This document shows positions 1 to 28,226 of a stretch of 28,226 nt of DNA, piece after piece. The notes beneath the pieces are model-generated. The model searched no databases and was not told the DNA's origin. It saw only the letters and a list, made by a program, of their open reading frames with translations. A program made the translations under genes and the position numbers. Source of the stretch: a virus; IMG/VR virus record IMGVR_UViG_3300037109_000037, positions 1 through 28,226 of that record. One strand, written 5' to 3'. How positions within the stretch are numbered: position 1 is the first letter of the stretch; the number at the start of each line of letters is the position of its first letter.

Positions 1-2
1 AG

Positions 3-791
3 CGCGTCGACGGCTCCTACGTCCGGGGGGCCACGGGCAACACGCTCGACATCCTGCCTGCCCCTGAGGGTTGGCCGGTTCCGTTCCAGGTCGGCCTCGA
101 ACACGAGGGCGGCACCGGCTGGGTCGGGTCCCCGGGCGGGATCTGGGGCGAGGCCTATGTCGATGCTCCGGCGGCCATCTCCAAGGCCCAGCGAGACGCC
201 TTCGGCGGGGCATACCTCGGTGCCTACGGCGGCCCGTCGATCACGGGGACGATCCCGGTGGTCGGCTACGACGGCTGGCACAAGGGCCAGGCCGTCCAGT
301 TCACCGACACGGGCCTCGGCTTCTCTGCTCGCTGGCTGATGATCCACTCCGTCTCGATCACCGCCAACGACCCGCAGGGCGAGGCGCTGTCCTACGGCCT
401 CTCGGTGGGTGACGCCATGACGGCCGCGCTCGGCTACGCGCTCCGCAAGCAGCGCCTCGCGGACCAGCGGAAGGAAATCGCCCCGGCGTCGCAGTTCATC
501 CCGTACATGGGCGACCTGCAGCCCGAGCCTGGCGGGACGCTCGTGGTCAGGATGCAGCTCGCGTCGGACTCAGGGTCGGTGCGGAAGGTCGCCGGCGTCG
601 GCGCGCGGTGGTCCCTGCTCATCAACGGAGAATGGTCCGCCGACCCGTTCGATGACTCGCAGCTCTTCTGGCTGTCCGACGCGACGACCACGACGAACGA
701 GATCGGCCAGGTCACGGCCAAGATGCACGCCGCGGCTGGCGCGACGCCCGATGCCGACGCGGCTAATGCGAAGGCGGACGTGGTCCTGTGA
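3..791 (+). CDS. Phage tail/baseplate-type structural protein, 5'-truncated by the window
   Basis: The frame is open from the left edge, so the N-terminus lies outside. The visible ~262 residues are glycine-rich and beta-prone. They include a stretch around VVGYDGWHKGQAVQF that resembles the ligand-facing domains of phage tail hub or appendage proteins; this is a weak family impression, not a firm match. The last ~30 residues are Ala/Asp-rich. The stop overlaps the next gene's GTG (GTGA), so the two are translationally coupled. With the following two genes it forms the end of a rightward structural operon that meets the leftward lysogeny operon head-on. A tail role is inferred mainly from position and composition. 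Confidence 0.75.
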   Translation, partial: RVDGSYVRGATGNTLDILPAPEGWPVPFQVGLEHEGGTGWVGSPGGIWGEAYVDAPAAISKAQRDAFGGAYLGAYGGPSITGTIPVVGYDGWHKGQAVQFTDTGLGFSARWLMIHSVSITANDPQGEALSYGLSVGDAMTAALGYALRKQRLADQRKEIAPASQFIPYMGDLQPEPGGTLVVRMQLASDSGSVRKVAGVGARWSLLINGEWSADPFDDSQLFWLSDATTTTNEIGQVTAKMHAAAGATPDADAANAKADVVL

Positions 792-1198
792 GCCGGCTCG
801 GGCAGACGGTGCGGGTCAGGGGCTCGGGCATGATCGGGAGCGGTGGGTCGCCGTTCGTCGTCCAAGACTATTGCGGCGCCTGGCCCGTCCCCGTTCCGCA
901 CGCAATCAACGACGCGCGCTACGGGATCATCTGGATGGTCGCGAACCAAGCCGGGGTCGAGACGCAACTGAAGCTCGAGATCGATGGCTATTGGGAGAGC
1001 GGCACCACGATCCCGTCGACGTGGACGAGCGACCAGCCAGTCACGGTGCTCGCGCTCTCAGGCTCGTACTCGGCCGGCCCGCACGATTTCGTGGTCTCGC
1101 AGTCGACTGACGGCGGCTCTACCTGGTCGGGCGCCAACGCGACGCTCTTCGTGTGGGACGTGCCCGACGCCAGCATTTACGTCGCCTCGTGCGGATAG
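788..1198 (+). CDS. Hypothetical phage structural protein (beta-rich)
   Basis: 136 residues from a GTG that overlaps the upstream stop by four bases, the habitual arrangement in this genome. The sequence is beta-strand-like throughout, with Gly/Ser/Thr/Trp richness and a late segment DFVVSQSTDGGSTWSG resembling Asp-box or immunoglobulin-like strands seen in virion surface proteins. No catalytic motif is visible. It sits between two other structural-looking genes at the end of the tail module, so a minor tail or decoration role is plausible, but the function is not recognised. Confidence 0.7.
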   Translation: MSRLGQTVRVRGSGMIGSGGSPFVVQDYCGAWPVPVPHAINDARYGIIWMVANQAGVETQLKLEIDGYWESGTTIPSTWTSDQPVTVLALSGSYSAGPHDFVVSQSTDGGSTWSGANATLFVWDVPDASIYVASCG

Positions 1199-1207
1199 GA
1201 GTTTCCC

Positions 1208-1711
1208 ATGCCGAATCCCGTTGCTCCCACCGAAGGCGGGTCCCGCCGCATCCCATTCCTCATCGACCCGGCCAATCCCGGCGTCGCCTACCTGGCGGTC
1301 GGCTCCGGTGCCATCAGCATGGGTGCCGGGCGGACGCCTGGCGCGGTCCCGGGCGCGCTCGGCTGGGGCCTCGGCTCCGCTGGCGTGCCGCTCCAGCATC
1401 ACGTCGCCGACAGGTTCGTCCCGTTCGCCCTGACGGCCGTCACGACGGAGCAGCTCGCCTGGACGCCAGGCACGGGCAAGAAGGTCCGCCTCCTCGCGAT
1501 CCATCTCAAGGCGACCGTCGAGACGACGATCGCGATCCTCGACGGGACGGGCGGTTCGACGTTGTACACCGTCGGGGCCGAGGTCGGCAAGACGATCACC
1601 ATCCCGCTGGGCCCGATCGGGGTCCTCTCGGGCCTGGCGGACAACGCCCTCTATCTCACCTCCAGCGCCGAGGCCGACATCGCGGGGACCCTGTCGGGCT
1701 GCGAGGAGTGA
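1208..1711 (+). CDS. Hypothetical phage structural protein, last gene of the tail module
   Basis: 167 residues. An AGGAG Shine-Dalgarno lies six bases before the ATG, so this start is well supported. The N-terminal third is Gly/Pro-rich. The C-terminal ~100 residues (from about LTAVTTEQLAWTPGTGKKV) read as a compact beta-sandwich and share their general style with the structural gene at 27326-27817. The gene ends in GCEE and is followed four bases later by the 3' end of the leftward lipoprotein gene, so it closes the late operon. A tail-tip or head-tail surface role is inferred only. Confidence 0.7.
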   Translation: MPNPVAPTEGGSRRIPFLIDPANPGVAYLAVGSGAISMGAGRTPGAVPGALGWGLGSAGVPLQHHVADRFVPFALTAVTTEQLAWTPGTGKKVRLLAIHLKATVETTIAILDGTGGSTLYTVGAEVGKTITIPLGPIGVLSGLADNALYLTSSAEADIAGTLSGCEE

Positions 1712-1715
1712 GCGG

Positions 1716-2381
1716 CTAGGGGGTCGCGTCCGCACAGGTGAAGTGGTACGTCTTGCCCAGGGCGGCGAAATCCTTGACCGCGTTCGCGAGAGTGTCCACC
1801 GCGACCGAGTAGTTGGTCATGCCGCGGCCCACGGTGGTGGTGCTGAAGTTGCGGCCCCCGTCCCTCAGGTAGATCCCAGCATCTTCCATGGTCCCGTAGG
1901 CCGCCTGCATCTCGACGAGAAACCCGCCAGCGAGTCCCCAGCGCGGCATGTTCGTGATCGCGACGTCGGCTCGGTAGGCCATGGATGCGATCCGGTCACC
2001 GGCCTGCCCGACCGCGTAGAAGTCATCGGCCGCGAGGCCGACGTTGAGGTCTCCTCGGTAGTTGACGGTCGCCCTCATCGCACTCAAGGCCGTGCATGCT
2101 GAATCCAGCCAGCCGGTCGGGTAGACAGGCGTCGGCTCGGGCTTCGGGGTCGTCGCCGGCGACGGACTCGGGTCTGCCGAGACGAGCACCGCGTCGGCTG
2201 ACGGCCTGGGCGTCGTCGCGACGAGCGAAGCCTGACTCGCGCCGCATCCCCCGAGGATCGCGGTGCCCAGAAGCACCGCCAGCGCCAAACGACCCGGCGC
2301 GGGCAGGGCAGACGCTGCACGCCTTGGGGGACCGGGGGCATCTCCTGAAAGGGGCGACATGTCCGAGCGCGAGCCGGTCAC
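1716..2381 (-). CDS. Putative lipoprotein, lysogeny-operon cargo
   Basis: 221 residues on the minus strand. A signal sequence of type LALAVLLGTAILGGC carries a clear lipobox (ILGGC), predicting export and lipid attachment at that Cys. A Pro/Ser/Thr linker follows (residues ~58-90), then a globular ~130-residue domain with two more Cys that could form a disulfide. The GTG at 2381 overlaps the repressor stop (GTGA), supporting coupling. It gives a long 46-residue leader before the Cys, so an inner ATG at 2360 is an alternative start. Expression with the repressor means it should be made in the lysogen, as for lysogenic-conversion or superinfection-exclusion proteins. That role is inferred; the domain is not recognised. 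Confidence 0.75.
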   Translation of the reverse strand: MTGSRSDMSPLSGDAPGPPRRAASALPAPGRLALAVLLGTAILGGCGASQASLVATTPRPSADAVLVSADPSPSPATTPKPEPTPVYPTGWLDSACTALSAMRATVNYRGDLNVGLAADDFYAVGQAGDRIASMAYRADVAITNMPRWGLAGGFLVEMQAAYGTMEDAGIYLRDGGRNFSTTTVGRGMTNYSVAVDTLANAVKDFAALGKTYHFTCADATP

Positions 2382-2782
2382 GGGCGTTGAGACGGTGCTT
2401 GCGGACCTGGCCGACGAGGTAGCCGCCGCGGTGGTTCGGGCTCGTCTCCGTCTTCGTCGTCTGGAAGGTCCGCGCCGAGACCGCGGGCTGCGCCCTCCCC
2501 AACCGCCCCGAGCAGGAACTTCTCGATCGGGTAGTACGGCTCGGGTGGCGGCGTGGGGACGGCTGGCGGATTCCGGAAGAGTTCTTCACTGACCCGGAGC
2601 GCCGCGGCTAGGGCCGCCGACTCGTAGACGTTCGGGAGTCGCTTCCCGTCGCGCCAGGCCGCGAGCTTGCGCGGATCCACGTCCATCTTCCGAGCAACCG
2701 CGCGCTCGGACACTCCCCGCTCACGGAGCGCCCGCCGCAGCGCGTAGCCGAATCGCTCGCGCATCTCAACTTCGCCAACCAT
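2378..2782 (-). CDS. XRE-family HTH repressor (CI-like)
   Basis: 134 residues from the ATG at 2782; an inner ATG at 2764 would remove six. The N-terminal ~65 residues form an XRE/Cro-CI helix-turn-helix: RRALRERGVSERAVARKM, then DPRKLAAWRDGKRLPN and an ALAAALRVSEELF helix. The rest is a Pro-rich and acidic/Arg-rich tail with no LexA-type peptidase domain, so RecA-dependent self-cleavage is not expected. The frame is open further upstream to 2971, but that part crosses the divergent promoter and lacks protein-like sequence. It faces the HTH gene at 2919 across a control region, the usual immunity-region geometry, and is co-transcribed with the lipoprotein. Confidence 0.8.
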   Translation of the reverse strand: MVGEVEMRERFGYALRRALRERGVSERAVARKMDVDPRKLAAWRDGKRLPNVYESAALAAALRVSEELFRNPPAVPTPPPEPYYPIEKFLLGAVGEGAARGLGADLPDDEDGDEPEPPRRLPRRPGPQAPSQRP

Positions 2783-2789
2783 GAGCACG

Positions 2790-2795
2790 ATGCTA
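2790..2795 (-). promoter_or_regulatory. Possible -10 element of the repressor promoter
   Basis: On the minus strand the hexamer TAGCAT ends exactly seven bases before the ATG at 2782. This spacing would put the transcription start at or near the A of the ATG, a leaderless arrangement. No Shine-Dalgarno precedes that ATG, which fits. No good -35 is visible, so this is tentative. Confidence 0.3.
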
Positions 2796-2880
2796 GGGCT
2801 GCTCACGTGTGACCATGCCACGAGTTGACGCAGCGCCCCGGTTCCGGCCCCACGGTACGAAAGTGCCATTTGCGCGGTGC

Positions 2881-2911
2881 TTGACATTGCGCGGCGATTA
2901 TGCATCATGAT
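2881..2911 (+). promoter_or_regulatory. Probable early rightward promoter
   Basis: A perfect -35 consensus TTGACA lies at 2881-2886. Candidate -10 hexamers are CATGAT at 2906-2911 (19-bp spacer) and the poorer ATCATG at 2904-2909 (17-bp spacer). CATGAT ends seven bases before the ATG at 2919, giving the same leaderless geometry as the repressor side. It would drive the long early operon starting with the Cro-like gene. Confidence 0.55.
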
Positions 2912-2914
2912 GCA
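2901..2914. promoter_or_regulatory. 14-bp perfect palindrome, candidate operator
   Basis: TGCATCATGATGCA is a perfect inverted repeat without spacer. It covers the -10 region of the early promoter and ends four bases before the early gene's ATG. It lies between the divergent repressor and Cro-like genes. Binding by either dimeric HTH protein there would block polymerase. No second full copy was noticed nearby. Confidence 0.5.
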
Positions 2915-2918
2915 AGAG

Positions 2919-3128
2919 ATGAGCACTGCACCAAACCGGACACACGCCCAGCAACTGGTGTCACTCCGCACCGGCCGCGAGGTCCCCGACGCCCTGCGCG
3001 ACCTCTACATCTCGCAGGGCCTCTCCCAGGAGGACATCGCCCGCGAGTGGGGCATCACCCGCAACACGGTCGCGATGTGGCTGCGCGAGTACGGGATCAG
3101 CCGCGACGAGCGGCAGGCCATCGCGTGA
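2919..3128 (+). CDS. Small HTH protein, Cro-like first gene of the early operon
   Basis: 69 residues from ATG 2919. The C-terminal half is a clear helix-turn-helix: LYISQGLSQEDIAREW followed by the recognition helix GITRNTVAMWLREYGI, of the type found in small phage and transposase-associated DNA-binding proteins. The frame is open upstream to 2877, but that extension would run through the promoter, and no ribosome site precedes either start; leaderless translation from 2919 fits the promoter spacing. Position opposite the repressor suggests a Cro or early activator role. It overlaps the next gene by GTGA. Confidence 0.75.
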   Translation: MSTAPNRTHAQQLVSLRTGREVPDALRDLYISQGLSQEDIAREWGITRNTVAMWLREYGISRDERQAIA

Positions 3129-3307
3129 GCAGCGAGTCGCGGCGCCTCCTCGAGGCCGATCAGGACCTCGAGGACCTCGAGGAAGACGCGCGCCAGGACG
3201 CGCTGACTCGAGCTGCGGATCCGGGGCTGACCCGGGAAGCGTGGATCCACGTCAGGCAGGGCCAGCGCGAGACGCTGGACGACGACGACGAGGAGGACCC
3301 CTCGTGA
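3125..3307 (+). CDS. Small acidic hypothetical protein
   Basis: 60 residues from a GTG overlapping the Cro-like stop. It is strongly acidic, with DQDLEDLEEDARQDA near the N-terminus and a TLDDDDEEDP tail, and mostly helical. Small acidic early phage proteins sometimes mimic DNA or bind host enzymes, but nothing here shows that. Both ends are fixed by four-base overlaps, which is the main evidence that it is real. Confidence 0.6.
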   Translation: MSSESRRLLEADQDLEDLEEDARQDALTRAADPGLTREAWIHVRQGQRETLDDDDEEDPS

Positions 3308-3444
3308 CAGCGCCCGTCGCACCCCCCGCCCCCAAGCCTGCCCCCATCGTCAGCCCGTGGGTCGCCCGGGCGCTCGAGCAGCGCGGCACCCTCCGCGGCG
3401 GGCTCCCGGCACCGACGCTCGCGCCGGCCAGGCGGGCGAAGTGA
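3304..3444 (+). CDS. Small Pro/Ala-rich hypothetical protein
   Basis: 46 residues from a GTG overlapping the acidic protein's stop. The first third is Pro/Ala-rich (APVAPPAPKPAP), and the rest is basic with VARALEQRGTLRGGL. No domain is recognised. It is retained because it is precisely chained by GTGA overlaps on both sides in an otherwise gapless operon. Confidence 0.5.
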   Translation: MTAPVAPPAPKPAPIVSPWVARALEQRGTLRGGLPAPTLAPARRAK

Positions 3445-3569
3445 CTGCCGCCCAGCGTCACCTGGTCGTCCTCCGTCACCTGCTCGCCAACGCGATCGCG
3501 CGGGGCGATCTGTTCACCGCACTGATCGTCGGCGCTCGCATCAGGGCCGAGCTGGAGCGCCCGTCGTGA
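3441..3569 (+). CDS. Small helical hypothetical protein
   Basis: 42 residues from GTG 3441, overlapping the previous stop. The whole peptide looks like two amphipathic helices (RHLVVLRHLLANAIARGD and ALIVGARIRAELER). No recognised family. The GTGA overlaps at both ends support expression within the operon. Confidence 0.5.
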   Translation: MTAAQRHLVVLRHLLANAIARGDLFTALIVGARIRAELERPS

Positions 3570-3649
3570 TCGAACTCGCAGCCTCCGCGGGAATCGCGTT
3601 CCTCGCGTCGGTCGGGGTTGGGGCGCTCCTGGCCCGGTGGCTCCGATGA
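3566..3649 (+). CDS. 27-residue single-pass membrane peptide
   Basis: A GTG overlapping the previous stop opens a 27-codon frame. Almost the whole product is one hydrophobic helix (IAFLASVGVGALLARWL) ending in Arg. It ends in an ATGA overlap with the next gene. It is too short for most gene callers; the hydrophobic pattern and the double overlap are the evidence. Similar micro-membrane peptides occur at 11501, 17267 and 17933. Confidence 0.5.
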   Translation: MIELAASAGIAFLASVGVGALLARWLR

Positions 3650-3783
3650 CCTGCCGGCATCGTTTCGCCGCCCATGACGGGCTGGACGTGCGGATCGTCG
3701 CCGTCTGGCCGTTGCTGGCCCGCTTCGCGCTGTGCGCCGGCTGCCGCCGGGCAGCCGCGGCGATGGGGATGGACCTGCGATGA
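3646..3783 (+). CDS. Small Cys/His protein
   Basis: 45 residues from ATG 3646, overlapping both neighbours by four bases. It has an N-terminal TCRHRF, a hydrophobic middle and a CAGC pair, so a single-zinc knuckle is possible. Its end reads into the ATG of the HNH-like gene. No function recognised. Confidence 0.5.
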   Translation: MTCRHRFAAHDGLDVRIVAVWPLLARFALCAGCRRAAAAMGMDLR

Positions 3784-4220
3784 GCGCGGACCTGACCCTC
3801 TTCGCCGGTGACCGCAACCAGCGCTATCGCCAGGCGCACCGCGACGAGCTGAACGCGAAGTCGCGGGCCTACCGCGTGGCCCGGCGCGGCCAGGTGATCG
3901 AGGCTTGCACCGTCTGCGGCCAGGACCTCGATCTCGCTGGGAACGGGCGACCCCGGCTCACGTGTTCCGATGCCTGCCGGATCCGCCTGTTCCGTGAACG
4001 TCACGGTGAGGATCAGCGACTTCGGTCCCATGCGCACCGCGCGGTCGCCCGCGCCATCGCGTCCGGCGCCCTTCTCCGCCAGCCATGCGCGGTCTGCGGC
4101 GACAGTCGCCGACCCGAGGGCCACCACCACCGCGGCTACAGCCCGGACGCGGTCCTCGACGTCGTCTTCCTCTGCTCGCGGCATCACAAGGCCGCCCACC
4201 GGGAAGCGGCCGCGGCATGA
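3780..4220 (+). CDS. HNH-like/zinc-binding protein
   Basis: 146 residues from the ATG overlapping the previous stop. There are two zinc-type modules: CTVCGQDLD...LTCSDACR (residues ~43-66), a C-x2-C...C-x3-C knuckle, and a C-terminal PCAVCGDSRRPEGHHHRGY followed by LCSRHHKAAH. The second is the pattern of the small HNH-like phage proteins whose core is C-x2-C, H-H and C-x2-H-H. Such proteins are homing-type nucleases or DNA-binding relatives; activity cannot be judged from sequence alone. It lies in the early operon before another zinc protein and the recombination genes. Confidence 0.7.
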   Translation: MSADLTLFAGDRNQRYRQAHRDELNAKSRAYRVARRGQVIEACTVCGQDLDLAGNGRPRLTCSDACRIRLFRERHGEDQRLRSHAHRAVARAIASGALLRQPCAVCGDSRRPEGHHHRGYSPDAVLDVVFLCSRHHKAAHREAAAA

Positions 4221-4645
4221 GCGACCAACTGACCGTTGACGGTCGCGGCTGCCTGGTCTGCGGATCTCCCATCCCGGCTGGATCGCGGCGACACCGGCAG
4301 ACCTGCTCCGCGACGTGTCGCCAGCGGGCGAGCCGGCAGGAGCGCCGAGAAAGTGTGACAGGACCCGAAGTGGCGCCCACGTCCACCCCGACCGTTTCAC
4401 CGGCCTCGCCGATCGCGCCACCCGCAGCCCCGGCCTCGCTGGACGCCATCGCCGAGAGCATCGAGACCCCGATTGAGGGCGGCTTCGGATGCCGCGCGTA
4501 CTGCGAGGTCCGCGCCGGCGGGTTCGGGGCCGTCTTCGGCCGCGACGCCGGGCGGGTCCATGAGCCGGTCGGTCCGGTGTTCCCGCGACCGCGGCAGGCC
4601 ATCGACCTGGCCGAGCTTCTGAACGCGCGACTCATCGCCGCCTGA
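4217..4645 (+). CDS. Zinc-knuckle protein with Pro/Ala linker
   Basis: 142 residues, ATG overlapping the HNH-like stop. The N-terminus CLVCGSPIPAGSRRHRQTC...C is a zinc-ribbon-like module similar to the first module of the preceding protein, suggesting the two are related or share a target. A Thr/Pro/Ala linker (residues ~52-78) leads to a C-terminal ~60-residue domain with an Arg/Gly-rich segment and a final LAELLNARLIAA helix. Function is unknown; a nucleic-acid-binding role is inferred from the zinc module and charge. Confidence 0.6.
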   Translation: MSDQLTVDGRGCLVCGSPIPAGSRRHRQTCSATCRQRASRQERRESVTGPEVAPTSTPTVSPASPIAPPAAPASLDAIAESIETPIEGGFGCRAYCEVRAGGFGAVFGRDAGRVHEPVGPVFPRPRQAIDLAELLNARLIAA

Positions 4646-4681
4646 CACGACGCCGGCCGCTGGCCGGAGAGGAGAGAGCAC

Positions 4682-5803
4682 ATGGCCACGCAGCCCACAC
4701 CCGCGCCCGCGACCTCGAGCGCTCTCGTTCCGGTCGCCGCCGGCGTCGAGTTCAACCTCGACGCATTCCCCACGGCGCAGTTCAACCGTCTGATTCCGAT
4801 CCAGACGATCCGGATGCCGGGCGACCTGTTCGTCCCGATGGTCCAGATCGTCCAGCTCGATCCAGCCGACAGCCAGGGCAAGTCGGCCGACCACTACAAG
4901 AGCAACGACGTCCCCGGCGGCCACCGGGCGCTCACCGCCCGCGGCCTCAACAAGGTCGCGTCCGCCAGCTCGGTCAGCTTCTTCGACGAGCGCCGGACGG
5001 ACGACGGGAGCGATCCCAACGTCATGGCCGTGAGCGTGATGGCGTCGATGACCCTGCCGACCGGGCTGCGGATCACCGCTCCCGGCTCGCAGCTGATCGA
5101 CATCCGCTCCTGGTTCGGCCCCTCGACGAGCGCGGCCGAGATCGCGAAGTTCCGCAAGCAGTTCTACGCAAACGTCTCGACGCGGGCGAAGAACCGGGCG
5201 ATCCGCGGGCTCCTGTCGATGAAGTCGAGCTACACCGACGCCGAGATCGCCAAGCCGTTTGCGGCCGTGTCGTTCGCCCCGAACATGGCGAACCCGGAGG
5301 TCCGCGCGCGGTTCCTCGACGCGATGGCGCCCTCGGTCGCCCAGCTCTACGGCCCCGAAGCCGCGCCGCAGCTGGCGGCCGGCCAGGTCATCCAGGCTCC
5401 CGAGGCGCCGGAGCACGACGAGGACGACGGCGTGATCGAGGGCCAGGCCACGGACGCCGGCCCGGAGCCCTCCTGGTTCGGGACCGAGGCAGCGCCGGAG
5501 GCCACGGCCACAACCTCGACGCCGGCGATGCGACTGGCCGCGGTCCTGCGGGAGAAGGCCGCGGGCTCCGGCATGGTCGGGCCGGCGACCGCTCCGCAGC
5601 TGCAGAAGCTGGCCGAGGTCTTCGTCGCCAGCAGCATCGGCAGGCCGGAGACAGACGCCGGCCTCCGGATCATCTTCGGGGTCACCGGCCGCACCGACTT
5701 CACCGGGGCCCAGGCCCAGGCGCTCATCGAGTGCTCGGTCGACGCCGAGTTCGGCGACCTGTGGCGCGAGCTCGTGGCGGGTGACGGGGCGCAGGCGGCA
5801 TGA
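4682..5803 (+). CDS. Probable phage single-strand annealing / recombination protein
   Basis: 373 residues with a strong GGAGAGGAGAG ribosome site before ATG 4682, one of few genes here with its own initiation site. The conserved-looking core covers residues ~30-220: RIPGD-like entry (IRMPGDLFVPMVQIV), LTARGLNKVASASSVSFFDE, VMASMTLPTGLRITAPGSQ and STRAKNRAIRGLLSM. The Thr-Arg-Ala-x-Asn-Arg-Ala-x-Arg helix is the kind of element seen in phage Erf/RecT/Rad52-like annealing proteins. A disordered acidic/Ala/Pro linker (~235-285) and a small C-terminal helical domain follow. It directly precedes SbcD and SbcC, matching the usual exonuclease-plus-annealase pairing. The family assignment is an inference, not a certain match. 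Confidence 0.55.
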   Translation: MATQPTPAPATSSALVPVAAGVEFNLDAFPTAQFNRLIPIQTIRMPGDLFVPMVQIVQLDPADSQGKSADHYKSNDVPGGHRALTARGLNKVASASSVSFFDERRTDDGSDPNVMAVSVMASMTLPTGLRITAPGSQLIDIRSWFGPSTSAAEIAKFRKQFYANVSTRAKNRAIRGLLSMKSSYTDAEIAKPFAAVSFAPNMANPEVRARFLDAMAPSVAQLYGPEAAPQLAAGQVIQAPEAPEHDEDDGVIEGQATDAGPEPSWFGTEAAPEATATTSTPAMRLAAVLREKAAGSGMVGPATAPQLQKLAEVFVASSIGRPETDAGLRIIFGVTGRTDFTGAQAQALIECSVDAEFGDLWRELVAGDGAQAA

Positions 5804-5979
5804 CGACGATCGTCGTGACCGTCGCCGTCGAGGACGCCTCAACCGCGACGAAACACACCCGCGAGATCGTGGTCCGCGACGGCGGGGCCTACGGCAAGCC
5901 TCTGCCCCCGAGCCGGATGCGCCTCAAGGCGCAGCGCGAGACCCGGAAGGCCCTCGAAGCCTTGGTGCCGGACCGATGA
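5800..5979 (+). CDS. Small hypothetical protein of the recombination cluster
   Basis: 59 residues, ATG overlapping the annealing-protein stop. The N-terminal half is beta-like (TTIVVTVAVEDAS, REIVVRDGGA) and the C-terminal half a basic helix (MRLKAQRETRKALEAL). No known family. It also overlaps the next gene by four bases. Confidence 0.55.
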   Translation: MTTIVVTVAVEDASTATKHTREIVVRDGGAYGKPLPPSRMRLKAQRETRKALEALVPDR

Positions 5980-6266
5980 CCCCGCCCGTCGTGTTCGCCT
6001 TCGCGGATCCGGCACGCCGGACCTGGATCGCCCTCAACCGGGCAGGCGACGCCTACCACGTGGTGACCCCGACGCCCGATGACGCCCAGCTCATCACGGA
6101 CGGCCTGCGGCACAAGGGCCAGCTCAGCTGCTCGTGCGCCGGCGGGCGCTACCGCGGGAGCTGCTACGTGACGGTCGCCTGTGAGGCGATCGAGGCTGGC
6201 CCCTCCGCCGAGCCCACCTGGTTCGACGCGGCTCCGGGCGAGCTCGTGGAGGCCTGGGGCAAGTGA
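5976..6266 (+). CDS. Small Cys-rich protein, SWIM-like
   Basis: 96 residues. The C-terminal half contains LSCSCAGGRYRGSCYVTVACE, reminiscent of the SWIM zinc module (C-x-C...C-x-H), but the expected final His is Val, and a further Cys four residues on may substitute. SWIM modules bind DNA or protein and are common in phage early genes. It lies between the annealing protein and SbcD with ATGA/GTGA overlaps, so it may assist recombination; this is inference. Confidence 0.55.
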   Translation: MTPPVVFAFADPARRTWIALNRAGDAYHVVTPTPDDAQLITDGLRHKGQLSCSCAGGRYRGSCYVTVACEAIEAGPSAEPTWFDAAPGELVEAWGK

Positions 6267-7411
6267 CCAGGATCGGATTTTGCGCAGACCTCCACGTCGA
6301 CGCCTACGGGTCCCGCGTCGATCCGGCAACGGGCCTCAACGCCCGCCTCGTCGACTACCTCGCGACGACCGCCTGGATGGCCGCCGAGGCCCGGCGCCGC
6401 GGGGCCGAGGCGCTCGTCGTCGCCGGCGACTTCACGGAGCGGCGCCATCCCGCGCCCTGGCTCGTGAGCCGGATCCGCGGCGCGCTCTCCGGCTTCCCGG
6501 GCCGCCAGGTCTACCTCCGCGGGAACCACGACGGGGAGATCGCCGGCGGCTCGATCGTGACCCTCCTCGACGATGGGTTCGAGGAGCAGGACGAGGCCGG
6601 CCGGACCGGGGTCAGCCGGCCGGGGCTCGAGCCGATCGCCTTCGACGTCGTCCTCGCCTGCGTCCCGCATCTCGATCGCCACTGGTTGCGGGCCCAGCCG
6701 GGCATGGAGAAGGTCCCCGACGCCGAGGTCTATCAGGCCCTCGGCGACCAGTTCCTGACGATCGCCCGGGGCCTGTACGCCGAGGCGCGGGCCGACTACC
6801 CGGACGCCGCGTGCGTGCTCGTCTGCCACCAGACCCTTGCCGGCGCCCACATGTCCGAGAGCCAGCAGGCCTTCCTCGGCGATCTCGGCCTGGTCGTCGA
6901 CGCCCGGGCTCTCGCCGCGATCGGCTTCGAGGGGATCGTCGCCGGCCACCTGCACCGCCACCAGGTCGTGCTCGAGGAGCCCCCAGTCCTATATCCGGGC
7001 TCGATCGAGCGGGTGGACTTCGGGGAGGAGCACGAGGCCAAGGGGTTCGTGATCGCTGACGTCGAGCCCGGCCGATTCGCCTGGGAGTTCGTCGAGACGC
7101 CGGCGCGGCGGTTCGTGACGCTCATGGGCGATCCGGCCCTCATCGGAGCTTCCGAGGTCGGGGACGCCATCGTTCGCGTCCTGGACCTGGCGCCCGACAC
7201 GGACACCGCGCGGCTGCGGGTAGAGCTCGAAGCTGCCGGGGCCTTCGAGATCGTCCAGATGCAGCAGCGGCGCCCCGATGCCCCGGAGATCGCCGGCGGG
7301 CTGTCGGAGTCGCTCGGTCCCCTCGAGGCGCTCTCCGCGTACTTCGCCGACGACCCGGATGCCGAGCCGCTCGTGGCGCTCGGCCGCGAACTCCTGGAGG
7401 ACGCGGCGTGA
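6263..7411 (+). CDS. sbcD: SbcD/Mre11-type nuclease subunit
   Basis: 382 residues from a GTG overlapping the previous stop. All metallophosphoesterase motifs are visible in order: D9-x-H11 (ADLHVD), GDFTE at 55-59, GNHDG at 87-91, CHQ with H189, and GHLH at 228-231, followed by the Mre11/SbcD signature PGSIERVDFGE near 245. These residues bind two Mn ions for 3'-5' exonuclease and endonuclease action on DNA ends and hairpins. The C-terminal ~110 residues would form the capping domain and the SbcC-binding segment. It is coupled to sbcC by a GTGA overlap, as expected for subunits of one complex. It likely acts in end processing with the upstream annealing protein. Confidence 0.93.
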   Translation: MTRIGFCADLHVDAYGSRVDPATGLNARLVDYLATTAWMAAEARRRGAEALVVAGDFTERRHPAPWLVSRIRGALSGFPGRQVYLRGNHDGEIAGGSIVTLLDDGFEEQDEAGRTGVSRPGLEPIAFDVVLACVPHLDRHWLRAQPGMEKVPDAEVYQALGDQFLTIARGLYAEARADYPDAACVLVCHQTLAGAHMSESQQAFLGDLGLVVDARALAAIGFEGIVAGHLHRHQVVLEEPPVLYPGSIERVDFGEEHEAKGFVIADVEPGRFAWEFVETPARRFVTLMGDPALIGASEVGDAIVRVLDLAPDTDTARLRVELEAAGAFEIVQMQQRRPDAPEIAGGLSESLGPLEALSAYFADDPDAEPLVALGRELLEDAA

Positions 7412-9618
7412 AGCTCGAGTCGATCGACCTGCGCAACTTCCTATCGCACGAGGCCACCCATTGGGAGCCGAACGGCGCGCGCCTGGCGACGATCGTCGGC
7501 TCCAACGGAGCCGGCAAGAGCGCCCTGCTCGACGGCATGCTCTTCGCGCTCTACGACGCCGCCCGCGCCCGGACCGATGACCTCGTGCGCCTCGGCGCCA
7601 CCGACATGTCGGCCGAGGTCACGTTCGCCTTCGCCGGCGCGCGCTACCGGGTCACCCGCGGCCGGACGACGCGCTCGGGCGGCAAGAGCTACCTCGAGCT
7701 CGCGATCGCGCAGGCCGACGGCTCCTGGCGGCCGCTGACGGCCGACTCGATCCGGGAAACACAGGCCGCGATCGAGGCCCTGCTGCGCCTGGATGCGGCC
7801 ACCTTCACGACGGCGGCCTTCCTGCGCCAGGGCGACGCCGACGCGTTCATCTCCGCGACGGCCGCCGAGCGGAAGCGGATCCTCGGCTCCGTCCTGGGGC
7901 TCGACGTGTACGCGGCCGCGGAGGCGCGGGCCCGCGATCGCGGCCGGATGCTCGAGGGCGAGACTGCCGCGGACCGCCGCGCCATGGAGACGCTCGACGC
8001 CGCGCTCGCGCACCGGGCCGAGCTCGAGGCTGCCGCGACCGCGGCGAAGGCCGAGGAAGAGGCGACGGTCGCAGCGATGGAGGTCGCCGGCCGGCGGCGG
8101 GACGCGGCCGAGGAGACCATGCGTTCTCTCGCGGGCCGGCTGGCCGAGGCCAAGGCAGCGCAGGCCGAGCTGGTCCGGATCGATGCCGACCTCGCCGCCC
8201 TCCGCGAGCGCTACCGCCGAGCTGGCGCGGATCGGACGCTGGCGCAGGCCGCGATCGAGCGGTCGAAGGCGGCGGCGACGGCCGTGGTTCCGGAGCACGA
8301 CGTCCTCAACGCCATGGCCGAGGTCGAGACGCTCGAGGCGGCCGACGAGCGGGAGCGGACCCAGCGCGAGGCCCTCGAGGAACGGCGATCTGAGTTCGTC
8401 GAGATGGAGAGGGTCCACACCCAGGTGGTCGCCGACTGGCGCGGACGCCAGGCCACGTATCAGGGACTCGTGACGGCCCTCGAGGACCAGGGGATGCACC
8501 TGGAACCCATCACCTGCCCGAAGTGCGCGCATCGGTTCCCCGCGGATCCGGGCGACGTCGCCGGTCGGCTCACCACGGCCCGGGCGGAGCTCGCCGCGGT
8601 CGGGCCTGCGCCGGCGGAATCGATGACGATGTCCCGCGCTCGGGTCGCGGTCTCGCGGGCGGAGACGCACCTGCTCGAGCACGCGTTCGATCACCAGCTG
8701 CTGCGGACCGCCCGCTTGGCACTGGACGCGGCACGGGGCGCACACGCGGCCGAAGTAGCCCGGGATGGCGCACGTGTAGCACTGGTCGACGCGCAGGCCG
8801 CCCTTGGCCGCGCTGAAGCCGAGCTGGCGGAGATCGACGCAACCGGGAAGACCGCGGCGAGCGTTCGCGCGAAGGCAGCCGAGCGGGCGGCCGATGCCGG
8901 CAAGGTCAGCGAGGAGCTCGCGGCCGCGGAGACCGAGCAACGCGAAGCGATCGCGGCGGCCACAGATGCCGCCCGGCGCCACGCCGGCGCGATCGCGGCC
9001 GATGCCGAGGCTCGCGGTGCCCTGGTCCGCCTCGCGCGCGACCAGGCGGAGCGCGATCGCATCGCCGGCGACGTTGCCCGAGCCGAGACCCAGCTGGCCC
9101 TCCTGCGCCGGCTGGTGACCGCGTTCGGGGTCACCGGGATCCCGGCCCGGATCATCGAGTCGGTCCTGCCGGAGCTCACCAGCTACGCGCAGGAGCTGCT
9201 CGACCAGCTGCGGCCGGGCATGGCGCTCTCGATCCGGGCCCAGCGAGCGAAGCGGGACGGCAAGGGCATCGTCGAGGCGCTCGACCTCGTCGTCCGCGAC
9301 GACGTCGGCGAGCGGCCGCTCTCGCTCTTCAGCGGCGGCGAGCGGATGTCCGTCTCGCTCGCCCTCGCGGTCGGGCTCTCGCGCCTGGTGGCGCGCCGGG
9401 CCGGGACCGCCATCCGGACGCTCGTCATCGACGAGCCCGACGGCCTGGACTCCGAGGCGCGGCGCGCCTTCGGTCTGGCCCTGCGCGTCCTCGCCCACCA
9501 CGGCGAGCTCGAGCGGGTCGTCGTCGTCAGCCACCACGAGGACCTCGCAGAGGTCGGGGACGCGGTCTACCGAGTGTCCAAGGGCCCGGGCGGGTCCGTC
9601 ATCGAGCAGGTCAGCTGA
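7408..9618 (+). CDS. sbcC: SbcC/Rad50-type ATPase subunit
   Basis: 736 residues. N-terminal LRNFLSHEATHW and Walker A GSNGAGKS (31-38); a long Ala/Glu/Arg coiled coil (~170-365); a zinc hook C370-P-K-C373 at its apex; a returning coil to ~560; then signature LFSGGERMS (SGGE at 642-645), Walker B LVIDEP (D675, E676) and the H-switch SHHEDL. All parts of a working SMC-like ATPase that gates SbcD are present. It is shorter than the ~1050-residue bacterial SbcC, mainly through shorter coiled-coil arms, as in other phage versions such as the T4 gp46 type. Together with SbcD it forms the phage's DNA-end nuclease. Confidence 0.93.
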   Translation: MKLESIDLRNFLSHEATHWEPNGARLATIVGSNGAGKSALLDGMLFALYDAARARTDDLVRLGATDMSAEVTFAFAGARYRVTRGRTTRSGGKSYLELAIAQADGSWRPLTADSIRETQAAIEALLRLDAATFTTAAFLRQGDADAFISATAAERKRILGSVLGLDVYAAAEARARDRGRMLEGETAADRRAMETLDAALAHRAELEAAATAAKAEEEATVAAMEVAGRRRDAAEETMRSLAGRLAEAKAAQAELVRIDADLAALRERYRRAGADRTLAQAAIERSKAAATAVVPEHDVLNAMAEVETLEAADERERTQREALEERRSEFVEMERVHTQVVADWRGRQATYQGLVTALEDQGMHLEPITCPKCAHRFPADPGDVAGRLTTARAELAAVGPAPAESMTMSRARVAVSRAETHLLEHAFDHQLLRTARLALDAARGAHAAEVARDGARVALVDAQAALGRAEAELAEIDATGKTAASVRAKAAERAADAGKVSEELAAAETEQREAIAAATDAARRHAGAIAADAEARGALVRLARDQAERDRIAGDVARAETQLALLRRLVTAFGVTGIPARIIESVLPELTSYAQELLDQLRPGMALSIRAQRAKRDGKGIVEALDLVVRDDVGERPLSLFSGGERMSVSLALAVGLSRLVARRAGTAIRTLVIDEPDGLDSEARRAFGLALRVLAHHGELERVVVVSHHEDLAEVGDAVYRVSKGPGGSVIEQVS

Positions 9619-9630
9619 GAGGAGCACGTC

Positions 9631-9828
9631 ATGGGCAAGGTCATCGCCACGTATCTGGTCCGCGTCACGCTTCGGGAGGGCGACAACACCCCGCCAGATG
9701 CGACGGTCCAGCCGGAGGAGATCCCGACCAACGACCGGCTGTCCAAGATCGTCAGCGACGCCGTCTACGCGTACACCGACTTCCTCCCGGACGAGATCCA
9801 CGTCGAGTCCGAGCGGACGGACATCTAG
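9631..9828 (+). CDS. Small hypothetical protein after sbcC
   Basis: 65 residues with its own AGAGGAG ribosome site before ATG 9631, so translation restarts here. Mixed alpha/beta: VIATYLVRVTLREGD, then an acidic second half with SKIVSDAVYAYTDFLPDEI. It has no recognised domain. The sequence style (beta strand, then helix with a conserved-looking aromatic patch) suggests a small folded protein rather than a chance frame. Confidence 0.65.
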   Translation: MGKVIATYLVRVTLREGDNTPPDATVQPEEIPTNDRLSKIVSDAVYAYTDFLPDEIHVESERTDI

Positions 9829-9830
9829 CC

Positions 9831-10496
9831 ATGGCCAGGTCGTTCGCCCGGGCGCGCAAGCCCAAGGAGCCGGCAGCTCCGGTCGTCTACGAGGTCAGCC
9901 CCGAGATCAGCGAGGTGATGCACCGCCTGGTCCGCCTCAACCCCGTCCAGTTCGGCTGGACCGGCAACTTCAAGCTCGGCTGCGTCATCGTCTCAGGATC
10001 GAAGCCGAAGGAGCAGGGCGGCTGCGCCGTCCTCGGGCGGTTCGCGAAGGTCCCGCCGCTCTGGCACGGCCTCACCGGGTACGACGCCATCTTCCGGGTC
10101 GAGGAGTGGGCCTGGCGCCGGCTCGGGCCGGCCGAGCAGGAGGCGCTGGTTGCTCACCTGCTCTGCCACGGGGAGATGAGCGACAAGGGCGCCGTGCGAG
10201 TCGTGAAGCACGACCTCGAGGAGTTCGGCTTCGTCGTCCGCAAGTACGGAGCCTGGCAGCAGAGCATCGCCCTCTTCGACAAGCAGCTCGCGATGTTCGA
10301 GCCCGGGCTCGGGACGTCGGCGCCGACCGAGGGCAACCAGACCACGCTCCCCGACGATGCGGACCTCCGGCCCACGGGAGAGGTCAACGCGGCCGCGCTC
10401 CGCGGCGTGGCCGAGCGATCCGCGGCGCCCGAGCCGACGCCCCTGCGGCCGCGGCGCGCCGGCAACGGGCGGGCCCAGCCCCCGGCGCAGGCATGA
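9831..10496 (+). CDS. Phage metallopeptidase-like protein with altered zinc motif
   Basis: 221 residues starting two bases after the previous stop. Residues ~20-150 match the layout of the putative phage metallopeptidase family: an early IVSGSKPKEQGG...GRFAKVPPLW part, then ALVAHLLCHGEM and HDLEEFGFVVRKYGAW. The family's HExxH motif reads H109-L-L-C-H113, so the catalytic Glu is Leu while both His and the downstream HDLEEF (127-132) are kept. It may therefore bind zinc without peptidase activity, or use another residue. The C-terminal ~60 residues are disordered and basic. Family call from motif order only. Confidence 0.6.
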   Translation: MARSFARARKPKEPAAPVVYEVSPEISEVMHRLVRLNPVQFGWTGNFKLGCVIVSGSKPKEQGGCAVLGRFAKVPPLWHGLTGYDAIFRVEEWAWRRLGPAEQEALVAHLLCHGEMSDKGAVRVVKHDLEEFGFVVRKYGAWQQSIALFDKQLAMFEPGLGTSAPTEGNQTTLPDDADLRPTGEVNAAALRGVAERSAAPEPTPLRPRRAGNGRAQPPAQA

Positions 10497-10831
10497 GCGA
10501 CATTCGGGGGCACATCTACTTCGACGTGAGCATGGAGCGCGACCGGCAGGACGCGAAATGGGGCGACCAGTCCGGCAACCCTCCGACCGTCTGGGCCGCC
10601 GTTCTCGCGGAGGAGTGCGGCGAGGCTGCACAGGCTGCGCTTCACGTCCAGTTCGAACACCGCCTGACAGTCGCCGATCTGCGGAAGGAGCTCGTGCAGA
10701 CGGCCGCGGTCGCCGTCGCGTGGATCGAGGCCATCGACGAGGGGACGGAGGGAACCGATGTCGCACCAGCAGACGCGCCGAGCCCGCTTCGCGCCGAGGG
10801 CGCACCGGATGAAGGAGCGCGGGTGGGATGA
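10493..10831 (+). CDS. MazG-like nucleotide pyrophosphohydrolase-type protein
   Basis: 112 residues. The core MERDRQDAKWGDQSGNPP, then VLAEECGEAAQAAL and LRKELVQTAAVAVAWIEAID, matches the small phage MazG-like proteins, with the acidic EExxE metal-binding helix (E39, E40, E43) and a second helix carrying E-x-x-Q. Such enzymes hydrolyse (d)NTPs or alarmone-like nucleotides, and in phages are thought to adjust nucleotide pools. The last ~25 residues are a low-complexity tail. The ATGA overlaps couple it to both neighbours. Confidence 0.75.
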   Translation: MSDIRGHIYFDVSMERDRQDAKWGDQSGNPPTVWAAVLAEECGEAAQAALHVQFEHRLTVADLRKELVQTAAVAVAWIEAIDEGTEGTDVAPADAPSPLRAEGAPDEGARVG

Positions 10832-11082
10832 CGGGCGACATGAACAGGTACGTGGTGGCCAGCGGCGAGACGTGGCTCTGCCCGCCGTGGGCGATCACGC
10901 CGGCGGCGCGGATCACGACCCGCGAGTGCCGCTCGTGCGGCGCCCGGGTCGCCTGGCTGAAGACGCGCAAGACGGGCTCGCTGGCGCCGGTTGAGGCGGA
11001 TGGCGAGAGCCACTTCGCCCGCTGCCCCCAGGCGCCCTCGTGGCGGAAGCCGAAGGCCTCGAGAGAGGAGGCCGGGCTGTGA
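10828..11082 (+). CDS. Small zinc-ribbon-like protein
   Basis: 84 residues. CRSCGARVAWLKTRKTG, followed by PVEADGESHFARCPQA, gives a C-x2-C...H-x3-C set, a phage zinc-ribbon pattern seen repeatedly in early operons of GC-rich phages. An inner ATG at 10840 is an alternative start, but the ATG at 10828 keeps the usual four-base overlap. Function unknown, presumably nucleic-acid or protein binding. Confidence 0.65.
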   Translation: MTGDMNRYVVASGETWLCPPWAITPAARITTRECRSCGARVAWLKTRKTGSLAPVEADGESHFARCPQAPSWRKPKASREEAGL

Positions 11083-11504
11083 CGCGCCGCTACGCCGAGG
11101 GCACGACCGTCTCGGTCAACGCGAGCCAGGGCGAGATCGCCGGGATCCTCATGACACACGGCGTCCGCAAGCAGGGGTGGATGTCGAGCCCGGAGGGCGA
11201 CGAGTTGCTGTTCGAGCTCGGCGGTCACTCCTTCCGGTTCCAGATCCTCAAGCCGACGATCACGGAGATCCGCCGCGACTACCCGAACGCCCGCGACGAT
11301 CACGCGAAGCTCGACGCCGAGTGGCGCCGGCGCTGGCGCGCGAACGTTCTCCTGCTGAAGGCCAAGCTCGAGTTCATCGACTCGGGCGACACGACGCTCG
11401 AGCGCGAGCTCCTGCCGTACATGCTCACGGCCGGCGGACAGACGGTGGCCGACCTCGTGGTGGCGGGCAAGCTGCCGATGCTGGCGGCGAAGGCCGGGTC
11501 ATGA
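11079..11504 (+). CDS. Conserved phage hypothetical protein
   Basis: 141 residues from a GTG overlapping the zinc-ribbon stop. It shows a compact alpha/beta fold: TVSVNASQGEIAGILMTHGV, a beta hairpin with ELLFELGGHSFRFQIL, then a basic helix RRRWRANVLLLKAKLEFIDSG and LERELLPYMLTAGGQTVADL. This order (small N-terminal domain able to bind, RRW helix, long KAKLE helix) recurs in phage proteins of unknown function. No catalytic residues are evident. Confidence 0.7.
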   Translation: MTRRYAEGTTVSVNASQGEIAGILMTHGVRKQGWMSSPEGDELLFELGGHSFRFQILKPTITEIRRDYPNARDDHAKLDAEWRRRWRANVLLLKAKLEFIDSGDTTLERELLPYMLTAGGQTVADLVVAGKLPMLAAKAGS

Positions 11505-11656
11505 CACCGCAGGCTCACCGCGTCTCGCCCTGCCCGGGCTGCGCCACGTGCCGGACGCGCGTCACTCGCGGCGACCTGGTCGGGCTGGCGGGGATCCTGC
11601 TGTTGGGCCTGGCGTTCGTCCTCCTGGCCTTCGCGCAGACGCCGGCGCCGGCATGA
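11501..11656 (+). CDS. Small membrane protein with Cys motif
   Basis: 51 residues. An N-terminal CPGCATC motif is followed by one transmembrane helix (LAGILLLGLAFVLLAFA) and a short TPAPA tail. The Cys cluster would sit on the side opposite the tail and could bind metal or redox partners. It is coupled by ATGA overlaps to both neighbours. No known family. Confidence 0.6.
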   Translation: MTPQAHRVSPCPGCATCRTRVTRGDLVGLAGILLLGLAFVLLAFAQTPAPA

Positions 11657-11922
11657 GCGCGCTGGTCCGCGGATCGTGCCCGGTCTGCGGCCGCGACGTG
11701 GCGCTCCGGAAGGGCGCCCTGGTCCGGGAGCACCGCGGCGATCTCTGCCGGTGTGGTCATCCCATCGGGGGCCACCACCGCTTCCGGTACAACTGCCTGA
11801 ACCCCAACTGCGCCTGCGCTCACGAGGAGCCGGCGACCTGCACGGGCTCCGGGAAGCCGAACGGCTGCGACTGCTCGGTCTGCCAGGCGAACGGCGTCGC
11901 CGCGCCGGGGGCGCCGGCGTGA
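11653..11922 (+). CDS. Cysteine-rich zinc-binding protein
   Basis: 89 residues with about a dozen Cys: CPVCGRD at the start, LCRCGHPIGGHHRFRYNC, CACAHEEPATC and CDCSVCQ at the end. Two or more zinc sites are likely. The CGHPIGGHH portion resembles small zinc fingers of phage and bacterial proteins of unknown role. The final residues are Ala/Pro-rich and the stop overlaps the next gene's GTG. Confidence 0.65.
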   Translation: MSALVRGSCPVCGRDVALRKGALVREHRGDLCRCGHPIGGHHRFRYNCLNPNCACAHEEPATCTGSGKPNGCDCSVCQANGVAAPGAPA

Positions 11923-12605
11923 GGGGGGCTCGCCCGCATCCCGATTGGGCCTGCATCTGCCGGACGCACGTAGCGCGCCCCTGGAACCGCCCGGAGCACT
12001 GGACGGCTGCCGAGGTCGAGTACCTCGAGGCGCGCTTCGGCGGCGTCTCAGACAAGGCGATCGCCACGCACCTCGGCCGCTCCGTCGTCGGCCTCCGGCT
12101 CAAGGCGCGGCGGCTAGGGCTGCGCAAGCGCGACGCCGGCCTGACCGCGTCAGAGGTCGCGCGCCTGCTGGGGATCCCCTGCTCGAAGGACGTGGCCACG
12201 TGGGAAGAGCGCGGGCTCATCCGCGGACGCCGCGCCTACCCGGTCGGCCTCAACCGCGTCCGGCTGTACCAGGAAACCGCCGTGGAGGTGTTCATCAGGA
12301 AGCACGGCCAGTACGTCGACGCTGATCGGGTGCCCGACGATTCACCCTTCGCGGCCGTCGCTCGAGCGAATCGCTGGCTCTCGCTCTCTGAGGTCCACCA
12401 CCTGACGGGACGCTCGACAGTCGCTGAGCACGAGATCGCCGAGGGCCGGGTCCGGGCGGCGAAGCGCGGCACGCACTGGTATGTCCGGGCCGATGACCTC
12501 CCGCTGATCCGGAGACTCCGACCCGACCAGATCGACGAGTCCTGGTGGCGCCGGCAGTCGGTCCTCGAGCATCGCCGCAATGTCCGGAAGGGAGTCGCGG
12601 CGTGA
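11919..12605 (+). CDS. Multi-HTH DNA-binding regulator
   Basis: 228 residues from a GTG overlapping the zinc protein's stop. Three DNA-binding-like parts are seen: a SANT/Myb-like helix-turn-helix at ~27-70 (WTAAEVEYLEARFGG...KAIATHLGRSVVGLRLK), a MerR-like winged HTH at ~75-130 (LTASEVARLLGIPCSK, then VRLYQETAVEVFI), and a second excisionase/MerR-like HTH at ~155-200 (WLSLSEVHHLTGRSTVAE...WYVRADDLPLI). Such proteins control phage middle or late transcription. It is near the end of the early operon, a natural place for a regulator of the next transcription stage; this last point is inference. Confidence 0.7.
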   Translation: MRGARPHPDWACICRTHVARPWNRPEHWTAAEVEYLEARFGGVSDKAIATHLGRSVVGLRLKARRLGLRKRDAGLTASEVARLLGIPCSKDVATWEERGLIRGRRAYPVGLNRVRLYQETAVEVFIRKHGQYVDADRVPDDSPFAAVARANRWLSLSEVHHLTGRSTVAEHEIAEGRVRAAKRGTHWYVRADDLPLIRRLRPDQIDESWWRRQSVLEHRRNVRKGVAA

Positions 12606-13195
12606 GCACGTGCCCCGGCATCGACCCCGGGCCCGATGGCACCTGCCGTGGCTGCGGGCGGCCCACGGCGCGATACGGCGACGGCCCGGCGCAGCACAAG
12701 CGCGGACGTTGGCGCGAACGCAACCTGGTCGCCGCCCGACGGGCACTGCTGGCCAAGGGGAAGAAGCGGGCAGCGGCCCTCGGCGCGATCGACCTCGACG
12801 GCCCGACGTGCGAGTGCGGCGTGGCGATCGCGGTCCATCCGCCGCTGCCGAAGCCCCTCCCTTGGGGCCACGGGCGCCCCTGCAGCCGGACCTCGCTCGA
12901 TCGCGGGCACGGCTGGGACGGACGCGAAATGCCCGCCCACACGGCCGCTGAGGTCGCCCGCTGGGAGACCAGCCACCACAGGCGGCCTAATGCGTTCGGT
13001 GGGGCGATGAGCGCGCACGTCCGCCCGACCGCCGAACTGCCCGTCCTCGAGACGCGGCGCTGCGCGTGCGGCGGCTACGTCACCGCCGACCCGCGGCGGC
13101 CGTTCCGGGCCGTCATGCGCCACAACGTGACGATCGAACACCTCGGCTGGTGGGCGCGGGTGCGGCGCGAATGGCAGGGAGAGGAGGCGAGCTGA
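12602..13195 (+). CDS. Hypothetical Cys/His-rich protein, last gene of the early operon
   Basis: 197 residues from a GTG overlapping the regulator. Zinc-like clusters appear near the start (C4, then C15-x2-C18: TCRGCGRP), mid-protein (PTCECG...PC) and near the end (CACGGYV). The middle carries a basic RGRWRERNLVAARRALLAKG helix. The overall pattern suggests a nucleic-acid-binding protein without a recognised family. It ends 20 bases before the stop of the convergent leftward gene, so the early operon closes here. Confidence 0.6.
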   Translation: MSTCPGIDPGPDGTCRGCGRPTARYGDGPAQHKRGRWRERNLVAARRALLAKGKKRAAALGAIDLDGPTCECGVAIAVHPPLPKPLPWGHGRPCSRTSLDRGHGWDGREMPAHTAAEVARWETSHHRRPNAFGGAMSAHVRPTAELPVLETRRCACGGYVTADPRRPFRAVMRHNVTIEHLGWWARVRREWQGEEAS

Positions 13196-13215
13196 CCGTG
13201 CCGCCCAAGACCAAG

Positions 13216-13476
13216 CTAGTCGTTGCCCTCGTAGCCGCTCGCCAGCCGGACGATGTCCTCCACCGGGACGCCGTTGATCTCCGGGGGGGAGACGGGTCCC
13301 GACCCGCCCTTGGCGCGAACGTCGAGCTCGAGGCCGAGCTCCTCGAGCCGCTCGTGAAGGCAGGCCCACACCGCCTCGGGGTCGACCGGCTCGCCCTGGT
13401 ATTCCGATCCCACGACCGTCCTGAATGCGTCGTTCCAGAGGATCTCGATGAGCTTCGTGCCGTCGATTTGTGGCAA
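13216..13476 (-). CDS. Leftward small hypothetical protein with TTG start
   Basis: 86 residues. A perfect AGGAGG ribosome site lies seven bases before a TTG start; the frame reads MPQIDGTKLIEILWNDAFR, then EPVDPEAVWACLHERLEEL and a final EINGVPVEDIVRLASGYEGND. It is a small acidic alpha/beta protein of no recognised family. It alone is reversed between two rightward operons, so it has its own promoter in 13490-13540 and may be an independently expressed cargo (moron) or regulatory gene. The strong ribosome site is better than most in this genome and is the main reason to trust it over rightward frames on the other strand. Confidence 0.75.
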   Translation of the reverse strand: MPQIDGTKLIEILWNDAFRTVVGSEYQGEPVDPEAVWACLHERLEELGLELDVRAKGGSGPVSPPEINGVPVEDIVRLASGYEGND

Positions 13477-13483
13477 CGGACCG

Positions 13484-13489
13484 CCTCCT
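13484..13489 (-). promoter_or_regulatory. Perfect Shine-Dalgarno deciding a TTG start
   Basis: The minus strand reads AGGAGG, then seven bases, then TTG at 13476-13474. No ATG or GTG is available in that frame at a useful distance, so this site fixes the rare start codon. Confidence 0.75.
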
Positions 13490-13541
13490 ATGCGCCTGGA
13501 CCCGTCTCGGGACCCACAAGTCTAGTCAGGACGGTGATCTG

Positions 13542-14195
13542 ATGCCGCCTCGGTACACCATCCGCCAGGTCGTCGGAACCTATCGCCGCAAGGCGTTCGG
13601 CACGTGCAACGACGACGGCTCGCCGCGCCGGCCAGCCTACGGGCCCGATGCCATCGTGGCGTTCTACGGGATGCTCGAGCTCGCCGAGGAGCAGCCGCGG
13701 CGCGGGCACTTCGAGTCGGAGCGGCTCCTGCGCGTGCTCCTCGAGGGCCCGGCCGGGAGGGGTCGGCGCTTCGCCCGCCAGGTGCCTTTCCTGATCCTGC
13801 AGGGCGATCTGGTGGCCGCCGCCGGCGGCGGTCTGGACGTCGAGGGCTGGGAGATCCTCCAGGAAGGCGACACCACCATCGCCGACCGGGTTGCACGGTT
13901 CCGGTCACGGCGCCGTAACGCGCCTGCTAACGCCGAGGCTAACGGTGCCGGTAACGGCGATGTAACGCCAGCGCTAACGCCCCGTGTAACGGACGAGCCC
14001 CGCACGCGACGCGACGCGCGCGCCACGACGCGCCCGCAACGCCGTGGCGACGGCTACCAGGCGACGGTGGACGGAATCTCTACGAAGGCTCAACAGCAGC
14101 CTGAGGCCGTTGGCGCGCAGGAGGGCGCCGAGGACGGCTCCTGGTTCGAGGCCACGTCACCCGCTGCTGTTCAGCCTGTTGGGACTGTTCGATGA
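13542..14195 (+). CDS. Probable phage replication initiator/replisome organizer
   Basis: 217 residues from ATG 13542, the first gene of the second rightward operon. Residues ~1-100 form a helical domain (PDAIVAFYGMLELAEEQP, ERLLRVLLEGPAG, RRFARQVPFLILQGDLV, then WEILQEGDTTIADRVARFR), the style of phage replication proteins that end this domain with an EGD...V..R..R.R helix. A low-complexity Asn/Ala/Thr/Arg linker follows, encoded by the phased TAACG repeats, then a short tail. An origin within the initiator gene is known from lambda O and many siphophages, which supports the call. No helicase or polymerase motif is present. Assignment is by pattern and context. Confidence 0.55.
   Translation: MPPRYTIRQVVGTYRRKAFGTCNDDGSPRRPAYGPDAIVAFYGMLELAEEQPRRGHFESERLLRVLLEGPAGRGRRFARQVPFLILQGDLVAAAGGGLDVEGWEILQEGDTTIADRVARFRSRRRNAPANAEANGAGNGDVTPALTPRVTDEPRTRRDARATTRPQRRGDGYQATVDGISTKAQQQPEAVGAQEGAEDGSWFEATSPAAVQPVGTVR
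13916..13991. repeat. Seven phased TAACG repeats, candidate replication origin iterons
   Basis: TAACG occurs at 13916, 13928, 13940, 13952, 13963, 13975 and 13987, with steps of 12, 12, 12, 11, 12 and 12 bases, all in the same direction. The first four fall in a reading phase that encodes Asn; after the single 11-base step the last three encode Val-Thr or Leu-Thr. The DNA word and its near-helical spacing survive a change of codon phase, so the signal is at DNA level. It lies inside the initiator-like gene, like the lambda ori in O. Confidence 0.65.
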
Positions 14196-14596
14196 CGAAG
14201 ACCTACGACCGGAGCACCTACGCGGCTGCACGCCGAGCGTGGGCAGAGGGCGACTTCCGGGATCGGCGCTGGCACGCGATCTACCGGCTGGCATCGGAGC
14301 GCGGCTACATCTACCCGCCGACCGGGACCGTCCACGATGACCGCGAGGATGAGCAGCCGAGTCAACGGGCGGTCGTCTACGCGGCGATGTGCGACCAGCC
14401 GGGCGAGCTCGAGCGGGTCATGCGGCGCTCGTCCTCGTGGTCGGCGGTCGTCGCCCAGCTCATCACCCACGTCGAGCGGCTCCGGGAGGACGCCGATCGC
14501 ACCCAGGACGACGTCGATTGGAAGAAGCGGGATCGTCCGCCTCGCGGCGCGGTCCCCGAAGCGATCGCCTCGATCCTGCATCGGATCGCGTCATGA
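14192..14596 (+). CDS. Hypothetical protein of the replication operon
   Basis: 134 residues, ATG overlapping the initiator-like stop. N-terminal YAAARRAWAEGDFRDRRWHAIYRLASERGYIYPPTG, a basic helix pair with aromatic residues, followed by an acidic linker and two more helices (VVAQLITHVERLREDAD). No catalytic motif. The position directly after an initiator is where phages often keep a helicase loader, but nothing in the sequence proves that. Confidence 0.65.
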   Translation: MTKTYDRSTYAAARRAWAEGDFRDRRWHAIYRLASERGYIYPPTGTVHDDREDEQPSQRAVVYAAMCDQPGELERVMRRSSSWSAVVAQLITHVERLREDADRTQDDVDWKKRDRPPRGAVPEAIASILHRIAS

Positions 14597-15084
14597 CCGA
14601 GCCCATGTTCGCTGAACTCGAGCGGGCAGCCGAAGTCCGCCCCTCCGGGCGCTCCCTCTTCGTCCGCGTCCGGGGCGTCCCGATCCCGCAGGGCTCGATG
14701 CGCGGCTTCGTCCGAGGTGGCCATGCCGTCCTTACGAGCGACAACCCGCGCCTGCGGAGCTGGCGCAACGACCTGGCGGCCGCGCTCTTCGCGGCGCGGG
14801 AGGGCCTCCCGATGACCGGGGCTGTCCGCCTCGAGGTCGCGTTCTTCCTGCCTCGCCCCGCCTCCCACTTCGGGCGCCACGGGCTCCTGCCGTCGGCCCC
14901 ACCCCGCCCGATCGGCGCCCGGGATGACCTCGACAAGCTCGTCCGCGCCATCGGGGACGCGGCGACTGTTGCCGGGGTGTGGCGTGACGATGGACAGGTC
15001 GTCGACTGTCGCTCCTCGAAGGACTGGGCCGAGCCGGAGGAGGGCCCAGGCGTGCGCATCGTGATCGCGGAGCTGAATCCGTGA
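14593..15084 (+). CDS. rusA: RusA-like Holliday-junction resolvase
   Basis: 163 residues, ATG overlapping the previous stop. It has the RusA layout: VRGVPIPQGSMRGF entry strand, a basic segment with SWRNDLAAALF, then VRLEVAFFLPRP, and the catalytic region RDDLDKLVRAIGDA (D112, D114, K115) with WRDDGQVV (D132, D133) and SSKDWA. The acidic set and Lys match RusA, a homodimer that cuts four-way junctions symmetrically. The closing GPGVRIVIAEL strand is typical. It would resolve replication or recombination intermediates produced with SbcCD and the annealing protein. Confidence 0.85.
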   Translation: MTEPMFAELERAAEVRPSGRSLFVRVRGVPIPQGSMRGFVRGGHAVLTSDNPRLRSWRNDLAAALFAAREGLPMTGAVRLEVAFFLPRPASHFGRHGLLPSAPPRPIGARDDLDKLVRAIGDAATVAGVWRDDGQVVDCRSSKDWAEPEEGPGVRIVIAELNP

Positions 15085-15302
15085 CCGCGGCGCGCTGCCG
15101 GTCCGCCGTTGGCCTGGTCACGATGGCCACTCGGTGCATCCTGCCCGCAGGGCACGGCGTCGACAACCCGCCGCCGGACTGGTGGCATCAGGGCAAGGGT
15201 CTCTCGAAGTTCCCATACCAGCGCATCGACTGGATGCCGGGCGACCGTCGCGAGTTCGAGAGCGACCGCGATGACGAGTTCGCCTGGGAGGCACTCCGAT
15301 GA
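15081..15302 (+). CDS. Small conserved phage protein with Cys/His motif
   Basis: 73 residues from GTG 15081 overlapping the resolvase stop. The pattern CRSAVGLVTMATRC, then LPAGHG, then PDWWHQGKG, resembles short phage proteins with a C...C...H...WH arrangement that may hold one metal. The C-terminal third is acidic. Function unknown; the ATGA overlap to the next gene shows it belongs to this operon. Confidence 0.6.
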   Translation: MTAARCRSAVGLVTMATRCILPAGHGVDNPPPDWWHQGKGLSKFPYQRIDWMPGDRREFESDRDDEFAWEALR

Positions 15303-16213
15303 CCCGCCGCGAGCTCGGGGCCTGGACGCTGCTCTGGACGCTGATCGCCACGGCGGTCGCCGTCGGCATCGTCGCCGGCTTCCTGGTCCTCTCCGCGCTC
15401 GATCCCGGCGCCGCTCTCGCGGCCTCCCGGCCAGCGGCCATCCCCACGAGCACCGCGTCCCGTGACTTGTCCGGGCCCGCTGCCGCGTCCGGATCGCCGC
15501 TCGCCGGGGTATCGCAGTCGGCGGCTGGGGCACCCTACGGGCCGGCCAGCCCGTCACCGTCGCCCGTCGCGACGGCCACGCCGGGGCGTGGACTCACACC
15601 CGGGCGGACCCCGATCCCCTCCGCCCGGGTCACCCGCACCGTCCGCGGGATCGCGTCGACCTACGGCCCGGCGTTCGGCCCGGGCTGGCTCGCGCTGCCC
15701 GAAGGCGTCGGCGTCCGGGTTCGCGTCTGCGGGCCGGCCGCATGCATCGTCCGCACCAGCAATGACGCCGAGCCGGACCTCGCCATGCAGCGAGCCGGCC
15801 GCATCGCCGACGATCGCGGGCTGGCCGCACTGACGGAGGTTTTGCACGAGCTCCACTCCTGGGACGCGTTCTCCGAGCAGAGCGAGGCCGCCGACATTCT
15901 CGGCGACCGCGCCGTCTTCTGGCCGACCGGGACCGACGAATACCGCGAGTTGATCCGGCAATACCAGGCCGAGATTGCTCGTCTTCGCAAGATCGAAACG
16001 GCGGCGGAGGCGACGGTTGCCGCGGCCAACTCCGTGATCTTTGCTGATCGTCTGATCCTGAACACGTCCGAGATGGAGAGGGCGCTTTCCGTGCTCGATG
16101 AAGTCTCCGACGCTCTTGGGGCTGCCCTCCATCCCATCCCGAAGGCGGACATACCGCTGGACGCCGAGGAGCTTCACCCGAACGCACCGTGGAATGCGGG
16201 TGGCGAAGCATGA
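15299..16213 (+). CDS. Membrane-anchored double-psi beta-barrel-like protein with unusual C-terminal extension
   Basis: 304 residues. A membrane anchor/signal lies at ~10-33 (LLWTLIATAVAVGIVAGFLVL), a Ser/Pro/Thr/Ala linker at ~43-110, then a domain at ~115-170 of RlpA/double-psi barrel style (VRGIASTYGPAFGPGW...VRVCGPAACIVRTSNDAEPD...MQRAGRIAD). The barrel seems to stop early. From ~172 the sequence switches to a different, helical and less GC-rich part with coiled coil IRQYQAEIARLRKIETA (~219-235). This looks like a fusion of a shortened barrel with a second protein. The next gene encodes a full-length relative. Cell-envelope location is predicted; function unknown. Confidence 0.65.
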   Translation: MTRRELGAWTLLWTLIATAVAVGIVAGFLVLSALDPGAALAASRPAAIPTSTASRDLSGPAAASGSPLAGVSQSAAGAPYGPASPSPSPVATATPGRGLTPGRTPIPSARVTRTVRGIASTYGPAFGPGWLALPEGVGVRVRVCGPAACIVRTSNDAEPDLAMQRAGRIADDRGLAALTEVLHELHSWDAFSEQSEAADILGDRAVFWPTGTDEYRELIRQYQAEIARLRKIETAAEATVAAANSVIFADRLILNTSEMERALSVLDEVSDALGAALHPIPKADIPLDAEELHPNAPWNAGGEA

Positions 16214-16836
16214 TCCGCCGCGCCCTCGCCATCGTCGCAGCCCTCCTCGTCCTCCTGGCCGTACTTGCCCTCCATGCCCTCCCCGCGGCGAGCGATGTCC
16301 CGGTGGTGTCCGGCGTGGTGCCGGCGGGGGAGTTCGAGCGCGTCCCATTCATAAGCCGCACCGGCGTAACTGCTGGCTTGTCCAGCGCAAGTGGTCCGGA
16401 CGGCCTGGAACCCGGATACGACCCGGCCACTGGCCCGGGCAACGTCGCTAATGCCGGGAGCCCGAGTCCCATAACAGCGTGGCGGGCCGAACCATCCCGA
16501 ACCCCCTCCCCGTCGGTGCGCGCTGTGCCCAGCGTCGCGCCCGTCCGTGCCGAAGTGCCTACGGCGTCCGTGACGGGGATTGCCTCCTGGTTCGCCAGCC
16601 CGATCGGCGTATCCGCTGCCGGCCCTGCGCTCCGGGCGGCGCTCGGTGCGGGCTGGCGCGGTCGGCAAGTATCGGTGTGCGCCGGCCCGCGGTGCGTGAG
16701 CACGATCCTCGGCGACTGGTGCCACTGCGGCGACCGGCACGGCGTCCCGACCGTGATCGACCTGGACGTGGCGGCGTTCCGCCAACTGGCCCCGTTGAGC
16801 ATCGGCGTGATCGCCGTGGAGGTGACGTTCCCATGA
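16210..16836 (+). CDS. Secreted/anchored double-psi beta-barrel-like (RlpA-like) protein
   Basis: 208 residues, ATG overlapping the previous stop. N-terminal membrane segment at ~5-25 (LAIVAALLVLLAVLALHAL), a long Ser/Pro/Ala linker (~30-118), then a C-terminal domain at ~119-208: VTGIASWFASPIGVSAAGPAL, RGRQVSVC...CVSTILGDWCHC, and TVIDLDVAAFRQLAP...GVIAVEVTF. The GIASWF start, the IDL...F..L stretch and the closing strand match RlpA-type double-psi barrels. The four Cys could form disulfides outside the cell. Such domains bind or cleave glycan in some families. Being duplicated in the replication operon is unusual. Confidence 0.7.
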   Translation: MIRRALAIVAALLVLLAVLALHALPAASDVPVVSGVVPAGEFERVPFISRTGVTAGLSSASGPDGLEPGYDPATGPGNVANAGSPSPITAWRAEPSRTPSPSVRAVPSVAPVRAEVPTASVTGIASWFASPIGVSAAGPALRAALGAGWRGRQVSVCAGPRCVSTILGDWCHCGDRHGVPTVIDLDVAAFRQLAPLSIGVIAVEVTFP

Positions 16837-17270
16837 CCGACATCGACCTCGAGTACACGCCGATCCTCACCCTCATCTCGCGGCCCACCCGCGACACTCC
16901 CGAGGCCGCGCTGGCGGCGGCGATCGAGGATCACTTCGCGACCGGGAGGCACGGCTGGTCATACGAGTCGTGCGCTACCGCCGTGGTGATGTCCCTGCCT
17001 CCGGGCTGGTGCGGGCACCCTGACGAGTACGAGGAAGCCACGGCTATGGCGATGAACTTCGGGGAGGGAGTAGCCGAGGGACGCAAGGAAGCAGAGGCCG
17101 AGATCGCCCGGCTGCGGGCGGCGCTGGCAGAGATCGTGGCGATGGAGCGATACGTCACCAGCCCTACCCGACTGGACCTGATGGTGACGCTTGGCCGCGC
17201 TCTTGACGTGGCAAAGGGCGCCCTCGGCCTTCTCGAACCTCTTGCCGCCCTCGCCCCGAGCGAGCCATGA
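16833..17270 (+). CDS. Hypothetical coiled-coil protein
   Basis: 145 residues, ATG overlapping the barrel protein's stop. An N-terminal ~75 residues with SRPTRDTPEAALAAAIEDHF and a Trp/Cys/His segment (HGWSYESCATAV...GWCGHP), then a coiled coil EGRKEAEAEIARLRAALAEI (~82-101), and a helical tail. The AEIARLR coil followed by a helical region with GRAL...GALGLL parallels the C-terminal extension of the 15299 gene (AEIARLR...RALSVL...LGAAL), suggesting distant relatedness. No function recognised. Confidence 0.6.
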   Translation: MTDIDLEYTPILTLISRPTRDTPEAALAAAIEDHFATGRHGWSYESCATAVVMSLPPGWCGHPDEYEEATAMAMNFGEGVAEGRKEAEAEIARLRAALAEIVAMERYVTSPTRLDLMVTLGRALDVAKGALGLLEPLAALAPSEP

Positions 17271-17410
17271 CCCGCATCGCCGCCATCTCGCTGCTCCTGC
17301 TCCTCGCGTTCCTCGCCACCCGGCGACGGGAGGAGATCGTGGATTGGGACGAGTACGTGCGCCGGGCTCATTGGTCGCCGGATGAGGATGGCTGGGGGAT
17401 CGGCGTATGA
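17267..17410 (+). CDS. 47-residue membrane-anchored protein
   Basis: ATG overlaps the previous stop. One N-terminal transmembrane helix (IAAISLLLLLAFLAT), an RRRE stop-transfer cluster, then a ~28-residue acidic, Trp-rich cytoplasmic tail (DWDEYVRRAHW...DGWGIGV). It ends in an ATGA overlap with the DUF4326-like gene. Too short for many gene callers; supported by charge pattern and overlaps. Confidence 0.55.
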   Translation: MTRIAAISLLLLLAFLATRRREEIVDWDEYVRRAHWSPDEDGWGIGV

Positions 17411-17778
17411 GCGCCCGCATCCAGCGCCGCCGGACGAAGGGCTGGCGGATGCCCGATGGCGCGGTCTACGTCGGTCGGCCGTCTCGCTGGGGAAACCCGT
17501 TCGTTCTCGGCGAGACATACCTGTGGCTCGGCTCGACGGATTTGCCCTTCCCGATCGGCACCCATCGTGAGCCCGGCGTCTATGACCACAACATCCGCGT
17601 CGAGCGTCTGACCGAGCCGAGGATCGCTGTCGAGTGGTTCCGGGCATGGTTCCCCATGCTTCAGTCCAACCGGCCCTATTTCGGCCTCGATCCCCTCCGC
17701 GGCCATGACCTCGTCTGCTGGTGCCCGCTCGACCAGCCCTGCCACGCCGACGTGCTCCTAGAACTGGCGAACGTATGA
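17407..17778 (+). CDS. DUF4326-like protein
   Basis: 123 residues. The N-terminus RRRTKGWRMPDGAVYVGRP, with SRWGNPFVLGE, and the C-terminus LRGHDLVCWCPLDQPCHADVLLELAN are the recognisable ends of the DUF4326 family. That family is common in phages and mobile elements and carries a conserved CWC...CHAD cluster that may bind metal. The biochemical role of the family is not established to my knowledge. It is a complete copy coupled to neighbours by ATGA overlaps. Confidence 0.85.
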   Translation: MSARIQRRRTKGWRMPDGAVYVGRPSRWGNPFVLGETYLWLGSTDLPFPIGTHREPGVYDHNIRVERLTEPRIAVEWFRAWFPMLQSNRPYFGLDPLRGHDLVCWCPLDQPCHADVLLELANV

Positions 17779-17936
17779 GCGTCATCCTTGACGTCGATCC
17801 CGCAACCGCCCATCGGTTCGCCGGACGGGACCGTGTTGACGCTCGCCTCGGCTACACGTTCTGCGGCATCCGGTTCGCATGGGCCGAGCCGCGCAAGGGG
17901 CAGCGGGCGTCGCGCTGTCGGGCGTGCTGGGGATGA
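17775..17936 (+). CDS. Small hypothetical protein with Cys pair
   Basis: 53 residues, ATG overlapping the DUF4326-like stop. The order TAHRFAGRDRVDARLGYTFCG, then a basic RKGQRASRCRACWG end, resembles small phage proteins with a single Cys followed by a C-x2-C pair. One zinc site is possible. Nothing more can be said. Confidence 0.5.
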   Translation: MSVILDVDPATAHRFAGRDRVDARLGYTFCGIRFAWAEPRKGQRASRCRACWG

Positions 17937-18025
17937 ACTGGTTCGCCGTCATCGGCTGCGCGCTCATGTTGCTCTCGGCGGCCATCGTGGTCGGGCTGAT
18001 CGTCTTCCTGTTGGGGCTGGCGTGA
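17933..18025 (+). CDS. 30-residue single-pass membrane peptide
   Basis: ATG overlaps the previous stop and the end overlaps the excisionase GTG. Nearly the entire product is one hydrophobic helix (WFAVIGCALMLLSAAIVVGL and on). It is probably real because of its exact chaining within the operon. It might be a small regulator of a membrane protein; no evidence beyond hydrophobicity. Confidence 0.5.
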   Translation: MNWFAVIGCALMLLSAAIVVGLIVFLLGLA

Positions 18026-18411
18026 CGACCACGCTCACGCCAGCCGAGGTCGCCGACGCCCTCAAGGTGAGCCGCAGCCTCGTGCTGGCGTGGATCCGCG
18101 AGGGTCGGCTGGGTCACTTCCGGGCCGGGCGGATCATCCGCGTGACGACAGAGGACCTCGCCGCGTTCGTGGAGGCGCATCATGCGCAGGATGGGCAAGG
18201 TGAAGGGTCGCGGGAACGGCCAGGGCAGCATCTACCAGGTGCCCGGGCGTCGGAAGCCGTGGTGCGCGACCATCAGCGCGGGCTGGCGGAACGGCAAGCT
18301 CGTCCGCGTGGCCCGCTACGCAGCGTCGGAGGCCGAGGCCAAGCGGCTCCTGCGACGGCTCCGGGCGGAGCACGCCGAACCACGTCGCTGGGACATCCCG
18401 ACCGTGGCTGA
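18022..18411 (+). CDS. xis: Excisionase-like (MerR/Xis) HTH protein, overlapping the integrase start
   Basis: 129 residues from GTG 18022. The first ~55 residues are a standard Xis/MerR winged HTH: LTPAEVADALKVSRSLVLAW, then IREGRLGHFRAGRIIRVTTE and DLAAFVEAHH. Such proteins bind near att and direct integrase to excision. The frame then runs on for ~70 Arg/Gly/Ala-rich residues inside the integrase gene in another phase, an overlap of up to 230 bases. The tail looks like a shadow of the integrase codons, so the functional part probably ends near residue 58 and the rest may be tolerated. Regulation together with int is implied by the overlap. Confidence 0.65.
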   Translation: MTTTLTPAEVADALKVSRSLVLAWIREGRLGHFRAGRIIRVTTEDLAAFVEAHHAQDGQGEGSRERPGQHLPGARASEAVVRDHQRGLAERQARPRGPLRSVGGRGQAAPATAPGGARRTTSLGHPDRG

Positions 18412-19270
18412 CCATCTCGAGGCGTGGCTGCTCGAGGTCGGCCGCCGGCGGGCGCCGCAGACGACGGCCACCTACCGCTCCGCCGCCGAGACGTGGATCA
18501 TCCCGGCGCTCGGGGAGGTCCGGCTCGACGATCTCACCCGCGGCCAGGTGCAGGCGCTCGTCGACGACGTCGCCGCGATCCGCCGACCCGCCACGGCGCA
18601 GAACGTCCACCACACGATCCGGGCCGCGCTCTCGTCGGCCGTCCGTGACGAGCTGGTGCCGCGCAACGTGGCCTCCCTCGTGGAGGGCCCAGTATCGGAT
18701 CACGCACAGACGGCGATCCTCGAGGGTGACGCGGCGCGCCGCCTGGTCGCCGCGATCGCCGACGACTGGCTGGGCCCGCTGTATGTCCTGCTCCTGGCCA
18801 CGGGTCTCCGGCTCGGCGAGGCATGCGCGCTGGACTGGCGCGACCTCGACCTCGAGCGCGGCACGGTCGCCGTCCGCCAGGGCAAGACGGCCCGCAGCGT
18901 CCGCACCGTGCCGATCCTGGCCTTCGCGCTGCCCGTGCTCCGCGCCCACCGCAGCCGGGCAGCCACCGTCGACCTGGACTCGCCGGTCTTCCGCGGGGCC
19001 CGGTCCCACGACCGCCTGACCGGCTATGTCGCGAGCCAGCACTGGCCGCGGCTGCTCCGGGACGTCGGCTGGCGCCCGATGCGCGCCCACGACCTGCGCC
19101 ATGCCCACGCCAGCCTGCAGCTGGCCGCCGGGACGCCGATGCGGGCGATCGCCGACCAGCTCGGCCACGCGAACCCGAGCCTGACGGCGAACGTCTACGC
19201 CCACCTGGGATCGGGCGCCCTGCGCGACGCGGCGGACCGCGTCGACGACCTCCTCAAGCGGGAAAGCTGA
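18182..19270 (+). CDS. int: Tyrosine-recombinase integrase
   Basis: 362 residues (ATG 18182; ATG 18191 is an alternative). An N-terminal arm-binding type domain (GSIYQVPGRRKPWCATIS...), a SAM-like core-binding domain at ~70-160, and the catalytic domain at ~175-362 with R210 (ATGLRLGEA), K235 region (RQGKTARSVRT), H303-x2-R306 (HDLRHAHA), H329 (LGHANPS) and nucleophile Y339 (ANVYAHL). All catalytic residues are present, so it should be active. It sits immediately before the tRNA-His fragment and repeats, and follows Xis, the usual int-attP module. Confidence 0.93.
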   Translation: MRRMGKVKGRGNGQGSIYQVPGRRKPWCATISAGWRNGKLVRVARYAASEAEAKRLLRRLRAEHAEPRRWDIPTVADHLEAWLLEVGRRRAPQTTATYRSAAETWIIPALGEVRLDDLTRGQVQALVDDVAAIRRPATAQNVHHTIRAALSSAVRDELVPRNVASLVEGPVSDHAQTAILEGDAARRLVAAIADDWLGPLYVLLLATGLRLGEACALDWRDLDLERGTVAVRQGKTARSVRTVPILAFALPVLRAHRSRAATVDLDSPVFRGARSHDRLTGYVASQHWPRLLRDVGWRPMRAHDLRHAHASLQLAAGTPMRAIADQLGHANPSLTANVYAHLGSGALRDAADRVDDLLKRES

Positions 19271-19306
19271 CCCCGTGGACGCTCGATTGGCCGGCCTGTC
19301 GAAATG

Positions 19307-19326
19307 GAACGAGTGCAGATCGAGTG
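19307..19326 (+). repeat. Left copy of 20-bp direct repeat, candidate integrase arm site
   Basis: GAACGAGTGCAGATCGAGTG at this place is repeated exactly at 19463-19482, in the same direction, on the other side of the tRNA-His fragment. A shorter GAGTGCAG word recurs at 19322-19329 directly after. Pairs of direct repeats flanking a core are how arm-type sites of lambda-like integrases are arranged. Confidence 0.55.
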
Positions 19327-19357
19327 CAGCCCGTCACGTGGGCCACGCCCATAGGCA

Positions 19358-19407
19358 TCGGATTGTGGCTCCGAAGGTTACGGGTTCAATCCCCGTAGGC
19401 CACCCCA
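19358..19407 (+). other. Probable attP core: 3' portion of a tRNA-His (GTG) gene
   Basis: From 19358 the sequence gives an intact anticodon arm (TCGGA/TCCGA, loop TTGTGGC, anticodon GTG at 19365-19367), a 5-nt variable loop, a T arm (ACGGG/CCCGT, loop TTCAATC), a 3' acceptor strand AGGCCAC, the C73 discriminator special to tRNA-His, and CCA. The part upstream does not complete the molecule: an acceptor-like GTGGGCC pairs in only 5 of 7 positions and the D arm is too short. It is therefore a tRNA 3' end, the usual attP core that restores the host gene on integration, lying 87 bp after int. Confidence 0.7.
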
Positions 19408-19458
19408 CTTCTCCTCGTGGGGACACCGCACAGACCCGCACCAATCCGCGCCGTTCCG

Positions 19459-19758
19459 ATGCGAACGAGTGCAGATCGAGTGATCGAACGAGTGCAGGCT
19501 GACGTGGCAACGCCGCCGCGTCCGCTGACCGACCGCGAATGGCAGGTCTTCGACCTCGTGACAGGCCCTCGCGGCTCGCGCAAGGCCGCAGCCGCGGCCC
19601 TCGGGATCAGTGAGAGCACGGTCGACGGGCACCTCCACAGCGTGTTCGCCAAGCTCGGCGTGGAGACCATCGGAGGGGCCGCTCGGAAGCTCGGACAGGC
19701 CGAACGGCACGGTGGAAAAGCACGTGGTGGAAAAGCACGGGTAGCCGCCAGCGGCTAA
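19459..19758 (+). CDS. LuxR/GerE-type HTH protein
   Basis: 99 residues from ATG 19459; a GTG at 19417 would add 14 residues of unlikely sequence, and GTG 19480 is a later choice. Residues ~21-83 form a GerE-like HTH: RPLTDREWQVFDLVTGPRGS, RKAAAAALGISESTVDGHLH and SVFAKLGVETIGGAARKLGQ. There is no receiver or ligand domain. The end has a tandem GGKAR-GGKAR repeat, encoded by two 15-bp units at 19711-19740. Its start region carries the right-hand attP repeats. It may regulate int or lysis genes; inference. Confidence 0.65.
   Translation: MRTSADRVIERVQADVATPPRPLTDREWQVFDLVTGPRGSRKAAAAALGISESTVDGHLHSVFAKLGVETIGGAARKLGQAERHGGKARGGKARVAASG
19463..19497 (+). repeat. Right copy of the direct repeat plus a half copy
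   Basis: The 20-bp word of 19307-19326 is repeated exactly at 19463-19482, and its first 12 bases (GAACGAGTGCAG) again at 19486-19497. These lie about 56 bp after the tRNA-His fragment, against about 31 bp before it for the left copy. They overlap the start of the HTH gene, so integrase binding could affect its expression. Confidence 0.55.
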
Positions 19759-19788
19759 CACGCCCACGCTTTGGAGCTGTGGACACCT

Positions 19789-19820
19789 GCCCGGACGTCG
19801 ACTCCTCTTCGCGTCCGGGC
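19789..19820 (+). terminator. GC-rich hairpin before the tRNA gene, possible terminator
   Basis: A perfect 9-bp inverted repeat (GCCCGGACG and CGTCCGGGC) with a 14-nt loop lies between the HTH gene and the tRNA. No T-run follows, so it may stop transcription weakly or guide tRNA processing. Confidence 0.35.
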
Positions 19821-19830
19821 GTCCCATCTG

Positions 19831-19905
19831 CGCCGGCGGGACGGACGGTAAGTCGCCGGGCCCATAACCCGGAGAGACGGGGTTCGACTCCCCGGCTGGC
19901 AACCA
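19831..19905 (+). tRNA. Initiator tRNA-fMet (anticodon CAT)
   Basis: A 75-nt cloverleaf with encoded CCA. Acceptor CGCCGGC pairs with GCTGGCA, except C1 and A72, the mismatch that marks bacterial initiator tRNAs. The D stem has G10-C25, A11-T24 and C12-G23; A11-T24 is another initiator trait. The anticodon stem CCGGG/CCCGG ends in three G-C pairs, the third initiator trait. Anticodon CAT is at 19863-19865. The T arm is CGGGG/CCCCG with loop TTCGACT. Two oddities: position 33 is C instead of the near-universal T, and the D loop is short with a G13/A22 mismatch. It is complete and unlike an elongator tRNA-Met or tRNA-Ile. It may be phage-encoded or, if the region holds host DNA, a host copy. 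Confidence 0.82.
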
Positions 19906-19944
19906 CACACTGGCGAGCCGCACGCGCCCATCGCTCGCCCGGCC

Positions 19945-19966
19945 GCCGGGGTCCGTCATCCCCGGC
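19945..19966 (+). terminator. Hairpin after the tRNA gene, possible terminator
   Basis: A 7-bp perfect inverted repeat (GCCGGGG and CCCCGGC) with an 8-nt loop follows the tRNA by 39 bases and precedes the lysis-type genes. It lacks a T-run, so termination is uncertain. Confidence 0.3.
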
Positions 19967-19987
19967 ACAACCCCTTCGCTCGTCCCT

Positions 19988-20422
19988 GTGACCCTGACCG
20001 ACGATCCGGCCCCGGAGCTGCTGGTGCACCCGCCACGGGACGGCGATGTCGTTGCGAGCATCGGCGCGATCTCCGCCCTCATCCAGAGCTTCGTCTCGAT
20101 GGTCGGCGGGATGGAGGGCCGCCTAGCGGACCAGATCCGCGAGAACGCCGCCGCCAGTAAGGAGCGCTGGGGCCGCTGGGAGGGCGAGTTCAATAGCTAC
20201 AAGGTCGCCACGGATCGCCGCGTCGAGATCGTCGAGGTCCAGCTCAAGAAGCACCTCGACCGCGAGCATGACGACGACCTGATCCTGCGAGCCCGGATCA
20301 AGCCGGTCCAGACAACCGTCGGCTGGCTTGTCAAGAACTGGCGAACGGTCCTGCTGCTCATCGTGTCGATCCTCGCCCTCATCGGCTTCGCCGGCGACAC
20401 GATCCACGGGATGCTGCCGTGA
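19988..20422 (+). CDS. Coiled-coil protein with C-terminal membrane anchor (lysis module)
   Basis: 144 residues from GTG 19988; no ribosome site is visible and no alternative start is better. A disordered N-terminus, a helical/coiled-coil middle (~40-100: SKERWGRWEGEFNSYKVATD, VEIVEVQLKKHLDREHD) and one C-terminal transmembrane helix (TVLLLIVSILALIGFAG). This plan matches XhlA-type phage proteins that act with a holin and endolysin at the membrane. It opens the late operon after attP. Function is by analogy of architecture. Confidence 0.65.
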   Translation: MTLTDDPAPELLVHPPRDGDVVASIGAISALIQSFVSMVGGMEGRLADQIRENAAASKERWGRWEGEFNSYKVATDRRVEIVEVQLKKHLDREHDDDLILRARIKPVQTTVGWLVKNWRTVLLLIVSILALIGFAGDTIHGMLP

Positions 20423-20742
20423 GCGCGATGTCCAACCGCCTACCCACGGGCCCGGGCTCCCGCGGCGGGCACTGGCACGAGCCCGAGTACCCGGCGATGT
20501 ACCAGCGGGCGTGGCGCGCGGCGCACCCCGAGTACCGCGAGCGCGAACGGCTTCGCAGGTTCCGGGAGCGGGCGCGGAGGAACGGTGATCCGGCTGACTA
20601 CGGGACTGCCCCCTCCTATCCGCGCCCGCTCCCCGAGCCCGCCGTCACGTGCGTCTGCGCCTGCGGCTGCCGCGAGCCGGTCGTCGTGACGTGTGGCTTC
20701 TGTCGTGAGGGGATGCACGCCGAAGTGGAGGCAATGGCATGA
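20419..20742 (+). CDS. Small basic protein with C-terminal Cys cluster
   Basis: 107 residues from GTG 20419 overlapping the previous stop (an inner ATG lies at 20428). The N-terminal half is basic and Tyr/Arg-rich (YQRAWRAAHPEYRERERLRR), like short DNA-binding segments of HNH-associated proteins. The end is CVCACGCREPVVVTCGFC...H, a two-knuckle zinc site. Not a known lysis protein. It overlaps the peptidase gene by ATGA. Confidence 0.6.
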   Translation: MSAMSNRLPTGPGSRGGHWHEPEYPAMYQRAWRAAHPEYRERERLRRFRERARRNGDPADYGTAPSYPRPLPEPAVTCVCACGCREPVVVTCGFCREGMHAEVEAMA

Positions 20743-21707
20743 CCGACCAGACCTACGGCTTGGGCGCGATCCAGAGCCCGCCTGACGATCGGGATTACCC
20801 GATCGAGGCGCTGTACGCCGCGCTCGGCGTCGACGTCCCCGTCGCGCTTCCTGCGGTCTACGTCTCGACTCCTGTCCCGCCGGTCCTCAACCAGGGATCC
20901 ACGCCGCAGTGCGTGGCCTTCTCGGCGGCCGGCGTCAAGGACTTCCAGGACTACGACGACCAGGCGCCCAAATGGTGGGACTTCGACCACGACCTCTTCT
21001 TCTCACGCATCGGTGGCGGCCCCGCCGGTGCTGTCGTTCGCAACGCGATGGACCAGCTGCTCAAGGTCGGCTACCCGGTCGTGGGCAACCCGGCTGCGGC
21101 GTCGCTGCACAAGGTCGCCGCGTACTACGCGGTCCCGGTCACGGTCGCCGACATCAAGGCCGCCATCGCGACGTTCGGCGAGGTCGTCTTCGGGATGACC
21201 TGGGCGAACTCGTATTTCGGCCCGAACTCGGCCGGCATCCTCCCGGCGTTCGATTACCAGGCTGGCGGGCATGCGATCCGCTGCCGCGGGTGGGACGACA
21301 GCAAGGGCTTCCGCCTTGCCAACTCGTGGGGCAATGGCTGGGGTGTGAACGGCGAGTGCTACCTGCCGTACAACCAGCTCGGCCACGTCTTCGAGGTCTG
21401 GAAGGCACCCGACCAGCCGTCGCCGACTCCTCCGCCGCCTCCTCCTCCGGCCCCGACGATCTTTCACTGGCACGTCGCGGCAGGCGCCAAGATCCGGGTC
21501 TATCCGCTGCGCCCCGTGACCGGCTGCATCCTCCCGGGCTGGACGATCACGCCCAACCCGACCGCGTTCTCAGCGCCGTGCACGGTGGTCGCCCATCGGG
21601 TCACCTGCGACGGCAAGTCGGGCGCCTTCACCGTCAAGGTCCTGTCGGGGAAGTACTACGGCAAGACGGTCGGCGTCGACCCGGCGAGCGGGACGACCGT
21701 CTCATGA
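20739..21707 (+). CDS. Papain-like (C1A) cysteine peptidase, candidate lysis enzyme
   Basis: 322 residues. The C1A catalytic set is complete: oxyanion Q52 and nucleophile C58 (NQGSTPQCVAFS), H178 (GGHAIRCRGW) and N195 (ANSWGNGWG). There is no signal peptide. A Pro-rich linker (~226-240) joins it to a ~80-residue C-terminal beta-rich domain (HWHVAAGAKIRVYPL...GKYYGKTVGVD) that could bind the cell wall. It is followed at once by two holin-like membrane proteins, and no amidase, lysozyme or transglycosylase is seen in the window. A role in cutting peptidoglycan peptides is therefore plausible; alternatives are cleavage of host or virion proteins. Confidence 0.85.
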   Translation: MTDQTYGLGAIQSPPDDRDYPIEALYAALGVDVPVALPAVYVSTPVPPVLNQGSTPQCVAFSAAGVKDFQDYDDQAPKWWDFDHDLFFSRIGGGPAGAVVRNAMDQLLKVGYPVVGNPAAASLHKVAAYYAVPVTVADIKAAIATFGEVVFGMTWANSYFGPNSAGILPAFDYQAGGHAIRCRGWDDSKGFRLANSWGNGWGVNGECYLPYNQLGHVFEVWKAPDQPSPTPPPPPPPAPTIFHWHVAAGAKIRVYPLRPVTGCILPGWTITPNPTAFSAPCTVVAHRVTCDGKSGAFTVKVLSGKYYGKTVGVDPASGTTVS

Positions 21708-22009
21708 AGTTCACGGCGCTTCGCCCGGTCAGGGCGGCAGTCGAGCGCGCCAAGAACGAGCCGGTGGCCCTCGCCAATGGAGCGGCCGGCGCCCTCGGCA
21801 TCGCCGTCTCCTTTGGTCTGCCCATCACGCCGGACCAGAAGATCGGCCTGACCTCCGCGTTCGTCGGCATCGCGAACTGGTGGGCGCGTTCGCAGGTCGT
21901 GCCCGTGGACAAGCTCGTGCAGGGAACAGTCGCCCAGTCCGGTCCAGGAGAACCCGTGACCGTGACGCCACCGAGCGGTCAGCCGCTCACCATCGGAGGG
22001 ACATCGTGA
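21704..22009 (+). CDS. Holin-like small membrane protein
   Basis: 101 residues, ATG overlapping the peptidase stop. A hydrophobic stretch ANGAAGALGIAVSFGLPI is followed by TPDQKIGLTSAFVGIANWWA and a conserved-looking RSQVVP, the order known from small phage holins of GC-rich hosts (first helix, a TxxQ turn, second helix, R..V.P). The C-terminal ~30 residues are hydrophilic (PVTVTPPSGQPL). A holin role is likely given the neighbouring peptidase, but not certain. Confidence 0.65.
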   Translation: MKFTALRPVRAAVERAKNEPVALANGAAGALGIAVSFGLPITPDQKIGLTSAFVGIANWWARSQVVPVDKLVQGTVAQSGPGEPVTVTPPSGQPLTIGGTS

Positions 22010-22260
22010 GCCCAGCACTCGTCCAGGCGCTGCAGCGCCTCGTCGTGATCTTCGTGGTCGGTGGCCTTAGCGCCGTCGGCCTCAACCTGACCATCCTGAA
22101 TGGGGCGCTCGGGAACACCGCGCTCCTGCTCATCCCGGTCCTGACGGCTGTCATCGACGCCGTTCTCAAGTACCTCGGTGGCCCGACGATCCAGGTCGCC
22201 AATGCCGCTGCCGCTCGGGCAAGGACTGGTGTCGAATCGCCGCCCTTCTGGTCTGTCTGA
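22006..22260 (+). CDS. Second holin-like membrane protein
   Basis: 84 residues from GTG 22006 overlapping the previous stop. Two transmembrane helices: LVVIFVVGGLSAVGLNLTIL and TALLLIPVLTAVIDAVLKYL, then a hydrophilic tail. The size and helix-pair layout are those of class II holins or antiholins. Two adjacent membrane proteins after a lytic-type enzyme is a common phage layout. Confidence 0.6.
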   Translation: MSPALVQALQRLVVIFVVGGLSAVGLNLTILNGALGNTALLLIPVLTAVIDAVLKYLGGPTIQVANAAAARARTGVESPPFWSV

Positions 22261-22265
22261 ACCTG

Positions 22266-22502
22266 ATGACCGACTTCGACTGGTGCGTCCTGGGCGATCT
22301 GCCCGCACCCACAGAGAGCGACATCTGGCACATGGTCGCGCCGGGATCGGCGACGACGGTGTGCGGTCTGCCCGTGGCGAACCCGGACGATGAATGGCGC
22401 TGGGCAGACAGGCTCGGCAACCATCGATCGTGTGACAACTGCACCCACGTCCTTGCCCACAAGGCAGACGCCGGGCCGTCAGGAGAGGGCGTCCTGACGT
22501 GA
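22266..22502 (+). CDS. Small Cys/His-containing hypothetical protein
   Basis: 78 residues, ATG five bases after the previous stop. Pattern HMVAPGSATTVCGLP, then WRWADRLGNHRSCDNCTHVL, i.e. H...C...C-x2-C, a recurring small phage zinc module. It is coupled by a GTGA overlap to the next small zinc protein. Function unknown. Confidence 0.55.
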   Translation: MTDFDWCVLGDLPAPTESDIWHMVAPGSATTVCGLPVANPDDEWRWADRLGNHRSCDNCTHVLAHKADAGPSGEGVLT

Positions 22503-22789
22503 TGATCTGCGCGGCCTGCCACCTGACGCGCGACGCCTCGGACCTGATCGCCTTCTGGCCGATCGGGCATCCCGAGGCGCGCCGTTACGTGTGCCGGCCG
22601 ACGAGCCCGAGCAACTCTCCGGGCTCCGAGTCGTGCTTCTCCCGATGCGTTGGCCCGATCAACGTGCACTGCATCGAGATGGCAGCTCCCCGGGTGGCGC
22701 CTGCTGCGGCCGATCGATGGATCCGGCCAGCGACGCCTGCCTGGTTCGGCCTCCTCTCGATGGCCGGCGTCCGGGGAGCCGTCGCATGA
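22499..22789 (+). CDS. Small zinc-type hypothetical protein
   Basis: 96 residues from GTG 22499 (ATG 22502 is equally possible). The start CAACHLTRDASDLIAFWPIG, then YVCRP...CFSRC, gives a four-Cys zinc site. The remainder is Ala/Pro/Trp-rich and of low information, so its length is less certain. It overlaps the small-terminase gene by ATGA. Confidence 0.5.
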   Translation: MMICAACHLTRDASDLIAFWPIGHPEARRYVCRPTSPSNSPGSESCFSRCVGPINVHCIEMAAPRVAPAAADRWIRPATPAWFGLLSMAGVRGAVA

Positions 22790-23526
22790 CAGCGACCGCG
22801 ACGAAGCCCGGCGTAGCCTTCGATCCGGCGCTCCATTGCGGCGCTCCCGCCACGAGCTATCGGCGGATGGGCGAACCGTGCCGAGCGCTGAAAGGCAAAG
22901 GGCCGAACGGCCTGTGCTGGCAGCACGATGGGCGCAGCCTGGCCGTCACCTTCGATCCCGCGAAGCACTGCGGGGCCGAGACCAATCCACTCTTCAATGA
23001 CGCCAAGCCGTGTTGCGAGCCGAAGGGCTGGGGGACCGATCACGTCGGATCCGGTCACTGCCGAAAGCACCTCGGGACGTCGCCGAACGGGATCAAGGCC
23101 GCCGCGAAAGAGGCCGCTGAGATCGCCGTCGTCAAGCTGGGGCTGCCGTCCGGCTCGGGCGATCCCTTCGCCCTCCTGGACAAGACCATCCGCTACGCCG
23201 ACAGCTACCTCGACGGGACCGGGCAGCTCCTGGCCGATGTCGTGGAGCGGCGCAACACGACCGTCTCTCTCGAAGCCGCCGCCGCGATCCACGTCCGCGC
23301 CATCCGGCAGGCGTCCATGACCGGGAGTCAGGCGGTCGAGGCCGACGTAGCCGACCGCCGCGAGGCGCGAAATGAGCGGCTCGGCGACTTCGTCCTGCGC
23401 TTCGCGCGGGATCTCATCGCGCAGGTCGCGCCCCCGACAGCGTGGCCGGACTTGGAGGCTTGGGCGACCGGCCACCTTCGCGCCCTCGCCGCCGAGTACG
23501 AATCCCCCAGCGGGCTGGTGCATTGA
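22786..23526 (+). CDS. terS: Probable small terminase subunit
   Basis: 246 residues. Two N-terminal zinc-type repeats, HCGAPATSYRRMGEPC...GLCWQHDG and HCGAETNPLFNDAKPC...WGTDHVGSGHCRKH, then a TSPNG turn. This is the C...PC...W(G)T.H.G.G.C..H motif of one family of phage small terminase-like proteins. The following ~140 residues are helical, with VKLGLPSGSGDPFALLDKTI and a long AIHVRAIRQAS helix. It lies directly upstream of the large terminase and shares one base with it (TGATG). The role is DNA recognition for packaging, by family and position. Confidence 0.72.
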   Translation: MTATATKPGVAFDPALHCGAPATSYRRMGEPCRALKGKGPNGLCWQHDGRSLAVTFDPAKHCGAETNPLFNDAKPCCEPKGWGTDHVGSGHCRKHLGTSPNGIKAAAKEAAEIAVVKLGLPSGSGDPFALLDKTIRYADSYLDGTGQLLADVVERRNTTVSLEAAAAIHVRAIRQASMTGSQAVEADVADRREARNERLGDFVLRFARDLIAQVAPPTAWPDLEAWATGHLRALAAEYESPSGLVH

Positions 23527-25037
23527 TGACGCTCGTCCTGCCGGCCTTCCCGATCCGCAATCCGTTCTCGATCGCCGCCGAGCGGCTCGACGCCAACTCG
23601 GAACGCGCGGCGCTCGACCGCGAGCGCGATGCCGCCCTGGCCGATGTGGAGACCTTCGCCCGGCACTGCAAGATCAAGGCCGCTGAGGGAGCCGAGATCT
23701 CGTTCGCCGCGTCCGGGTGGACCTGGCAGTTCCAGCTCCTGGCACTGTGGGCGGCCAATCGGCTGTGCGTCGTGCTGAAGGCGCGCCAGCTCGGCGTCAG
23801 CTGGCTGTCGGCGATGTATGCGCTGTGGGTCGCGATGCGCCGCCCCGGCCAGTCGGTCTTGCTCATCAGCCGCAACCAGGATGACGCGGAGGAGTTGCTC
23901 GCCAAGGTCGCCTACATGTACGAGCGCCTCCCGGCCTGGCGGCCACGAGCGATCGTCAACGCGCGTTCGATCCGCTTCCCTTCGCTGGGCAGCGAGATCG
24001 AGGCGCTGCCGGCCACACAGAACGCGGGCCGGTCGCGGACAGCCCAGCTGGTGGTACTCGACGAGCACGCGCATCAGCCGTTCGCTCGCCAGATCTTCCT
24101 TGCTCTCAAGCCCGTGGTCGAGTTCGGCCAGGTCCTCTCGATCAGCTCGGCCAACGGCCAGGGCGCGCTCCACTCGCAGATCTACCTCGCCGCCAAGGCC
24201 GGCACGAACGGCTGGCGGGCCGTGTTCATCCCGTTCAGCGCGCACCCGGATCGCCAGGCCGAGGGATGGCTCGAGCGCGAGCGAGCCGAGCTCGAGCAGC
24301 TCGATGACGCGAAGTTCGCCCAGGAATACCCGGCCAACGACGTTGAGGCCATCGTCTCGACCGGCCGGCCTGTCTTCCGTCACCAGGACCTGACACGGCA
24401 GGAGCTCGAGGTTGGGCGCATGGGTGAGCCGGGCGTGACGTACTACCGAGAGCCCGAGGCGGGCCACGTCTACGTCATCGGCGCCGACGTCGGCGAGGGC
24501 CTGACGACGTCGGACTGGAGCTCGGCGACGGTCCTCGAGCGAGACTCCGGCGAGCAGGTCGCGCAGCTCCGCGCGCGCTGGACGCCCGACGTATTCGCCG
24601 CGAAGCTCGACGCCCTCGCCCGCCGCTTCGCGCGCCACGCCGAGCCCGCCAACGCCCACCCGGTGATCGTGGGCGTGGAGCGTAACAACCACGGCCACGC
24701 CGTCCTGCTCGCGCTCACGAAGCTCCACGCGGGCACGGCGCCATATCGGATCTACCGGGCGCCCGACAAGCGCGTCGGCTGGCTCACGACGAACGCCTCG
24801 CGCCCGGTCCTCGTCGATCAGCTCGAGGAGGCGCTGCGCACGAGCGCCCTGACCCTCCGAGACGCCGGCACGGTCGATCAGATGAGCACGTTCGCCTACA
24901 GCGACGACGGCCGGCCCGAGGCCCAGGAGGGCTACCACGACGACGACGTGATGGCCGCGGGCATCGCGGTCCAGCTGCGCCGGCGCGCGTTCGGGCGCGT
25001 GCTCGACGTTCGGCAGCCCGAGGCGGTGGCAGCATGA
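23526..25037 (+). CDS. terL: Large terminase subunit (packaging ATPase-nuclease)
   Basis: 503 residues from ATG 23526. ATPase domain: Walker A-like KARQLGVSW (85-93), Walker B LVVLDE (175-180) and coupling motif SSANGQG (208-213 region). Nuclease domain: GADVGEG (D321), GVERNNHG (E385) and HDDDVMAAG (D472-474), the RNase H-like acidic triad. Everything needed to drive DNA into the head and cut it is present. Length matches ~500-residue siphophage large subunits. It overlaps the portal gene by ATGA, keeping terminase, portal and head genes as one operon. Confidence 0.95.
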   Translation: MTLVLPAFPIRNPFSIAAERLDANSERAALDRERDAALADVETFARHCKIKAAEGAEISFAASGWTWQFQLLALWAANRLCVVLKARQLGVSWLSAMYALWVAMRRPGQSVLLISRNQDDAEELLAKVAYMYERLPAWRPRAIVNARSIRFPSLGSEIEALPATQNAGRSRTAQLVVLDEHAHQPFARQIFLALKPVVEFGQVLSISSANGQGALHSQIYLAAKAGTNGWRAVFIPFSAHPDRQAEGWLERERAELEQLDDAKFAQEYPANDVEAIVSTGRPVFRHQDLTRQELEVGRMGEPGVTYYREPEAGHVYVIGADVGEGLTTSDWSSATVLERDSGEQVAQLRARWTPDVFAAKLDALARRFARHAEPANAHPVIVGVERNNHGHAVLLALTKLHAGTAPYRIYRAPDKRVGWLTTNASRPVLVDQLEEALRTSALTLRDAGTVDQMSTFAYSDDGRPEAQEGYHDDDVMAAGIAVQLRRRAFGRVLDVRQPEAVAA

Positions 25038-26524
25038 CCCCGCCAGTGCTCACCACGCTCTGGATCACCGAGGGATCCGAGGGCAACCGGATCCGCAAGG
25101 CCGACTCGGTCAGCCAGCAGCTCGCCGACGATCCGTTCACGTATTCGAGGGAGGCCGGCGAGGGCGGCCTCGTCCACCCGCTCTACGACATGGACCAGCT
25201 CGCGGGCATGCTCGAGGGGAACACCCTCCACGCCCGCTGCGCCAAGCAGAAGGCGACCGACGTCGCTGGTCGCGGCTTCGAGCTCCGCGTGAAGGCAGAC
25301 GTCGCGGAGGGCGCCGGCGCGGCCGACGAGGCGAAGTGGGGCACGTTCGTCGAGGCCGTCGAGCAGGACGAGCGCGGCGACGAATCGTTCGCGCAGCGGA
25401 TCACGCAAGCCCACCAGGACTTCGAGTCGATCGGTTGGGCGACGCTCGAGGTCGGCCGGACGACCGACCGCACGCCGGACGGCCTGTGGCACGTCCCCTC
25501 GCACACGATCCGGGCGCACGCCGATGGCCGTCGGTTCGCGCAGAAGCGCGGCGGCAAGGCGGTCTGGTTCAAGCGCTACGGTATCGAGGGCACCGTCGAC
25601 AAGGCGACCGGCGCCTGGTCCGACCGGACGGTCTCAGGCGACTGGACCGGCAACGAGCTCCTGGTGATCCGGAACTACACGCCGCGCTCGAGCTACTACG
25701 GCCTGCCCGATCACATTCCGGCGCTGTCCGCGATCGCCGGCTGGCGGGCCCAGGCCGAGTTCAACATCCGCTTCTTCGACAACAACGCCGTGCCGTCCTA
25801 CGCGGTGATCGTCGAGGGCGCGGACGTGTCCCCTGAGTTCGAGCAGAAGATCCTCGACCACTTCCGGACGATCAAGGGCGATCCGCACCGGACCGTCGTC
25901 ATCCCGGTCCCAGGCATGCCCGGCGACGAGGCGACCCAGGCGAAGGTCCGGTTCGAGAAGCTCTCCGTCGACGTCAAGGACGCGAGCTTCCGGCTCTACA
26001 AGCAGGACAACGCCCTCGAGATCTGCATCGCCCACGGCGTCCCGCCGTACCGGGTCGGCTGGCCGATCATCGGGTCGCTCGGTGGCTCGACGGCGCTCGA
26101 AATGACGAAGATCTACAACGACTCGATCGTTCAGCCGCGCCAGGAGACCTGGGAGCAGCGGCTCGACCGCGCGCTCCTCGGAGCCAAGGGCCTGGCCCTG
26201 ACGTCGGTCGAGCTCAAGGCGAAGCGGCTCGACTCCCGCGACATGGCCGCCGACATCCTGGCCACCCAGGCCTTCTGGACCATGGGCGTCATCACGAAGG
26301 GCGCGATCGCTCGGTTCTACAACCTCGACGACCTGCCGCCCGAGCTCGCCGGCGAGTACTTCACCGCTCCGACCCCGGCGCCTGGTCTGGCGTTCGGCGG
26401 GTCCGCCGGCCTCACTGCGATGGACGGCGGGCTGATCGCCAAGCGCTGGAGCGCCGAGGTCCGCGAGCTGGCCGAGCTGCGCAAGCGCCTCGAGGCCTTC
26501 GTCGAAGGGCGGACGGCCGCATGA
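25034..26524 (+). CDS. Portal protein (PBSX-like)
   Basis: 496 residues overlapping terL. The portal core is recognised by LYDMDQLAGMLEGNTLHARC near the start, then IGWATLEVGR, the central RNYTPRSSYYGLPDHIPALS, NIRFFDNNAVPSYAVIV, FRTIKGDPHRTVVIP and YKQDNALEICIAHGVPPYRV, all typical of PBSX/HK97-type portals, the dodecameric ring through which DNA enters. A disordered C-terminal ~40 residues with a helical LAELRKRLEAF end follows. Complete gene, with the expected position between terminase and head morphogenesis. Confidence 0.92.
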   Translation: MTPPVLTTLWITEGSEGNRIRKADSVSQQLADDPFTYSREAGEGGLVHPLYDMDQLAGMLEGNTLHARCAKQKATDVAGRGFELRVKADVAEGAGAADEAKWGTFVEAVEQDERGDESFAQRITQAHQDFESIGWATLEVGRTTDRTPDGLWHVPSHTIRAHADGRRFAQKRGGKAVWFKRYGIEGTVDKATGAWSDRTVSGDWTGNELLVIRNYTPRSSYYGLPDHIPALSAIAGWRAQAEFNIRFFDNNAVPSYAVIVEGADVSPEFEQKILDHFRTIKGDPHRTVVIPVPGMPGDEATQAKVRFEKLSVDVKDASFRLYKQDNALEICIAHGVPPYRVGWPIIGSLGGSTALEMTKIYNDSIVQPRQETWEQRLDRALLGAKGLALTSVELKAKRLDSRDMAADILATQAFWTMGVITKGAIARFYNLDDLPPELAGEYFTAPTPAPGLAFGGSAGLTAMDGGLIAKRWSAEVRELAELRKRLEAFVEGRTAA

Positions 26525-27309
26525 CGACCCTCATCCGCGGCGCCGGGGTCGAGTCCGCGATGCCGCTCGTCGACGAGATGCTCCGCTTCGCGCGCGGCCG
26601 CCTCGCCAAGGCCGCGACGCCCGCGGCGCTCGCGGCTCGCGGCAAGCTCTTCGCCAAGACGCAGCCGGCCATGGCCGCCGAGCTCGTCGACTACTTCGAC
26701 GGGATCCTGTCACGGGCCGGTGTCCACAAGGACGCGGCGTTCCCGTTCGACTCGGAAACGGACGTCGACTGGACCGACGAGAAGGCCAGGCTGCGGGTCG
26801 TGCTCGAGCGCTGGTACGTCGCCATGGGCGAGGCGGCCTATGCCGCGCTCGGTGAGCAGCTCGGCGTGGAACTCACGTTCGACCTGGCGGCCGCGTCGAC
26901 GAAGCGCGTGCGCCAGCTGATCGGGGTCGACGTCACGAGCATCACGGACACGATCCGCCAGATCCTGCGCAACCGCGTCGAGGACGCGATCGCCCGGGGG
27001 CTGTCAGTGGACCAGCTCGTGGCCGGGACCGACACGTCCCCGGGCCTGCGGGAGCTCTTCGGAAGCCGCGCCCAAACCATCGCCCTGACCGAGACGGCCA
27101 ACGCCTACAACACGTCGACGATCGCCGGCTACGAGGACTCCGGCCTGGTCGAGGAGGTCGAGGTCTTCGACGGGCCCGAGTGCGGCTGGACTGAGCACGA
27201 CGATCCGGACCTCGCCGATGGATCAACCCGGACGCTCGACGAGGCGAACGACTACCCGATCGCGCATCCGAATTGCCAGCGCGCCTTCGGCCCGGTGGTG
27301 GCGCGATGA
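26521..27309 (+). CDS. Head morphogenesis protein (SPP1 gp7/Mu F-like)
   Basis: 262 residues, ATG overlapping the portal stop. A helical N-terminus, then the gp7-type core: DVTSITDTIRQILRNRVEDA, LSVDQLVAGTD, ALTETANAYNTSTIAGYEDS and, at the end, FDGPECGWTEHDDPD...YPIAHPNCQRAFGPV. The Cys/His residues in the last part (C-x4-H...HPNC) are the family's conserved end. These proteins enter the procapsid in few copies with the portal. No N-terminal ADP-ribosyltransferase or C-terminal nuclease fusion is seen. Confidence 0.88.
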   Translation: MTTLIRGAGVESAMPLVDEMLRFARGRLAKAATPAALAARGKLFAKTQPAMAAELVDYFDGILSRAGVHKDAAFPFDSETDVDWTDEKARLRVVLERWYVAMGEAAYAALGEQLGVELTFDLAAASTKRVRQLIGVDVTSITDTIRQILRNRVEDAIARGLSVDQLVAGTDTSPGLRELFGSRAQTIALTETANAYNTSTIAGYEDSGLVEEVEVFDGPECGWTEHDDPDLADGSTRTLDEANDYPIAHPNCQRAFGPVVAR

Positions 27310-27329
27310 ACGACGAGGAGACCCGATGA
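27306..27329 (+). CDS. Seven-codon relay ORF (MNDEETR) between two head genes
   Basis: ATG 27306 overlaps the head protein's stop, and its own TGA overlaps the ATG of the next gene (27326). The GAGGAG within it serves as the next gene's ribosome site. It likely lets ribosomes hand over rather than coding a functional peptide. Confidence 0.4.
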   Translation: MNDEETR

Positions 27330-27817
27330 GCGCGACCGATCCCACCGAAGCCGAGGTCTTCGCGGCGCTGACGGGCGCTGCGGCTGTCACAGGCGGCGCC
27401 ACGGCAGCGAATCAGACAGCCCAGGCAACCCTCACCGGCGCGCTGACCGAGACAGCTCCCGCCACTGACACCGCGTCGTCCGGTCTCAATGGCCGGCTCC
27501 AGCGGATCGCGCAGCGGCTCACGTCGCTGATCGCGCTGCAGTCTGGCGCCTCCACCGCCGCGCGCACGTCCGTCTCTGCGCTCGTCGCGGACACCGCGAT
27601 CCTCGCCGCCGATCCGTCCCGCATCGGGGCCACGGTCTACAACGAGAGCACGGCTGTCCTGTACCTCGGCTATGGCACGACCGCCGTGAGCCTGACGAAC
27701 TACTCCGTCCAGATGCCCGCGAACTCCTACCTCGAAGTCCCCGATCGGTTCGTCCAGTGCGCCATTCGTGGCTACTGGGCGGCGGCCAACGGCGCGGCGC
27801 GCGTCACGGTGGGCTGA
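27326..27817 (+). CDS. Head/structural protein, hypothetical
   Basis: 163 residues with a GAGGAG ribosome site five bases before ATG 27326. An Ala/Thr-rich N-terminal ~75 residues with a short helix (GRLQRIAQRLTSLIAL) precedes a C-terminal beta-sandwich of ~85 residues (GATVYNESTAVLYLGYGTTA, MPANSYLEVPDRF, GYWAAANGAARVTVG). That pattern is frequent in small phage structural proteins placed between portal/gp7 and capsid genes. Possibly a decoration or trimeric surface protein; not recognised further. Confidence 0.7.
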   Translation: MSATDPTEAEVFAALTGAAAVTGGATAANQTAQATLTGALTETAPATDTASSGLNGRLQRIAQRLTSLIALQSGASTAARTSVSALVADTAILAADPSRIGATVYNESTAVLYLGYGTTAVSLTNYSVQMPANSYLEVPDRFVQCAIRGYWAAANGAARVTVG

Positions 27818-27820
27818 CCG

Positions 27821-28226
27821 ATGCCTCTATACCTTCCGCCCTCGTCCAGCTCGATCGGCTTGCCGCTCGGCCTCACCGGGGCCACGGCGGCGACCCGGTA
27901 CGTCGGGGGGGCGACCAGTGGGCCGCCTGCCTCCGGCACGTTCGCCGTTGGTGACTTTGTGATCGCGCAGAACGGGCGAGTGTGGGTTTGCATCACGGCA
28001 GGATCACCGGGGACATGGGTCGACGCCGCGCAGCCTCTGGGCGCGCTGGCCGTGGGGCAGGAGTCCCTGCCGAGAGCAGTGCTCTCGGCAGGGAGCGTCC
28101 CCTGCGTGGCCAGTGAACTGGCCTTGACATACTTCACCGCGACTCGCGCTGAAACGTGTACGCAGATCGAGATGTGGACGGCCGACACCGCGGCCGCGCC
28201 CACGCCGTCGCTCTGCCGGATGGGGC
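27821..28226 (+). CDS. Structural protein, 3'-truncated by the window
   Basis: Starts at ATG 27821, three bases after the previous stop, and is open to the right edge (135 codons visible). An N-terminal PSSSSIGLPLGLTGATAATRY leads into VGGATSGPPASGTFAVGDF and VWVCITAGSPGTWVD. This Gly/Thr/Pro-rich repeat-like style, with a 'GDF...G..W.C...GSPGTW' hairpin, is common in phage tail or head fibre/appendage proteins. A 31-bp perfect palindrome lies within it at 28064-28094. Role inferred from style and position. Confidence 0.7.
   Translation, partial: MPLYLPPSSSSIGLPLGLTGATAATRYVGGATSGPPASGTFAVGDFVIAQNGRVWVCITAGSPGTWVDAAQPLGALAVGQESLPRAVLSAGSVPCVASELALTYFTATRAETCTQIEMWTADTAAAPTPSLCRMG
28064..28094. 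repeat. Perfect 15-bp inverted repeat with one-base loop, inside a gene
   Basis: TCCCTGCCGAGAGCA, one G, then its exact reverse complement. It encodes SLPRAVLSAG in the structural gene, so it is not a terminator for that gene and has no T-run. See findings. Confidence 0.7.

Follow-up and report, generated by a model that had tools for sequence, protein, structure and literature searches.

Seven copies of the word TAACG, set at steps of about 12 bases, are very probably the intragenic iterons of a phage replication origin resembling lambda O/ori, in that they lie within the gene of the protein predicted to bind them. They were found in a linear 28,226-base fragment of viral DNA (IMG/VR virus record IMGVR_UViG_3300037109_000037), here called the window. 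Comparison strongly supports this reading and shows that the word is selected at the DNA level, that it keeps a constant place after a winged helix and that the gene context is one of replication. From this comparison we infer binding by the encoded protein, a start of replication at the array and the site of strand opening.

The TAACG array and its reading frames

The array (13916–13991, + strand) lies entirely inside the ORF at 13542–14195. TAACG starts at positions 13916, 13928, 13940, 13952, 13963, 13975 and 13987, i.e. in steps of 12, 12, 12, 11, 12 and 12, within the context G/C-TAACG-G/C. An earlier note on this DNA had described seven such words at steps of about 12 bases crossing a codon-phase shift, with the encoded residues switching from Asn to Val/Leu-Thr at the single 11-base step; the first statement is exact and a count of phases relative to the ATG at 13542 (2,2,2,2 then 1,1,1) confirms the second. 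Iterons 1–4 (13916–13956, + strand) are read as xxT-AAC-Gxx, each giving Asn, and iterons 5–7 (13963–13991, + strand), 3′ of the 11-base step, are read as xTA-ACG, giving VT, LT and VT in turn.

The total of 8 TAACG in the 28,226 bases of the window matches the expectation from its composition, and 7 of these 8 fall within 76 bp. None of 300 simulated sequences with matching dinucleotide composition had over 2 TAACG per 80 bp. With the protein held fixed, 200,000 sets of codons sampled from genes of the window contained mostly no TAACG at all, with a maximum of 4. As both the simulated sequences and the codon draws fall short of seven, the array is real and the peptide is no explanation for it.

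Two further expectations of the earlier note were not borne out. The words had been thought to lie on nearly one helical face, yet with 10.5 bp to the turn they stand at 0, 51, 103, 154, 171, 223 and 274 degrees (resultant length 0.19) and fit a period of 11.8 bp instead, and one-face phasing was rejected for this array on account of the 274-degree spread. GC skew, proposed as a check for an origin, shows no visible switch at the array. The local AT content around the array reaches at most 0.43–0.47 in this genome of 71% GC, and no AT-rich or purine-rich tract is evident beside the array in the window's family.

The initiator-like gene and its product

The gene at 13542–14195 (+ strand) encodes a protein of 217 aa, P0001, for which translation, model and homologs indicate a winged helix, a basic helix, a disordered linker coded by the iterons and a short C-terminus. 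In a structure model built from 22 family members the winged helix is confident (residues 31–108, coded by 13632–13865, + strand; pLDDT 90–97 over most of its length, order H-E-H-H-E-E-H). It is followed by a basic helix (residues 113–126, coded by 13878–13919, + strand) which ends at the first iteron and beyond which the model is disordered. This basic helix occupies the same position as the QRRYRxR helix of other initiators.

A profile search of P0001 gave no Pfam or PHROG match; this includes PF09681 (Phage_rep_org_N) and PF07120 (DUF1376), for which direct profile comparisons were also not significant. Weak matches to phrog_3926 and phrog_2447 (replication initiation) were present in 3 and 2 of the 22 family members respectively (best E 7e-4), P0001 having none, and no INPHARED homologs of P0001, L015 or L094 were found. 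The best viral neighbours of the predicted fold include DUF1376 and other phage helix-turn-helix proteins, with a replisome-organiser (Phage_rep_org_N) member at rank 21. Neighbours among solved structures are generic winged helices of middling Z, where the lack of a specific match is little informative.

In the homologous loci L131 and L134 a DnaC-like helicase loader gene overlaps the stop of the initiator, and the gene directly 3′ of the initiator encodes a G39P-like loader in L139 and a DNA helicase in L141. No helicase loader or replicative helicase adjoining the P0001 gene was recognised within the window. The slot held by helicase loaders in some homologs is here occupied by a small ORF of 134 aa without a family (14192–14596, + strand), which overlaps the initiator stop (ATGA), and next to it lies a RusA Holliday-junction resolvase (14575–15084, + strand; PF05866, 8e-13; phrog_140, 2.6e-23). 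The earlier description of the gene as initiator-like agrees with the loader or helicase directly downstream in homologs, the weak PHROG 'replication initiation protein' matches in some members and the winged-helix model. These data support the view that the gene at 13542–14195 codes for a predicted DNA-binding initiator, paired in homologs with a loader or helicase.

Genomic setting

The window encodes an integrase, a repressor-like protein, SbcC/SbcD-like proteins, RusA, a terminase, a portal and head morphogenesis proteins, the SbcD-like and SbcC-like genes being adjacent (6263–9618). Directly 3′ of the integrase gene is a stretch of 55 bp (19354–19408) with 98% identity to L145 and L148. 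It resembles the 3′ half of a tRNA (GTG anticodon, GGTTCAATCC arm) and is likely an attachment core. A second stretch of 96 bp (14093–14188) is identical to L005, with which the whole aligned region shares about 85% identity, and holds most of an imperfect inverted repeat (14086–14100/14163–14177); the identity may reflect either recombination or another conserved DNA element.

One homolog of P0001 (L127) sits in a Chloroflexi MAG, which suggests that the host phylum is probably Chloroflexi. At about 5373–5640 of this locus an HNH endonuclease-like segment is inserted exactly at the position of the window's iterons and is succeeded by VT-rich GTGACG words; possibly, this is a homing endonuclease sitting in a phage origin. 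Since the window is a fragment, further candidate origins may lie beyond it.

Conservation of the word as DNA in the window's family

Twenty-one family loci were picked by protein similarity of the N-terminal domain only. Val-Thr pairs in their linkers are written GTAACG or GTTACG in 39/57 cases, as against 4/139 in the remaining genes of these loci (binomial p about 1e-46, taking the sequences as independent); in the window, the codons GTA and GTT are seldom used. The context T-AAC-G likewise surrounds 14/60 Asn codons in the linkers versus 4/469. TAACG is read in the N frame and then the VT frame in the window and L129, and in the VT frame in L135, L137 and L138. It lies on the opposite strand in L131 and L139, other family loci have GTAAC variants and several have none. 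L005/L129 keeps both the phase change and a 12,12,12,11,12 rhythm, with different spacers and one 12-bp unit gained or lost. A clear cluster of at least 3 TAACG is present in 8/21 members and absent in more than half, the corresponding figure for GTAAC being 13/21. The orientation of the words is single in the window and in nearly all its relatives.

That selection must act on the DNA, as the earlier note maintained, is upheld by the codon test in relatives selected by protein, by phase-breaking arrays in many unrelated initiators and by use of both strands and several frames. The refuting condition that it had set, relatives preserving the amino acids without the word, turned out in the opposite direction. 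TAACG is conserved as a DNA word rather than as a peptide. The opposite view would be that an N-x-x-x-N / V-T-x-x linker is selected as protein and that the word is a by-product, for which it can be said that most steps are multiples of three and that low-complexity proteins (GNVT tail fibres) do yield spurious TAACG arrays. However, the 11-base step alters the residues and leaves the word intact, the codon test and the synonymous draws given above both argue against it, and in other relatives the word lies on the opposite strand and in different frames. A peptide-repeat or low-complexity reading is refuted for the window's array by the codon, synonymous-draw and phase tests, and we give it a negligible probability.

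The same word in other initiator families

A scan of viral contigs for four TAACG at 12-base steps returned at least 120 stretches. Among the matches listed, many non-repetitive ones come immediately after the helix-turn-helix domain in initiator-like genes, whose GC content varies widely; GNVT tail fibres, LTLG and NGNG repeats, also among the matches listed, are low-complexity protein repeats and were set aside. Most of ten initiator-like carriers that were profiled match PHROG primosomal protein, replication initiation, replisome organizer or DnaD-like loader families, and five match Pfam DUF1376, Phage_rep_org_N or DnaT. The pattern 12,11,12 was found in 25 IMG/VR stretches, compared with 4 for the reversed word; no one-frame peptide repeat gives such steps. 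Most of these stretches are situated just 3′ of the helix-turn-helix part of an initiator-like gene, a position taken by 0/4 reversed-word matches.

Two families carry the word with great regularity. Initiators of the phrog_2509 type have at least 3 TAACG within 45 bp in 42/42 distinct linkers, where it is rank 1 of all 5-base words, and Phage_rep_org_N linkers contain it in 7/8 cases, alongside purine words of the tract that follows. The DUF1376 scan comprised 4 distinct linkers only and is hence little informative. Among named phages fetched by protein similarity, annotated initiators with TAACG at 10–12-bp steps include those of phi11, StB20, A500, Javan584, phiARI0923, VW-6S, PAN70, CP2, TL-2011b and others; the word thus spans phi11, A500, streptococcal, Pseudomonas, Xanthomonas and Escherichia phages. 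Rac ydaU and TP901-1 were rejected as TAACG users, as they have other repeats in the corresponding linker. TAACG is therefore widespread, not universal, among phage initiators. Profile comparison of the window's family with the other TAACG initiator families was not significant, from which it follows that TAACG outlasts recognisable protein similarity. Searches of open-access papers on TAACG/GTAACG iterons, replisome organisers and phage ori turned up no account of the word, which is weak evidence for novelty.

A purine tract such as AGAGAAGAGAAGAG, encoding REEKRREE-like peptides, is found directly 3′ of the iterons in L302–L381 (phrog_2509-type) and L222–L301. A 24-bp segment of at least 90% purine is present in 20/42 phrog_2509-type and 7/7 Phage_rep_org_N linkers (random expectation 0.7–3.6%), and this purine-rich, more AT-rich tract after the array may be a candidate opening element in the two sister families.

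Moreover, the phrog_2509-type loci L302–L381 contain, at about codon 50, a codon-invariant inverted repeat, GGTAACGCT-N3-AGCGTTA, in the N-terminal coding region. The form TAACG-N7-CGTTA occurs in 41/42 such loci, some 200 bp 5′ of the main array, and makes up a second site, perhaps an operator. The typical operator shape of this repeat, together with the fact that DNA-level selection and a winged-helix protein are compatible with any DNA-binding role, lends something to the idea that the window's array is mainly an operator through which the winged-helix protein represses or times its own operon, and not an origin. We consider this unlikely, as the main arrays lie mid-gene rather than at a promoter, their carriers are annotated replication initiators which are then followed by loaders or helicases, and the tract 3′ of the array in phrog_2509-type and Phage_rep_org_N genes is placed as an opening element would be.

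An origin is also preferred over two other roles, a centromere-like site for partition and a target of a host protein instead of the phage initiator. A conserved host factor could explain the presence of one word in phages of very different hosts. However, TAACG arrays are nearly always within initiator genes directly after the winged helix, and in 301 bacterial genomes from the phylum of L127 a three-word array was found in 23/301 chromosomes, which does not exceed the reversed-word control. Partition genes were not recognised, and with an integrase and an attachment-like tRNA end in the window, plasmid-style partition is unneeded. We regard a partition or host-protein site as highly improbable.

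Comparison with known origins

In lambda, the origin is found midway along the initiator gene, where an AT-rich tract adjoins repeated iterons bound by O (PMC7466680). Lambda O/ori-lambda, and also the Stx phages, share with the window direct-repeat iterons in mid-initiator-gene, those of lambda being bound by the encoded O and those of the window putatively by P0001. Similarly, lambda P downstream of O finds a counterpart in the DnaC-like loader directly downstream in the relatives L131 and L134. Lambda has 4 longer iterons (6 in Stx phages) and a distinct AT-rich tract, whereas the window has seven 5-base words about 12 bp apart and no AT-rich tract. The likeness is one of layout, with word length, spacing and protein family differing.

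Parallels in the word itself are seen in Phage_rep_org_N replisome organisers of Gram-positive phages (phi11, A500, StB20, phiARI0923), which have a winged-helix-type N-terminal domain, a basic stretch and linker TAACG at 10–12-bp steps. Unlike in the window, the word often forms an overlapping palindrome, GTAACGTTAC (phi11 relatives), and the purine tract follows. The phrog_2509-type initiators of Proteobacteria phages (VW-6S, PAN70, CP2, TL-2011b) have the same word in the same place, but mostly in ++-- orientation with 12,12,11 steps and with the further inverted pair located in the sequence that codes for the N-terminal part.

Repeats in the linker of the initiator gene are also a feature of TP901-1 rep, Tuc2009 rep and 80alpha ORF20. 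In TP901-1, a lactococcal phage with a rep that is listed as experimental, the order rep – ORF14 – rus equals the window's initiator – small ORF – rusA. TP901-1 and Tuc2009, with known or annotated intragenic origins, differ from the window in the repeat words of the linker, and 80alpha carries CCGTTAACGG, which contains TAACG, at 30-bp spacing.

Proposed mechanism and significance

We propose that the winged helix and adjacent basic helix of P0001 would bind each TAACG, head to tail, at sites slightly over one turn apart, and that neighbouring molecules would stack about 12 bp apart into an O-some-like complex. If the DNA keeps 10.5 bp per turn, a gently spiralling complex is more likely, since the sites wind over 274 degrees. 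Such a complex may then bring in either a helicase loader or DnaB, the helicase of the host, and the strands would open beside the array. As the words lie in a disordered linker, the encoded peptide is nearly free to vary and need only be translatable.

Phage initiator proteins change too quickly for similarity to reveal their kinship, and to our knowledge the origins of most temperate phages are unknown. What appears to be new is one short word common to initiator families whose proteins no longer look alike. On balance, we lean towards TAACG (core G/C-TAACG) being a single ancestral recognition word shared by the winged-helix initiators of phages from Firmicutes, Proteobacteria, Chloroflexi and probably further phyla. 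Such a word would be better preserved than the proteins reading it, could shift freely in frame, strand and layout, and would allow origins in thousands of uncultured phages to be predicted from their sequences. This raises the question of why one five-base target stays fixed across such distant winged helices. The array is a clear example of two codes shaping one coding sequence. Moreover, TAACG could serve for finding replication origins from sequence alone and, being constant while protein, frame and strand change, may offer a direct route to both the origin and the initiator gene in uncharacterised phages.

Follow-up and report, generated by a model that had tools for sequence, protein, structure and literature searches.

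Gene content of the locus

The window, that is, the whole 28,226-nt stretch of DNA analyzed here, is an IMG/VR virus contig in which ARAGORN detected a single tRNA gene, a tRNA-Met(CAT) on the plus strand, at exactly the coordinates (19831-19905) that the preliminary description had assigned to it. The gene starts 560 bp downstream of a tyrosine integrase gene, and between the two lie a tRNA-His half resembling an attP site and a gene for a small helix-turn-helix (HTH) protein (Table 1). The tRNA-His half is flanked on both sides by copies of the direct repeat GAACGAGTGCAGATCGAGTG, which, judging by sequence, are candidate arm sites for the integrase. A search for attB with the tRNA-His half against 198 Actinomycetota genomes produced no match, and no sigma-70-like promoter was seen at the tRNA locus.

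The genes for the terminase large subunit and the portal protein further downstream fix the locus as phage DNA. Because the tRNA gene is flanked by the integrase on one side and by the terminase and portal on the other, and this gene order is shared by an independent contig and resembled by that of a prophage (L051, see below), the earlier claim that it is phage-encoded holds. The papain-like peptidase that comes next to the tRNA in the window also follows it in L051. No named phage resembled the locus at the DNA level, the terminase and integrase yielding distant relatives only. Elsewhere in the window (6263-9618), SbcD-like and SbcC-like nuclease subunits are encoded, in a phage of such size.

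Table 1. Features of the tRNA locus and the neighboring phage genes
Feature	Position	Strand	Evidence
Tyrosine integrase	18182..19270	+	PHROG phrog_1, E 4.6e-62; Pfam PF00589, E 1.8e-24
20-nt direct repeats GAACGAGTGCAGATCGAGTG, copies at 19307 and 19463, partial third at 19486	19307..19505	+	Sequence
attP-like site: tRNA-His(GTG) 3' half, degenerate 5' half	19359..19407	+	Rfam 19338-19404, 30.4 bits; location downstream of integrase; corresponding att site in L051
Small HTH protein (LuxR/GerE type), encoded between the attP-like site and the tRNA	19417..19758	+	Pfam PF00196, E 2.4e-8
Perfect 9-bp GC hairpin directly upstream of tRNA	19789..19820	+	Sequence; hairpin also precedes tRNA in L051
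Initiator-type tRNA (CAU), 75 nt with encoded CCA	19831..19905	+	ARAGORN; Rfam RF00005; sequence reading; parser
C33, base 5' of anticodon CAU (19863-19865)	19862	+	Sequence; ARAGORN anticodon offset 33
Hairpin A, perfect, GC, 7 bp, downstream of tRNA	19912..19939	+	7-bp hairpin at equivalent place in L051
Hairpin B, perfect, GC, 7 bp, loop TCCGTCAT, downstream of tRNA	19945..19966	+	L051 counterpart compared
Papain-like cysteine peptidase, next block past tRNA	20739..21707	+	PF00112, E 8.4e-7
Terminase large subunit and portal	23442..26524	+	Profile matches

An initiator-type tRNA with C33

The Rfam tRNA model RF00005 matched the same 75 nucleotides with 40.1 bits (E 2.3e-5; gathering score 29), and by hand they read as CGCCGGC-GG-GACG-GACGGTA-AGTC-G-CCGGG-CCCATAA-CCCGG-AGAGA-CGGGG-TTCGACT-CCCCG-GCTGGCA-A-CCA. 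Positions 1 and 72 are C and A and form no Watson-Crick pair, the D stem contains A11-U24 (A11-T24 in the DNA; also returned by our parser), the anticodon stem ends in three G-C pairs (G29G30G31/C39C40C41), and A73 is followed by the encoded CCA. The anticodon loop is C32 C33 C34 A35 U36 A37 A38, so that the anticodon CAU is preceded by C33 in place of U33, a base that is usual in, although not defining for, tRNA-fMet. All the initiator marks listed in the preliminary description (C1/A72, A11-T24, the three G-C pairs and CAT), as well as C33, are thus seen in the sequence, and the assignment to the initiator type is backed by ARAGORN, Rfam and the parser. The other CAU identities, elongator tRNA-Met and tRNA-Ile2, were ruled out by C1·A72 together with GGG/CCC.

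Position 33 of tRNAs is regarded as almost always U, the base responsible for the anticodon U-turn. Animal cytosolic initiators combine C33 with CAU, as does the window tRNA; eukaryotic initiators, however, have A1-U72 and are not formylated, whereas the window tRNA carries the bacterial marks. Its core also departs from the canonical one, a point absent from the preliminary description, with G8 instead of U8, G14 instead of A14, and A15/A48, so the U8-A14 and Levitt contacts cannot form in the normal way; the canonical U8/A14 and 15-48 pairs are general features of tRNAs rather than initiator-specific ones. When the strand was folded alone, the cloverleaf was not the preferred structure, but minimum free energy folding likewise misses a chromosomal initiator (L353).

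C33 initiators among viruses and named phages

IMG/VR was searched with a pattern composed of GGGCCCATAACCC, a T arm and RACCA. The C33 form of this initiator signature is present in 45 stretches besides the window, and the U33 form was found in at least 120; T32 forms occurred in 15 stretches, and the purine-33 version of the same pattern in none. A sub-pattern search for which the listing was complete gave 5 C33 against 10 U33 stretches, 4 of the 10 being also among the 120 U33 matches listed; a U33 total of very roughly 300 in IMG/VR and a C33 share of 10-30% are suggested. The signature occurs in phages of diverse kinds, and many of these tRNAs are solitary: ARAGORN found at most one tRNA in the stretch read for 31 of the 45 C33 cases and for 71 of the 120 U33 cases among the matches listed. 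A72 is nearly invariant in the tRNAs that could be parsed (38 C33 and, among the matches listed, 110 U33). Departures at positions 8 and 14 were seen in both C33 and U33 viral initiators, G8 being found also in viral initiators other than that of the window, so that an unusual core appears to be common in phage initiators. Proximity to an integrase was considered as a general trait of C33 tRNAs and rejected, being found at 1 of the 45 loci, which belongs to the same phage.

Among named phages, C33 was found in Pseudomonas phages D3 and FBPa47 and in Janthinobacterium phage Donnerlittchen; the others have U33, one of them annotated as tRNA-fMet. Initiator tRNA genes occur in named phages next to a terminase or an integrase gene. 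The tRNA-Met of D3 (AF165214, L462, 53398-53473) and its FBPa47 relative resemble the window tRNA in the CAU anticodon, the 1·72 mismatch (C1·U72 there), A11-U24, GGG/CCC and C33, but they have a normal U8/A14 core and are not next to an integrase in the stretch read; in FBPa47, moreover, genes for Gly, Asn and Thr tRNAs come after the initiator. The Bradleyvirinae (QDWS359, with its annotated tRNA-fMet, Donnerlittchen and IVIA-DoCa5) likewise carry an initiator tRNA at a constant genomic position, but beside terL, between terL and a ribonucleotide reductase gene where the latter is annotated, whereas the window copy lies beside attP. In three Bradleyvirinae loci with the tRNA after terL (L465, L463 and L473), loop bases 32-33 are CC, TT and TT in different phages, the bacterial norm being CT. 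Single tRNA-fMet genes have been described in phiLM21-like prophages of Sinorhizobium meliloti (PMC12429752). Like the window phage, these have a lone initiator tRNA, and they integrate into tRNA genes of other kinds, which insertion restores (PMC12429752); the phiLM21 copy differs, however, in having U33 and a normal core.

Relatives of the window phage

A search with the terminase retrieved one near-identical contig (L047, also L004) that carries the same tRNA, and other relatives with 62-86% identity. One of the latter, L051, with a terminase 83% identical to that of the window, is a prophage bounded by an intact tRNA-Leu(CAA) at the left end and its 3' half at the right. At 269-340, 170 bp from attL, L051 encodes a CAU tRNA with C33, a strongly diverged orthologue of the window tRNA that was undetected by Rfam but retains C1·A72, CAU, C33 and A73-CCA.

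The presence of an integrase, an attP-like site and a tRNA side by side recalls tRNA-dependent lysogeny, a known mechanism (PMC10865867) in which the phage tRNA would take the place of a host tRNA gene that integration has disrupted. The att-like sites do not fit: that of the window resembles tRNA-His and that of L051 is tRNA-Leu(CAA), restored at attL, and neither is of the initiator isotype. We consider this explanation largely excluded.

Between the window and L051 tRNAs, six acceptor-stem pairs are kept, and pairs 4-69 and 7-66 have both changed from C-G to A-T; the D arms have little in common. Hairpin B of L051 (GGCCCGG-TCCGATAT-CCGGGCC) differs from that of the window by three compensatory pair changes. 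Because automatic alignment mis-registers the anticodon arm, pairs in the tRNAs were scored manually, and only those of hairpin B come from the alignment. The compensatory changes, two in the acceptor stem and three in hairpin B, suggest that selection acts on the tRNA and hairpin RNA, although two sequences are few for such a comparison.

In several other relatives, the tRNA is missing: none was found in the long contigs L048, L052 and L059, and in L053 the gap between the HTH gene and the next gene holds none, which makes the tRNA gene accessory. A query with the papain-like peptidase for further relatives recovered the same phage only. A relative phage with a serine recombinase (L056) contains an 82-nt tRNA-Val(GAC)-like gene at 3056-3137 that has an apparent insertion.

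This patchy distribution is what one would expect of a passenger, an initiator tRNA acquired near the attachment site and now drifting, with C33, G8 and G14 as signs of decay. The abnormal core of the window tRNA would agree with such a history, and the L051 copy is worse, with U55 lost (C55), a very short D loop and a GGC/GCC anticodon stem, so that this copy may indeed be decaying. However, the compensatory changes have preserved the acceptor stem and hairpin B between the two phages, C1·A72, C33, CAU and A73-CCA have outlasted the divergence, and phage initiators with either base at position 33 often depart from the standard core. For the window gene, decay therefore seems to us an unlikely explanation.

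C33 initiators in bacterial genomes

The preliminary description held that U33 is nearly universal in bacteria and that C33 is known mainly from animal initiators. As a rule, this stands, but the bacterial exceptions are large. At least 117 C33 stretches were found in bacterial genomes, nearly all of which combine C1·A72 with a core of the usual type. C33 is present in 8 of the 107 pattern-matching genomes of Bacilli, the class of Bulleidia, and in 2 of the 396 genomes of Actinomycetota. In Bulleidia extructa, Lactimicrobium, an Erysipelotrichaceae isolate, Christensenella, Caldisericales and several Patescibacteria, the C33 gene is the only initiator matched, although, the pattern being strict, a second, deviant initiator is possible in any single genome; genome loci of this kind include L353, L291, L292, L249, L285 and L312. 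These chromosomal C33 initiators (Erysipelotrichaceae, Christensenella, Patescibacteria, Caldisericales) have the same signature as the window tRNA but differ in their standard core and in being the sole matched host gene rather than a phage gene. Since some bacteria have no matched initiator other than a C33 gene, C33 appears to be compatible with ordinary bacterial initiation. The notion that C33 is foreign to bacteria finds no support; it also recurs in phages, including D3.

In two Mycolicibacterium genomes, Sporomusa, one Bryobacteraceae and one Myxococcales genome, C33 genes coexist with U33 genes, and those of Mycolicibacterium and Myxococcales sit inside tRNA clusters. The Myxococcales contig (L417, 312-2453) has 11 tRNA genes of odd shape packed closely together; two of them encode initiator-like CAU tRNAs whose D arms are short, and one of these two has C33. 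The array has a mobile or viral look. The two Mycolicibacterium species (L414 and L397) share an identically spaced His-Ser-Met-Met cluster with a C33 initiator besides the genomic U33 gene, possibly a mobile tRNA array.

Start codons and the following base

The window contains many ORFs with GTG starts, and it had been proposed that C33 shifts start choice toward the phage's GTG, TTG or leaderless starts. GTG starts are, however, common in high-GC phages anyway. A related older hypothesis, as quoted in PMC9841429, is that A after the start codon helps through pairing with U33. We compared ORFs with a Shine-Dalgarno match from C33 DNA (four sampled Bacilli genomes and AT-rich C33 loci) and from U33 Bacilli (loci L422-L461, L476-L495 and L247-L363 for the +4 position). 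A was found at +4 in 134 of 252 C33 ORFs (53%) and in 246 of 431 U33 ORFs (57%; Fisher p 0.34), G in 58 of 252 and 96 of 431 (p 0.85), and non-ATG starts, with no detectable difference, in 33 of 252 and 51 of 431; these figures come from crude gene calls and small samples, part of the C33 set being short contigs from several taxa, and a modest effect could escape such a comparison. Thus, the +4 base and the use of non-ATG starts do not differ detectably between Bacilli in which only C33 was matched and U33 Bacilli and lend no support to the link between C33 and start-codon preference, which we regard as very improbable. Nor is the U33-pairing idea supported, because the preference for A at +4 persists in genomes in which only a C33 initiator was matched.

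Possible functions of the phage initiator tRNA

Since C33 recurs in phages and is normal in several bacterial groups, the window gene probably encodes a genuine spare initiator tRNA, borne by the phage and adding to or replacing that of the host, with C33 as a tolerated variant and not a start-codon device. We infer that the gene would be transcribed during infection or lysogeny and its transcript trimmed to the encoded CCA end. The tRNA would then be charged with methionine by the host MetRS, which would recognize CAU and A73, formylated by virtue of the C1·A72 mismatch and A11-U24, and admitted to the ribosomal P site through GGG/CCC; charging, formylation and P-site entry follow from established initiator determinants. 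The benefit to the phage would be that its tRNA tops up or replaces the host initiator when the latter is limiting or destroyed, possibly in the face of tRNA-targeting defenses.

A more specific version of this last step would be that the phage tRNA replaces tRNA-fMet hit by a toxin or an abortive-infection nuclease, its altered loop (C33, perhaps together with the odd core) making it a poor substrate. Cleavage of tRNA-fMet by VapC toxins is established (PMC4105405, PMC5408214), and resistance to tRNases has been proposed for anticodon-loop changes in phage tRNAs (PMC10264068). Phage initiators do vary at positions 32 and 33 (45 stretches have C33 and 15 have T32, and none has a purine at 33), and the loop bases in the same terL-adjacent slot are CC in the Janthinobacterium phage and TT in phages of Xanthomonas and Stenotrophomonas. 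However, the enteric VapC cuts at A38/C39 (PMC4105405), which is unaltered in the window tRNA, where C33 is the loop base that differs from the bacterial norm; furthermore, C33 is also found as the only matched initiator in bacteria, where evasion would be needless. Shigella flexneri phages, for their part, avoid encoding tRNA-fMet where VapC-LT2 targets tRNA-fMet (PMC10264068). On balance, evasion of this kind is possible but not the likely role of the window tRNA. Extended to the lone initiators of many phages, the idea would be that position 33, and sometimes 32, has been changed repeatedly because host defenses hit tRNA-fMet, C33 being a selected resistant form. This generalization strikes us as distinctly doubtful; if true, the C33 form would keep phage translation starting once the host initiator is gone.

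Implications

Neither bacterial nor phage initiators with C33 were found described in a limited search of the literature, a result that is weak support for their novelty. For a spare initiator tRNA of the kind favored here, C33 is probably an unusual yet recurrent and tolerated state. Cultured bacteria (Bulleidia, Lactimicrobium) and the classical phage D3 have C33 initiators, which makes the role of U33 in bacterial initiation directly testable, and the wide occurrence of single initiator tRNAs in phages suggests that phages protect or enhance the initiation step.

Follow-up and report, generated by a model that had tools for sequence, protein, structure and literature searches.

A xylellain-type C1A cysteine peptidase beside holin-like genes as candidate endolysin of a temperate tailed phage

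Background

Endolysins of the CHAP and NlpC/P60 families are standard; they are cysteine peptidases with a papain-like fold and usually carry a wall-binding part. Enzymes of the C1A family classically cut L-peptides in proteins. The short bacterial C1A peptidase xylellain of Xylella fastidiosa (PDB 3ois) has the same fold and the same Q/C/H/N set as the phage protein described here, and the N-terminal segment aligns too. The identity is 25-28%, and the phage protein differs in adding a Pro linker, a C-terminal beta domain and holin-like neighbours.

According to PMC10318531, CHAP and NlpC/P60 form a branch of the papain superfamily different from C1A, and no match to PF05257 or PF00877 was found in the present record and 15 further C1A records. 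The Lysin A proteins of mycobacteriophages include a modular lysin with a papain-family domain, N5, which is called 'C39-like' in the relevant part of PMC3314691. A papain-family cysteine peptidase is what the N5 lysins have in common with the present protein, N5 being C39-like whereas the protein here is C1A, with PF00112 as the only Pfam match. For phage BetterKatz a 'cysteine protease-like' endolysin gene is mentioned in a portion of PMC4982276; this phage was not among the 19 records matching the C1A protein and is likened by description only. ORF382 of the jumbo phage XacN1, likewise compared by description only, is a 'C1 family peptidase' that the authors list as a potential lytic enzyme, without arguing from a lysis cassette in that passage; this phage encodes numerous further wall enzymes (PMC5852040, passage on lytic enzymes). 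In Arthrobacter phage Mufasa8 a C1A relative, gp26 ('peptidase' in NC_049478, 'cysteine protease' in MN586027), adjoins the holin gp25 and is near the metallo-endopeptidase gp23. The likeness is about 40% identity over only 63 residues of the product of a 645-base gene, which is probably not the sole lysis enzyme there. A phylogenetic study reports xylellain-type C1A genes from Myoviridae and Siphoviridae and is silent on lysis in the sections dealing with them (PMC10380794).

A C1A peptidase as the lysin of a holin cassette was not found in print in the open PubMed Central literature, where PF00112 together with endolysin gave the classification of the papain superfamily only. The locus described here had been put forward in an initial annotation as a possible new lysin class. 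This is too strong, since papain-fold lysins are known and xylellain-type C1A genes in tailed phages are published, to judge from the sections of PMC10380794 mentioned above; what appears to be new, on positional evidence, is a C1A peptidase in the place of a holin-cassette lysin. The record is an incomplete genome of a temperate tailed phage from IMG/VR and was analysed whole; its 28,226 bases are referred to as the window.

Results

Open reading frames were called with custom scripts. Between the integrase and the terminase the window has a string of five genes, in the order coil-TM (a coiled-coil protein with a transmembrane, TM, segment), Cys-rich, C1A, hol1 and hol2, with 4-base overlaps throughout (starts at 20419, 20739, 21704 and 22006). 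No tail genes were recognised in the window. The features are given in Table 1.

Table 1. Features of the window with position, strand and evidence
Feature	Position	Strand	Evidence or remark
Tyrosine integrase	18182..19270	+	PF00589 E 1.8e-24; temperate phage
Coiled-coil protein with C-terminal TM segment (coil-TM), first in string	19988..20422	+	Peak hydropathy 2.42 at residue 121
Small Cys-rich protein	20419..20742	+	4-base overlap with each neighbour
Xylellain-type C1A cysteine peptidase, candidate endolysin, 322 aa	20739..21707	+	PF00112, phrog_16701, 3ois, AF2 model
Q52, oxyanion-hole position	20892..20894	+	Invariant in 14/14 aligned phage homologues
C58, nucleophile position	20910..20912	+	Invariant in 14/14 aligned phage homologues
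H178	21270..21272	+	Invariant in 14/14 aligned phage homologues
N195	21321..21323	+	13/14 aligned phage homologues; Gln in L093
Pro-rich linker, residues 226-242	21414..21464	+	Sequence; residues 238-242 pLDDT <50
C-terminal beta domain, residues 241-322 (82 residues)	21459..21704	+	Weak structural matches of SH3 type
hol1, weakly hydrophobic holin-like protein	21704..22009	+	phrog_9752 holin E 0.03; peak hydropathy 1.68
hol2, two-TM holin-like protein	22006..22260	+	Two hydrophobic stretches, peak hydropathy 2.29
Terminase large subunit (TerL)	23526..25037	+	phrog_2 E 1.3e-24 (longer reading 23442-25034); defines phage lineage
Portal protein	25034..26524	+	PF04860 E 1.1e-18

The coil-TM protein, in which the coiled coil was judged by eye, had no match at E 0.1 in either Pfam or PHROG. 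A gene of this kind is also found upstream of C1A in L088, L099 and the Chloroflexota copies L172 and L174, and the window protein is 28% identical to its counterpart in L012. Copies of the Cys-rich protein were found in L007 (81% identity) and G015 (58%). A complete tRNA-Met gene at 19831-19905, directly after the integrase gene, is a possible copy of the attachment site.

From its sequence the third protein of the string is a xylellain-type C1A peptidase with an intact predicted catalytic set. Peptidase_C1 (PF00112) matched at E 8.4e-7, with 29.7 bits against a Pfam cut-off of 20.7, and was the sole Pfam family at E <=0.1; no C39-type profile was among the matches. The PHROG phrog_16701, annotated 'peptidase', matched at E 1.1e-19. 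Xylellain was the best PDB sequence match of the protein (E 1.3e-14) and was matched by a profile of 14 relatives at E 9.7e-21. Q52, C58, H178 and N195 occupy the papain positions in papain order, and their conservation among the homologues rules out a chance reading frame, each residue being kept in 14/14 or 13/14. The AF2 model has a mean pLDDT of 81.4, and the predicted papain fold superposes on 3ois with Z 25.9 and rmsd 3.1 over 222 aligned residues (VIA). Xylellain and cathepsins are the best structural matches, among which there is also Cwp84 (4ci7), a surface-layer-associated cysteine protease. No clear signal peptide or TM segment was found in the sequence.

The Pro linker and the separate C-terminal beta domain, like the catalytic set already proposed in the initial annotation, were borne out. 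Folded alone by AF2, the domain has a pLDDT of 95.5 and consists of strands except for one three-residue helical turn. The beta fold is therefore predicted with confidence; for wall binding, which modelling of the domain had been expected to address, the matches of SH3 type go only to Z 4.0. No VIA row was found at Z 5 or more, and Foldseek gave no match at E <=0.001. The top VIA rows, with titles mostly of cell-wall SH3-type or surface-layer proteins, were SlpA, SlpX, lysostaphin, ALE-1, Ly7917, LysF1 and PlySb, which is no more than suggestive of an SH3-like, putatively wall-binding domain. For the tails found in L014 and L015 the relationship to this domain is too weak for use. Among the C1A relatives the C-terminal part varies, being of the window type, SH3_3-like (L099 and L101), Cu_amine_oxidN1 (L102) or absent (L090, L091 and L094). 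The SH3_3 matches in the tails of L099 (E 7.2e-5) and L101 (E 0.005) are both under the Pfam cut-off; in addition, the L099 tail has a match at E 0.001 to the end of a PHROG for amidases. In L102 (5899-6969) the C1A part is fused to Cu_amine_oxidN1 (E 1.7e-12) and a coil-TM gene follows.

Two holin-like genes had been described downstream of the peptidase. For hol2, with its two hydrophobic stretches, the description holds; hol1 is a weak case, the low-scoring holin PHROG in Table 1 being its sole family support. C1A, hol1 and hol2 recur in the same order in L168/G014, which has an otherwise unrelated phage backbone. The identities to the window are 65% for the catalytic domain, 90% for the C-terminal domain, 67% for hol1 and 62% for hol2, and the only other match among the window proteins compared was a TerL stretch of 31% identity. 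A C1A relative of 41% identity has a recognised holin after it. The gene after the C1A gene of L016 is a PHROG holin (phrog_1299, E 1.3e-12), which the counterpart in L097 matches at E 3.8e-4. The holin-like neighbour of the L012 amidase shares 84% identity with the corresponding neighbour of C1A in L099 and 79% with that in L097. This is what a mobile lysis cassette would look like, in which a C1A gene and two membrane genes travel together and the enzyme heads are exchangeable.

The slot of the peptidase gene was compared within the terminase lineage, defined as the relatives found by TerL search at 62-100% identity (L006 to L018). It was readable in ten viruses (the window, L007, L009, L010, L011, L012, L014, L015, L016 and L018) and not covered in L008, L013 and L017, which were dropped. 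L002, L006, L087 and L167 are not independent of the window because they represent one contig, the compared genes being 100% identical. The slot holds C1A in three of the ten (the window, L010 and L016), Amidase_2 in L012 (PF01510, E 2.9e-12) and proteins without family assignment in the remaining six; no C1A match was found in the 14,879 bases of L012 that were read. The C1A protein thus occupies the slot that a known endolysin family has in a relative. The description of the locus as an endolysin position is upheld by this exchange, by the near-identical holin-like genes that go with amidase or C1A, and by the joint movement of C1A and its membrane genes.

For the six unassigned slot proteins (L007, L009, L011, L014, L015 and L018) Pfam gave no family in the four tested (L007, L014, L015 and L018), PHROG nothing useful for five, NCBIfam nothing for four, and the PDB search no useful match for two. 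A search for relatives gave none new for L014 and one new for L007/L011. The L009 protein was judged by eye and BLAST only. By eye, the unassigned proteins show in succession a Cys, a His with GAHA- or GHG-like surroundings and an Asp, and a C39-like nature is our guess.

That the window has no usual endolysin was confirmed for Amidase_2, CHAP, M23, NLPC_P60 and M15_3, with 0 matches, and no lysin was among the 25 of 36 families listed by Pfam for 48 window ORFs. In 17 records (L012 plus 16 with C1A, the window among them) Amidase_2 was found once (L012) and M15_3 once (L101), and CHAP, M23 and NLPC_P60 in none, these five being the lysin families searched across all 17. The possibility of a canonical endolysin elsewhere in the genome was checked on G004, a near-complete relative of 40,358 bases, which has C1A in the same slot and spans lysis genes, terminase, head, tape measure, tail, early genes and integrase. 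No lysin visible to Pfam was found among the 17 families obtained for 48 of its 52 called ORFs (four short ORFs and the last 358 bases lay outside the scan). Several tail ORFs of G004 gave no family and may include an unrecognised lysin. Just after the portal region, in the head module, G004 has an XkdF-type serine head protease of its own (PF14550, E 7.6e-21).

Searching IMG/VR with an alignment of three sequences yielded 88 relatives; 80 loci were retained and fell into 60 clusters (80% identity). In 17 of the 19 closer clusters C1A has a small TM ORF as its immediate neighbour, the frequency among control ORFs being 28 of 121 (Fisher p 3.7e-8); closer means E about 1e-15 or better, a threshold set after viewing the table, and TM was called with our own Kyte-Doolittle cut-off. 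The two closer clusters without such a gene directly beside C1A are L095 and L101. Over all clusters the count is 38/60, the 60 including nine near-duplicate short matches with the same neighbour (L143-L151); many of the distant relatives have no small TM ORF there. In L101 (6055-7977) a C1A protein with the SH3_3-like tail is followed by a protein with M15_3 and PG_binding_1 and by small TM genes, forming a two-enzyme lysis cassette. In L101 and in Mufasa8 a conventional wall enzyme is near C1A, which can thus also have the part of a second, maybe accessory, enzyme.

The host phylum is probably Chloroflexota, as judged from sequence matches. The best named match of TerL, at 55%, is 'Chloroflexi bacterium isolate palsa_1032', a MAG (L166); no other named genome has a close TerL. 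Upstream of TerL this MAG has a gene of primase-helicase type rather than a lysis cassette. At E 1e-20 TerL was found in only 2/177 genomes of the palsa_1032 class, and since the MAG itself has no C1A match the assignment to this class is only moderate. C1A relatives up to 54% identical were found in 8/177 genomes of the class, several flanked by coil-TM and small TM genes. The matches have internal stop codons in three of the eight, and in a fourth (G034, with four to five matches, five by place) a copy is frame-broken. No relative was found with the C1A alignment in named genomes (two degenerate patterns only, a weak search).

Chromosomal cassettes with a TM or coil-TM gene, C1A and a TM gene of 60-61 residues are present in L183 (8778-10287), L185 (8348-9720), L186 (3425-4793) and L187 (8948-10448). 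Those of L183 and L187 have serine recombinase genes nearby, along with genes for large secreted proteins (VWA domain; a weak GDSL lipase match). No obvious head or tail genes were seen in the stretches read of the four. The cassettes may be prophage remnants or a holin-based release system; they look like remnants of lysis genes because the TM partners are retained.

Mur_ligase_M was found in 100/101 genomes of the inferred host class, with 2 to 9 matches each. The family includes folate enzymes too; several copies per genome indicate a normal peptidoglycan pathway. With the amidase of the sister phage L012, this led to the rejection of a host without peptidoglycan, and the idea in the initial annotation of a lysin suited to an unusual cell wall is not supported, on the same two grounds.

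Discussion

The C1A protein is predicted to be a host-lysis enzyme, probably, because it is found beside holin-like genes at a place where a relative has an ordinary wall-cutting enzyme. That it is the endolysin of the phage, or else the chief catalytic component in lysis, is given a rough probability of 0.74. The C1A head would replace a canonical peptidoglycan hydrolase and be connected through the Pro linker to a small tail of beta structure, which is probably SH3-like and would bind the wall. Expressed late, the enzyme would stay in the cytoplasm until hol1 and hol2, perhaps with the coil-TM protein, open the membrane. Once released through the holins it would bind the wall and cut peptide bonds by means of C58, H178 and N195, and the cell would lyse. 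The substrate would most likely be the stem or bridge peptides of peptidoglycan, the alternative being a wall protein. The classical protein substrates of C1A enzymes, the second wall enzyme in L101 and Mufasa8 and the weakness of hol1 count against the endolysin reading. So do the weak structural matches of the C-terminal domain, the clusters L095 and L101 and the many distant relatives in which C1A lacks an adjoining small TM gene, and the chance that an unrecognised lysin is present in G004 or in the missing part of the genome.

The first two of these points fit a lysis enzyme with a protein substrate, which after holin release would strip S-layer or wall-linked proteins, the peptidoglycan being left to host autolysins or to a hydrolase not yet recognised. 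The protease pedigree of C1A, with xylellain and cathepsins as best matches and Cwp84 among the others, agrees with such a role. Although the foremost of the alternatives, it is nevertheless unlikely in view of the amidase in the same slot of L012 and the near-identical partner genes that accompany either enzyme; G004, moreover, has no second recognisable lysin, and the inferred host class has peptidoglycan-type genes. Further still, phages of Chloroflexota might lyse the host by protease alone, a holin-released C1A cutting a protein essential to the wall so that no peptidoglycan hydrolase is needed. This would be a distinct mobile system, also present on some Chloroflexota chromosomes, and we regard it as a rather improbable one. 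Under the protease-alone scheme the conserved N-terminal segment SPxDxRD would perhaps keep the cytoplasmic enzyme inactive, as happens in C1A zymogens.

Functions outside lysis agree less well with the genes around C1A. Phage head assembly uses proteases and the gene stands between integrase and terminase, as a virion or head-maturation protease could; the coupling to membrane genes and the amidase in the slot of a relative, which has no head function, make this role hardly credible, and it was rejected on the separate XkdF-type head protease of G004. The Chloroflexota cassettes of TM gene, C1A and small TM gene, in places beside serine recombinases and large secreted proteins, could instead point to a cargo protease (moron) acting on proteins of the host or of competitors, or to a protease secreted by the cell and borrowed by phages. 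Since the chromosomal copies are partly degraded, by stops or a broken frame, and the slot of the phage C1A holds an amidase in a relative, we consider this very improbable.

If the endolysin reading is right, C1A, the papain family proper, known mainly from protein turnover, joins the folds that phages use for opening cells, and a lysis system is obtained for the phages of soil Chloroflexota, which are poorly cultured and about whose envelopes little is known. The label of phrog_16701 in PHROGs is 'peptidase, other', so that endolysin surveys relying on known families would miss such lysins. The prediction concerns one gene, names its catalytic residue and lends itself to a test in a laboratory strain.

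Two adjacent window proteins outside the string (15299-16213 and 16189-16836), with relatives in L007 and L015, combine a hydrophobic N-terminal stretch with a small C-terminal domain that contains Cys and whose motif we take to resemble RlpA-like double-psi barrels. In the PDB search the sole match of one of them was 5ntb, 'Papain inhibitor', at E 0.12 (E 0.2 with a four-sequence profile), which is not significant; a wall enzyme or an inhibitor would both be relevant to the question of lysis. C1A relatives of 25-27% identity are also present in Lak megaphages, in the 14 Prevotella Lak records matched.
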